NCBI GenBank assembly: GCA_963971535.1
Contig: OZ020588.1
Location: 125,836,561-125,900,560, forward strand
Length of the DNA: 64,000 bases
DNA from: Notolepis coatsorum
Taxonomy: Eukaryota > Chordata > Actinopteri > Aulopiformes > Paralepididae
Direction: 5' to 3'
How positions within the stretch are numbered: the first letter of the stretch is position 1; each line of letters starts with the position of its first letter. Position numbers and translations under genes: made by a program. Positions 1 through 64,000 of the stretch are shown here, piece after piece. The notes beneath the pieces were generated by a model. That model did no database searches. It saw nothing but the letters and a program-made list of their open reading frames with translations, and was not told the DNA's origin.

Positions 1-500
1 CATTTCCCCTGGTCAGGGGTGGGCGATGATCCGTTGTGAAGAATGTTATTCGATATGGGCCCACCGGTCCTCAGCCGGCCGCTGCTGTGATGGTTCTGTG
101 GTTCTGCAGCTAGACGCTATTGGTTATTCCCCCGAAGGACTTCTGGCTGTATGTCTGGCCACGTAATGCTGTTATTCCAGAATGTTCCATATATCAAAGA
201 ATGTTTTAGATGTTCGAGAATATTCCAATATGTAGTTTTTACAGTGTTAGAATGTTCCAGTATGTTCTGGAATGTTGTTAGAATTCCTTACTCTTAAAAG
301 AATGACCGCTTCAACGCCATGTTCATCTTCTCTGTATCGTTCCAATTTTAAATCCAATATGTCCACAGTAATAGAAGTCCAATGGGGAAAACATTCAATA
401 ACTCTGAGCTCGTAGTTCTCTCTGTCCCAAATCAGCGGTTCATTAAAGTTTATACTATATGGTGCCCATGCCTAACAGAGATTAAAAGGCTGTTTATACA
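1..500 (-). other. Unassigned; region downstream of L1 ORF1
   Basis: Read on the minus strand this follows the ORF1 stop of the L1 relic and is probably its inter-ORF segment, but I see no endonuclease-like open frame. The plus strand at 180-290 has several loosely repeated 'gaatgttcc'-like words. No other gene is supported. Confidence 0.3.
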
Positions 501-1464
501 CTATCCTGCATTTTGTGCTGCCATGTATTTGACTGCATCTTCAGGCGAGTTGAGGAAAACCCTTTCTCCTTGTTTATCGACGATGCAAAGTCTTGCAGGG
601 TATATTAATATGGGTTTGTATTTCTCCATATAGAGTTGAGACATCACCGTTTTGAACTTGGCCCGTAGGACCACCACTTCCCGACAATAATCAAAAAAAA
701 AAAAAGTGTATTGATATATCCTTGTGTTTCAGACTGCGTCTCATCCTGCGAGTCTCACGAATGATAATTTCTTTTATTCTGACTTGACGCAGGACAACCA
801 TTATCACTCTGGGTTTAACGTTATTGTCGTTGGATCGGGGCCCCAATCTGTAGCACTGCTCCACCTCCGGTACCGTAGGAAGGATTGCTGATCCCAGGAT
901 TTTCTGTAATTCTGTCGCAAATGCTTCAGGATGTGTGCAGCTCACCGACTCGTCCAGTCCGACTATACGAATATTCAACTTGCGACTTTGATATTCCATC
1001 TCGAATATTTTCGTTTTTTGTCCTTCATTGATTCGCTTAAGCTCAGCCGTTATATCGTTGAGCTCCGTGTTGAGTTCTTTGTAGTTTCCCTTCATCTCAG
1101 CCGTTAGTGTATCGTTGATATCAGCTACTTCTTTGTAGATCCGACTGAAATTCTGTTGATGTATTTCCAAGCCAGTTTCCAGTGCATCGGTGCGCTTAAT
1201 ATGTGCGTCGGCATCTACCCTTAGCGCTTCTATTTTGCTTTCTATAGATTCTTTGATAGCATCTACTTTTTCGGTTATTGACTTCTCCATTTTTTTCATT
1301 TCCCGGATGATATATTCGGTGTCTGAGGAGGTGTTTGTAGGGGTTGAACTTGAGGAGGATGCTATCTCGTCTATATTCTCTGCTATTTGTCGTACGTATC
1401 CTGCGGCCATAGGCGAGTCCTCTGCGCTTGGTTTTGCAATCGTTTTATCTCTCCTTGGTGGCAT
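501..1464 (-). pseudogene. L1/Tx1-like LINE ORF1 protein (RNA-binding), frameshifted
   Basis: ORF1 of an L1-type retrotransposon, the trimeric RNA-binding partner of the ORF2 reverse transcriptase. The ATG is at 1464 (MPPRRDK); the upstream in-frame TTG is not needed. A basic and Ser/Thr-rich start is followed by a long heptad-like coiled coil rich in Glu, Lys and Ile, and then by an RRM-like block (RKLNIRIVGLDE). A basic segment (EVEQCYRLGP, RVIMVVLRQ) follows, as usual for this family. The frame ends at 691 in a run of 13 T (minus strand). Past the run another frame continues the expected C-terminal domain to a stop at 501-503, so a one-base slippage in the T-run has broken the gene. No ORF2 follows inside the window. 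Confidence 0.75.
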
Positions 1465-2284
1465 CTCGATTCTTTCAGTCAATATAGTTAGTTGATAATC
1501 TCAGTTGATATATGCGTCAAGTTTTAAACGCATTGGTGGTTTATAAATATGTTTTAAAAAAACGAAGAAAAAAAATAACGGGTGAGCAGCTGTGTCACAT
1601 GCGACTACTCCATTCTATATCTAAACCGCACAAGTTTTATACTTACACCATGGGCTATTATTGTATTATCTTTACGTCCCATTGCTGTGTTAAAAGAACA
1701 AATCACTGGGAGATAAAAGCTTTGTTTCTCCAAAATGTCAACTTTTCTGCAATTACAGAAGCCCACCTCATGTCCTATTTGATGACTATGTGGTATTGAA
1801 CAATGGGTCTTAAATGGTGCAGAGGGGATATGCAACACACACTCAGCACATAAAAACAACCTGTAAAACACAGCCTCTTGTGCATCGTGCCACATATTTG
1901 TCTACATAATTCAGAACATTTCTGAGTGGAGCATCTAGATCTAGATAACATGATCCCATTTTGCATGGCATCAATGCCATTGATATGTTAAAACAGCTGC
2001 TGGTAGAAAAAAGGCATCCTTCTGTTGAATGAAGGAGGACAGCCTGGTGTTCAGCCATCAAGGAGTCGTTATGGCAAGGGCAAAACTTTAGTTTGAGAAG
2101 TGGGGGAAGTGGGGGACACAATTATTATGGGATGGGAAATACTGTATGTGCACGCGATTTTTGTGCATGTGAGTTTACCATTTACATGTACCATACTTTT
2201 ATTTATTTTTTTAAGTGAGGGGGACATTTACGGACCCTATGGAAATAGGAAAGTAAGCTGTTAAAATAAATAATTAATAAAACG
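1465..2284 (-). other. Probable L1 5' leader, then unassigned AT-rich DNA
   Basis: The first 100-150 bases upstream of ORF1 (up to about 1600, minus strand) are AT-rich with A and T runs and probably belong to the L1 leader. 1600-2284 holds only short frames without recognisable similarity. I see no gene. Confidence 0.3.
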
Positions 2285-2470
2285 TCATCAGGGGTGCCCG
2301 AACGGCGCACTGCATTACTGCGTAGCAGACCTACGCGGCCGACCCGGGTTTGTCTCCCGCTCCCAGACGGATTTTCTGCATGTCCTCGCCCACATCTTCT
2401 CCCGTTCTCCCTCTCCTCTGTCGGTAATGTCTCACCAATAAAGCTGTAAAAATGCAAACAAATAAAAATG
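2285..2470 (+). repeat. tRNA-derived SINE-like unit
   Basis: The 5' part resembles a degenerate tRNA promoter: an A-box-like stretch near 2290 and a B-box-like 'gggtttgtctcccg' near 2345. It is followed by a pyrimidine-rich body (tctcccgttctccctctcc) and ends in 'caataaagctgtaaaaatgc', a tail style common to teleost SINEs. The flanks are AT-rich, so no clear TSD can be called. A degenerate 3' piece of another LINE is the alternative. Confidence 0.45.
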
Positions 2471-2512
2471 TTTAATAATAATTAAACACCATCATCTGAT
2501 CTTATTTTGTTG

Positions 2513-4868
2513 AACAGAACTGGAATATATAACCATCAAGTGTCGTCCTTTCTTCCTCCCGAGGGAGTTAACGGCGATCGTCCTGGTCGGAGTGTATATT
2601 CCACCGCAAGCCAACAACAACGCCGCGCTCTCCAGACTCCACGACGAGGTAAATAGTATACAAGCGACGAACGTTAACGCCGCCATTTTAGTACTGGGAG
2701 ATTTCAATAGCGCCAATCTGAGAAAGGTATTGCCTGATTTCTACCAGCATGTGACTTGCAACACCAGAGGCGGTAACATCCTAGATCACTGTTACACGCA
2801 ATTTAAAGGTGGCTACAAGGCTCATTCTGATAGTGGCTTTGGCAAGTCAGATCACGCATCCATTTTCCTTACACCAAAGTACAGACAAAGAATTAAAAGT
2901 ACTCCCGTAGTCTCGCGAGAGGTGCAGAAATGGGATGTGACGTCAGAGGATACGATCCGGTCAGTGTTTCACAACACAGACTGGATTGTATTCCGCGACA
3001 CAGATAACATTAATGCCTACACGGAGACAGTGCTGGACTATGTCTGTACTAGGGTGAAAGAAACAATCCCCACTACCAAAATGAAAGTTTACCCAAATCA
3101 AAAACCCTGGGTAGACAAATCCGTCCGTGAAGCTCTGAGAGAGCGCACCAAAGCATACAATGACGGCCTAGTGGCAGGCAACATGAATGACCACAAGGTG
3201 GCGCAACACAACGTAAGGAGGACAGTGTCAGAGGCCAAACGGCGCTACAGGGATAAAATTGAACTTCAGTTTGAACAAGCTGACTCTAGAGCTATGTGGC
3301 AGGGGCTCAAAACGATGACAGACTACAAAGGCGCCTCCCTCAAACTGAACAGTGACATCTCCTTAGCAAACGACCTCAATACCTTCTATGCGAGGTTTGA
3401 TGCTGGTAATAACAACACCAGCTCACAAGCCTCGGCAATGGGGGGGGGGGGGTCGGCTGCTGATGGAGGCGCAGTGTTCAGGGTAACAGAGCATGAGGTG
3501 AGGCGGACCTTTAAAAAAGTGAATATCAGGAAGGCAGCAGGTCCGGACGGCATCCCCGGCCGCGTCCTAAAAGTCTGTGCCGACCAACTGGCCCCAGTAT
3601 TCACTGACATATTTAACCTGTCCTTAGAACAGGCTGTCATCCCCACCTGCCTGAAGAAGTCCACTATTATCCCTGTACCCAAAAAATCCAAGCCTGCTTG
3701 CCTCAACGACTACCGCCCTGTAGCTCTCACCTCCATAGCCATGAAGTGCTTTGAGAAGCTAGTAAAGGGCTACATCTGCTCCTCCCTCCCCATCAACATG
3801 GACCCCCTGCAATTTGCATACCGCCCCAACAGGTCCACGGAGGACGCCATATCCCATGTGCTGCACACAGCAGCATCACACCTGGACAAGAGGCAGGGGA
3901 ACTATGTGAGAATGCTATTCATCGACTACAGCTCGGCATTCAATACCATAGTCCCCTCCATACTCATAGCCAAGCTCAGGGACCTGGGCTTGGGCTATGA
4001 CCTCTGCCAGTGGGTCTTGGACTTCCTGACTGGCAGACCCCAGGTGGTGAGAGCAGGCAACTGCACCTCCTCATCCATCACCCTCAACATAGGGGCCCCC
4101 CAGGGCTGTGTTCTGAGTCCCCTCCTCTACTCCCTGTACACACACGACTGTGTGGCTCAGCGGAGTAGCAATACAATCGTCAAATTTGCTGACGACACAG
4201 TGGTGGTGGGCCTGATCTCTGCCAACGACGAGAGGGCCTACCTGGAAGAGGTCAAGGTCCTGGCGGGATGGTGCCAGGAAAACAGCCTCTCCCTGAACGT
4301 CAGCAAAACAAAGGAGATGATTGTGGACTTCAGGAGGTCGGGGGTCAAGGACTACAGCCCCCTCAGCATCGACGGGGCACCGGTTGAGAGAGTCAACAGC
4401 TTCAAGTACCTCGGAGCCCACATATCCGAGGACTTGACATGGACCATACACATTAACAGTGTGGTGAAGAAGGCACGACAACGCCTCTACTTCCTCAGGC
4501 GCCTAAGGAAGTTCCAAGTCAGCCAGAAGATCCTTAAGAACTTCTACTCATGTACAATAGAGAGCATCTTGACCGGCAACATCACCTCCTGGTTTGGGAA
4601 TAGCACTGCAAAAGACCAAAGCAGACTACAAAGAGTGACACGTTCAGCCGAACGCACAATTGGAGGGGGGCTCCCCACCCTCCAGAACATTTACTACAAG
4701 CGTTGCAAGGGGAAGGCTAAGAGAATTATTAAGGACTCGAGCCACCCGAACAACTGCCTCTTTGAACTGCTGCCGTCAGGCAAGCGATACAGGAGTCTCA
4801 AGGCGAGCACAGAAAGACTCAGAAGTAGCTTCTATCCCCAGGCCATCAGGCTGCTAAACGAACAATGA
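2513..4868 (+). CDS. L2/CR1-group LINE ORF2: endonuclease C-terminus plus reverse transcriptase, 5'-truncated
   Basis: Apurinic-like endonuclease/reverse transcriptase of an L2-type LINE. The open frame enters at about 2513 without a start codon (the first in-frame GTG is 2592), so the element is 5'-truncated inside the endonuclease. Remaining endonuclease motifs are LVLGDFN and GKSDHASIFL. The RT follows with AAGPDGIPGRVLK, DYRPVALTS, LFIDYSSAFNT (first catalytic Asp), GAPQGCVLSPLL and the catalytic VKFADD at 4185-4196. A C-terminal thumb/tail with SFKYLGAHI and a Cys-poor end (LLPSGKRYRSL) completes it. No stop or frameshift occurs over about 785 codons; a G-run at 3440-3451 is tolerated as a Gly stretch. 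RT residues look intact, but the copy lacks its promoter and the endonuclease N-terminus, so it is probably a dead-on-arrival yet recent insertion. Confidence 0.85.
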
Positions 4869-5374
4869 ATGAACACTACACAACAACAACCACCAAACAC
4901 ACATAGCACACACATCCACACGCACACACTCACTTTAAACAAACACACTGTAGCACCCACTACACACACTTTATAGCACACACCCACTTTAAACAAACAC
5001 ACTGTAGCACCCACTCCCCACACTTTATATTTATGGATGAAGGATTGCACTACAACTCGTACACCTTACTGTAAATTGTACCTAAAATTGTACCTCATCC
5101 CATTTCTGCTTTGCACTAGATAGTACTGTACATTAGTACACTGCATAGTATTGTGTATTGTATATTATATGGTAACTCAGAACATTGTACATATGTCTAT
5201 ACCGAACAACTGTGACCTCATTTTCTTCTTCTAAATTCATGCTATATTATGTTATTATGTTATTTGATACTATCTTGTCTAGCACAGTCTCTGGAGCGTA
5301 ACAGTAAGAAGCATTTTGTATGAAAGTATTCTGTACTTCTGTATGACAACTATTAAAGAACTTGAACTTGAACA
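4869..5374 (+). repeat. L2 LINE 3' UTR and tail
   Basis: CA-rich 3' UTR. A duplicated block of about 50-60 bp ('caaacacactgtagcaccc' at about 4936 and 4994) is followed by AT-rich sequence. It ends 'attaaagaacttgaacttgaac', a short tandem tail typical of L2/CR1 LINEs rather than poly(A). It directly continues the RT frame. Confidence 0.75.
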
Positions 5375-5411
5375 TTCAATTTTACTCTACTTTAATTTTA
5401 CAGTTGAAAAC

Positions 5412-5726
5412 TGTAACGGTTCACCATTCCCTGGCCAGACTAGCCCTCCTACTCCCCCCTCATGAACAGCCCCCTCCTTTTCACAGACTGCTACCTCCCC
5501 CTGCTGGACATTTATCGCCACTACCCCTTGTCGTCCTTCTGCACACCTCCATGATTATTGTTTACATGTCCCTTTGTGTCCTTCACCTGCTTCTATGTCT
5601 CTTGCCCTTCATATTCCCCTGTTAAGTGTTATGTTCCTAGTTGTAAGTTCCTTGTGTTGTTGTATTGTTGTTTTTATGTTTACTCTGTCTAGTGTTTCAG
5701 TCTTTTCTTGTGTCTGTTTCTTTTCT
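5412..5726 (+). repeat. LTR, left half (outermost split LTR)
   Basis: Begins TGTAACGGTTCACC and is preceded by AAAAC (5407-5411). Pyrimidine-rich, U3-like sequence follows. It stops where Harbinger-like sequence starts at 5727. The matching right half is at 44240-44435, ends CCCTAACA and is followed by the same AAAAC. Together these would give a roughly 510-bp Gypsy-type LTR starting TG and ending CA. Confidence 0.55.
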
Positions 5727-6250
5727 GGGCCCTGTTCCTCATACCTGGCTAACTAAGTTAGCCGGATCATTTTCAGGATAACTTGACATAAGCCAGACCT
5801 GTCGGTTCCCCGAATCGCGATTGTCTAAATCACTATGGCAACAGATCAGAAAGTTTGAACCTGGTCCAGCGCTAGGCTGGTAAAGCTATGCCTCCTAAAG
5901 TGTGAAAACAGAAGTACAGGAAGTACCTGCTACAGGCTTTCCGGTTTCGACAAAACAATTATAGAAACGTGTGAAGTGCACAATATTTCCTCGTTTAAGC
6001 CACTGCAACGGCTTTGCCTGAAGAATTTACTACATGACCGGGACGTTCTAGCTTGTTTGCCGACAGGATTCAGGAAAAGTTTGGTCCATTCGGAGGCCGC
6101 TTCCAGGGGAAGTACATACACCGGAAATTCACACTTTCGATCGTAGTGCTTTACCAGTCTTTATCTCACGGAGGAGATAAAACTGGGAACCATGTTAGTC
6201 CAGGGCAGGGTTTAGTTCAGTTAGCTGGATAAACTGGCCACGCCCTCGCA
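5727..6250. mobile_element. PIF/Harbinger-like terminus (left)
   Basis: Begins GGGCCCTGTTCCTCATACCT. The reverse complement of 44200-44239 begins GGGCCCTATTCCCCGTACCT, differing only by transitions over the first 20 bases. Partly inverted subterminal sequence recurs near 6200-6240 ('agttagctggataaact'), so a short element closing near 6250 is an alternative. No transposase is visible and the 3-bp TSD is not clean. Confidence 0.4.
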
Positions 6251-6963
6251 AAGAAATGCCAGCTCTCGTCACAGATCCCATTATACCATTCTGAATTATG
6301 TTTGTGTGCTTCATTTTTCTAGAGGGGGCTTTTGAAATGAAAAATAATAGACCTAAAATGCTGATAAATCATATTCAGCCTATGGATTTACTTTACTAAA
6401 TAATGCACGTCATAGTTGTAATATCCTAGGGATATCTGTGTAGCCCATAGCCTACCACAGCACAGAGTGACATTAAGCGGAATATTACAATAGTTATACG
6501 GATACGGCGCTCGCGAGTCGCGACACACACTATGTGGTTATTTTAATAACGGAGCATTGCAAATGTGAATCCCGCAGGGATATTTTTAATGAATGAAACG
6601 GGCGTTTGGCTCTGATTCGTTTCATATTCTCAACTGTGGATTTATTTGCTTAACGGAGTGCCCGGATTGTGTTTCATTCAAGCATAAATTGAAGGCGTCT
6701 TTATGCGTAGATTGTGGATGTGAATTACGACAAATCTGAATCTGTGGATTGTTGAATTGTATCACTGGGATTAAAATGTCTGAGGAGATGCGCTGTTTGA
6801 CAGATTTGATGACATGGACATGACTTGAGAAAATGAATGAGCAATTGCAAGCCTTTGACGTTTTGATGAATGAATTTGAGAAAATGCATTTATCTTTTCA
6901 AGCACTGTTATCTGATGATGAACAAGAGGGTGATGAACATGACTGGTGTCACTGGTATAAACT
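6251..6963. other. Unassigned interior sequence
   Basis: No open frame of note, no tandem repeat and no recognisable ends. It is probably internal to the surrounding Harbinger-like element, but this is only inferred from position. Confidence 0.2.
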
Positions 6964-7380
6964 AGGGGTGTAACCGTACGTGTATTCGTCCCGCCATACG
7001 ACGAATACGGCCCACAGCGCAAACACACAAGTCCCACATGCAGGCACTCGCGAGGTCCATGCGAGAACAGCGCGCGGCACACCGAGTCCGACTTCAGTTC
7101 AGAGCGGGCGAAAGTGCACGGAGAAAGGCACATTTACGGAACAGCTGCAGAGTCATTACAGTTTTCTTTCGTTTTCTTGTTCGCCCAATAACGTTAACCA
7201 AATGAAACCAATGGAAAGAAACACACACGCGTCGCCGACACACACACACGCGCCAACAAACACATCAACATTCTCCCCCGCCGGACTCACAGGCACAAAT
7301 TCAACAAATAAAAAAAATAAACATACTTTTCCGGACAGATCATCTGAGCTCCACTGTGTTTAAATCCAAATAATCCTCTG
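6964..7380. mobile_element. hAT-like element, one recognisable end
   Basis: Starts TAGGGGTGTAACCGTACGTG, a terminal sequence I associate with a common fish hAT family. The opposite inverted end is not found downstream, so the copy is truncated or its end has diverged. The frame at 6980-7363 is a compositional accident in ACACAC-rich sequence. Confidence 0.4.
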
Positions 7381-7610
7381 CCATTGTTGTAATATGTCAT
7401 CTGTTCTCTAGTATTCAGTCTCGTCGTGAAGTAAAATTCTCTCTAGAAGTGAAACTGAAACTTAGCAAGGATACGTTGCTAAAGGGGCAGTAGGCAAGTG
7501 GATGCCTGAACACAGAATGACACCAGTATCACTGACTACCACGGCAAGCCTATAGAAAATGATTGTATTTAATAATAATAATTCTAATCATTATCATAAA
7601 TATAATATAT

Positions 7611-7612
<2 letters not shown>

Positions 7613-7644
<32 letters not shown>
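7613..7644. repeat. (TA)n microsatellite
   Basis: Uninterrupted TA dinucleotides, flanked by further AT-rich sequence. Confidence 0.95.
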
Positions 7645-7650
<6 letters not shown>

Positions 7651-7663
7651 TAAATTATATTAA

Positions 7664-7812
7664 CCCTCTACTGCACGACTTTACATTTTGTGGGGGAAAA
7701 AATATTTCACCCCATTTTTTTAGAGAGTATGGGTCCCTGATAACATATCAATAAAACACCCCCTCAAACTGATATTGGTTTGTGTCTTCAAAGATACGCT
7801 GTGCAGTAAGGG
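7664..7812. mobile_element. piggyBac-like MITE, 149 bp
   Basis: Flanked on the left by TTAA (7660-7663). The ends are CCCTCTACTGCAC and, inverted, CCCTTACTGCAC, which differ by one indel. TTAA target plus CCC-starting ends is the piggyBac signature. The right TTAA has decayed to TAGT. The element is too short to code. Confidence 0.6.
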
Positions 7813-7908
7813 TAGTAAAACACCAAGGTTTTCTATAACAAGTTTTATTAATAAAATACATAGAACATCATGTGAATATAAAAAAGAAATTATATTTCCA
7901 ATAACAAA

Positions 7909-8008
7909 TACCATGTAGTACCATGTAGTACCCTGTACTACCATATAATACCATATAATACCATGTAGTACCCTGTACTACCATATAATACCATATAATA
8001 CCATGTTG
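7909..8008. repeat. 10-bp minisatellite, left block
   Basis: About ten units of a 10-bp motif with variants taccatgtag, taccctgtac and taccatataa. The same motif and variants reappear at 12941-13036, so one array has been split by the LINE between them. Confidence 0.9.
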
Positions 8009-8015
8009 TATTATT

Positions 8016-8017
<2 letters not shown>

Positions 8018-8086
<69 letters not shown>

Positions 8087-8245
8087 CTTCATTTATTCTT
8101 TCATACACGGAGTGCAGCTCAAAGTGCTTAACAGAGACACGTCTTCTTTAAACAAGTCAAGAAGAAAAAAAACACAGTAACACAGTAAGTCAAGAAAAAA
8201 CAAGAATACCATAAGGTCCATAAGCTCAAAACAAATGCATGCATG
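8018..8245 (-). repeat. LINE 3' end (L2/CR1-like), continuing from 11452-12940
   Basis: On the minus strand this is the LINE 3' UTR ending in an ATT-repeat (plus-strand (TAA)n, 8018-8086). It contains 'aagcactttgagctgc', a motif style near LINE 3' ends in fish. The hAT at 8246-11443 separates it from the rest of the LINE. Confidence 0.6.
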
Positions 8246-8347
8246 CAGGGCCGCCTGGGAGAAATGCGAGGCCCTGTGCGAGATTTAAACGCGAGCCCCC
8301 CCCCCCCCCCCCCCCCTAAAAGGTAAAAAAAAAATATATATATATAT

Positions 8348-9113
<766 letters not shown>

Positions 9114-9302
9114 ATATATATATATATATATAGTTTTTTTTTTTTTTTTAATACAGTCAACATATTCTTAAATAATAGCGCTGCCCGAGGCTGGGCATGA
9201 TACAGTCAACATATAGCAAGAGAGAGCTCCCGTTCTACAGTCAATATACAGTGTTATCGCTGCACAGACCCGGCAATGCCCCTGACGCTCCACCAGAGCA
9301 AG

Positions 9303-9457
9303 GCCAGAGAGAGAGAGAGATAGAGAGAGAGCATGTCTGTTTGTGTGTGTGTGTTAGAGAGAGAGCATGTATATGTGTGTTAGAAAGAGAGAGAAATATA
9401 TAGAGAGAGAGCATGTCATTTTGTGTGTTAGAGAGAGATATAGAGCATGTATGTGTT

Positions 9458-9496
<39 letters not shown>

Positions 9497-9567
9497 ATGT
9501 GTGTTTGTGTGTTAGAGAGAGAGATCATGTCTGTGTGTGTGTGTGTGTTAGAGAGAGAGCATGTATG
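9303..9567. repeat. GA/GT-rich compound microsatellite
   Basis: Alternating (GA)n and (GT)n blocks with repeated 'agagagagcatgt' units. Low complexity; no gene. Confidence 0.9.
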
Positions 9568-11451
9568 AGAGAGATAAGCAAAGATGAGCCCCTAAAGGAT
9601 ATTCAACTTTTAATGGAAGAACAAAACAGAAGGAAAAGATAACTTCACAAAGGCAACATGAATATACATAGATCCAAAAGGACAAAGATCAACACTTAAA
9701 TCCAAAGAGAAGAGGGTCTATACCAGAGAAAACAAAGTAGCAAGGAGCCAATGGCCGACATCAGCTAAATAGGCTAACTGCAAATAGAGTAGCCAGGTAC
9801 TGACACCAGGCCACACACAGCTTTGGCCAACGCTACCCAAGCTACACAAACAACCAAGACAATTCACACACAGCACATGTCGTATCTCCAAATGTTGTGA
9901 AGTAACATATGTTTTGCCTGGAAAAAAACATCGTTATTAACAAAACATTCGGGAGGGGAAGGAAGGAAGAGTGGGGTAATGTCCAATGGACATCTTACCT
10001 GCACCAAGGAACGCAGGGCGAAAGGCCGCAACACAGGTCTCCATGTTGATGAAAGGCCTCTCGCTGGCGGGACAAAAAGAAGCTATGGCCGGAGCCTTGT
10101 CATGGTGCAGGCCCGACTACATCTTCTGTCAAAGATGATGTCGTAGTCAGAGTGCCAGGGCCTGCTATTCTCACGGCTAATGTCAATGGTCGTAGCACAA
10201 GCTAACAGCTAACTCTAGGCTAACTGATAGCATCAAGCTAACGTTCCCAGCCGAGCGAAAACGAGCAGCTAACGTCGTAGCTAAACAGCTAACTGGCTAA
10301 CAGTTAGCTCAACCCGGCTATCGCTAACCACTAGCTAACGCAGAAGCAAGCTATGCGGCTACCACTGAAAAACTGTACAACGTGAGAAAAGCAATACAGG
10401 CCAACACTTCAGACAGCCGCTGTGTTTTCCTCTTCTCATCCGAAGAGGGAAGGGAAAAAGAAGGCAATACACATCCCACTACAGAGTGGTGTTTACCATA
10501 GCGGTGCCGGCAACAAGTCCCTCGCGGACTAATAGCCGACTTGAGCATGGAGATATTCTCATAATGAAACACCAAGCTCACCTCCCTCGCACCAGGTGCT
10601 GACACCAGGCTACACACCGTTAGCTACTACAACAGCTAGCCGGCCCGTTTGGCTCCCGAGAGAGAGAGAGAGATATATCCACGGCGGGAATAGAATAGAG
10701 TGCATTAAAAACTCACCAAAAATACAAGAGGATGGAGACAACCGCGTGGAGTTGACGAAGTTCATCTGCCGAATGACCGTCCTCTGCATCTTGGCATAAC
10801 AATGCTGCACGCGCTCTCTCTAGGTTAGCTAACGCTAGTTAGCCTTTAGCTAAGCTAGCTACTAGCCGACATCATCATGGCTATCCCGACTGAACCACAC
10901 GTTAGCACTCAATATTATAACGTAGCTAAAGCTAACTAGCTGTCCCTGCCTTTAGCTGGGATGGCTAGCCTGACTGAACTGTCTAACATGCAACAACTTT
11001 CATCTTCAGTCCATCTGCCGAATGACCGTCCTCTTCGTTTTGGCTGGCATAACTAAGCATAACCTCCAAAGCTGCACGCGCGAAATAGTCAAACGCAGCT
11101 GACGCACGCCAGCGTACACATAATGTAACCCCTCCCTTCTTGAAACCAATAGTATGTCTGCTGCAGAGCCCCAGAGCTCCAATAGAGAATAGTGCAGAGC
11201 CGCAGAGCCAGGAACATTCTACAAACGTGTCTAATGTGAAATATATAAGCATATAAGCAAAACTAGATTTTAGGTCTGTGATGAAAAAGGGGGGCCTCGC
11301 AAAAAAAAAAATAATAATAATAAAAAAAATAATAATAATAATAAATAAAAGATATATATATATATATATTTTTTGTGCGGGGCCCCCCTTCCCGCTAGTC
11401 CCTGTGCGACCGCACTGCTCGCACACCCCCTGAGGCGGCCCTGCATGCATG

Positions 11452-11950
11452 CATGCAACACTCCCAGACGTACCCCACGCGAAGGTAAGGAAAAACTCAC
11501 TAAAACCTAACAATAAGAAGCCGAGGCACAGGGGTGCATCCTCCCGGCACGTTCCACACTCCGGCCACCACTCCGAGACAGCCAAAGACAGGGAGACAGG
11601 AGGCGACGCAGAGAGGGCCACATCCCCCCGGCCATCACGGGATGTCGAACACTCCGGCCACCACCACGAGACAGCCGGAGACAGGGAGACAGGGGGGCAC
11701 GCAGAGGGGCCAGCAGGGGTAGCACCCTGGGTGGGTGTCATCACGGGACGTCCAGCACTCCAGTCATCACTCCGGCCGGAGATAGGGAGACAGGGGGGCA
11801 CGCAGAGGGGGATCGCATCCTGGGTGGGTGTCGTCACGGGACGTCCAGCACTCCGGTCATCACTCCAGGACAGCCACCCACAGGGAGACAGGGAGACGGG
11901 AAAGGCGTTAGACTGCACACGTGATTGTGATGGTGATGGGCGAACATAGC
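11452..11950. repeat. Imperfect minisatellite, units about 75-115 bp
   Basis: Four degenerate units share 'cactccggccaccac', 'agacagggagacagg' and 'ggggggcacgcagagg'. They lie in the presumed LINE 3' UTR. Unit length and boundaries vary, so alignment is needed to define the period. Confidence 0.6.
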
Positions 11951-12206
11951 AATATATACATGTGGTAGGCATATATGAAGTAAGCATATTTTGTGAATAC
12001 AATAGAACAGTCAGTTTTGAGGAATTGTCTCCTTGTAGGTGAGTGACACTGCTGGCCCGATGAGACTGACCGTGCAGCATGTCAGGGACAGAGAGTACAG
12101 ATATGAGAGGCCTTCTGTACGTTTTGAGGGGTTGTTTCCTTATAGGTGAGTGACAGTGCTGACAGTGCTGACAGTGCTGGCTTGGAAAACCCAGCCGCGC
12201 AGCATG

Positions 12207-12940
12207 TCAACAAATTTTAACAAATGTAAAAATCAAATTTAAAATCAGCCAAAAGCTAGTATAAAAATATGTCTTGAGCTGTGCTTTAAAGATATCCACA
12301 GAGGCTGCCTGTTTTATATGTAGTGGGAGATTATTCCACGCCGTCGGCCCATAGAAATAAAAAGCTGCTTCGCCATATTTTTTATATTTCATTGTAGGCA
12401 CTTCGAGCAGGTGCGCACTAGAGGACCTGAGGGGGCGGTTTGGAACATATCTACGTAAGCAGTCACAGAGATAAGATGGTGCCAGACCATTAAGAGCTTT
12501 AAAAACAAGCAAGAGAATTTTAAAATCAATCCTAAAGACAACTGGGAGCCAATGCAGTGAAGCTAAAACTGGAGTAATATGTTCCCTCATCTTAGTTCTA
12601 GTTGTAATCTGACAGTTGTTTTCTTTGGAAGGCCAGAATAAAGTGCATTACAATAATCAAGCCGAGAGAATACAGAAGCGTGGATTCGCGTTTTTGCATC
12701 ATCCAGGGACACATAGGCTCTAATTCGTGCAATATTTCTAAGATGAAAAAAGGCAATCTTCGTGACATGATTAATGTGTGTATTAAAATTATATTCAGAA
12801 TCAATAATAACCCCCAGGGTCATTACTGCAGTGTTATTTTCTACATTCAGGTTACCCAGTCTACTTTTTATCAGTTCTCTCTGCTCACTAGACCCCACTA
12901 TGAGAACTTCTGTCTTATCCTCATTTAGCTTGAGATAAGT
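12207..12940 (-). pseudogene. L2/CR1-like LINE RT C-terminal region, 5'-truncated and frameshifted
   Basis: Two minus-strand frames join into one LINE C-terminus. 12587-12940 carries LKLNEDKTEVLIVG, TLGVIID and FSRLDYCNALYSGLPK, the end of the RT/thumb region. 12207-12590 carries REHITPVLASLHWLPV, FKILLLVFKALNGLAPSYL and AWNNLPLHIK, the conserved tail of jockey/CR1/L2-group ORF2. A small deletion between them changes frame. Truncation at about 12940 abuts the 10-bp minisatellite, which resumes immediately, so the LINE inserted into that array. Confidence 0.75.
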
Positions 12941-13036
12941 ACTACCATATAATACCATGTAGTAACCTGTACTACCATATAATACCCTGTAGTACCCTGT
13001 ACTACCATATAATACCCTGTAGTGCCATGTACTACC
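12941..13036. repeat. 10-bp minisatellite, right block
   Basis: Same 10-bp units (taccatataa, taccctgtag) as 7909-8008. It is the other half of the array split by the LINE insertion. Confidence 0.9.
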
Positions 13037-13075
13037 ACACTGTAAATAATGTGACTAGTGTTTACTTAAAAAAAT

Positions 13076-13211
13076 TAAGGTCACTTCCGGTTTGAGATGT
13101 TCGGGTAAGCGGCCATAGAAAAGAGCTCCCGGTCAAAGAATATCGAAAAAAGGAAGTAAAACTATCTAAAACAAAATAAAAAGTGACAATTCAAGGATAT
13201 AAGCGAAAAGG
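13076..13211 (+). other. L1 (copy B) 5' UTR, first part
   Basis: The sequence 'cttccggtttgagatg' to 'gcgaaaagg' matches, with substitutions, the reverse complement of 43985-44066, a second copy of the same L1. It continues on the far side of the LTR element at 18450. The shared 'gagctcccggtcaa' and 'aaggaagtaaaac' words anchor the comparison. Confidence 0.65.
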
Positions 13212-13900
13212 TGTTACGATTAGGCATGACAGAAGAACCCAATATGCGGATTGACAGGAGAGCCGGAAACTGCGGAATGACAGGAAGAAGGAGACGGTGG
13301 TTGCTCTTCTCAACGTGGTGTTCTTTTAATATCAGAACTCAGGAGCAAGGCAGGGATATATACAAATACAAAACAAAAGGCACAGCAGCGCTGGTGCTAA
13401 TTACAAACACGGACTGAGATACAAAAACAAAGATGAACAAAACAGAAAACGAATAAAACTTTCTAAGACTTATCAACAGCAGGGCAAGGCAGACGACAGC
13501 AATGTACAAACAGGAACGGGAACATGGAGGTTTGACGCCACACAGGAAGTGGGAACAGGACACACTAATATACCCAGACTAATTACAATGATTACTAATG
13601 ATAAACAGCTGGGGGAAGAAGGCACTAGAACTAATACAATACACAATACTGGAACAAGGACTAGGCTAAATACTGTACAAAGACACAGAATCAGAATGCC
13701 AACACAGAAAACACCTAAACAGACAACACTTGTAACATAGACACTAATTGCCACAGTAGAATGTTATTAATGTGACCAAGCAAGATCAATATTGACTGCA
13801 TCGTCTGCAGGTGACCGCTAGATGGCGACATGACACAACTGTCAACTCTTTGCCTGGGGCATTCTCTCTCCCAGACATGAGCTGGTCTGGGACCGTGACA
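13212..13900 (-). repeat. LTR (3' LTR of a minus-oriented element)
   Basis: 689 bp, starting TGTTACGATTAGG and ending CCGTGACA on the plus strand. It is near-identical to 15693-16127 plus 18192-18449. A flanking hexamer AAAAGG (13206-13211) recurs at 18450-18455. On the minus strand a G-rich polypurine-like tract (13901-13922) lies just upstream, which sets the orientation. Confidence 0.9.
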
Positions 13901-15692
13901 GTACCGCCCCCCGAACGGGGGGCTTCCAGACCCCCGAGAACATCGTCCGGACATGGGCGAAGCAGGAGGCCGGGACCCCGGAAAAAACCCAGGGCGAGGA
14001 CCCGGAGAACTGGGGCCGGGAGTCCGAGGAAAGAACCCAGGAGGGGCATAGCAGCCAGGGGGGTTGAAAATGGGTGCAGAGGCCCAGAGAGGGGGGGTGG
14101 GGATGGGAACAGAGGCCCGGAGAGGGGCGGTGGGGACGGGAACAGAGGCCCGGAGAGGGGGGGTGGGGATGGGGACAAAGGACCGGAGAGGGAGGCAGGA
14201 CCGGGGAACTGAGGCCCGACGAGGGGGGGTGGGGAAGGGAACAGAGGCCCGGAGAGGGGAGGCAGGGAGAGAAACAGGGTCAGGGAGCCTGGAACCAGGG
14301 ACTGAGGGTAAGGACCCCGGAGCAGTATCCCGGACGAGAGACCCTCCAGCCGCCGGACTAGGGACCGGATCAGGAGAGCCGGAACGGAGGTGCGGCGGCG
14401 ACGACCCCCGGAGCAGGATCCAACGCAGCCCACAGCGAGGACCAGGGCGCCGATCACGGCGTAGAGCTGGACCAGACGGGGAGCCAGGACCAGACGGGAA
14501 GCCAGGACCAGCCGAGGAGCCGGGAGCCGGGGTAGCAGCCAGACCACGTGTAGAGGTTGGGCAGGGCGTGGAGACCGGAACGGTCTTGGCGGCGAGGCGT
14601 GGCGTAGGATCCGGGGATGAGGAGCCTGGACCCAGTGTAGCATCCAGACCAGGTGTAGAGGCTGGGCAGGGCGTGGAGACCGGTCTCGGCGGCGAGGCGT
14701 GGCGTAGGAATCGGGGATGAGGAGCCTGGACCCAGTGTAGCAGCCGGACCAGGCGTAGAGGCTGGGCAGGGTGTGGAACCCGGAGGAGGAGCGGTGACAG
14801 CCGGGACTACGCCGACTGGAACCAGGCTGGCAGCGACGACCGGATCAGCTGTGGAGGCCTTGTCAGCGGCACTAGCCCCGCTCGCCCTCCGAGCCTTGCC
14901 AGGACTCGGAGGCCTGTGAGCTGCGGGGGCTAGGCCAACCGTAGGGCCTGAGCTAGCTGTAGGGGCTAGGCTAGCTGTCGGGGCAATGCTAGCTGGGGAA
15001 ACCCGGCCAGCCTCAGGAGCCAGGCTAACAGTGAGGACAATGCTAGTTGGGTGGGCCTGGCTAACTGCAGAGGCTAGCGGGGGAGACCAGGTTAACAGCA
15101 GGAACTGTGCTAGCTGGGGAGGCCTTGTCAGTGGCACTAGCCCCGCTCGCCCTCCGAGCCTTGCCAGGACTCGGAGGCCTGTGAGATGCGGGGGCTAGGC
15201 CAACCGTGGGGCCTGAGCTAGCTGTAGGGTCTAGGCTAGCTGTCGGGGCAATGCTAGCTGGGTAAACCCGGCCAGCCTCAGGAGACAGGGTAACAGTGAG
15301 GACAATGCTAGTTGGGTGGGCCTGGCTAACTGCAGGGGCTAGGCTAGCGGGGGAGACCAGGTTAACAGCAGGCACTGTGCTAGCTGGGGAGGCCTGGATA
15401 GCTGCAGGGACAATGCTAGCTAGGGAGGCCGGGTTAGCTGCAGGGCCACGAATAAGAGGCAGATCAGAGGGTGGAACGTGATACCTCTTCATGAGGACCG
15501 CGGCCTCGTCGGCCATCACCCTCATCTCTGCCTCCTGGTCCGGATACTGGTCCACTGTGGACTGGATTGTCTGAAACAAAAATACCCATTTAGCTGCGGA
15601 ATACTTCAACATATCCCCCTCCATTAATTTGAAGATAACCTTCATCGTCCCCCTTAATTTTTCCGCTAGGTTCTGTGATGGTGGCGTCATTC
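13901..15692 (-). mobile_element. Internal region of a non-autonomous LTR retrotransposon
   Basis: Between the two LTRs there is no protease, RT, RNase H or integrase. Instead there are GC-rich tandem repeats: 14064-14260 (about 36-bp GGA-rich units), 14520-14780 (about 120-bp units, roughly 2.5 copies) and 14852-15392 (two copies of a 270-bp unit). The structure resembles a LARD/TRIM-type derivative of a Gypsy element, mobilised in trans if at all. Confidence 0.7.
15122..15690 (-). pseudogene. Gag-like N-terminal fragment followed by Ala/Ser/Pro repeats
   Basis: The minus-strand ATG at 15690 lies two bases inside the 5' LTR boundary. About 80 residues (MTPPSQNLAEKLRG..., SAAKWVFLFQTI) resemble a short structured Gag N-terminus. 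Then low-complexity Ala-Ser-Pro-Val repeats made of 'gctagc'-rich DNA take over. The frame changes between repeat copies. The second LTR element starts the same way (MTTPAD... just after its LTR), which supports a shared ancestry. Function is not established. Confidence 0.45.
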
Positions 15693-16127
15693 TGTTACGA
15701 TTAGGCATGACAGAAGAACCCAATATGCGGATTGACAGGAGAGCCGGAAACTGCGGAATGACAGGAGGAAGGAGACGGTGGTTGCTCTTCTCAACGTGGT
15801 GTTCTTTTAATATCAGAACTCAGGAGCAAGGCAGGGATATATATACAAATACAAAACAAAAGGCACAGCAGCGCTGGCGCTAATTACAAACACGGACTGA
15901 GATACGAAAACAAAGATGAACAAAACAGAAATCTAATAAAACTTACTAAGACTTATCAACAGCAGGGCAAGGCAGACGACAGCAATGTACAAACAGGAAC
16001 GGGAACACGGAGGTTTGACGCCACACAGGGAGTGGGATCAGGACACACTAATATACCCAGACTAATTACAATGATTACTAATGATAAACAGCTGGGGGAA
16101 GAAGGCACTAAAACTAATACAATACCA
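15693..16127 (-). repeat. LTR (5' LTR), first part
   Basis: Matches 13212 onward almost base for base, then is broken at 'aatacaatac' by the LINE at 16128-18191. The remainder resumes at 18192. Confidence 0.9.
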
Positions 16128-16228
16128 CTAATACAATTGCCCTGCCCACCCCCACCCCCACACCTCTCAGCCCTTCAACTCGAGCAACCCCCTCCCTCCC
16201 CCCAACTGCCCACGCCCCCTCATCTCTG

Positions 16229-17778
16229 GTGCAGCCTGTCTGCCCCCCGCGGCTTGAAGACCCGCTCCTCCCCCAAACACCTGAGATCCCCACAGTATGG
16301 CTCTCTGCAGACCAGGTGAGTACACAGCTGAGCAAGTTACACGCAGGCAAGGCTGCAGGTCCTGATGGGGTGAGCCCAAAGGTACTCAAAACCTGTGCCT
16401 CTCAGCTGTGTGATGTGCTCCAGCTCATATTCAATATGAGCCTGAGGCTGCAGAGAGTCCCGACACTGTGGAAAACCTCCTGTGTGGTCCCTGTCCCTAA
16501 GTGCCCGCGTCCCAGCACGTCCAAGGACTACAGGCCGGTGGCTCTAACCTCTCACATAATGAAGACCATGGAGAGGTTAGTCCTGGAGCAACTCCGCCCG
16601 GTGACCAAACCCCACCTAGACCCACTCCAGTTCGACTACCAGCCCCGACTGGGGGTAGAGGATGCTGTCATCTACCTGCTGAACCCAGCCTACACTCACC
16701 TAGACAAGCCGGGGAGCACTGTGAGAGTCATGTTCTTTGACTTCTCCAGTGCTTTTGATACCATACGGCCTGGGCTACTGGGTGAGAAGTTGGAGGCAAT
16801 GCAAGTAGAGGCCCCCCTGGTGTCCTGGGTTGTGGACTATCTGACGGGCAGACCACAGTACGTGCGCCTACGGAGCTGTGTGTCAGACAGACTGGTCAGC
16901 AACACCGGGGCCCCGCAGGGGACAGTCCTCTCTCCCTTCCTCTTCACTCTGCGATAGTGGGATGTATAAAGGACGGTGACGAGAGGGAATACCGGGAACT
17001 GGTAGTGGACTTCGTCACATGGTGCGATAAAAACCACCTGCAGCTAAATGTGGCGAAGACCAAGGAACTGGTTGTGGAGCTGGGGAGGAGGAGGAGTGCA
17101 CCTGTGACCCCCGTTTCCATCAGGGGAGTTGATGTGGACATGGTGGAGGTGTACAAATACCTCGGTGTGCACATCGACAACAAACTGAACGGGTCAAAAC
17201 ATGCAGAGGCACTATACAAGAAGGGCCAGAGCCGACTCTACTTCCTCAGAAGGCTGAGATCCTTCAATGTCTGTACAAGGATGTTGAGGATGTTCTATGA
17301 GTCGGTGGTGGCGGGCGCCTTCTTGTATGCTGTGACCTGCTGGGGCAGCGGACTGAGAGCAGTGGACACAACCAGGCTGGATAAGCTGGTCAGGAAGGCC
17401 AGCAGCGTGGTTGGGGTGGAGCTGGACTCTCTAGCGAGGGTGGCGGAGAGGAGGAGCCTTGCTAAGCTCCAGGCCATCAGGGAAAACCCCACCCACCCAC
17501 TATACACATACTTGGCTGACAGGAGGAGCATGTTCAGTGCTAGGCTCACACTACCCAAATGCAGCACTGAACGGCACAGGAAGTCCTTCATTCCAACAGC
17601 CATCAGACTATACAATGCATCACTGTGCCTCACTGCATCACTGAGCACAGAGCGGCAGCTCAATAGTGGCAGGAGGCCGCGACTAGCGGCCTCCAGGCTC
17701 CAAAACAGGGGGCAGCAACGGCTGCCAAACATTGACCTTGGATTAATAGGAACCCAAGGAGGACAATACACTACCTGA
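16229..17778 (+). pseudogene. LINE reverse transcriptase with deleted catalytic motif
   Basis: Frame 16229-16957 has AGKAAGPDGVSPKVLK, DYRPVALTSHIMKTMERL, MFFDFSSAFDTI (first Asp) and GAPQGTVLSPFLFTL. Frame 16957-17778 continues with CIKDGDEREY, LQLNVAKTKELVVE, KYLGVHID and a typical C-terminus (KSFIPTAIRLYN). The junction at about 16950-16957 skips the [FY]xDD catalytic segment expected between FTL and the downstream frame. This deletion also shifts the frame, so the enzyme cannot be active. The missing length must be measured against an intact relative. Confidence 0.8.
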
Positions 17779-18101
17779 AGCATACTGCACCTTATGTGAC
17801 ACTGTGAATATATATTTCATTTAGTTAGATAGTTAAATTATATTGACCAAATTGTTTACACTGCTGTGTTGTTTTTTACTACCTGTACCCCCCATGCCCC
17901 ATGCCCTTCCCCCATGCTCAGTATATTTTTACTGTATTTATTTCTGTATATTTTATTTCATTTTTATTCTATTTTACTCTACTCTTATCCTAGGCAACTT
18001 GATTGATTTGTGTTATTATTCTAATTCGTGACCTGTCCTGTCTAAATGTTTAAATGTTGAGCGATTTGCAGTGTCAAATTTCCCACGGGATAATAAAAGT
18101 A

Positions 18102-18191
18102 TTTCTATTCTATTCTATTCTATTCTATTCTATTCTATTCTATTCTATTCTATTCTATTCTATTCTATTCTATTCTATTCTATTCTATTCT
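18102..18191. repeat. (TATTC)n LINE tail
   Basis: About 18 perfect pentamers, the 3' tail of the LINE. Confidence 0.95.
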
Positions 18192-18449
18192 AATACACAA
18201 TACTGGAACAAGGACTAGGTTAAATACAAAGACACAGAATCAGAATGCCAACACAGAAAACACCTAAACAGACAACACTTGTAACATAGACACTAATTAC
18301 CACAGTAGAATGTTATTAATGTGACCAAGCAAGATCAATGTTGACTGCATCGTCTGCAGGTGACCGCTAGATGGCAATATGACACAACTGTCAACTCTTT
18401 GCCTGGGGCATTCTCTCTCCCAGACATGAGCTGGTATGGGAGCGTGACA
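18192..18449 (-). repeat. LTR (5' LTR), second part
   Basis: Continues the LTR from 'acacaatactggaac' to GCGTGACA and is followed by the TSD copy AAAAGG. Differences from 13212-13900 are few, so the element inserted fairly recently. Confidence 0.9.
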
Positions 18450-18459
18450 AAAAGGAAGG

Positions 18460-19434
18460 ATGAACGCGAGAAAAAGCTAAATAAAAGTGACCCCAGAAGA
18501 AGTACAAACACCGGAGGAAAGTTATCGACACAAGGAGGTGACGCAGGAGGTAATTCAAGCTAGCATGACACAGGGCGACAGAGCAGAGATGCCCACTTGG
18601 GTAGCGGAGCTACAAGCTAGCATACAGACTAGCATCCAAGCTGACATGCAGAACATCCAGAACAACATCGACAGACTCAGGGAAGAATTAAAGAAGGGTC
18701 AGGACGAGCTCAGAGAAGAAATAAATAAGAGACTCGAGACAATTGATGGAAAACTACAGGAACAAGAGAAAGACATAATGATGCTAGAAGACAGGACAGC
18801 TGAAACGGAGGAATGGAATACAGAAATACAAGGAATTCTAACGGCGACGCTCGAACAACAAAACATGTTGAGAGAAAAGTTAACTAATAATATACGAATA
18901 TGGGGACTGAGAGAAGGGATAGAAGGAGACTCGATGACCAAATATGTAGACAACCTAATTCGAGGAGAATTGGAAATGTCAGACCTCGACGAGATAGGAA
19001 TTCAAAGGGCACACAGGACCCTAGCGCCGAAGCCACAGATAAACAGACCACAGAGAGCAGTTATAGTTAATTTCTTGAAATTCGAAGTCAAAGAAAACAT
19101 TCTCAGAGCAGCCTGGCAGACGAAGATGGAGGTGGAGGGACAGAGGATAACCTTCGACCATGACTATTCAACAGAGGTGGCTGTAAAACGTCGGAGCTAT
19201 GTTCAGATAAAAAATACTCTGAAAGAGAAAGGAATCAGATTTCAATCACCAATGACCACGCTGAAGGTCCATTGGAAAGAAGGCATAAAGGTGTACAATG
19301 ACGTGCGGGAAGCGACGAGGGACATGAACCGGAGAGGATGGAAGGTGCCGGGAGGAGAAGAAGAGAGACCGACGCAGAGGTTGGAGAAGGCGAGAAGATG
19401 GACCAGGGTCAAGGGACGAGGAAGAGGAGAGTAG
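18460..19434 (+). pseudogene. L1 (copy B) ORF1 protein with one early stop
   Basis: L1 ORF1p-type RNA-binding protein. ATG at 18460 is followed after six codons by TAA (18478-18480). The related copy at 43,990 (minus) has a coding triplet there, so the stop is a mutation rather than the true 5' boundary. Beyond it the frame is open for about 315 codons. It has a Gln-rich coiled coil (residues about 40-130), an RRM-like block (NNIRIWGLREG, IGIQRAHR, RAVIVNFLKFEVKENILRAA) and a C-terminal domain (ITFDHDYSTEVAVKRRSY, IRFQSP). The tail is basic. Confidence 0.8.
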
Positions 19435-20080
19435 GACGGGAAGGTGAACCGATTCAAAGTGGATCAACTGAGAAGAAAGACGAAAAGACACAGAGAAGGG
19501 GAGCAGAGAGGAGACGAGAGGGGACACAGTGATCCAAGGAAGGATAAGTACAATACACATTAGACTGGTATACATGTGACACACACAATACAAGTAAATG
19601 TAAACATGAAAAGGGCTTATGCAATGAGAAGATGGTAAAGTACATACGAGCTAATTATACCAAAAGTTATAAAAAAGGACATGGAGATTCAAGAGATATA
19701 TTGAGATGGACATGAAAGAACCACAGGATTACATGTGACACATAATACAAATAGACGAGAACATGAAAGTAACTAATGCAGAGCTTATGACCGGGAGCTC
19801 GGAGGTCGCACACAGAACGAGTTGGACATGTATACTGCGCATCTTTTAGCCACTAGGGGGAGCCCTCTCACTAGGAGAGTCACTACTCCCCACCCGCCAG
19901 CAGGGGAAAGAGGGATATGACTGAGACCCTCAACTACCATGGAAGTTCCAAGTGTTAATGTTGATGTTAATGTTTATTATGGTTATATGTATGTAAATCA
20001 GACAGGGATAGCAGAGGCTACAACCACAAATATTATTTTATGTGACATGGGTAGAACGGGAGAACATTTGGAAAATAAAT
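19435..20080 (+). other. L1 (copy B) inter-ORF region
   Basis: No open frame. The segment 19440-19970 matches the reverse complement of about 42040-42660. Shared words include 'gaaccgattcaaag', 'gagctc' and 'agccctctcactaggaga'. Its unusual length (about 650 bp) is shared by both copies. Confidence 0.65.
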
Positions 20081-21343
20081 ATGACACAAGTTAAGGGTAT
20101 CAAAATGATGTTGTTGAATGTTAATGGTATGAATAGTCCGATCAAAAGGAGTAAGGTGATGACGAAACTTAAGAAAGAAGAGGCGCAGGTTATCCTCTTA
20201 CAAGAAACACATCTAATATCACAAGAACATGAAAAGCTGAAGAGATTCGGGGATGAGATTCTGTTTTATAGTTATTTTAAACAGAATATTAGCGGAGGAG
20301 TAGCTATACTAATTAAGAACACCGTGAAGTTTGAAATGATCAGGGAAATAAGGGATAAAGAGATTTGAATGTAGTACTTAACTATTACATAGACATGACA
20401 AGCACAAAGAAATGGAGGACAAACATTAGCAAATATATGAATATACAAATGGCAGAATTAGGAATCATGGATATATGGAGAGAAATGCACACACTAGCTA
20501 GAGAATACACACATTATTCGCATACACACACAACATATTCAAGGATAGACTATTTTCTCATGACAACAGGGGACAGATACAGGGTAGAAGACTGCAGGAT
20601 AGGGGTAACGGACATATCAGACCCTAGCGCAATATATCTGACAGTGAATCTTAAAAGTAGGCGGAGAAATACAGTTTGGAGACTGAATGTAGGACTATTT
20701 AAATAACAAAGGTTTGGTTAATGAAGTAAAAGGAGACATAATTAGATACAGAGAAGAAAATGACAATGGAGAGGTAGACCCAAACATTTTATGGGATGCA
20801 CTAAAGGTAGTAATATGTGGAAAATGTATAGCAAAGACGGCATTACTAAAGAAGGCCAGAATAGAGACATACCAGAACTTGATAAAGAAACTGAAAGAAT
20901 TAGAGAAAGAACACCAAAGCTCAAAGAACCAAAAGACACTTAGAGAGGTAAAGGAAGTCAGAGGAACGATAAACAAAGAACTGCTGACAGAAATAGAGAA
21001 GAAAGCTAGATACATGAAGCAGACATACTATGAAGGAGGACCGAGATCGACCAGACTTTTAGCTAGACGAATCAGGACACAACACAAACTGAACACAATA
21101 CACACAATAAGGGACACAAACACAAACAAAATACTAAGAGAACCAGCTGAAATAGAGAAGACATTTGAAGAATACTATAAGAAACTATACACACAACCGA
21201 TAGCGGCAGGAGAAGAGGAGATAGAGAATTTTTTTGAAAAATTTGATCTACCATCGATAGGGAAGGAACAGAACGAAATATTAAACGCAGAGATTACAGA
21301 ACAGGAAGTGGGGAATGCAATCAGTAAAGCAAAGAGCAGTAAG
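20081..21343 (+). pseudogene. L1 (copy B) ORF2: endonuclease and linker, broken
   Basis: ATG at 20081; endonuclease start LNVNGMNSPIKR and VILLQETHL (Glu), then an internal deletion near 20365. The frame resumes with the endonuclease C-terminus (SRIDYFLM, ISDPSAIYL, where Pro replaces the usual His of SDH). The linker frame 20714-21343 is rich in Lys/Glu. It stops where the hAT at 21344 is inserted; coding continues at 22381. Confidence 0.75.
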
Positions 21344-22372
21344 TAGGGGTGGACGGTATAAACGGTATACGGTATAATCGGTATGAATTTGCTCTACGGT
21401 ATGGATTTTGACTATACCGTGTAACCGGTAGAGCAGCTCTAAAATAGCAATGACGTCATGTAACCACAGCGCGACTATTTCACTCGCATTTGCCCCTAAA
21501 AATAGATAGAATTAGTCATAGATAATAGATATGTGCGAACTGGAAAAAGTTATTTAGGAGGCTTCGCGCAGTGGGCGTGCCAGCCCCTACCGCATGCATG
21601 TAAACACGGGTCTAGTAGTCTAGTGGGACGGGACACGGGAGGACGGCGGCGTCTCCCTGAGCTAACGTTAGCTTAGCTACTGTTACAAAATGACCCAGTC
21701 AACTATTCACTTTTAGTTTAATACATGATGAGGCATTGTCTAACCGAACGGTATCTAGTCGGCCAGCTACCGATAGCTCCTGACATCAACAAACGCTCCA
21801 CAAAGTCTAGTAGAGACGTGTATGCTACCTGTTAGCTCACGTTAGCGCAAGTTAGTTCACCGTTCAAAACGAAATGTCCCATTGAACTAAATAATTCACT
21901 GAGGCGTTGTATTAACGTTATATATCTGGCTAGCAGTAGCTACAGATAGCTCCTGATATCAATGTCTTATAACACTGATTCGATGCGTATTCGAGCTGAG
22001 GGCTTGCTGAGCACAGTTAAGTAACGTTATACCAATAGGGTCCAGGTGCAGCGCCGGAGAATCCTGGCCGTAGCTCTGCTCGAGGCTACTCGAGTATAGG
22101 TCCAGGTGCAGCTCCGGAGAATCCTGGCCGTAGCTGGAGGCTACTAGAGTACACACAGACAGTGGAGCTTGTTGCGTGGTGGCGATGTCTCGCAGATAAT
22201 ACAAGTACAAGTCTAATTATATAATATATATATTTTATAAAAAAAATATATATATATATAAAATAAAATACAATTTTTTTTATCAAAAACGATGATACGC
22301 GATATATACCGTTACCGTCTATGCTTCAAATTATACCGTGATATAAATTTTAGACCATACCGTCCACCCCTA
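21344..22372. mobile_element. hAT non-autonomous element, 1029 bp, exact TSD
   Basis: Ends TAGGGGTGGACGGTAT and its inverted copy ATACCGTCCACCCCTA. GCAGTAAG lies on both sides (21336-21343 and 22373-22380). It splits the L1 ORF2 exactly between codons of the KSSKSPGSDG motif region. It has no transposase. It contains two copies of a 'tccaggtgcagcNccggagaatcc'-type unit (22039-22145), which also recurs in the palindrome at 35490-36240. Confidence 0.9.
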
Positions 22373-22380
22373 GCAGTAAG

Positions 22381-24309
22381 TCACCGGGTAGTGACGGATT
22401 CCCCGCTGAATTCTACAAAACATTTAGACAGGAACTGAGCCCCATATTAGAAGCAGCATTCAGACACACGATGAAAGAAGGCACAATACCTACTAGCCTT
22501 TCCCGTTCACTGACTCATGCCCTGTTTTCCTATGTGTTTGCCTGTGTGCCCTCCCATAAAACGGAGTGTGATTCTTGTCTTTATGTATCTATGTGTACCT
22601 ACCCTCTGTACAGCACTTTGGTTGACACGCGTCATGTGAAATGTGCTATATAAATAAATTTGATTGATTGATTGACAATGCCACCTTCATGGAAAGAAGC
22701 CATAATTACTATAATTCCAAAAGAAGGGAAAGATAGAGAACTATGTAGCAGTTTCAGACCTGTGTCCATACTTAATGTAGATTACAAGATGTATACATCA
22801 ATAATATCCAAAAGATTTGAGACATTTATGACAGAAATTATAGACGAAGACCAGACCGGATTCATTAAAGGAAGACAGACACAGGATAACATAAGGAAGA
22901 CAGTGCAGGTGGTAGAGGAGATACAAAAGGAAGGAGGAAGTGCAGTATTAGTTAGCCTAGATGCAGCATTTGACAGTGTAAGCTGGATATTTCTATATAA
23001 AGTATTGGAGAAATTTGGATTAGACAAAAACGCTATGAAAACAATTATATCAAGAACCGACGGCAAGGATTACGGTAAATGGTAGTCTGACGGACAAGAG
23101 AGAGCTACCAGACAGGGTTGTTGTCTTTCGCCAACGCTCTTCGATGTATTCATCGAACCACTGGCTCAACTAATTAGACAGACCAAAGACATCAAAGGGG
23201 TGGAGATAAGGGGAACAGAACATAAATTGGGACGTTCGCAGACGACGTGATAGTATATATGAGACAACCAGACACAAGCTTTCCGACACTGATGGATTTA
23301 CTGACAGAATATGGATATTACTCAGGGTATAGACTCAATGTGACGAAGACACAGACTTTAGCACACTCCAACGATAGAGATCAAAGAAAAATACTAAATT
23401 AAATGGGACATGGACAGGATCATGTACTCAGGGGTGAACATTACAAGAGGGATGGAGGGATTATACGAGGCAAACTATATACAGATTAATCAGAAAATCA
23501 AGAGAGACCTAGAAAGTAATGCCCCTAGATTTCAGCTCAAGGATCGAAATCATTAAGATGAACATATTACCAAGGTTATTATACCTATTTCAGTCTTTAC
23601 CTATATTAATACCACAAAAAACAATTCAGGGAATGGGATAGACAGATATCAAGATTCATTTGGGGGGGGAAAGACCAAGGATCAGATATGTGACTCTACA
23701 ACTACCAAAGGAGAAAGGAGGAATGGCAGTACCCAGTTTAGAAGGCTATTACTATGCAGCACAGCTTAGGACAGTAGCATGCTGGTGCAATGTGAATTAT
23801 TAAGCCAAATGGAAAGATATAGAAACCAAAAGAGAGGGATTCAAAGTGCAGGCACTAATAGGAGATAGGGAGCTGTTCAGAAGACAGGAACAACTACTAG
23901 ACCCAATTACCAAATTCACTATAAACATAATAAACACAATAGTAAAGAAATACAAGCTAGAAAAAGAATCCAAGATACTGAGATGGATAACACACAACAA
24001 CAAATTCAAACCAGGGATAGACGACCATGGGTTCAAAAGATGGTAACGGGGGGGGGGGGGGGGGGGGGGATAACAGCAATATCTACAATGATAGAAGGAG
24101 GGGAGATGCAGACTCTACAAAAATTGAAAGAAAGATTCGGACTAGAGAATAGAGACCACTTTAGATATTTACAGATTAGAGATTACTATAACAAAGAAAT
24201 AAAACAAGACAGAGACAAAGAACAGAATGGGGTAATTAAGATAATGGTAAAATCATATAAAGGAAGGACGGGGAGGGTTATATCAGCACTACAGTTTATC
24301 AGGCAATAA
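22381..24309 (+). pseudogene. L1 (copy B) ORF2 reverse transcriptase, multiply frameshifted
   Basis: RT core in pieces. SPGSDGFPAEFYK is at 22381, followed by a small insertion at 22497-22674. Then come WKEAIITIIPKEGKD, QTGFIKGRQTQDN and VSLDAAFDSVSW (first Asp). After a frame change the catalytic FADD is still present at 23235-23246. Further frames cover the thumb and C-terminal region. A 20-base G-run near 24050 lies in the tail region. Coding similarity stops at about 24309 and resumes at 36556. Confidence 0.75.
22497..22674 (+). repeat. Short LINE/SINE 3' tail insertion
   Basis: A 178-bp insertion in the RT frame ending 'ctatataaataaatttgattgattga', with a GATT-repeat tail. Flanking 'acaatNcc' on both sides looks like a TSD. 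It is a 5'-truncated LINE end or a SINE sharing that tail. Confidence 0.6.
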
Positions 24310-25104
24310 TGGACAGTAATGGAATTACAACCTCATTGTTTTGCAAGTCTCAAGTCAGTCGCAAGTCTTGGTACTCAAGTCCCGAGTCAAGTCCCAAGTC
24401 AAGACAGGCAAGTCCCAAGTCGAGTCCCAAGTCAAGACTGACAAGTCCCAAGTCGAGTCCCAAGTCCTAACATTTAAGTTTCGAGTCCTAAACAAGTCAT
24501 AATACGCGTTTCACCAAAGAGTTTCATTATCAACTTGTTGGCAAAACATAATCTAATTTCTATAAATGTAATAATATTCAGAATCAGTCTTACAACTAGA
24601 TACAATTGGGCAAGAGCTGCTTGAAAACCAGTTCAGGAGTATATTGAGGAAAAAAAAGAATAATGATCACCATATCCATTTTAAAGGTAGGATAACAATA
24701 ACCAACATATTGTCTTCCCACTTGGACCAATCATTTATTTAACGTCTGCCTGCCCTGTATATACAGTCTAATGAGTCTATGGCACATGATCCATAATAGC
24801 TAGACCTCGGTTCAACTAACTAGTCTACCTTAACCCTTTATCAATTTTGGGGTATAAAAAATCTGTACTGAAATGACAAGGCATCTCTGCATTTCATATA
24901 TTAGGTAGTTTATTAGGTATTAGAATTAGGTAGGGCCTAATTGGTGTGCAAGTTCTCTCTCTCTCTTGGATAAAATAACAAACTCAGCAAGGCCAACGGC
25001 TTCTCTGTTACAGTGGGTGACAATATTGTCACAAGGAAAGATGAAATTACCTACCTGGGTTCCATCCTGTGACAAAATGGCAACCAATGTAATAAAAAAA
25101 AAGT

Positions 25105-25660
25105 CAACCAACGAACTCGATTCTTGTACCGGATCTCCTCACTGGTAAACAAGAATACCTTGAAGACTAATATGAGCACTCATTCAAGGGTACTACGACT
25201 ATGCTTGTACCTCATGGTACCCAAGCACTTCAAAGGCACTAAAAACAAGATTACAAACATCACAAAACAAACTGGTCAGACTACTGCTTGACCTTACCCC
25301 TGCCCATTTTGACAACCTAGGATGGCTTAGAATAGACAACAGAGTACAGCAGCTTGCAATGGGCCTGGTCTACAAGATACACTACCACCATGTACATGTC
25401 AAAATACTTCCCAAAGGTCAGTGAATTCCAGGACCACAACACCAGAGGGAGTTCCACAAATCATGTTCAACCCAGATTAGTCTCAAACAAGGGACTAAAC
25501 ACATTTCGCAATTATGCCACAACAATGTGGAACGCCCTACCCACAGCTGTAAAATAATGTAAATCCCTACCCTCCTTCAAAACCGCTCTCAAACAGTGGC
25601 GAATCCTCATGGAAGCCAACAGAAGCCAGGCCTCCCTATACAAATATTAATTAATATCAA
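25105..25660 (+). pseudogene. LINE ORF2 C-terminal fragment
   Basis: A frame around 25354-25557 with HNTRGSSTNHVQP, GLNTFRNYATTMWNALPTAVK and, after a stop, SFKTALKQWR is the conserved tail of a jockey/CR1-group LINE. A close relative lies on the minus strand at 28200-28400. Several stops and no RT core remain. Confidence 0.6.
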
Positions 25661-26454
25661 ATATGAAATATGATTTTTTTTAATTTTTTTTTATATAGTT
25701 TACAATAATAATAAGAAATCATTATTTTTCATGTGTTATAATTTTTTAATTTTTTTTTTATGTCTCCCTCTTCTCCTTCTCACTCTCTCTAACACTCACT
25801 GTGCTCACTGCAGCAGAGGACAACTGGAGAGGAGGTGTCTTTCTCCAGCCGCCCCATGTATGTGGACTCCAAAACCAATACTAGCCAATCAGATTCGAGC
25901 TGACTAAAGCCCTGCCCACACCTTAACACAGGCCTGTCAGCAGACTAAGTAGTCTGGCCTCCCCTCTGCACATTTGAAAATGTTATTAACCCGTGACTGC
26001 TCCCACGGGCCGAATATTGCCCCGATCCTCGCGAGATTAGCTCCACGGGTACCTCTCGGCATCCCGAAGCTTTTCCTAAATCACTTCCATCATCGAAAAC
26101 GAGGGGGAAAGGTCGGCTTGCGACCCTGAAAATGTCGCGTGATTTTAAAAACGCTGTATTAAGTGAGCCTATTATGGGCTCCATGCGAGCTTTCTACCGT
26201 GGGAACATCTGGGCGTCCCGCAACTTTTACTCATTCACATGTAGCCCCGGAAATGCTTAGAAAAAGAAAGCCGAAAGCGTGGAATAAACTCGCCGAAACG
26301 GAAAAGTGTCCCACGGGCGCCCCGTGATTCCGATCCGCGTGTTCACGGCCATAGAGGAGATCGTGGGACACCTTTTTGCAACCGAATATGTGTCTCGAAT
26401 TTGCTCCCACGTGGCGCGCAAAATCGTGCAAGGAAAGGTCGGACCAAAAATGAA
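25661..26454. other. Unassigned
   Basis: AT-rich at first, then GC-richer sequence with CpGs (25980-26460). No long frame and no repeat ends are recognised. Confidence 0.2.
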
Positions 26455-26600
26455 CCAATGCTCCAGCAGTATTAATGACCCTGATGTAAACAAGACAAAC
26501 TTCTTTCTCTGGGCTGCAACCCCTTATAAAATTGTGTGTATTGAGCCGTACTGTATTGTACCCATTCTGCAATCTGTTAAAACCCTTAGGAGTCTAACCT
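26455..26600 (+). repeat. LINE 3' UTR fragment (shared family, copy 1)
   Basis: Contains 'gaccctgatgtaaacaag' and 'ctgtattgtacccattctgc', also found at 27800-27930 (minus), 30935-31125 (plus) and 54380-54490 (minus). Confidence 0.75.
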
Positions 26601-26888
26601 AAAGAGCTCCTCCTCCTGAGAATTTCCCCCTTTTTTTGTTACATAATATAAAATTACAGATTCATACCTTCAAAATAAGCCATCAATTGTCAAATTTGAG
26701 ACGATAGTTTTCAATCAATGTCCTATCAAACATTCTGGTAAAATCCTAACACCTTTTCAGTATAGGACTTGAAAGTAGATCCAAGTTCATTCAGCTATCT
26801 GATGAGAGAACTACACTCCCAGAATTCAATGTGATCATTGTCACTAGAACCATTTCACACCTGGAGCAAAGGCCCAGTCATTCCTTTG

Positions 26889-28992
26889 CAGTGATGCCGG
26901 TAACGCGTTACTAAGTAACGTGTTATTGTAATCTGATTACTTTTCCCCGAAAATAGTAATCTAACGCGTTAATCTTTAAAAGCCAGTAATCTGATTGCAG
27001 TTACTTGTCCAAGTGGCTGTGCATTACTATTTCGTTACTATCTCATCATAAATTCATAATGCAGGCGGAATGCAGTATTTTATTTCGTTTTCGACAGTCA
27101 AAAATACATTTTTGAGCTGTTTTTCTTATTTGGGAGTGACGTGGTGTGGCGGTGAAAGGGTTACACAAGAATGTGGCCCGCGGCGTGACTGGACTCTCTG
27201 TCTGTGAGTGACTCTGCTTTGGCCCAATCACATTCCCCATCCACAGTCTGCGAATCAGAGGCAGAGTAGGGCGGGTCTTCACAGCACGTCATGTGACATA
27301 TGCGCCAATCGTGTGACAGCAGGGCTCCGTTGCATTCGTCTGAGAATTCCACCCCAAAACGCTTACAGGAAGAAAAAACGCGGCTTATTATTATTACCGA
27401 GGCGCGCGGCTTATTATATTATTAAAACAGCTACTTGTGGGCACTCATAAAAACACCGTGGTCTACAAGTTGTTTAGCGAGAGGATGGTGGTAATGTGCT
27501 TCAATAGAACAATGGATCAATCAATGCCATGTCAAAACTCGGCTCCGCTGATCTGATCTCCGCAGTACACACACAGACACACACACGCGCGCGCGCGCAC
27601 ACACGGGATCGCAGCAGCCACACACACATTTCCACTGTCCAATAGACAAGCGCCCTTTTCGACCGCGTGACATTGTTCAGATGTTTCAACTTCACCCCCA
27701 GAACCGCACCGAGTCCACCAAAACTATATGTGAAAGCGACCTAAACGTAAATACTGTCTACCGCTAAAAACAGCACATCCAATTGCATTGAATGAATGAA
27801 TGAATGAATGAAAACTTTATTTAACAGATTGCAGAATGGGTACAATACAGTACGGCTCAATACATACAATTGTTAAGGGGATGCAGACCTGAGAAAGACG
27901 TTTGTCTTGTTTCCATCAGGGTCCCCCATTTTCAATTCATATAGACATTTATGACATACACAACATACATGACATTTATGGCATAGGGACATATAGGTAT
28001 TTAGTACTGATACATTTGTGACATAGGCGGTATTCAAATATACAGTACTGTTACCCCTAGATCCTGACAGAGTATATACATATGATGGGGAGGGGACTGT
28101 ACATTAGGAGGGGGTGGGTGGGTGGGAGGGAAATATACATACGGCGGGGAGGGAATATATACATGCGGTGGGGAGGAGACTGTCTATTAGGAGGTGGTGG
28201 GGGTTTTGGGCATTTATGGTGGCCAGTTTCGAATTGCAGCCTCCCGTAGGTGCTCTTTAAGGGCGGTTTTGAATGTGGGCAGGGATTCACATTCCTTTAC
28301 AGCTTTGGGTAGGGCGTTCCACATTGTTGTGGCATAATTGCGAAACGTGTTTAGTCCCTTGTTTGAGCCGTTTGAAAGCATCTGGAATCACAACACTACG
28401 ACGCTTCGACTAGTAGGTACAGGAGGACTCGGAGGCCAGCCAAACAGCAAAAGAGAGAGATTGTTTCTTTCCCTATTGATTAATGTATATTTGATGGTGG
28501 CAGAGCAAAAGCTCTTATTTGCCAGATTTACAGTTAATTTACATGTTAAAGAGAGACTGATTGTATGTTTATAGAGAGACATTTATAAAAACAATTTAAT
28601 AGTTACAGTTGATATAATTGAATAGTTCAGCCTGCATTTGTTAGATGTGAATGGATACACTGGTTTTGTAAAACCACTGGCTGGCTGCTCTAATGCTGTG
28701 AGCATCATAGACTGTTGCTTTACCATACTTGATGGTACAGAAGCTGAAGCACTAGTTTAACAATTTACGTTATGTGCAGAGAAACAAGTTAAAAACAATT
28801 TATGCACTTTCAATAAAGCGTTTTAAAAAAACTGTTGGGGGAACGACGACGACTTCGTAACCTAGTTACTTTCAAAGTAACTAAGTTACTCTGATAATCA
28901 AGTAATCAGTAAAGTAACTTGGATTACTTTTTAAAGGAGTAATCAGTAATCAGTAATCGGATTACTTTTACAAGTAATCTGTGGCATCACTG
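26889..28992. mobile_element. hAT-like element, 2104 bp, exact 8-bp TSD
   Basis: The left end CAGTGATGCCGGTAACGCG and the right end GTGGCATCACTG are inverted for CAGTGATGCC. TTCCTTTG is duplicated at 26881-26888 and 28993-29000. Subterminal 'gtaatctgattac' words are abundant near both ends. No transposase; a LINE fragment (27786-28405) is nested inside. Confidence 0.85.
27786..28405 (-). repeat. 5'-truncated LINE (shared family, copy 2) nested in hAT
   Basis: On the minus strand the coding tail (GLNTFRNYATTMWNALPKAVK-like) at 28200-28400 leads into a 3' UTR. It ends with 'taaataaagttttcattcattc' and a (TGAA)n tail at 27790-27815. This copy links the coding tail at 25354 to the 3' UTR fragments elsewhere. 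Confidence 0.75.
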
Positions 28993-29033
28993 TTCCTTTG
29001 TTATTCCAGTGAATGGACCCAGCAGGAGGCCTA

Positions 29034-29127
29034 GCCTGTGTGTGTGTGTGTGTGTGTTTCTGTGTGTGTGTGTGTCTGTGTCTGTATTTACAGTACTGTA
29101 CATACAGCAATGTGTAACTGTAGATTT

Positions 29128-29190
<63 letters not shown>

Positions 29191-29286
29191 CATTTATAAT
29201 AATTATATTATTAATTAGTTTTTTTACACACACACACTAATAACATGATCATGATCAGAGAGAGAGAGTGTGTGTGTGTGTGTGTG
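29034..29286. repeat. (TG)n and (GA)n compound microsatellites
   Basis: TG tracts at about 29035-29085 and 29266-29286, and a pure (GA)n at 29131-29187. Confidence 0.95.
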
Positions 29287-29447
29287 CAGGGGAGTAGCTG
29301 GGGGGGGGGGGGGGGTTAGGATGATTCCAAGGGCCCAGTAAATGCCCCAAATTTGTTTATAGATTGGGGGCCCCACATTTTTTAATAGATTGGGGGGCCC
29401 ACAAATTGTTTCTTTCATGGGGCCCAGAATCTCCAGCTACGCCCCTG
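29287..29447. mobile_element. Short hAT-like MITE, 161 bp
   Basis: Ends CAGGGGAGTAGCTGG and CCAGCTACGCCCCTG are inverted with one mismatch. The left flank is TG microsatellite, so no TSD is verifiable. Confidence 0.6.
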
Positions 29448-30311
29448 TGAGCGCACCGTTCTACTCTAGAGAGCTGTCATGACCGTGATGCGCGCTTGAA
29501 TGAACTGCGAGATAACTCATAACTCGTACACACACGCACTCTGTCTGCCATACAGTAGTTTATGTTGTTTTAGCGCGACGTGGGTATATACACAGGCGAG
29601 GATGAAAAGCATAAGACTACTTTTAATACATAAATTAACGTTCTGTCGGGTCCCGTGTATTCTCGAGAGAGAATGATAATAATAATAATAATGCAGGACC
29701 AGATATCAACGACAGGCAGTGAGAAACACAACCCCCCCTCTCGCGCTGAAGAATATGCATATTAGATCACTCAGTGATTAACACCTATGCGCTGTTGGTG
29801 TGTGTGGTGTGTGCGCGCGTCCATGGATGTGACACGCGTTGTAGTTTTTATCGCAAATGGAGATTATTACAAGCATACCATCTAGCAAGAATTAAACGTA
29901 TTTACAAGTCGTATTAGGTTTAGCAAGTTGGGGGACTTATACCTTACATGTCAAAGCACTAGAAATGGCAATTTTTCCATTTTTATCGATTTCTGAAAAG
30001 ATGTCCTTTTTGAGTATTTAAGAGGGATTCGAATTTCTTTTGTTGTCCGCCGACGGGTTCAAAGCTCCAGCGTGACTCCTGAGGGTTAAATAAATAAAAA
30101 TAAAGTTTGACTGGCCGCCGAGCCATACTGTGACTGCTTGACTTAAAAAAAAAAAAAAAAATTAGAATAATTAATAAAAATATTTAATAATTTTTTTTTA
30201 ATACTTTTTTTTGGCATCCCCTGTTATTTTACCCACGCGACGCCACTGCTGTCAAATAGCACCTACGGGTGGCTGCAATTAAAAACTGTCCCCTGTAAAT
30301 GTCCAACCCCC
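29448..30311. other. Unassigned
   Basis: No long frame and no inverted ends recognised. It holds a short (ATA)n at about 29670 and A/T runs at 30140-30210. Confidence 0.2.
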
Positions 30312-30890
<579 letters not shown>

Positions 30891-30934
30891 CTTCCCCTTC
30901 GAATGTAGTATATATTTCTGTTTCTTATGATCTA

Positions 30935-31125
30935 TGTCTCTTATACAGTACTGTATACTTGTATGTCATAAATGTCTTGATAAAACAGTACTGTATGTCA
31001 TAAGTGTCATGATGAATTGAAAGTGGCGGACCCTGATGTAAACAAGATGAAAGTCTTTCTCTGGTCTGCATCCCCTTAACAATTGTGTGTATTGAGCTGT
31101 ACTGTATTGTACCCATTCTGCAATA
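30935..31125 (+). repeat. LINE 3' UTR fragment (shared family, copy 3)
   Basis: Contains 'gaccctgatgtaaacaag' and 'ctgtattgtacccattctgc', followed directly by the poly(T) that begins L1 copy C. Confidence 0.7.
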
Positions 31126-31387
31126 TTTTTTTTTGTATTTTTTTTGTATTTTTTTTTTTAAACAAACACATAAACAAACATGACAACACACGATAAGATA
31201 TACAAGCATTAGTTGACAGTGCACATCCAATGAAATCACATTTTAGTTAATTGTCTTATACAGGATATACCCTTAATACCTGTTATCTAAAAACCTACAC
31301 ACATATGCTCTAGCTCGTACCCCCCCCTCCCGGACCCCCCATTGGATAATCCATCCATTATCCCTCGCTCCTAACCAGACACTACCA

Positions 31388-32968
31388 TTATATGCTAGCT
31401 TTTATTTTCTCCACCACTTCTAACCACAATGTCATTTTGGATTCATTGAGACCCAAAATTCTTGCTGTAGATATTTCTTGATAGATCACATCGAGATATG
31501 TAATAATCCAGACCTTTCGGCACATTTCTTCCGGTTGGAACCATCGTGATGCTATCAGCTTTTTAGCCACTGTGATACCCGATAAAACCAATCTCTTTAG
31601 CTGTGGATGTACTGCACACTCAAAAACATCATTCAGCAGTAATACAGAGGGGTGTACAGGTATATTCCAAGTTAAGAGATTTGATAATTGCTGGGTCACC
31701 TCTTTCCAGAATATCTTAACTGGTGGGCAGTCCCAGTGCATAAATGTCCCCATTTGTACATAAGGAGCATTTGGAGTCTTGTATAAGACCCATTTTTTTC
31801 AGTCTTTAGGAGTCAAGTATGTCCTGTGAATATAGTTAAGATTGATTTGTTGATGGTCCGGGTTCTAGGCGGAGTCTAGGTGGAGGGTTTCATATGAGGA
31901 CGTTAGTAATTGATGATACAAATCTGAAACAAAACCTCTCGATGTCTCTCTTTCATAGAAGAATTTGTGGTATCTGTGGTGTTCAATTGGTATCTTTAAT
32001 GGAACATCTTGAGTCTTCAAACATAACAATAACTGTATGTAAAAAAGATGTGTGGACTTGGTGAGATAAAATTTGTTGCGTATTTCTTCATAACTACAAA
32101 AACCCTGTTTGTTAAAAACATCCCCTAATGAGTGTATGCCTTGCTTTTCCCATATAGGGAATCTTATAGGTCGTTTTCCAATCAAGAGTGCATTGTTATT
32201 GAATAAGGGAGTATGATTATGCCATTTATGTGGGTTAGGATATTTTTTTTGTGTTTCACGCCATATCCGGATCGCATGAGTAATTATGGGGCCAAATTTC
32301 CGTTCGCAATGCTTAATTGATAGTTTAGTGTATGCTATGTCCTTCAGTCTATGTGGGGCTACTATATTTTCTTCTAATTTTCTCCAGGATACTAATACTT
32401 GGGGATCAAACCATGTTGTCAATGGTCTTAAAGTGTACGCCTTAAAATAGTGGAAAAAATCTGGAAATGCCATACCACCATCTGCTTTATTTCTCTGTGC
32501 GGTGGATCTTTTTATACGTGGTGGTTTGTTATTCCAAATAAATTTGTATGTGGAGGAGTGTAATTTTTTCCAGTAACCCTCTGGAGGCGGTAACGGTAGC
32601 ATTGAGCTGAAGAAGTTGATTCTAGGTAGTACGTCCATCTTAACTATTGATATCCGTGCCTGTACTGAGTTTTTAAGTTTTGCCCACCTATCAAGGTCGT
32701 GTTTGATTTTGTTTTGGATTTTTGTGTAATTGTGCTTCACCGTTTGTCTTATGGTGGGGAATATTTCCACTCCCAAACATCTAAAGTGTTTTACCATAGG
32801 TATCTCTTCTGGGAGGGTTATATCTTTTTTTGCAGGGGCGTTAAGTGGAAGGAAAGCCGACTTCGGCCAATTTATCTTAAATCCCGATAAATCTCCAAAG
32901 TTCTCAATCAACTTGAGCAGATGAGGCAATGTGGTGTTGGGGTTTTGCATGAACAGTATTACGTCGTA
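31388..32968 (-). pseudogene. L1 (copy C) ORF2: C-terminal half
   Basis: Frames 31865-32950 and 31388-31753 cover the RT thumb and C-terminal region (GFKINWPKSAFLPLN, KHFRCLGVEIFPT, ADGGMAFPDFFHYFKAYTL, then WDCPPVKIFWKEV). Compared with copy D, eight bases are missing at about 32967, removing the YADD catalytic motif and shifting frame. Another break at about 31760-31865 removes the Cys-motif segment. Confidence 0.8.
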
Positions 32969-33464
32969 AACAAATTTTATGTTGTGTGCCCTTGATTACG
33001 ATTGGTTCTATGGATTGGGATTGTCTTATATATTGTGCTAAAGGCTCTAATGATAGATCGAATAGTCCGGGACTAAGAGGGCAACCCTGTCTAGCTGAGC
33101 GTGATACCGGAAAGATTCCGGAGGTGATTATACCTGTTGTAATCATGGCCGATGGGTCTTTGTATACTACTTTAATCATATCAATGAAACCTTTACCTAA
33201 CCCCATCTTCTCTAATACTGCCCATAGATACGACCATTCCAGCCTGTCAAAAGCTTTCATTGCATCCAGGGACAGCATCGCCTTAGGTATGGTGTCGTCC
33301 TTGTCGGCATCTAGTACGTGCAGTAATCGTCTTATGTTATCAGTGATCAGGCGGCCTCTTATGAAGCCAGTTTGGTCCGGATGAACTAAAGACGTCATAT
33401 GCTTTTGTAATCTGATGGCTAATACCTTAGAGTACAGTTTGATATCGGTTCCGAGGAGGCTTAA
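32969..33464 (-). pseudogene. L1 (copy C) ORF2: RT fingers and palm
   Basis: Carries LLGTDIKLYSKVLAIRLQKHM, QTGFIRGRLITDN, LSLDAMKAFDRLEW (first catalytic Asp) and RQGCPLSPGLFDLSLEPLA. It ends at the YADD deletion. Upstream coding is on the far side of the inserted element, at 34473-35015. Confidence 0.8.
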
Positions 33465-34472
33465 GGCGAGACACCCCAGGTGAATAGTCAAATATCCTTT
33501 TTTTGTTGATTTTGAGATTTTGTTATATTTTGTCTTCTATGAAACTAGTGACAATAAAACATCAATAACACACATTTAGTTGTTTATTTTACTTCATTTT
33601 GCCTTATTGCATCCATAAATGTGCACATATTTAATGGGGAAGTGCCTCATTTGCATATATAAACATAAATTTCAGAAAACTTGCAATATATTTGTTCTTA
33701 GTTTATATGTACATAACAAATTGGGAAAGTTTCATAGTGATATCTATTCAAATATTTTTTGCCTATTAGGGGGTACTACACTGTACTACACTGTTTGTAG
33801 CCTGTGTGTAGTTCTGTTCAGTTCAATAACATCATTATTATTATTATTCAGTTATCAGGCATGTGTTTAGGTTGTCTATTACTAATGGTTTGCTTAGGTA
33901 TTGTGTTTGTAAATATCTGTTTAAAAAAAAAGTATGGCATTTTACAATACAGAACTTTGAAGGCGTTTTCCCAAAAATGAGTTTTAAGAGTTTTTCCTCA
34001 TACTCTGAGCCAGAAATCTCCACTTCAGTAGTAGTTCTGAAGGTATTTACAGAAGGGTTTGTTGATATCGCATTCATACCCTGATTTATATCACATTTTA
34101 TTCCTAAAAACATGGCGAAATATGGAATTTTACCATAAAAATGGACTGAATGGAGTATTTTCTGATTTATGGAGTGATAAAAAGAGATATCCAAAATCCC
34201 CTCTGTAATAACCTTTGGCTCTAATATGTCAACAAAATGAAACTATAATTTTGAAAATGGCTTTATCCAATGTTCAGATTTCTGTCCTGGAATTATATGC
34301 AAATTAGTGCATATTTAAGTAGACCATGCCTCATTTGCATATTTAAACATACAATTTCAGAAAACTTGTAATACAAAAAAGTCTTGTCTTAATATAAGTA
34401 ATCAACTGGGGAAGTTTCATTGTGATATCTATTAGTTAATTTTTTTACCCTATTCACCTGCAGTGTCTCCCC
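33465..34472. mobile_element. Kolobok-like non-autonomous element, 1008 bp, TTAA target
   Basis: TTAA flanks both ends (33461-33464 and 34473-34476) and the L1 copy D has a single TTAA there. Ends GGCGAGACACCCCAGGTGAA and, inverted, GGGGAGACACTGCAGGTGAA. TTAA with purine-starting ends fits Kolobok; piggyBac usually starts with CCC. Two direct subterminal repeats of about 110 bp lie at 33640-33750 and 34325-34435 ('atttcagaaaacttg', 'gtgatatctatt'). Confidence 0.75.
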
Positions 34473-35015
34473 TTAAGGGTCTGTAACTACCGCACTCTGT
34501 GGGGTCTTTGTCTTTTTTAAGGAGGACTGTTATGAGTGCAATATTGTCGTTCTTATGGAAGTTCCCCTCCTTGACTGAGTATAAAATCATATTTAGTAAT
34601 AAGAGAGGTACATTTCTGGTGGGATACCGTCTCTTCCAGGAGCCTTACCACTTTGCATTTCGGATATGGCCTTCTTGAGTTCCTCTAGTGTGATCGGTGT
34701 TTCTAACTGTTTAGCGTCATCCTCTGAAAGTTTAGGGAGATTAATTTGATTAAGATATGTGTCCATTTTGTTTTGATCGAAGGTCGTTTCTGATTTATAT
34801 AAGTTGGAGTAGAATTCTTTGAATGTTGCGTTTATTTTTTCAGGGTCTGTAACAAGTACTTGTTGTGCTCTAATGGTAGTTATATCTGCAAATTTTGCAT
34901 TAATTCTTAATCGCATGGCTAATAGGTGACTAGGTTTAGAACCTTGGGAGTACTGCTGTTGTCTTGTGCTACGTATTTGTATTTCCGATTGTTGTCTGTA
35001 TATTCTGCAATCTTT
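34473..35015 (-). pseudogene. L1 (copy C) ORF2: linker and RT start
   Basis: The frame with YRQQSEI, LAMRLRINAKFADITTIRAQQVL, FKEFYSNLYKSETTF and MQSGKAPGRDGIPPEMYLS matches copy D. It is broken after the last motif by small indels and then by the Kolobok-like insertion. Confidence 0.8.
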
Positions 35016-35493
35016 AATACAATTTTCAATCAATACATTTTTTTAAGGAGCAGCATTAATGTTAGGCTTTCATCAAGCGAGACATTGCTGATTGTTTATA
35101 AACCAAGTTACGCACCGTTATTTATGCAGCTTCATCTGTGATTTTCTGCAATTCGTTTTTTGTTGACCACCACATATGGTTTTTATAAGCAAACGAAGCA
35201 ATATTTGGTATAATTTTCCACTGGATCCGTTGTTCTTAACGTTCGTAACTTACTTCTTCTCTGGCGCAAATTGATTGGATGCTGTCGGATTGTTTAAAAC
35301 AAAGTGGGCAGGAGATATGATCTTTGAGCCAAGACACAAATTACATTTAACTAAAATGTTCTTTTCTTTGTGCTCGACAAAAGAGAAATTGTGACAATAT
35401 CCATCTGTAAAAACGTGACTAGTGGGGGCCGCCATGACAGTCAAGACTATAGTAAACAAAACACCCCACAGCACAGCGAGTCTCCGCGACTAG

Positions 35494-36240
35494 GGTCCAG
35501 CTGCAGCGCCGGAGAATCCTCTCAAGGGGCAAGCCTGTGGCAGCCACGAACCTACTACTTTCTATATAGCAGCTGGGAGGTGCGCTGTTTTTTTTTTTTT
35601 TTTTAACTTTGACCAGTCAGCTGGTTCTTTTAGCGTTTATCGCTTTTTTTCTGGTCAAGCATGACCGACAGAAACAGGTTGAATGGGGTATAGATCGGGG
35701 GAAAGACACTCTGAGAAAATACGGCGAGTCCGGGAGTCGAACTCGTGTACCCCAGATCCGTGACGCGCACGGTTGTCCCCGACGCCGAAATAACGTTCGA
35801 GGTACGCGGTGAGCTACTGGAGCTCCCCGAGGTGCGCTGTTTTAAGTGAGTGACGAGCGTGTGTTATTGGATTGATTGATTGATTGAACATTTTATTAAT
35901 GTCCGCCTTGTTTCGAACTGGTTATGCTTAGGCCCTCTTTCGAAGTCGGTTATGCTTATGCTTAAAGTTTATCTTTAGAGCAGGGCGATAGACCACCAGC
36001 CCTGATTCCAAACTCTAAGCATAACCGACTTCGAAAGAGGGCAAATTCGAAAGGGGGCCTAAGCATAACCAGTTCGAAACAAGGCGGACATTAATAAAAT
36101 GTTCAATCAATCAATCAATCAATCCAATAACACACGCTCACTTAAAACAGCGCACATCCGAGCTGCTTCTATAGAAAGTAGCTTCGTGGCTGCCACAGGC
36201 TGAAAGGATTCTCCGGCGCTGCAGCTGGACCCTATTGGTC
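35494..36240. repeat. Foldback palindrome, interrupted by a SINE
   Basis: 35494 'ggtccagctgcagcgccgg' to about 35975 is mirrored by about 35995 to 36237 ('ccggcgctgcagctggacc'). The inner arms with 'cattaataaaatgttcaat', 'taagcataacc' and 'tcgaaagagggc' match well. Removing the SINE at 35592-35828 and its 15-bp duplicate makes the arms nearly equal (about 240 bp). Confidence 0.8.
35592..35828 (-). repeat. tRNA-derived SINE, 237 bp, with 15-bp TSD
   Basis: On the minus strand the tRNA-like head has a B box 'gagttcgactcccgg' and a plausible A-box region near 'caaccgtgcgcgtcac'. It ends in an A-run (plus-strand T-run 35592-35604). GAGGTGCGCTGTTTT occurs at 35577-35591 and 35829-35843. A pol III transcript and LINE-mediated insertion are inferred from this structure. 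Confidence 0.8.
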
Positions 36241-36555
36241 TCCGCAGGTGAGGTGACAGACCGGAGAGGAGGACTGCGCTGCAGCTCGCTACCAATCTAC
36301 AAAAAAATAACGCAGTAACGAACCATTCAGTATTTAATATACCATAATCTTTTATCTTTGGGCATGGGGGAAGGTATCAAGTCTTCTCAAGTCAAAAGGC
36401 TCAAGTCCAAGTGAAGTCACAAGTCATTGGTGTTAAAGTCAAAGTCGAAGTCAAAGTCTTTTTTGATTTGGTCAAGTCAAGTCCAAAGTCATCAAATTCG
36501 TGACTCAAGTCTGACTCGAGTCCAAGTCATGTGACTCGAGTCCACACCTCTGCAA
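36241..36555. repeat. Right margin of the hAT block
   Basis: Dense 'aagtc', 'caagtc' and 'gagtcc' words ending at CACCTCTG. The left margin at 24340-24480 has the same word family. Confidence 0.7.
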
Positions 36556-36655
36556 CCTTGTATATAAAAGAAAAGTGGGAGAAAGAGTTAGAAATAGAGA
36601 TAACAGAGGAGGACTGGTATAACACATGTGAGATACAACAATCAGCCACAGGATC
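36556..36655 (+). pseudogene. L1 (copy B) ORF2 C-terminal scrap
   Basis: A frame with YIKEKWEKELEIEITEEDWYNTCEI is characteristic of the L1 ORF2 C-terminal region and continues copy B from 24309. Cut by the LTR at 36656. Confidence 0.65.
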
Positions 36656-37558
36656 TGTGAGGTTTTGTCCGCTCCCCACCCACTCGCTCCGTTCCTTTAA
36701 GGTATTTTGTTAATTAATTGCATTCCACGCCACGCTCCGTTCCTTTAAGGTTTCTGTGAGGATTCTGTGATGATTGGTCCGTGGCCGAACGCACACTTCT
36801 AAGTCAAGTATCAATTTCCATCACGCACCTGATGTGTGTTCTAATCAGCGCCCCAGAGGGCTTTATATACTCTTTTCCCCCTAATATCGAGGTTGGATCG
36901 TTTTGAATATTCCCTGCATCTGCCTTTCTTTCCCGTCGCTGTCTGTTGCTACCCAGGACTCTCGTGAAGTATCCCTGTTGGAGAACCTGATTCCCCATAT
37001 GAAGCTACGCCTCGTTTATCTGCCCGCTTTACGCGTTGCGCTCTGGTGAGTTTTTGGAAACAGTTCTTTTTGGATCACTCGTTTTTTGTGTGTTTGTGAA
37101 ACACCGAAGAGATCCCGTTTTTGTTATACTGTACTCACCTATTTTTTGTTGTTGGATTTACACCTTGGATTACCGTATTGTTTTTTCTCTGGACTCTGCT
37201 AACTGTGTGTATCACACCGAAGATCAAGTCACTTGGATAATTGTTTGGATCAGTCACCTCTCTGTTTCTGTTGTGCGCTGAGCTAACTGGGATTTCTCTC
37301 CCCCTCCGTTTCCACCTGGAGTGTATGCTGGGGGGATCTGCAGAGCGGCTCAGACGTCACAAGCAAATTCCTCACCATCACCGTCTGGGAGAATCTGCAG
37401 AGCCGCAAACATTCTTCACATGCCAGATTCCCCGTTTGTTCTGTTTTCCACCTAATTCAATCTTGTGACTCTGTGAATAAACACGCCCTTGTTTTTGGCT
37501 AACTCCGAAACAACTCTCTCTGTGCCGTTGCGTTTGGGGTCGGTTACAAACCCTAACA
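36656..37558 (+). repeat. 5' LTR of second LTR element, 903 bp
   Basis: Starts TGTGAGGTTTTGTCCGC and ends AACCCTAACA. It contains 'ggctttatatactctttt' (TATA-like, about 36860) and 'gtgaataaacacgcc' (AATAAA, about 37475), giving a U3-R-U5 order on the plus strand. It matches 39069-39858 closely. Confidence 0.9.
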
Positions 37559-39068
37559 TTACGATCCAACCATGACGACCCCAGCCGACACAGAGAGAGC
37601 TCCTGCAGCTTGCCAGGCCTCTACTACCAGCATGGCCCCAGTCTGCTAGCTTAGCCCCGGCTGCTAGCACAGCCTCTATGTTAATGCAGCCCTTGCAGCT
37701 AGCATAGGCCCTGTAGCTAGCCATGCCCAGGAAGCTAACCCGGTCCCTCTGCTAGCCCCACTTTACGTGTAGCTTCCCCAGCTAGCGCAGCCTCTATGTT
37801 AATGCAGCCCTTGCAGCTAGCATAGGCCCTGTAGCTAGCCGTGCCCAGGCAGCTAGCCCTGCCTCATCGCCTGGTCCGGCTCCCTCGCCTGGCCCGGTCC
37901 AGCTTCTACGCCCAGCCCGGCCTCCACGCCTGGCCCGGCTCGCCGTCGCTCCCTATTCCACGGGGGGATGGCGTTTTCTCCCTCAGACCCCGGCTCGCCA
38001 TCGCTCCCTATTCCACGGGGGGATGGCGTGTTCTCCCTCGGACCCTGGCTCGCCGTCGCTCCCTATTCCACGGGGGGATGGCGTGTTCTCCCTCGGACCC
38101 CGGCTCGCCATCGCTCCCTATTCCACGGGGGGATGGCGTGTTCTCCCTCAGACCCCGGCTCGCCATCGCTCCCTATTCCACGGGGGGATGGCGTGTTCTC
38201 CCTCAGACCCCGGCTCGCCATCGCTCCCTATTCCACGGGGGGATGGCGTGTTCTCCCTCGGACCCTGGCTCGCCGTCGCTCCCTATTCCACGGGGGATGG
38301 AGTGTTCTCCCTCGGACCCCGGCTCGCCATCGCTCTCTATTCCACGGGGGGATGGCGTGTTCTCCCTCGGACCCTGGCTCGCCGTCGCTCCCTATTCCAC
38401 GGGGGGATGGCGTGTTCTCCCTCGGACCCCGGCTCGCCATCGCTCCCTATTCCACGGGGGGATGGCGTGTTCTCCCTCGGACCCTGGCTCGCTGTCGCTC
38501 CCTATTCCACGGGGGGATGGCGTGTTCTCCCTCGGACCCCGGCTCGCCATCGCTCCCTATTCCACGGGGGGATGGCGTGTTCTCCCTCGGACCCCGGCTC
38601 GCCATCGCTCCCTATTCCACGGGGGATGGCGTGTTCTCCCTCGGACCCCGGCTCGCCATCGCTCCCTATTCCACAGGGGGATGGCGTGTTCTCCCTCGGA
38701 CCCCGGCTCGCCATCGCTCCCTATTCCACGGGGGGATGGCGTGTTCTCGCCCCGGTCCCCTGGGACCCCCTGTGTTCTGCGCTGCCCGTCTGCAGCATCC
38801 GTGGAGGAGGAGGATTCCTTTCAGAGCAGCGGAGCCCTACTCGGTGTAGGGACGGAAGGGGATCCCCGTGCCCGGCCTCCGCCGTTGGATTCCAGTCCCC
38901 GTCTCCGGCCTCCCTCGCCGGTCCTCTGTCCCCGTCTCCGGTCCCCCTCTCCGGGCCTCTGTCTTTGTCCCCCTCTCCAGTGCCCCTGATCGCCGGCTTC
39001 CTTCGGTCCCGTCCGGGCGGGCCGGGGCCGAGTGGGTCGCCGGGTGGCTCCCGTGGAGGGGGGGGTAC
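37559..39068 (+). mobile_element. Internal region of second non-autonomous LTR element
   Basis: A short start (MTTPADTERAP at 37573) is followed by stops and 'gctagc'-rich sequence, then a 56-bp minisatellite, then CT-rich repeats (38890-39000). A polypurine tract (39052-39065) lies just before the 3' LTR. No pol genes. Same organisation as the element at 13212-18449, though the repeats differ. Confidence 0.75.
37938..38748. repeat. 56-bp GC-rich minisatellite, about 14 units
   Basis: The unit contains 'ctcgccatcgctccctat' and 'ggcgtgttctccctcgga'. Because 56 is not a multiple of 3 and units lack stops, all three plus-strand frames are open across the array. The long frames here are therefore not evidence of a gene. 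Confidence 0.95.
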
Positions 39069-39858
39069 TGTGAGGTTTTGTCCGCTCCCCACCCACTCAC
39101 TCCGTTCCTTTAAGGTATTTTGTTAATTAATTGCATTCCCCGCCACGCTCCGTTCCTTTAAGGTTTCTGTGAGGATTCTGTGATGATTGGTCCGTGGCCG
39201 AACGCACACTTCTAAGTCAAGTATCAATTTCCATCACGCACCTGATGTGTGTTCTAATCAGCGCCCCAGAGGGCTTTATATACTCTTTTCCCCCTAATAT
39301 CGAGGTTGGATCGTTTTGAATATTCCCTGCATCTGCCTTTCTTTCCCGTCGCTGTCTGTTGCTCCGTGAAGGACTCTCGTGAAGTATCCCTGTTGGAGAA
39401 CCTGATTCCCCGTACGAAGCTACGCCTCGTTTATCTGCCCGCTTTACGCGTTGCGCTCTGGTGAGTTTTTGGAAACAGTTATTTTTGGATCACTCGTTTT
39501 TTGTGTGTTTGTGAAACACCGAAGAGATCCCGTTTTTGTTATACTGTTCTCACCTATTTTTTGTTGTTGGATTTACACCTTGGATTACCGTATTGTTTTT
39601 TCTCTGGACTCTGCTAACTGTGTGTATCACACCGAAGATCAAGTCACTTGGATAATTGTTTGGATCAGTCACCTCTCTTTTTCTGTTGTGCGCTGAGCTA
39701 ACTGGGATTTCTCTCTCCCCCTCCGTTTCCACCTGGAGTGTATGCTGGGGGGATCTGCAGAGCGGCTCAGACGTCACAAGCAAATTCCTCACCATCACCG
39801 TCTGGGAGAATCTGCAGAGCCGCAAACATTCTTCACATGCCAGATTCCCCGTTTGTTT
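39069..39858 (+). repeat. 3' LTR of second LTR element, truncated
   Basis: Matches 36656 onward until 'gattccccgtttgtt' and then stops at the palindrome. The last 110-115 bp, including AATAAA, are missing. Confidence 0.85.
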
Positions 39859-40449
39859 TATAGTTTTGTATGTTGAAATGTATTGTCTATGTTGTTGAAA
39901 AAATTTAAGAAAAAAATTGTAAGTAAAAAAAAAAAAAAAAAGATTAAGGTAACAAAGGGACACGTCATATAATTGAATAGATTTTAATCACATACGTTTG
40001 ATTAAAATGTATTGAATAAGTGAACTCAATTTAAACCAAAAATGTAAGTGCATGTTAATAATAACAGTTCAAATGTGTTGGATTTAGTAATAACATGCCA
40101 AATCATGAGTTAATATAGCCCAAACATTTTAAGTACATTTAAATCAATTTCCCTTGTGAAATTGAGTTGTACTTGCAAAAAGAAATTGGGCTATATTAAC
40201 TCATGATTTGGCATGTTATTACTAAATCCAACACATTTTTACTGTTATTATTAATAACATGCGCTTAAGTTTTTGGTTTAAATTTAGTTCACTTATTCAA
40301 TAAATTTTAATCAAACTTGTGATTAAAATCTATTCAATTATATGACGTGTCCCTTTGTTACCTTTATTATTATTATTTTTTTTACTTACATTTTTTTTCT
40401 TAAATTTTTTCAACAACATAGACAATACATTTCAACATACAAAACTATA
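39859..40449. repeat. Long foldback palindrome, arms about 290 bp
   Basis: The left arm begins tatagttttgtatgttg and the right arm ends caacatacaaaactata; the spacer near 40150 is about 10 bp. Arms contain 'ggtaacaaagggacacgtc' and its complement. The arms are highly similar with few mismatches, so transcripts would form a long hairpin. Confidence 0.9.
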
Positions 40450-40645
40450 AAAACATTACAGTAAATATATTCAATTATATGAAGTTTCCCTTAGTTAACT
40501 TAATAAAAAAAATTAAGTAAACACTACACAGTAGATTTCTGACTCAGTTTGAGGAAAAATGTACTCAGTTTGAGTAAAATGTACTCAGTTTGAGTAAAAT
40601 GTACTCTGCGAAATTTACTGTGTATACACATTATTTACAACACAT
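40450..40645. repeat. Foldback-associated terminal repeats
   Basis: Contains three 'ctcagtttgag' units and ends 'cacattatttaca'. Its reverse complement resembles 13037-13075 ('gtaaataatgtg', 'gtgtttactta'), possibly the other end of the same element. Confidence 0.45.
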
Positions 40646-40970
40646 GGCAATTCTTATTTACCTGTATCTAAATGAATTATACAAATGTAAGTTTTAATTG
40701 GCATTATAGGACTTTACATCTATTCAATAACACTGAATGTCACTGTTCCCATAATTTCTTCATTTCTAATGTACCCAATATCATGTCTTCTTGGTGCTTG
40801 GTTTACTTGAATTGGGTCAACAGATTACCATGCATAAAAATAATACCAGGTAACCATGTATTCATGCAAAATCAAAACATGTTTTTATTGCAAGTTTATT
40901 GCAAGTTTATACATAAAAATTAAGCACAACATATCACCCCCCCCCAGTTGACATTGCCTCGTCCGACATT
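40646..40970. other. Unassigned AT-rich sequence
   Basis: No recognisable feature apart from a C-run near 40937. Confidence 0.2.
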
Positions 40971-41885
40971 GTCACTTTTGGAGACAGCCTTGTACAATTC
41001 AGCTCGAGGAAGAGTTTCTGGAAGACTTTGAATGTGTACCTGAGACCAAAGAGAGGAAGAAAACCAATGTTAGGTGCTTAAAATGAAATGGACAGTTTCA
41101 CAACATTGTAAATGCCCCAACACTTGACCTTGCCTCGCCCCCCCCCCTCCCCCCCCCACTTGACCTTGCCTCTCCCCGCAAGGTAAAGTGTACACAAGGT
41201 GCACATTATAAACAAAATGTTCTGTGCCAATATTCAAAACCATGAAGCCTCTCTGCTAAAATGAGTATGGCTATTTGGACAAATCTGAGATGAAACAACT
41301 ACTTACAGTAACCGGATCACTGTAACTCACATTTAACAAAAACTTGAAGGAAACAATGTTATTTTTGACAGTGACTTTTCCCTTTCACTCTGCAAGGGTC
41401 ACCTTTCTTAAGCCAGTAGCTTATTCTTGAGGTTGGTCACTTTTGGAGACAGCCTTGTACAATTCAGCTCGAGGAAGAGTTTCTGGAAGACTTCAAATGT
41501 GTACCTGAGACCAAAGAGAGGAAGAAAACCAATGTTAGATGCTTAAAATGAAATGGACAACAGTCTCACAACATTTTAAATGCCCCAACACTTGACCTTG
41601 CCTCCTCCGCCCCCCCCCCCCCCCCCCCACTTGAACTTGCCTCACCCCGCAAGGTAAAGTGTACACAAGGTGCACATGATAAACAAGCTGTTCTGTGCCA
41701 ATATTCAAAACCATGAAGCCTCTCCTCTCAAATGAGTATGGCTATTTGGACAAATCTGAGATGAAACAACTACTTACAGTAACCGGATCACTGAAACTCA
41801 CATTTAACCAAAACTTGAAGGAAACAATGTTATTTTTGACAGTGACTTTTCCCTTTCACTCTGCAAGGGTCGCCTTTCTTAAGCC
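40971..41885. repeat. Tandem duplication, period 465 bp
   Basis: 40971-41414 and 41436-41885 are highly similar, starting 'gtcacttttggagacagcc' and ending 'ttcttaagcc'. Both contain C-rich runs (41140-41158, 41609-41628). On the minus strand both hold a splice-acceptor-like pyrimidine tract followed by an open exon-like segment. Confidence 0.9.
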
Positions 41886-42039
41886 CCCCCCCTAGTGACA
41901 GAGATACCCCCAATGGAGATTCTCCAAGCCTCTCTTCATGTCCAACATTTTTTTATTCTTGTCCTTCACATATGTCCATGTGCACATTTAAAGCAACTGC
42001 TAATCTAAGATAACTCAGATTCTAACATAACACAAAGAA

Positions 42040-44066
42040 AAAAGACAACATTTGGTGCTCCCATGGTGTTAGAGGATCTTATTCATATCCCTCTGTTCAC
42101 CGTTGGAAGGGTGGGGAGTAATGGCTCTCCTAGTGAGAGGGCTCTCCCTAGTGGCGAAGTGCGCACTATATAAGTCCAACATTCGTTCTGTGGACGGCCT
42201 CAGAGCTCCCAGTCAATGTTCTGAATCCGTCTTTCTTATGCTCATGGTCATTTGTATTGGGTGTCGCGTGTAATCCTGTAGTTCCTTCATACCAGTCCAT
42301 CATGTATTATTCCCCAATATTTTTCCTAATCAGCGTGTCCCTTTTTAAAATAAATTTCAAATCGTTTGTCTATAACGTGTGTATTGTAAATCATAGTGTT
42401 AATTATTCCAAATGCTGGTGTTATAGTTTTATACTTCTTGGGGTAACTGTTCAATTATCTTTCCTCTGTTGCATCTATTCTCATCCCCAGGTCACCTGTG
42501 TGTATGCTTGTATTGGGTACTTTTCCACGTTGATTTTGTCTTGTATCTTTATTTGGATCACCGTGGCCCTTCATGCCCCTTTCTCGTGTCCCTTTGTCAT
42601 TCTTCATAGTTGATCTGCTTTGAATCGGTTCAGGTCCCCTCCTTTCCTCCTCCCATCCTCATAGGCGGAGTTTGAACATGACGCCAGGGGGTGCGACTGC
42701 TTGGCGAACTATACCTGCGCGCATTTTTTTGACCTTTATTTTATTATTTTAGCGTTTTTACAATGCCCTAACCCCTAATTTTTTATTTTATTTAGGTAGT
42801 ACAGCAGCACACACACACACTCACACACACAGCACTACGGGGGATCATTTTTAACTGACTTACTCTTAATCATTGACAAAGTGACAAAGATAAAGAAGGA
42901 AATACTAAAATAAAAAGACCACAACAAGTATATTGCTGCTCCACTAGACCACTTTACTGTACCAAACATGACATACAAAAATAACAAAATACTGTGCAAC
43001 ACTCTGCCAAGCGCACAGCCGTGCACACGTATGCATACAGTAGGTTGTCAAAGGCTGTACAAACAAAAGTTCACATTTTCTAATAACAGCATTATTAGAC
43101 ATGCCAATCCAACAAAAGATGTGCTGGTCGCGCTGGAGAAAAGAAAAGAAAAAGATGTTGCGTTTGTCTTTTAGTGTTATTTGTTATTCTAAGATGCTAA
43201 TTAATCTGTATCTGGATAACCAATGAACGGATTCTGTCGGGGCAGGTAGCGTTATTTCGGGGAAATTGATATCTATAGTCTGGTATATTTTTCATCCATG
43301 AAAAATGGAGGCTCTAATTATTATTATTCATAGAGACTCTCGAGCAATAATAATTATTACAGCCTCCATTTTTCGTGGACGAAAAATATACCAGACTATA
43401 GATATCAATTTTCCCGAAATAACGCTACCTGCCTCGACAAAATCCGTGCATTGGTTATCCAGATACATTAATTATCATCTCAGAATAAGTGGCTTTGTAC
43501 AAGCGTTACAATGTACTATCGCGCGGGGCATTCTGCTGCTGCTGCTGCGAATGGTGGTGCTTGGCCGCGCGTTAACCCTTTCACTGCCACACTACAGAAG
43601 GTTCGCCTTATAATGTGACATGATTACTACTATAAAATGAATGTATTGTAAAACAAAACATAATAGAATTCAGATTTGTTTCTCACAATTATTATAATTT
43701 TATTAAAATAAAAATAATCTTGATTCTTTTTTTTTTACTTTTTTTTTTAAAGCAATTTCACCCCCGGCCATCCTCCTCTCCTCGTCCTCGTCTCTCGGTT
43801 CTGGTCCACGTGCGCGCCCTCTCCATCCTCTGCGTCAGCGTAGGCCTCTCTCCTTCCCCTCTCGGCACCTTACTTCATCTGGGGTTGCTTTTCTTTCATT
43901 TGTCCTCGTGTTCATTCTTCCTTCTTTCTTTTGTCCTCGAATCCTCACTTTTTATTTAGTTTTGAATTGTTTTACTTCCTTTTTTTTTTATATGCATTGA
44001 CCGGGAGCTCTTTCATGTGGCTGCTCACCAGAAGGTCGCAAACCGGAAGTCCACCTGCTGTCTTTT
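42040..44066 (-). mobile_element. L1 (copy E) fragment, minus strand, internally deleted
   Basis: 44066-43985 matches the L1 copy B 5' UTR and the ORF1 start (ATG then NTRTNERKATPDEV). 43900-43770 matches the ORF1 C-terminal coding end, with the ORF1 middle deleted. 42660-42040 matches the inter-ORF region. 42665-43755 is an insertion containing a palindrome. Confidence 0.65.
43187..43487. repeat. Foldback palindrome, arms about 140 bp
   Basis: 'gatatctatagtctggtat' (left arm) and 'ataccagactatagatatc' (right arm), with 'taacgctacctgcc' and 'tggttatccagata' also mirrored. The spacer of about 20 bp is near 43330. Probably the core of a palindromic MITE. Confidence 0.85.
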
Positions 44067-44239
44067 CAGGTGAGGCGGCCGCGCGCAATTATCCTGAGTA
44101 TCAAGTCTGGTTCGAATTAACGAGACTGAATCAGCGTTCGAGGAACAGGGAAATCCTGGATTCAAACATCGGGTTAATTGAATCTGGATAATGGGACTTT
44201 TGATCGACTTAGTTGAACCAGGTACGGGGAATAGGGCCC
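44067..44239. mobile_element. PIF/Harbinger-like terminus (right)
   Basis: Ends AGGTACGGGGAATAGGGCCC, the imperfect inverse of the start at 5727. Sequence inward ('gaattaacgagactgaatc') is also loosely similar to the left subterminal part. Confidence 0.4.
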
Positions 44240-44435
44240 AGCTCTGCTGTGGTTTTTAGTTCATCCTTTTATGTTTTGCCCTTTGCCAGCCATTGCTGTG
44301 CTCCCTTTTTTTGTTACTGAAAGTAAAGCTCTATTTTTGAATACTTCACCCCTGGCTCCACACCTCATTGTGCCTATTGCTTTTCTCCTCGTCCTGTTCT
44401 GCATTTGAGTCCTCTGCCAACACTAATCCCTAACA
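44240..44435 (+). repeat. LTR, right half (outermost split LTR)
   Basis: Contains 'gaaagtaaagctctattt' and 'gaatacttcacccctggc', typical of the R/U5 part of fish Gypsy LTRs. It ends AATCCCTAACA followed by AAAAC, the same pentamer that precedes 5412. Confidence 0.55.
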
Positions 44436-44445
44436 AAAACCCTGG

Positions 44446-44544
44446 TAAAGAATACTGTAGAGCATCCCTGCATGGCCCTGAGAGCCTAAAGAATACTGTA
44501 GAGCATCCCTGCATGGCCCTACGAGAGCCTAAAGAATACTGTAG
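44446..44544. repeat. 41-bp minisatellite, block 1
   Basis: Units contain 'ctgtagagcatccctgcatg' and 'gagagcctaaagaata'. Continues at 46618-46666 and 48006-48222. Confidence 0.9.
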
Positions 44545-44854
44545 TGATTCCCAACCTGGGGTCCAGGGGGCGCAGGGGGTCCGCCAGACCACAGATGATT
44601 TGAGGTCCTTTTTTTTTTTTTTTTTTTTTTTAAGAGAAATATTTAATTAGCATATTTGTATCATCTATAGCATGAATAGTCTCTCCACTACAATAAAAAA
44701 TAAAGATAAATAAATAAACATCTAGACATGATTGTGACAAACGAAAATGAGATGACGGCAGCTCATCTGCAAAAAAAGTTAGGACCTACAGCAATCGCGA
44801 AAATGACATCACCATGGGCTTCACTGAGGGACCAGACAAACGACAAACGAGTGT

Positions 44855-45490
44855 GTGATTTGTGGAGAAAAGTTGGCAAACTCGAGCCTGAAGCCCAGCA
44901 AGCTGAAGAGACATCAGGCGTCTAAGCACCCAGAAACCGTTGGGAAGGATCCGGACTTTTTTCGGAGGAAAGAACAGTCTCTCAAGGCGAACAAGCCCGT
45001 TGATGTTAGAGTAGCGTGGAGCAGGGGTGGCAGTGATTTACAGAAGGCTACCGAAGCCTCCTTTGAGTGTTCGCTTTTAATTGCAAAAGCAAAGAAACCG
45101 CTCAATATTGGCGAGCAGCTCATCAAACCAGCCTGCATCAAAATGGTTTAGAAACTGTGCGGCCCACAGGTGGCGGATAAACTAAAATCAGTACCACTCT
45201 CGAACAATGTAGTGAAAGACCGAATTGATAAGATGTCAAGTGATTGCGAGCAGCAGCTGTCAGAAAAGCTTAGAAAGGGTCCATTTGCCATACAACTTGA
45301 TGAAACTACAACTGTCGCAGACGAGGCTGTGCTCATCGTTTATGTGCAGTATATCGAAAATGAGGATCTGAAGCAGGACATTCTCATGTCAGTCAACCTT
45401 ACTACCACCACTCGAGGTGAGGATATTTTTACTGCAGTGGATTCTTACTTCATTCAACATAAATGCAAACCGTTCACCATTAGGGCCTGA
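44855..45490 (+). pseudogene. hAT transposase fragment (ZBED/Charlie type)
   Basis: Starts in a BED-finger-like region (ICGEKLANSSLKPSKLKRHQASKHPE, with Cys and His-x-His spacing) and continues with SFECSLLIAKAKKPLNIGEQLIKPA. A TAG stop at 45149-45151 follows. The same frame goes on with VPLSNNVVKDRIDKMS, FAIQLDETTTVADEAVLIVYV (catalytic-domain start, LDETT Asp) and TTRGEDIFTAVDSYF. It ends at 45490. The remainder of the RNase H-fold and the C-terminal dimerisation domain are absent, so the enzyme is dead. Family resemblance is to domesticated ZBED/SCAND3-like proteins. Confidence 0.75.
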
Positions 45491-45685
45491 TTTGAGAGGA
45501 TGAATACAGGATTTGAATATTGGCCAACATTTTGAAATACATATGGTGCAAGATGAGATTTGTTGATTGAAGGCACAAGTCAAAGAAGCATAGTGGGTCT
45601 AATTATGATGCATATGCCTGTGTATAAGCAGTTTGTTATTAAAATGACAAAAAAAAGTATTTTATGGTATTTTATTAGGAGGGGG

Positions 45686-45759
45686 CAGGCCCGGACTGGC
45701 CATCGGGAGCACCGGGAGTTTTCCCGGTGGCCTGGCCTGCTGCACAGATTTAAAAAAAA

Positions 45760-45790
<31 letters not shown>

Positions 45791-46547
45791 TATTATTATT
45801 ATTATTAATTTTTTTACTAGGCCATTGTTTCTAGTTGTTGCGGCGGCGCGGCGCGATAGTTAGATAACCTAGGTGGGTGGGGAACAACCAGAATTTCACT
45901 GTCTGCGACAGACTTGGAGAACTATCTGACTCTCTCTCTCCCTCACGCGGATCACACACACACAATGGAGCCGTGCTGCCGCTTGTGATTGGTGGAGGCG
46001 GGACCAGGCGATACAACTGATTGACAGCGGAGGCGGCGAATGGAATGGCAGATGGCACTCAGATGCAGAATTACAGCCAGGCAATGAACCAGGTAGTGAG
46101 GCAGGGAGAGATACAGTAGAGCGAAAGTCAATTAACATTGATGTCAAGATGGACAGTGGAAGAAAGAGAAAGGGTGGAGGAGAGAGGGATAAAACAAAGA
46201 AAAAGAAAGGCCCTTACAGGAGAGAGTGGTTAACTGTATTATAATAGTAAATAGAAAAATATGTTGTGCTCTTGCTTTTTTCTTTTTGAAGGTGGAGAGA
46301 GTAGCATTGCTAGTGCCACAACAGTTTTATTTGAGGTCCATAACAGTACATTGTACTAAGCAATTGTTGGCTCATTAGTTTGTGATTCACATGCACTAAA
46401 ATTCACCAGAATGCAGGAAATTAAGTCTTTGTAACAAAAAAATTCCTGGTGGGGGACCCCCTGACCCCCCGCTTAAAAAGTGGCCTGATTGGGGCTATAT
46501 TTCGCGCTCTATCTCCCGGTATGAATTATTTCCCCAGTCCGGCCCTG
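45686..46547. mobile_element. hAT MITE-like element, 862 bp, exact TSD
   Basis: Ends CAGGCCCGGACTGGCC and AGTCCGGCCCTG (inverted, one mismatch). GGAGGGGG lies on both sides (45678-45685 and 46548-46555). Nested in the Charlie-type hAT. Confidence 0.85.
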
Positions 46548-46617
46548 GGAGGGGGGTCCAGGAATTTCATCAGAGATGTTTGGGGGTCCCTGGGGGAAAA
46601 AAGGTTGGGAACCCCTG

Positions 46618-46666
46618 CTGTAGAGCATCCCTGCATGGCCCCAAGAGCCTAAATAATACTGTAGAG
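46618..46666. repeat. 41-bp minisatellite, block 2
   Basis: One unit plus a partial one between two hAT insertions, ending CTGTAGAG. Confidence 0.9.
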
Positions 46667-48005
46667 CAGGGGTGGCCAACTCGCGGCTCGCGAGCCACAT
46701 GCAGCTCTTTGCCAACCAATGTGTGGCTCATCCCTCCATTTAAAAAAAAATATATATATTTTTTTTGTGTCATTCATTCCATAAGACGTAGAATACACAT
46801 TTACAGATTTTATTTTTTTAATTGTTCATTTGCATGTTCTTGGTATCTGATTCTAGGGACATCTATGGATCTCAGGGAATTTATTCCCAGTGTCAGAAAT
46901 ATTGTGTATGTTACTAGGCTTGAGTAAATTGTAATGAACCAAAGGAGAATATCAATTCAATTATATATTATTTTTTTTTATCTTTGACTGTGAATAACAC
47001 CAGGCTAAAATTTACCAGACCTGAAAAATCTAAGCAAATTAATAAATGGAAGATAATTAAACAGAAGATTTTGTAGATACAGTACTGAATTCTGCCATCC
47101 GGACACATGCTATTTGAAATATGATTATAGAATATCAGGCCTATAAATTACCTTATTATGGCCAAGTCGCAAATATAAGGATCAGGCCAAATCTCCCCTT
47201 TCAAATGGCAGAATGCAATATGGATTTAGTATCACCAGGCGTGATTCACAAGTACAGTTACTTTTTTATAATGTCAATTTCTCCAAACATTTTCATCAGA
47301 TTGCAACGCCGTTTTTTGCTATCGTTCACAGAAAGGTAGAGAAACAAACTGTGTTCTGTATTATGGCAATAACGTTCAGGTTTGCGGGAGATAATCCCGA
47401 AAAATAAGAGAAATAAAAAAGTGAATCCATAAATCAGATGATTGACAGGGGCTGGCGTGAGCTGGGTAGGGTAGTTTTTCTAAATTCGAAAGTCCATCAA
47501 AAGCCCTGGGTCTCTTCCTTCAAAAGACTACACTCACTTTTGGCTGTGCCACTGGCTCCCGTCAATATGCGCCAGATTCCAACTCAATGCCCTGAGATTT
47601 CTATAATCATATATTTCACTAATAACAGTTACAATCATTGGTAAACAAACGTAATGCTGAAAATATACACTTTGACTGCTGTTTTGACAGGGTTAGGGTC
47701 TTTACTCTTGGCTACATCTGAAAAGAAAACGCAACATTAATTCATACATTCTGTAGAGATGGATTTATGGCCTGATGTCATTTGCGGTCCAGTACTGGAC
47801 CACTCGGGCTTAAGAGGTTAACCCTGTGAGGCCCAAATAAAAAAGACATTAGCAACATCAGAGGCCAGAGGGTGGGACCTATAAACACATGAAGGGTGCC
47901 GTGACTGAAAAAAAGGTTGAGAAACGCTGGTATATATGGTGTGGCTCTTTGTGGTACCACAGTCATTTTTGTGGCTCTTTGTCTCTGACTGGTTGGCCAC
48001 CCCTG
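46667..48005. mobile_element. hAT element, 1339 bp, exact TSD CTGTAGAG
   Basis: Ends CAGGGGTGGCCAACTCGCGG and (inverted) CAGGGGTGGCCAACCAGTC. TSD at 46659-46666 and 48006-48013. No transposase frame. Confidence 0.9.
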
Positions 48006-48222
48006 CTGTAGAGCATCCCTCCATGGCCCTGAGAGCCTAAATGATAATGTAGAGCATCCCTGTATGGCCCTGAGAGCCTAAATCATACTGTAGAGAGCAT
48101 CCCTGCATGGCCTCAAGAGCCTAAAGAATACTGTAGAGCATCCCTGCATGGCCCTGAGAGCCTAAATAATACCGTAGAGAGCATGCCTGCATGGCCCCAA
48201 GAGCCTAAAGAATACTGTAGAG
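48006..48222. repeat. 41-bp minisatellite, block 3
   Basis: About five units with small indels ('gtagagagcat' variants). Ends CTGTAGAG at 48215-48222, directly before a third hAT end. Confidence 0.9.
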
Positions 48223-48428
48223 CAGTGGTTCTCAACTGGTCTAGCCTCGGGACCCACATTTTTCCTTAGGCATTAAGTCGCGACCCACATTTGTTAACCA
48301 CTTTGATAAAAAATAAATAAATAAAAAAAGTGCAGTAATACACAATCATGTATGCATTGTTAAAAACATGAAATAAACAAAAAAAGTGCAACAAAAGTGC
48401 AACTAGGGCTAAAAACCCAATGAAAAAA
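48223..48428. mobile_element. Third hAT-like end
   Basis: Starts CAGTGGTTCTCAACTGG immediately after CTGTAGAG and continues 'gggacccacatttttcc', a familiar fish hAT terminus. The opposite end is not found, so it is truncated or disrupted by the L1 downstream. Confidence 0.6.
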
Positions 48429-48555
48429 AATATATGCTTCTTAGCAGACGCTTTTATAGCAACGTATAGTACATGAGTGCATAGATTTTTAGTATATGTA
48501 GTCCCATGTGATCGAACCCACAACCTCAGCATTGTTACCAAGTGAGCTACAGAGA
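48429..48555 (-). repeat. tRNA-derived SINE (V-SINE/HpaI-like)
   Basis: On the minus strand there is an A box (tagctcacttgg), a B box (ggttcgatcac) and a tail with 'aaagcgtctgctaag', the LINE-shared 3' motif seen in many teleost SINEs. A short copy without visible TSD. Confidence 0.7.
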
Positions 48556-48796
48556 AATACAGAAGGCAGATTTATCTTGAATTACAGACATATATGCTTT
48601 TTAAACAAGTTTAAACTGGTGATGCCCATCATGATTCAAGAATCTAAATTGAACTGTATGAAATATGAAATTAAAAGGCAGACTTTTATTGTATTAAAGG
48701 CCAACTTGCAGGTTAAACCTTACTTTTCTATTATCCAGAATATTATCCAGAATAGATTATGTCTTTGCATCCCCGAGACTATTTGATAACTATGAG

Positions 48797-49267
48797 GTGG
48801 AAATGATACCCAATGCACTATCAGATCACTGTTATTTACTCCTAAAAGGAACATTTGGTATACTATCTTCCCGAGCCCCAAGATGGCGATTTAACTCGAT
48901 GCTGCTTAATAACAAGGAATTCATTACACAACTCAAAGAAGCTCTTATAGTATTCCTACGGGAGAATGCAAACTCGGTGCAAGATCCCAGAATAATATGG
49001 ATGTCGGTAAAGGGAATGATCAAGGATTTCACTGATAGCTTTTCCTCCAAAATGCGCAAGAATCGATGCACAAAACTGGCTGAACTGGAAACGCTTTACT
49101 CAACGTTATTTAATTCTTTACAATACAACAACTCAACTCGACTAGAAAATCAAGTTAAGGTACTAAAAAAAGAGATCAATGCCATATACAGACAACAATC
49201 GGAAATAAAATATGTAGCACAAGACAACAGCAGTACTACCAAGGTTCTAAACCTAGTCACCTATTAG
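48797..49267 (+). pseudogene. L1 (copy D) ORF2 linker, frameshifted
   Basis: Encodes the endonuclease end (MIPNALSDHCYLLL) and the linker (APRWRFNSMLLNN, IYRQQSEIKYVAQD). Compared with copy C one base is missing near 49207, which sends the frame to a stop at 49267. The true frame resumes at 49270. Confidence 0.8.
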
Positions 49268-49269
49268 CC

Positions 49270-51906
49270 ATGCGATTAAGATTTAATGCAAAATTTGCAG
49301 ATATAACTACCATTAGAGCACAACAAGTACTTGAAACAGACCCGGAAAAAATAAACGTGACATTCAAAGAATTCTACTCCAACTTATATAAATCAGAAAC
49401 AACCTTCGATCAAAACAAAATGGACACATATCTTAATCAAATTATTCTCCCTAAACTTTCAGAGGATGACGCTAAACAGTTAGAAACACCGATCACACAA
49501 GAGGAACTCAAGAAGGCCATATCCGAAATGCAAAGTGGTAAGGCTCCTGGAAGAGACGGTATCCCACCAGAAATGTACCTCTCTTGTGGGGACATAATTG
49601 GACCCTTATTACTAAATATGATCTTATACTCAGTCAAGGAGGGGAACTTCCATAAGAATGACAATATTGCACTCATAACAGTCCTTCTCAAAAAAGACAA
49701 AGACCCCACCGAGTGCGGTAGTTACAGACCCTTAAGCCTCCTCGGAACCGATATCAAACTGTACTCTAAGGTATTAGCCATCAGATTACAAAAGCATATG
49801 ACGTCTTTAGTTCATCCGGACCAAACTGGCTTCATAAGAGGCCGCCTGATCACTGATAACATAAGACGAATACTGCACGTACTAGATGCTGACAAGGACG
49901 ACACCATACCTAAGGCGATGCTGTCCCTGGATGCAATGAAAGCTTTTGACAGGCTGGAATGGTCGTATCTATGGGCAATATTAGAGAAGATGGGGTTAGG
50001 TAAAGGTTTCATTGATATGATTAAAGTAGTATACAAAGACCCATCGGCCATGATTACAACAGGTATAATCACCTCCGGAATATTTCCGGTATCACGCTCA
50101 GCTAGACAGGGTTGCCCTCTTAGTCCTGGACTATTCGATCTATCATTAGAACCTTTAGCACAATATATAAGACAATCCCAATCCATAGAACCAATCGTAA
50201 TCAAGGGCACACAACATAAAATTAGTTTATATGCGGACGACGTAATACTGTTTATGCAAAACCCCAACACCACACTGCCTCATCTGCTCAAGTTGATTGA
50301 GAACGTTGGAGATTTATCGGGATTCAAGATAAATTGGCCGAAGTCGGCTTTCCTTCCACTTAACGCCCCTGCAAAAAAAGATATAACCCTCCCAGGAGAG
50401 ATACCTATGGTAAAACATTTTAGATGTTTGGGAGTGGAAATATTCCCCACCATAAGACAAACGGTGAAGCACAATTACACAAAAATCCAAAACAAAATCA
50501 AAGACGACCTTGATAGGTGGGCAAAACTTAAAAACTCAGTACAGGCACGGATATCAATAGTTAAGATGGACGTACTACCTAGAATCAACTTCTTTAGCTC
50601 AATGCTACCGTTACCCCCTCCAGAGGGTTACTGGAAAAGATTACACTCCTCCACATACAAATTTATTTGGAATAACAAACCACCATGTATAAAAAGATCC
50701 ACCGAACAGAGAAATAAAGCAGACGGTGGCATGGCATTTCCAGATTGTTTCCACTATTTTAAGGCGTACACATTAAGACCATTGACAACATGGTTTGATC
50801 CCCAAGCATTAGTATCCTGGAGAAAATTAGAAGAAAACATGGTAGCCCCACATAGACTGAAGGACATAGCATACACTAAACTACCAATCAAGCATTGCGA
50901 ACGGAAATTTGGCCCCATAATTACTCATGCGATCCGGATATGGCGTGAAACACAAAAGAAATATCCTAACCCACATAAATGGCACAATCATACTCCCTTA
51001 TTCAATAACAATGCACTCTTGATTGGAAAACAACCTATAAGATTCCCTATATGGGAAAAGCAAGGCATACACTCATTAGGGCATGTTTTTAACAAACAGG
51101 GTTTCTGTAGTTATGAAGAAATACAGAAGAAATTTAATCTCACCAAGTCCACACATCTTTTTTACTTACAGTTATTGTTATGTTTGAAGACTCAAGGTGT
51201 TCCATTAACGAAACCAATTGAACACCACAGATACCACAAATTCTTCTATGAAAGAGAAACATCGAGAGGTTTTGTATCAGGTTTTTATTATCAATTACTA
51301 ACGTCCTCGTATGAAACCCTCCAACTAGACTCTGTCTGGAGGAGGGATATACCAGACCTGGAAAGTGACTTTGATTGGCAAGAAGCATGGGCAAATGTCC
51401 GTCTTACATCAAGGAACCCGGACCATCAACAAATCAATCTTAACTATATTCACAGGACATACTTGACTCCTATAAGACTGAACAGAATGGGCCTTAAACA
51501 AGACTCAAAATGCTTCCAATGTACAAATGGAGACGAAGGGACATTTATGCACATGTATTGGGACTGCCCACCAGTTAAGGCATTCTGGAAAGATGTGACC
51601 CATCAATTATCAAAACTCGTATCTTGGAATATACCAGTACACCCCTCTCTATTACTATTGAATGATGTTTTTGAGTTTGCAGTAAATCCACAGCTAAAGA
51701 GATTGGTTTTATCGGGTATCACAGTAGCTAAAAAACTGATCGCATCACGCTGGTTTCAACCGGAAAAAATGTGCCGGAAGGTTTGGTTTCTTACATATCT
51801 CGATGTGATTTATCAAGAAATATCTACAGCAAGAATTCTGGGTCTCAACGAATCCAAAATGTCAATGTGGTTAGAAGTGGTGGAGAGAATAAAAGCTAGC
51901 TTATAA
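49270..51906 (+). CDS. L1 (copy D) ORF2 reverse transcriptase and C-terminal region, 878 codons open
   Basis: Reverse transcriptase of an L1/Tx1-like LINE. Motifs in order: SGKAPGRDGIPPEMY (about 95-110), SYRPLSLLGTDIKLYSKVLA, QTGFIRGRLITDN, LSLDAMKAFDRLEW (first Asp), RQGCPLSPGLFDLSLEPLA and the catalytic YADD at 50230-50241 (residue 321). GFKINWPKSAFLP and KHFRCLGVEIFP follow. A C-terminal Cys/His motif (CFQCTNGDEGTFMHMYWDC) matches the L1 ORF2 tail. All catalytic residues are present, but the endonuclease is lost and the upstream frame is shifted, so the copy cannot move on its own. The ATG at 49270 is internal to the ancestral ORF2. Confidence 0.9.
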   Translation: MRLRFNAKFADITTIRAQQVLETDPEKINVTFKEFYSNLYKSETTFDQNKMDTYLNQIILPKLSEDDAKQLETPITQEELKKAISEMQSGKAPGRDGIPPEMYLSCGDIIGPLLLNMILYSVKEGNFHKNDNIALITVLLKKDKDPTECGSYRPLSLLGTDIKLYSKVLAIRLQKHMTSLVHPDQTGFIRGRLITDNIRRILHVLDADKDDTIPKAMLSLDAMKAFDRLEWSYLWAILEKMGLGKGFIDMIKVVYKDPSAMITTGIITSGIFPVSRSARQGCPLSPGLFDLSLEPLAQYIRQSQSIEPIVIKGTQHKISLYADDVILFMQNPNTTLPHLLKLIENVGDLSGFKINWPKSAFLPLNAPAKKDITLPGEIPMVKHFRCLGVEIFPTIRQTVKHNYTKIQNKIKDDLDRWAKLKNSVQARISIVKMDVLPRINFFSSMLPLPPPEGYWKRLHSSTYKFIWNNKPPCIKRSTEQRNKADGGMAFPDCFHYFKAYTLRPLTTWFDPQALVSWRKLEENMVAPHRLKDIAYTKLPIKHCERKFGPIITHAIRIWRETQKKYPNPHKWHNHTPLFNNNALLIGKQPIRFPIWEKQGIHSLGHVFNKQGFCSYEEIQKKFNLTKSTHLFYLQLLLCLKTQGVPLTKPIEHHRYHKFFYERETSRGFVSGFYYQLLTSSYETLQLDSVWRRDIPDLESDFDWQEAWANVRLTSRNPDHQQINLNYIHRTYLTPIRLNRMGLKQDSKCFQCTNGDEGTFMHMYWDCPPVKAFWKDVTHQLSKLVSWNIPVHPSLLLLNDVFEFAVNPQLKRLVLSGITVAKKLIASRWFQPEKMCRKVWFLTYLDVIYQEISTARILGLNESKMSMWLEVVERIKASL

Positions 51907-52245
51907 TGGTAGTGTCTGGTTAGGAGTGAGGGATAATGGAGGTACTATCCAAGGAGGGGTCCGGGAGGGGGGGGTTCGAGCTGGAGCATATGTGTGTAGG
52001 GTTTTAGAAAATAGGTATTAGGGGTATATCCTGTATAAGGCATTTGTATAATTGGTAATTTCGTTGGATATACACTGTATACGGTAAAATATTATTATAG
52101 ACTTTTTGTTGTTTTCTGTTTCTGTACTTGCATGTCATTTTAGCCACCTTGATTGTTGGTTTCATTATGCATTGTGTGTTGAGTACTGACTTTTAATAAT
52201 TTTTGTTTTGCAATAATAAAAAAAAGAAAAAAAAAAGAAAAAAAG

Positions 52246-53084
52246 GTTAAGGTTAGGCATTGTTTCGGAGTTGGTTAAGGTTAGAAGGGTTAAGTTTAGG
52301 CGCTGTTAAGGAGCTGGTTAAGGTTAGAGTTTGTCTTAGAGAATGGCAATAGACAGCCTATTTCCACGCTGCAGCGCGAGGCAATAGACAGCATATTTCC
52401 ACGCTGCAGCTCTCTCGCGCTGCCGCGGTCAAATGGGCGTCATGGCCAATCAGAGAAAACGCGGAAGCACGCGACGCACTCTTCCGCTGGGAATAAGCTA
52501 CACGCGTCCGGGTCATAGTATCAAGCTGGCTATATGGCTCTGGCTAACGTTACGCCGCTAACGTTAGCATTATGTCTACTGTCGTGCATGTAAAAGAGTT
52601 TTGGGAACGAGTAAAATGTGCAGGTCCTCTTCTCAGACCTGTGGGGCAAAGCACTGCACACGCATCATGCCGGCTAGCAAGCTACACGTCGCGGCATGTT
52701 GATACGATAGTAGTCCCCTCGGATAGCACTCTGTGCATCACAGTCACGAAAGGGGCTACCACGATAGCTATTAGCTAACTAACGTTAACGTTACAAGCTC
52801 AAACACCTTATAACTACTACTATTGTCGTGTCTATAAGTTCCCTGGCAGAATACTTGTGAGGACAAAGGTATACAAAGAGGAGAGAACCATTTTAAATCG
52901 GGCCATGTTTGGAGTTTCGAGAATGCTGGCTACCAAGCTAGCTAACTTAGCCACTAACGTTATATACACACAATATGTACAACGACACAATGATTTACAT
53001 TATTACAAATATGGTAACGTGGTTGTGGCTTTTACAAATAGTGGTTAGCTTTAGAGATGAATGGCTATGATCACGGAGCAATAG
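52246..53084. other. Unassigned, with short tandem repeats
   Basis: 52246-52335 has imperfect 'ggttaaggtta' repeats. 52346-52405 has a direct repeat of 'caatagacagc' plus 'atttccacgctgcagc'. 52440-52800 is CpG-containing with 'gctaacgtta' words and a 68-codon ORF (52572-52778) of no recognised family. It may be the edge of a host promoter but is unproven. Confidence 0.25.
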
Positions 53085-53331
53085 TGTTAGGTGATGTGGA
53101 ATAATATGATTCCCCAACTCTCTCATGTAAAGACATTCCCCTCCCCTTTGTCCCCTATCCTGTGTCCCCCCCCCACACCCATTTGACCTATCAAATGGGT
53201 CCCCCTCCTCCCCCTTTTTCACTATAAAGGGCTCCTCCCGACAGCATTCGAGGGCTCTACCTGGGTCATTCAGCTGATCACCTGGGGCGAGCCCCTCAGT
53301 CATTCTCTCTAACTGCTATGTATATTTCTAT
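53085..53331 (+). repeat. LTR-like sequence with TATA box, first part
   Basis: A candidate TG start at 53085, a C/T-rich stretch and 'actataaagggctcc' (TATA box, 53222) are followed by an R-like segment. It is interrupted by the hAT at 53332 and continues at 58887 with AATAAA (58897-58902). Removing the insertion places AATAAA about 120 bp after TATA. Confidence 0.5.
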
Positions 53332-53458
53332 CAGTGGAGGTTTCTCTATGACAACACGTGAAACACAAATTCACTCATAATTCATAATTATTATAAATTT
53401 ACATTTACATATATATATATATAAAATATTTCTAATAAAAAAATAATAATAATAATAA

Positions 53459-53508
<50 letters not shown>

Positions 53509-54157
53509 ATTATTATTATAATTTTTTTTTTATTAGAAATATTTTCCTCATAAAAAAAAAATGCCAGTGAATTTATTTTTTTCTTCAAAAATTGCCAAAA
53601 TTGCCAGCTCTGAGCTCAGGCCTGCACTGCACTACTGCAGTAATGGCTGCAGTAAAACTGGTGAAACTGCAGTAAAAATTCTGCACGGGTTGACCCGGGA
53701 TTAAATATATAATAAATAATAGCCAATGAAAATAGGCTATTAACGTCATCTAAGCACGGTCCGTGCATTTAAACTCTTGCCATTGAATGGGGGATTGAAT
53801 GATTGTCATCTCTGCTGCTCTGCAGCTACACGGAGGTTGAATGATTGACAGCCTTGAGATCCAATCAGAGAATGGTTGCTACTCTGCAGGCTGCAGCTCT
53901 GCAGCTACACGGAGCTGCTGTGTCTCCCCTTGCGGGATTGATTGATTGATTGATTGATTGAACATTTTATTAACAGAGCGGCCACGTTCGAACACACATT
54001 CACGTTCATTTAGCACTTTAATAGCAACTTATTTTTCGCCGGCGGGACATTTACTGAGGACCAGCACAAAGTGAGGATATTATGATTTAACAAGTCTATC
54101 TGTCCAGGACGATGACAACATTATTGCAGGTAAGAGCAGGCAGCCTAGCCATTTCTT

Positions 54158-54298
54158 GCTTGGATGCTAATAACTACTGTACTAACGTCATCACGCTAGC
54201 TTGGATGCTAATAACTACTGTACTAACGTTATCACGATAGCTTGGATGCTAATAACTACTGTACTAACGTTATCACGCTAGCTTGGATGCTAACTAAC
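54158..54298. repeat. 41-bp tandem repeat, about 3.4 units
   Basis: Unit 'gcttggatgctaataactac' plus 'tgtactaacgttatcacgcta'. Near-perfect copies. Unrelated in sequence to the 41-bp array at 44-48 kb. Confidence 0.9.
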
Positions 54299-54355
54299 GT
54301 AATTAAGCTGGTCATGGTTCATGGTGAGCTGTTTGTGTTATAATGAGACAGCAAA

Positions 54356-54545
54356 TTAATGAATGAATGAAAACTTTATTTAACAGATTGCATAATGGGT
54401 ACAATACAGTACGGCTCAATACACACAATTGTTAAGGGGATGCAGACCAGAGCAAGACTTTCGTCTTGTTTACATCAGGGTCCCCCATTTTCAATTCATA
54501 TTGACATTTATGACAGACACAACATACATGACATTTATGGCATAT
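54356..54545 (-). repeat. LINE 3' UTR fragment (shared family, copy 4)
   Basis: Same 3' UTR as at 27790 (minus), with a (TGAA)n tail on the plus-strand left and 'aacagattgcataatgggta'. Confidence 0.75.
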
Positions 54546-55469
54546 GAACTCAATAGCCCGCTGTGGCATTGCAGGTAGCTTTTCCCCGCTTGTGTTTCTA
54601 ATCAAATATTGATATCGCCGCAGGGAGGGGGGGGGGGCATAATCCCATGGGACAATGGGATTGACCGATATGTTTACCAATATTCCAATGTACAGTTTTT
54701 CTGTACCATTGACTCAGAATGGTCTGTTTTATTGAAATCGTCACAGCAGTATAGTTTGTTTATACTGTGTGTGTGTGTGTGTGTGTGTACTGGAATGAGT
54801 GCATGTGGGATTGATGTGGTGATACTTCTTGACTTGTAGCCTATTGTGTCTTGGCAGTAAAGCTGTGAGTACAGTGGTGAGTCCAGGTTGGACATTTACC
54901 ATGCATTTTATAAGCTCTTTTTGCATGCAATTGCAAAGAAATTGCATGTAGATGTGTTTGAAACAGTGAGGATGAGAAATGGTCTGATCTTGCTGTAAAC
55001 AAATAGTTTTTGATTTGCCTTCTTGATAGGGATGTCCGATATTATCGGCCGACCGATATTATCGGCCGATATCGGCAGTAAAATGTGATATCGGAAAATA
55101 TCGGTATCGGTTAAAAAAAAAAAAAAAACAATAACAATATTTTTTTTTTTTTTTTTTTACAAAATTTGAATCATAGCCACGTTAATAATGCTTGTAATAA
55201 ACCAAACCGTTTGTAAATCCATCAATATTTCAGCGAGTTATGAGTATTTTTGTCTGTGCAGCTCACTCACCCTCACTCAAGGCTGACTGGAGCAAGATGG
55301 CGGCGGTTCAGCGACGCTGGTGACTCCTATCTAGTGTTCTATATATATCTATGGATGAGCCGACCCAGACGTCTATCGGTGCGTGCTTGATGACATCATC
55401 AAACCGCGTCGTCACTTGCAGCATACATGTAACAACAAGTCCGCGAGTGGAGCCCGAACAGCTAACGTT

Positions 55470-57487
55470 ATGTCTCTGATTTGGAATTATTTCAAAGTGT
55501 CTCCAGATAAGAAAGTTGCCATTTGCAATGACTGTAAAACGGAGGTTATGCGAGGAGGAACCAAGATATCTTCCTTCAATACAATGAATTTAATCTCCCA
55601 CCTTAAGAAGAATCACCCGGAGATATATGCAGCATTTGTGAAAGCAAACGAAGAAAAGAAGATAAGTGAGACACCGAAAAAAGTTAAACCCACGATGCAG
55701 TTGTCTCTTAACGAGTCGGTCTATAAAAAACTAAAATACAGCAAGGACCACCCCAGGACGAAAGCCATCAATCAGAAAATCATCGAGTGTATCGCACTGG
55801 ATAACCAGCCGTTTTCGATCGTGCAAGACACCGGATTCACCAAACTTGTGGAGTATCTCGAGCCACGCTTTGCCATGCCCAGTCGCAAGTATTTCACAGA
55901 TATCTGCTTGCCCGAGTTGTACAATAGTGTGTACAGTCACATCGAGAAGCTAATTTCAAATGCTGTGTCCATTAGCTTCACAACAGATATCTGGTCTTCA
56001 AGCGTTAGCTCGATTAGCATGTTGAGCTTGACTGCACAATGGCTGGATGCGGACTTTGTGCTGAAAAAGGCTGTGCTTAATACCCAAGAGTGGCGTGGGT
56101 CTCATACAGCAGTAGCGATCTCAGCTGCTTTTGAAGGGATGTTTGAGGCGTGGAAAATCCCCAAGTCACAAGTTGTGGTGAGGGATAACGCACGTAACAT
56201 GGCTAAAGCTACGACGGAGTTTGGTGTGAAAAGTCTGCCCTGCATGGCGCACAGCTTGCAGCTGGCAGTGAACGGAGGTGCCCTGTCTCAACGCAGCATC
56301 GCAGAGGCTCTGGCTGTGGGGAGGAAAGTGGTAGGACACTTCAAGCACTCACCGCTAGCTTACAGTCGTTTGGAAGACATACAGAAGGAACTCAACGTGC
56401 CTGTTAAAAGGCTTCAACAGGATGTTGCCACCAGGTGGAATTCCTCCTTCTATATGATGCAGAGTCTGGTGGAGCAGAAGAGGGCTTTAAGTGCATATGT
56501 TGCTGATTATGAACTCCCTGCAACATTAACAGCAACTCAATGGGGTATTCTGGAGAAGATGATCACCCTACTGGAACCCTTTGAACAGCTGACCAGGGAC
56601 ATCAGCTCTGCCGAGGCTACTGCTGCAGATGTCATCCCTGGTGTGGTGTCTCTGACACGGCTGCTTACCAAGAGTGATGAAGCACAGGACAAAGGTGTGA
56701 GAACAGCCAAACGTACTCTACTAGAAGCTGTCAGTGACCGCTTCCATTGTGTGCAAGGAGAACCTCTTTATGCCATTGCAACCATGGTTGATGCTCGTTA
56801 CAAAGATCGTTATTTTGACAACGACAAGAAGGAGGAAGCACGCAATATGCTTCTGAAAGTTGTGGAAAGAATGGCCAGTGGCAGTGATGATCAGCAAAGA
56901 GAGGCTGCAGATGGTCAGGAAGACCAGGACCCCCCACCTAAGAAGACCCGAACTGGAAGCCCGAAACTGAAGGACATGTACCAAGAAATCCTGGAGGAGA
57001 ATGAACTCAGCGAACAAGCAGCTACAGGGGAGATGGCATCACAGGTGAATAATACATTTTATTAGCAAACTAATTGAATTGAATTGCAGAGTGCTTCACA
57101 TGAAAATGCATATACAATTAATAAAATAAAGATTGGATTTTGAAGAAAAGTAAATAGAATTAATTTAATTTAATGTTTGTTTTGTACATTTGTCTTTTTT
57201 TTCTTTTTCTTTAGGTGCATGCATACCTGGGGGAAGTCACCATCTTCAAGACGGAGTGCCCTTTCAACTACTGGAGGTCCAACAAGGCCCGCTTCCCTGC
57301 TATTGCCCATGTAGCACGCAAGTACCTCACTGCACCCTGCACCAGTGTCGACAGCGAACGGCTCTTCAGTGCTGTCGCCCATGTCATAGATGAGAAGCGG
57401 AATCGAATACATTGCAATAATGCTGAGATGCTGATTTTCATCCAGAAGAATCTACCTCTCACTCACAAGGACATGGAGAAAAAATAG
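55470..57487 (+). CDS. hAT transposase, BED-finger type, two exons (55470-57044, 57215-57487)
   Basis: Cut-and-paste transposase of about 615 aa acting on the element's own ends in the nucleus. The ATG at 55470 starts directly before the BED domain; the upstream GTG at 55383 is an open-frame extension. The BED zinc finger has C19-x2-C22 and H44-x4-H49 with aromatic W5 and F8. The RNase H-like catalytic domain has FTTDIWSS (D173) and VVVRDNARNM (D239), then CMAHSLQLAV (C258-x2-H261). Exon 1 ends GCATCACAG|gtgaat at 57044. The 170-bp intron ends tttctttag at 57214, phase 0. Exon 2 supplies the hAT C-terminal dimerisation motif (NYWRSNKARFPAIAHVARKYL, SVDSERLFSAVAHVIDEKRNR) to TAG at 57485. No stops or frameshifts. 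It resembles ZBED1/Tramp-like hAT proteins. Confidence 0.9.
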
Positions 57488-58100
57488 GACAGGGTCACTG
57501 TCATATAGTCCTGTCAGCATCAGTCTTTCTTTCACTTTAATTTGTTGTACTTTAAAAAAGAGGACTGGACTCTGGACTAATACCGTTTCTTCTGTGACAT
57601 TTTTGTTTTCATTTGCACATTTGGTTACTTGAAAGAGCAGGGCTGTTTGAGCCCAGGTTGTTATTTTAGTATATTATTTTGTTTTATTAGCTAAATGATG
57701 GCCACTGGCCAGTTACATGTAGAGCTCATCTAAAGCAGGGCTTGAGCCCAGTTTATTTGAAAGATTGTGTGCTGATTTTCATCCAGAAGAATCTACCTCT
57801 CACTCACAAGGACATGGAGAAAAAATAGGACAGGGTCACTGTTATATAGTCCAGTCAGCATCAGTCTTTCTTTCACTTTAATTTGTTGTACTTTAAAAAG
57901 AGGACTGGACTAATACCGTTTCTTCTGTGACATTTTTGTTTTCATTTGCACATTTGGTTACTTGAAAGAGCAGGGCTGTTTGAGCCCAGGTTGTTATTTT
58001 AGTATATTATAGTGTTTTATTAGCCAAATGATGGCCACTGGCCAGTTACATGTAGAGCTCATCTAGACTCAGGGCTTGAGCCCAGTTTATTTGAAGGATT
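57428..58100 (+). repeat. Direct repeat of transposase 3' end
   Basis: 'tgattttcatccagaagaat' to about 57757 is repeated from 57768. The second copy includes a duplicate of the last 19 codons and stop but lies beyond the real stop, so it is untranslated. Few differences (e.g. tcatatag/ttatatag), so it arose recently. Confidence 0.9.
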
Positions 58101-58886
58101 GTGTTACCCCAAGTAGGCTAATGAGTGGGGCTGCTTAAAATAACTTAGCTTATCGTCTTCTGTTGGCGTGTTCCTTTTAAATGTGGGCTGGTCCAGCACT
58201 GCTGGAGTATTATTTGTATGTTTCAGTTATTTGCACTTTACCTCAGTTGTATAGGTACAATTGTGTTTACATTTTGTGAAGAAGTAGATATTTGTCAGGA
58301 TTATCTCAGGGAGAGTGTAATCCAAGCTGCTGTTGTTGACAAAATAAATATGGCACTTTTTTCCATTAAATCTAAGTATTTGTCATATTTTGCACAGATA
58401 ATGCTTACCTTTAGAAAGCCTTTTGAATGCATCCAGTGAAATTATTAGTTACCTGAAATTATTATGTTTTTTTGGGGGGGAAACCCTGCATATATCGGTA
58501 TCAGTTGATATCGGTATCGGTATCGGAAATTGGAGTTGGACAATATCGGAATATCGGTATCGGTAAAAAAGCCAATATCGAGCATCCCTACTTCTTGACT
58601 AAGCTATTGTTGTGATGTGTGTAAGTGAGGTGTGTGTCAAGAGTTAATCAAAGGTATAAATTACTACTAGTGACTGCCTGTTGTCTTTAACTGTAGTGTC
58701 TGTCTGCTGTCTTCATAACCACACTGTGTCTGTACTTCTTTATTAAATTTTTTTATCTCCCGTCCTCCCCAATTTTTTAACTCACCAGCCACTACTGACA
58801 CACACATTGGGGGATGTTTTATAAATATAATATAATAATTTGTGCTTCACCAAAAAATTTGGTCAGCAGCCTCCACTGATTTCTAT

Positions 58887-58966
58887 CTGTCTAGTTAATA
58901 AACCTTGTTATTAACTGACCCTCGGTTGACTGAGAACATTCTTCAGGATATTCACAATATCCCACA
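58887..58966 (+). repeat. LTR-like sequence, second part
   Basis: Continues 53331 and contains AATAAA (58897). Ends ATATCCCACA, followed by ATTGGCATC, a possible primer-binding site. No second LTR copy is found downstream. Confidence 0.45.
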
Positions 58967-60370
58967 ATTGGCATCTATGAACTTGTGACGGATTCTTTGC
59001 GTCCTCCCAGCGTGCTGTATTGTTTCATCTATACAGAGAAAAGTGAGTATAATAGAATGGTCGACCAAAATGTATGGCAAGGAATTAAAACCTTCCCGCT
59101 TTTCTCTGTGCCAGGTGAATGTTATGGTATGTTATCAATATTGAGATCATGGCTGAGTGAGAGTAATGTGCATTAATATATCTGATCTGTATTGAGAATC
59201 GTTACGGGAGAAACACGTGTAACCCGGTCTTCCTCAGGTGTGAAGGAAAGATTTGCTGGGTTAATGGTACCTGTTCCCAGACAGAGTGTTATAGACACTA
59301 GCTGAAATATGTACTGGGTCATCGTTGTACTATACCCTGACTGAGTTTTAACCAGAGACTAGCTAAAAGTATGTGCAATGGGAATGTAGATTTCCTAGTT
59401 AGGACCAAGAGGGTACTAACTGAACTAATATGTTGTGACCAGGGGCTGGCTGACTTAGAAGATATATACTGTTGGTAAGAGGACCGACTTATTATTATAC
59501 GTATGGCGTGTTAGTAGTGATATTCTTGGAAACGTTACTTGATTAGAATCCGTTCTATGTTTTTTTCTGCAAATAGGCGGGAAGTAGGACCGAGATGCTA
59601 GTATTAAGACCGTGATAGGATTTGCCCCCAGTATTGTTGTATTAATTCCAAGTTCACACTGACTAGACCTGCGGTCATTAACTTCCTGGAACCGATATAG
59701 TCAGGTTAGGTTATCTATTGTCATTGCAGATAGGCGGGTAGAGAAACACGGGACATTTTGGTCATGTTGTTCAGGGACCGTGAATCTTGACTATAGTATA
59801 TTGGACCTCTATATCGTTGTTAATAACGGATTTCAGGTCAAGCCGTGTTTAACGGTGTTTTCTCCACTCCTGAAAACGATGTATTCGGATTAGGTGAACC
59901 ATTGATCAATACAGATAGGCGGGTAGCTGACTATGGGACGTTCCGGTAGGACGTCAGTCCTACATTAAACGGGACATTAGTCGCATGTGTTTCGAGACCG
60001 TGAGTGTTGGTTAAACGATATATTGAATCTACATATAACGCTGTTAAATTTCGAAGTTCAGGTTCGGTCGCTTTAATAACGATGTATAGATTATATCAAG
60101 GGTAATCAAGCCTTATCGCAGCAGGATGCTGGTCGATTAAACAAACAGCAATCCGATACAGACCAGGTATACACACAGGTTATCTTTTATGTATTATTGT
60201 TTGTTTGTTTGTCTGTTTAAGTTTCGTTTGTATGTGCACAGTATTATAGAACCCGTCGCGTTGCTTTATTAAGTTAAGAACCGGCTGATATCGCGCCGAG
60301 CAGTGGGCGACGAGTTAACGTTATACAGGAAATAACATTGGGGTGCAACTCTCGCGACCAGAGCCATATA
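58967..60370 (+). other. Leader-like region with three divergent tandem repeats
   Basis: No long frame. Three degenerate units at about 59572-59735, 59736-59915 and 59916-60105 share 'agataggcggg', 'gaccgtga' and 'atattg'. It may be the untranslated leader of the LTR element upstream, or host DNA. Confidence 0.4.
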
Positions 60371-60375
60371 CTCGC

Positions 60376-60700
60376 AACATGCTAGGAGAGCGACTTCCGG
60401 TGTCAACAGAGCATGCCGTGTTCGGGCCCTGCTAGACTTCCGGGTTTACAAGGAACGACCATTTTGGGAATTGTAGTTTTTCTTGTTTTTTCTTGTCTGT
60501 TTGTTTACGTTTCACATGGAACCGCATATGATGCACAGGCTTGTTCATTCGGTTACAAAACGCTGGTTTTAGGTGAATTCCAGGCTATTGAGAGCTTGCG
60601 GAAAAGTACTGCATGGATTCCAAAGCGTTATTTCCAAGGTGAATGGGAACGCATGAACGTCGCTTGGAGCGATGACGTCACACGGTGTGCGCCATGAAGT
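60376..60700 (+). promoter_or_regulatory. Host-like promoter: ETS, YY1, ZNF143 and CRE motifs
   Basis: Two CTTCCGG ETS sites (60391, 60427), 'gaccattttggg' (YY1-like CCATTTT) and 'gggaattgtagtt' (inverse of the ZNF143/Staf core ACTACAATTCCC) lie within 90 bp. A TGACGTCA CRE follows at about 60672. This combination is typical of housekeeping-gene promoters. Motifs are read directly; activity is inferred. Confidence 0.5.
60413..60697 (+). CDS. Possible small membrane protein or chance ORF, 94 aa
   Basis: ATG at 60413, TGA at 60695-60697. Residues about 15-35 (TTILGIVVFLVFSCLFVYVSHG) form one hydrophobic helix that could be a signal anchor; the rest is polar. It overlaps the promoter-like motifs, so the frame may be fortuitous: the hydrophobic part is translated from 'ttgtagtttttcttgtttt'. 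No family is recognised. Confidence 0.25.
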   Translation: MPCSGPARLPGLQGTTILGIVVFLVFSCLFVYVSHGTAYDAQACSFGYKTLVLGEFQAIESLRKSTAWIPKRYFQGEWERMNVAWSDDVTRCAP

Positions 60701-60869
60701 TATGAGTTTGATATGAAGCTATCCATGGGCTAACGTGAAGCTTAATATGCCCGAGGCCGAGGGTGTATGAAATCCATGTTTAGTTATCTTTTTTTATTTT
60801 TATGTGGGGGCAAATTATAAGGTTATTCAATAACTGAGAATAACTATTAGGACGACGTCAGCACAACAG

Positions 60870-60886
60870 CTTGTCCGGTGAGTATG
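60870..60886 (+). other. Strong 5' splice-donor candidate
   Basis: TTGTCCG|GTGAGTATG with the exon ending at 60877. It lies about 450 bp downstream of the promoter-like cluster, as expected for a first exon. Confidence 0.4.
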
Positions 60887-61459
60887 AAAATCCTAAATAT
60901 AGATGCAGGACACAACTATCGTCACAGTTACAGTGAATTACAACTATCTCAGATCACTAGAGTGTTTATGTTGCTTTAATATACACGTTATAAATCACAT
61001 AAAGCTAATCTCAGTGTCTGTCTCAGATTGTTGCATCTGTGAGCACACCGGTAGACTCGATCATCATAAATAGCTGCCTACATCTTAGAATCTGCACGAG
61101 GCTAGTGATAAGGCAAACATGCTAAGTTTATTCAACGAATCATTTCTATTACAATTTATGAGTAACACACACTTACTCCCATTATAGGCAATTAGACCTT
61201 ATAAGCTTTTACAATTATGTTTAAAAATAAGAGGTTTAGATCAACAAGATCTAAAAGCTAAAGAAAGAATAACAACAACCTTTCTTTGGAGATAATAAAT
61301 AATTGCAGATAATGTTTAGATGAGGCCAAATCATGCCTCCTCTTTTCTACAGTAACCAAAATGAGATATGTATATTTTGTGAGATGATGAAATAGATGAA
61401 GACTAGATGAACTCAAAATCAAGGAGAACACACTCAAAATGGTCTTAGAGGAGTGGAAA

Positions 61460-61560
61460 ATTAACATGTTTTTTTGTGTTTACAGGAAGCAAGCTCACCC
61501 AGAGGAAAACTAAAGAAAATATTGGGAAATTAACATGTTTTGTGTTTGCAGGAACCGAGC
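61460..61560 (+). other. Tandem 3' splice-acceptor-like sites
   Basis: 'ttaacatg(t)n gtgttt a/g cag ga' occurs twice, with AG at 61484-61485 and 61550-61551. Both have a good T-rich tract. They could serve an exon following the donor at 60877. No coding frame is obvious downstream. Confidence 0.3.
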
Positions 61561-62133
61561 AGACAGCCAAGAGGCAGACAGATTTGGCTCTGGGTCGGGG
61601 TGCAGAGCAGTGTAGACACTCAAATTGCATCACAAAAGACTGAAACTCCAATGATTTGCATCTGAACACAGACAGGACACAGACTGAGTGATACCAGCTG
61701 CAGTCATGTAAATTGAGACCCCAAACTAATCTACATTTGAACACAAAAATCAACCAGGATGGTGTGGAGCTGAAAGACAATGCAAATAGCAGAGAGGACT
61801 CTGACCACACCTAGAGACTCAACTTAGTATAGTAGGAATGAAATGTTTTAAAATGAACATACCCTTGTTCATTTATTTAACATGAATTAGACACAGGTGA
61901 TGATGTTGCAGTCATGAAAGTCTACCTAATTCCCATACTAACAGAATAACTAACCAGTTGTTTTCATCATCTCTTTTCAAGAAGGCACACAAATTAGAGA
62001 TATGATTTCTGAATAAAACCAGACAAACCATAAGTGCCCGAGATGAAAGATTAATGATGAAAACAACTTAACTTGCAATCTCCTCCTTCTATTCTCTGCT
62101 TATAACAAACTCCTTGCTATTTCAAATACTTTC
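61561..62133. other. Unassigned
   Basis: No long open frame, ends or tandem repeats recognised. Confidence 0.2.
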
Positions 62134-63561
62134 TGTTGTGAAGGGCCAGATTAAACTGAATATATATATTTATTTATATATATATATTTAATTGTATTTG
62201 TATATTCTCTAATATTCCCTGATATCCCTTGTATATTCCTTGTACAATATGCATTGAATATCCATTCTAGCCTACTGAACATCCCATAATAGTCTCCATT
62301 CTACTATTGGTCGAGACCTTGGTGCCAGGCTGCCATACCCCCCAGACCCAGTTCAAACGTACCGCTCAACATGTACGAACAAGTCCTAGTTCCGCGTAGG
62401 AATCTGGCTACCGCACCACTAATGGTACTATTTGTTCATAGTGCGTATATATACTGCGCTACTAAAGTAGGACTTTCTTTTAGTCCAGTTTCTTACCCTC
62501 CAATAGAGTGATAGACGTAAAGCCTCCCCGCGACGCCACGTGTGGGAGTAAGGCCAAGTTCGGCCTACCATCGGTATTGAGACATCGTGTATATTAATAT
62601 TTGAATAGTCATATTTGGCACTATATCGTCGAGTTGGACGTAGTCTATTAAGCTAATAATAGTCTATTCATATGTAGTGCTTCGTGCGGTGAGAATACTA
62701 TCGTAGTCAGTACCCCCATCGTTTCGGGTAGAACTGGCTGCTTATCCAGGGTGGCCGACCCCATGTGAGGCTGCACCCGAGGAGCCCCAGAGCCGATGAG
62801 CGAGTGGACCTGCATACCGGATTATTCTCCCGACGACAGCCCGCCTTCCCAGGCACGGATTATGCTTTGTATACAGTGATTATTCTATGGATAAAGACCA
62901 ACACTGCCGTGTGTTGGAAACCCCCCCCCGGAGAGGACGACAGGTGAGGAGACGCTCTACACGACGAGGTCGCTTCACGTCTCTCCATCGTGGACCGGAG
63001 GAAGCCGGCCCACAGAGAGTCCAACTGCTTTCATCTGTGGATCGAGGATCGCTGAGGCACCGAGCCGCACAACCGTGGGTTCTCCCAGGATACCCTCGGC
63101 CAGACGGATACAGCCAGACTCTACCCCCCCCCCCCCCCTTCTCCAGTTGTCTTACAAGCGACCGGAATTACCCCCTAGTGTATCCAGTTCTACAATCATT
63201 AAAGTATCATTGCTATTATTCCTTAAATATTCCAGGTTGTATATTTACCGCCTGCGCCACCAGAGATTGGACGTTCTCTATTTATATACCAACGAATACT
63301 CATTTGCCATAAAAGTGCATCCTATTCAAATCATAAATGTAATTAAGTGATTGCTCTACATACCTTTTGCTATGTATTAATTATTATTAAACGCAGACTT
63401 TCGACTTGGTACATTTGTGTTGGATCGTTTCGTCTACGTGGGAGTGTTTACCATAATTATTTATGCCTAGTACTGGGTGGCCAGAGTCTAAAGTACAAGA
63501 GGTAGTGGTAGTAAGTATCATATCTAACAATACAGTCAGGGAATTGTACCCCTCAGTTACA
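62134..63561 (+). repeat. Probable LTR of a BEL/Pao- or Gypsy-type element, about 1.4 kb
   Basis: Candidate start TGTTGTGAAGGGCC and end CCTCAGTTACA. It contains a TATA-like 'gcgtatatatactgcg' (62444) and ATTAAA (about 63385). Immediately after it comes ATTGGTCCTTCGAGCCGGAT, a primer-binding-like sequence. The second LTR lies outside the window, so the boundaries are provisional. Confidence 0.5.
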
Positions 63562-63585
63562 ATTGGTCCTTCGAGCCGGATGGTA
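63562..63585 (+). other. Primer-binding-site candidate
   Basis: ATTGGTCCTTCGAGCCGGAT directly follows the LTR end CA. The TGG start and T-loop-like 'ttcgag' suit annealing to a tRNA 3' end. Confidence 0.45.
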
Positions 63586-63629
63586 ATTAGTGTAATATTA
63601 ATATAGTGTTATTAATATTGAAATGGCCT

Positions 63630-64000
63630 ATGATGAACACTCCACGAAACGATCCTCCTAACCAACGCCCGCAGCGCGAACGACGGCTCCCTCAGTACTT
63701 AGAGGCTTACGCTGTCAGTCAACAACCTAGTCTTCTACTAACAGTAAACGCGGTAAAACTAGAAAGTAAAAGTATGTCTAACCCCAACGCCCAGACTACC
63801 CCGACCATAGAGGCCCCTACGGGTTCTAATGTAACTGACCAAGCTCACGGTGGGGACCAGTGGGAACCAGACATGACTCCACACCCCGCCAGTACTGAAG
63901 AAGTAGTCCCCGATGAGTCCCGGGAGGAATACAACGCTACCGAGAGAGAACTCGGCACGGAAGAAGACGGGGAGAGCACCGTGGAGATAGAGCTCCAAGG
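63630..64000 (+). CDS. Gag-like N-terminus of LTR retroelement, runs off the window
   Basis: Two adjacent in-frame ATGs (63630 and 63633) open a frame of at least 123 codons with no stop before the window ends. The start is basic and Arg-rich (RPQRERRLPQYLEAY), like the N-terminus of some retroelement polyproteins. It is followed by an acidic, Thr/Glu-rich stretch (STEEVVPDESREEYNATE). No Gag core is reached within the window. The short spacing to the primer-binding site supports the assignment. Confidence 0.5.
   Translation, partial: MMNTPRNDPPNQRPQRERRLPQYLEAYAVSQQPSLLLTVNAVKLESKSMSNPNAQTTPTIEAPTGSNVTDQAHGGDQWEPDMTPHPASTEEVVPDESREEYNATERELGTEEDGESTVEIELQ

Follow-up and report, generated by a model that had tools for sequence, protein, structure and literature searches.

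The hAT element and its ends

The window, by which we mean the whole 64-kb stretch of DNA that was analysed, contains a hAT element of 3,564 bp on the plus strand (55027-58590). It is flanked by an exact 8-bp direct repeat, the target-site duplication (TSD) CTTCTTGA, present at 55019-55026 on the left and at 58591-58598 on the right (both unstranded); the computed chance of such a TSD at a fixed place is about 1.8e-5. The element is bounded by terminal inverted repeats with arms of 17 bp, the left one (55027-55043, plus strand) starting with TAGGGATG and the right one (58574-58590, plus strand) ending with CATCCCTA, and an inverted-repeat search found the arms to be 88% complementary. Subterminal repeats of the motif TATCGG are present at both ends. 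Nine copies, on both strands, lie at 55036-55110, a group that includes two inverted pairs within a 17-bp tandem repeat, and seven lie on the plus strand at 58493-58563, with an eighth that reads TATCAG (58499-58504). Counted on either strand, the 64-kb window contains 28 TATCGG motifs, compared with a shuffle mean of 18.25; nine of the 28 fall within the 75 bp of the left group and seven within the 71 bp of the right group. The original prediction had proposed a complete hAT transposon at this position, and the exact TSD, the inverted ends and the TATCGG clusters were all confirmed. A chance resemblance to a transposon is ruled out by the TSD, the ends, the protein domains and the paralogues. 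An AATAAA on the plus strand at 58343-58348 is a candidate polyadenylation signal.

The transposase gene

The transposase is encoded on the plus strand in two exons. Exon 1 (55470-57044) codes for 525 amino acids with the BED finger, D173, D239 and the RW motif, and exon 2 (57215-57487 including the stop codon) codes for 90 amino acids with E573 and the hAT dimerisation domain. Between them lies an intron of 170 bp (57045-57214, plus strand) with GT-AG borders (GTGAAT...CTTTAG). Translation of the joined exons gives a protein of 615 amino acids with no internal stop, so that the predicted two-exon frame with a canonical intron was recovered. Both predicted domains score above their Pfam cut-offs: zf-BED (PF02892) in exon 1 with 34.2 bits (cut-off 20.6) and Dimer_Tnp_hAT, or hATC (PF05699), in exon 2 with 66.6 bits (cut-off 21.4). 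The residues C19, C22, H44 and H49 of the finger can be read from the sequence. The Pfam domain DBD_Tnp_Hermes stayed below its cut-off in the window transposase (16.8 bits, cut-off 20.5).

Aligned to the Hermes structures (57 bits, E 1e-14), the spliced protein places D173, D239 and E573 on Hermes D180, D248 and E572, and W323 on Hermes W319. Judged from these aligned residues, the protein would carry the D-D-E triad of an RNase H-like domain. Both aspartates mentioned in the original prediction were found in this way, and the loss of the catalytic glutamate, which had been named as a possible refutation, was not seen. A single-sequence AlphaFold model of exon 1 alone (pLDDT 39.1, pTM 0.24) was too poor for a fold assignment.

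The same genome contains a further hAT family whose frame is open (L035:1204-3018, plus strand). Its intronless frame encodes 605 amino acids with BED finger and hATC, and the protein matches Hermes with 89 bits. It shares 54% amino-acid identity with the window family over 613 aligned positions, as well as the three catalytic residues and both domains, but differs in being intronless. Two more places in the genome stand at the level of this relative (C1:198864043-198864774 and C1:101598802-101599533), with 65% nucleotide identity. The L035 protein aligns straight through the exon junction of the window gene, and this supports the predicted splice.

If the intron is retained, the frame stops at 57065 after 531 amino acids, upstream of E573. 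The P element produces a self-repressor by intron retention. In parallel, the intron of the window element could be a switch, the 531-residue protein retaining the BED finger and both aspartates, lacking E573 and hATC, and repressing transposition through the TATCGG motifs of the small elements described below; we regard this as a very unlikely role. Were it true, the intronless sister family would be without such a brake.

A scan for bacterial promoters and terminators returned eight promoter-like signals (6.4 expected) and eight terminator-like signals (3.3 expected), which are irrelevant for a gene of animal type, and a plasmid search gave zero matches and is uninformative.

Other copies of the element in the genome

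With exon 1 as query, 194 candidates were obtained, and among the 40 that were scored 10 long places showed 94-100% identity. Six elements are complete and have perfect TSDs: the window copy, L059, L060 (= L010), L012, L062 (= L013) and L064. These counts leave out L048/L069 (right end only, 93.5%), L067/L068 and L071. The transposase frame is unbroken in three of the six (the window copy, L059 and L060) and is disrupted by deletions, insertions or stops in L012, L062 and L064; the frames of the incomplete copies L063, L065, L067 and L070 are likewise broken. Outside the regions supported by BLAST the alignments of L063, L065 and L070 are unreliable, and these copies were excluded from the divergence figures.

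In exon 1, 10 of 1,575 aligned bases (0.63%) separate the window copy from L059 and likewise from L060, and in exon 2 one of 276 aligned bases does so; both L059 and L060 have open frames and perfect 8-bp TSDs of their own. Near-identical copies therefore exist, and the possibility raised in the original prediction that all genomic copies might be heavily diverged was refuted. Perfect 8-bp TSDs were found in 17 of the 18 elements examined, including the window element, the exception being L023 with one mismatch. Since flanks and TSDs differ between the copies, they are independent insertions and not duplicated segments. Because L059 and L060 are near-identical, open-framed and bordered by perfect TSDs, the family looks as if it has been mobile recently. 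The original prediction had also called such completeness rare, which was put too strongly: L059 and L060 are equally complete and lack the deletion described below, and the L035 family is a second open-framed hAT family in the genome.

Private damage in the window copy

The window copy carries a 6-bp in-frame deletion (site 56167-56168, unstranded) that removes two residues before D239, from the stretch SKVQVVVRD, the final D of which is the second catalytic residue. Both residues are kept in all eight other copies with a gap-free frame at this place (L059, L060, L012, L062, L063, L064, L065 and L070); L067 was excluded from this count on account of 14 gap letters in its segment. The L035 protein has the undeleted length as well, and Hermes can be aligned to L059 without a gap here, whereas its alignment to the window protein requires a gap of two residues.

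In addition, a comparison with five other copies shows six private substitutions in exon 1 of the window copy (L063 is gapped at two of these six columns). Five are non-synonymous, namely T39M, P181S, C208W, a K to R change at codon 411 and a T to M change at codon 522. At N48 of the BED finger the window copy departs from L059 and L060, yet this residue is not private among the copies compared. The zf-BED score is lower in the window copy (34.2 against 38.1 bits). In the right subterminal repeats, the window copy has a private A at 58503, where all 13 aligned others (ten small elements, L059, L060 and L062) have G. Of the private point changes, seven in all, four are CpG to TpG or CpA, a type of decay that would be expected of methylated, silent DNA. 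Between the window copy and L059 the pN/pS ratio is 0.74 (8 versus 3 changes, 11 in total), and between L059 and L060 it is 0.28 (4 versus 4 changes, 8 in total); the counts are small in both comparisons.

Taken at the level of sequence, the window copy is structurally complete and probably weakened. Its description as intact was correct in that the frame is open, but too generous in view of the private damage close to D239, and "possibly active" is a better description of the family than of the window copy, with its two-residue deletion, five private changes and mutated subterminal repeat. One could nevertheless argue that the window copy is itself a currently active autonomous element in which deletion and substitutions are tolerated: its ends are complete, its TSD exact and its two-exon frame open, D-D-E and hATC are present, and it has diverged little from L059 and L060. 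The damage by D239 and in the right-end repeat, shared with none of the copies compared, and a pN/pS near neutral (on small counts) make this unlikely. A shortened strand or loop at the deletion may be tolerated, which is a caveat to the reading of the changes as decay. We think that the window copy is now silent or weak and at best moved by the transposase of a better copy.

Small elements with the same ends

The right end of the window element, used as query, gave 1,103 candidates, and 30 of the 40 that were scored match only the last 207-214 bases, with 97-98% identity. All ten that were retrieved from these 30 proved to be elements of 380-459 bp with exact 8-bp TSDs, in which the left end of the autonomous element is joined by a foreign AT-rich middle to its right end, leaving no coding capacity. 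Over 85-133 bp (96-100%), nine of the ten cases matched by BLAST have the exact left end, and the right end is 97.6-98.1% identical. Short, noncoding, numerous, provided with the same ends and with TSDs of their own, these elements would, by their sequence features, constitute a MITE family of the window's hAT. The exact 26-nt left end occurs at 7,647 places in the genome (3,852 + 3,795), compared with none for the reversed control (0 + 0). Given that the autonomous copies number only about ten, almost every one of these places should represent a non-autonomous element.

In the 207-nt tail the ten retrieved elements have a mean pairwise distance of 0.28%, which is not an age estimate because the ten were among the top-ranked scores. 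Their tails have two diagnostic bases in common with the older copy L062 that are absent in the window copy, L059 and L060, which indicates an older or a sister lineage as their source; an older lineage of the family may have driven the small elements.

From these two bases, and from the open and intronless frame of L035, it could be argued that the small elements were mobilised by an L035-type hAT or by an older lineage and that the window family is a bystander. The small elements, however, bear the left end of the window family exactly (9/10) and its right end nearly so, while in the 3,732 bp covered at the L035 locus neither a TAGGGATG or CATCCCTA end nor other ends of the L035 element were found. 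We consider the bystander role improbable. Because the ends are shared, the small elements are linked to the window family, which probably provided the transposase for many of them.

Mosaic parts of the element

The 5' leader contains, on the minus strand at 55140-55354, one arm of MITE2, a small transposon unrelated to the hAT element; the arm was identified by repeat matches and is 93% alike to the MITE2 copies L007 and L008. When the left 374 bases of the element were used as query and 40 places were scored, five consisted of the hAT left end with the leader and 35 of the leader part alone. The MITE2 piece is also present in the leaders of L059, L060, L062, L064 and L012, and being common to these copies it was in the family before they spread. 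It might serve as promoter region of the hAT. The MITE2 elements themselves (L008:1501-1864 and L007:1207-1725) have long inverted ends (CATAGATATATATAGAACACTAGATAGC...) and 8-bp TSDs in both cases.

A tandem duplication of two units of about 333-342 bp (57429-58104, plus strand) covers the last part of exon 2 together with the 3' UTR; its second unit lies downstream of the stop codon and is untranslated. Two units are present in the window copy, L059 and L064 and one unit in L060, L061/L012, L062 and L063; perfect TSDs occur in copies of both states. The tandem duplication, the MITE2 piece, the 6-bp deletion and the swarm of small elements were absent from the original prediction.

Comparison with known hAT systems

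All hAT superfamily features examined were found in the window element, as far as they can be read from DNA and translation: the 8-bp TSD, short terminal inverted repeats, D-D-E, hATC and an N-terminal BED finger. The target consensus of hAT-Ac elements is nTnnnnAn. Among 17 TSDs, 12 have T at position 2, 12 have A at position 7, all 17 have either or both, and seven have both (1.4 expected); the TSD of the window element itself has T at position 2 and G at position 7. Membership in the hAT-Buster group (nnnTAnnn) was considered and rejected, since only two of the 17 TSDs fit (1.4 expected). Ac from maize, compared by its end alone, has the same TAGGGATG end. The window element is likely an autonomous-type hAT of the Ac kind, the branch being assigned from the target pattern and the TAGGGATG end.

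The terminal sequences of Tol2 probably differ from those of the window element. Compared by description, the fish elements Tol2 and Tgf2 resemble it as hATs of vertebrate type, both in the 8-bp TSD and in the length of the transposase, about 600-800 amino acids (available parts of PMC4890040). Activity has been demonstrated for Tol2 and Tgf2, whereas the window element is described from its sequence. Hermes from the house fly (PDB 6dww, 8edg, 2bw3, 4d1q) shares D-D-E, the RW motif, hATC, the BED finger and the 8-bp TSD with the window element, and also the subterminal repeats, which at the left end include an inverted pair, although the Hermes repeat motif is AAGT instead of TATCGG (as given in the accessible text of PMC10368747). 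The window element further differs in its one intron, in the DBD_Tnp_Hermes score below cut-off and in the low sequence similarity (E 1e-14). Two BED fingers of Hermes bind such an inverted repeat pair (same portion of PMC10368747), and by analogy the inverted TATCGG pairs of the window element would be used alike. The mar elements, hAT MITEs of Drosophila, are likewise small and non-autonomous; their TSDs are 8 bp long, and their interiors are rich in AT and in part of foreign origin (accessible text of PMC3517528). They are of Buster type (nnnTAnnn), a pattern that fits 2/17 TSDs here. A literature search on the end sequences and similar systems, with most subscription journals outside its scope, found no description of the window family and one unrelated match for the ends.

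Probable mobility of the family and decay of the window copy

From general hAT biology we would expect the BED finger to bind the TATCGG subterminal repeats, the transposase to oligomerise through hATC, the D-D-E site to excise the element and the excised element to insert at an 8-bp staggered target. We hold with good confidence that the window element is a structurally complete, autonomous-type hAT of the Ac kind, that its family was recently mobile and is the probable source of transposase for the 380-459-bp elements with the same ends, and that the window copy has drifted since it landed. This drift would comprise the deletion before D239 and the changes in and around conserved positions, mostly decay of the CpG type. 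That the gene could instead be a domesticated, ZBED-like host gene derived from a hAT and retained for host function, a known class (entry PMC3606216), is hardly credible: the open reading frame carries BED and hATC, but it still lies within intact ends and an exact TSD, it belongs to a multi-copy family in which each copy has separate flanks and its own TSD, and the protein changes of the window copy are close to a neutral ratio.

Few active hAT elements from vertebrates have been described, according to the available parts of PMC4890040. Having two or more open copies that are nearly identical, along with a swarm of small elements to match, the family could reasonably serve as a source for a natural transposon system, and it would lend itself to work on the way in which a few autonomous copies sustain thousands of passengers. 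The window element, with its few near-identical relatives and its short passengers, probably thousands of them, in a large genome, is a solid but ordinary find. It also calls for caution, since it appears complete by eye, yet is a damaged member of its family.

Further related elements were observed. L023-L034 and L036-L038 contain two inverted BED-finger coding pieces that are 76-84% like exon 1, and are fold-back elements from a related hAT. The elements L023:1004-2245 (1,242 bp) and L026 (minus strand, 1259-2093, 835 bp) have diverged ends (TAGAGATGTCC...) and 8-bp TSDs and possibly represent a sister subfamily. Elsewhere in the window, open frames of 784 and 915 amino acids (2514-4868 and 49159-51906) have translations that resemble, by eye, the polymerases of non-LTR retrotransposons.
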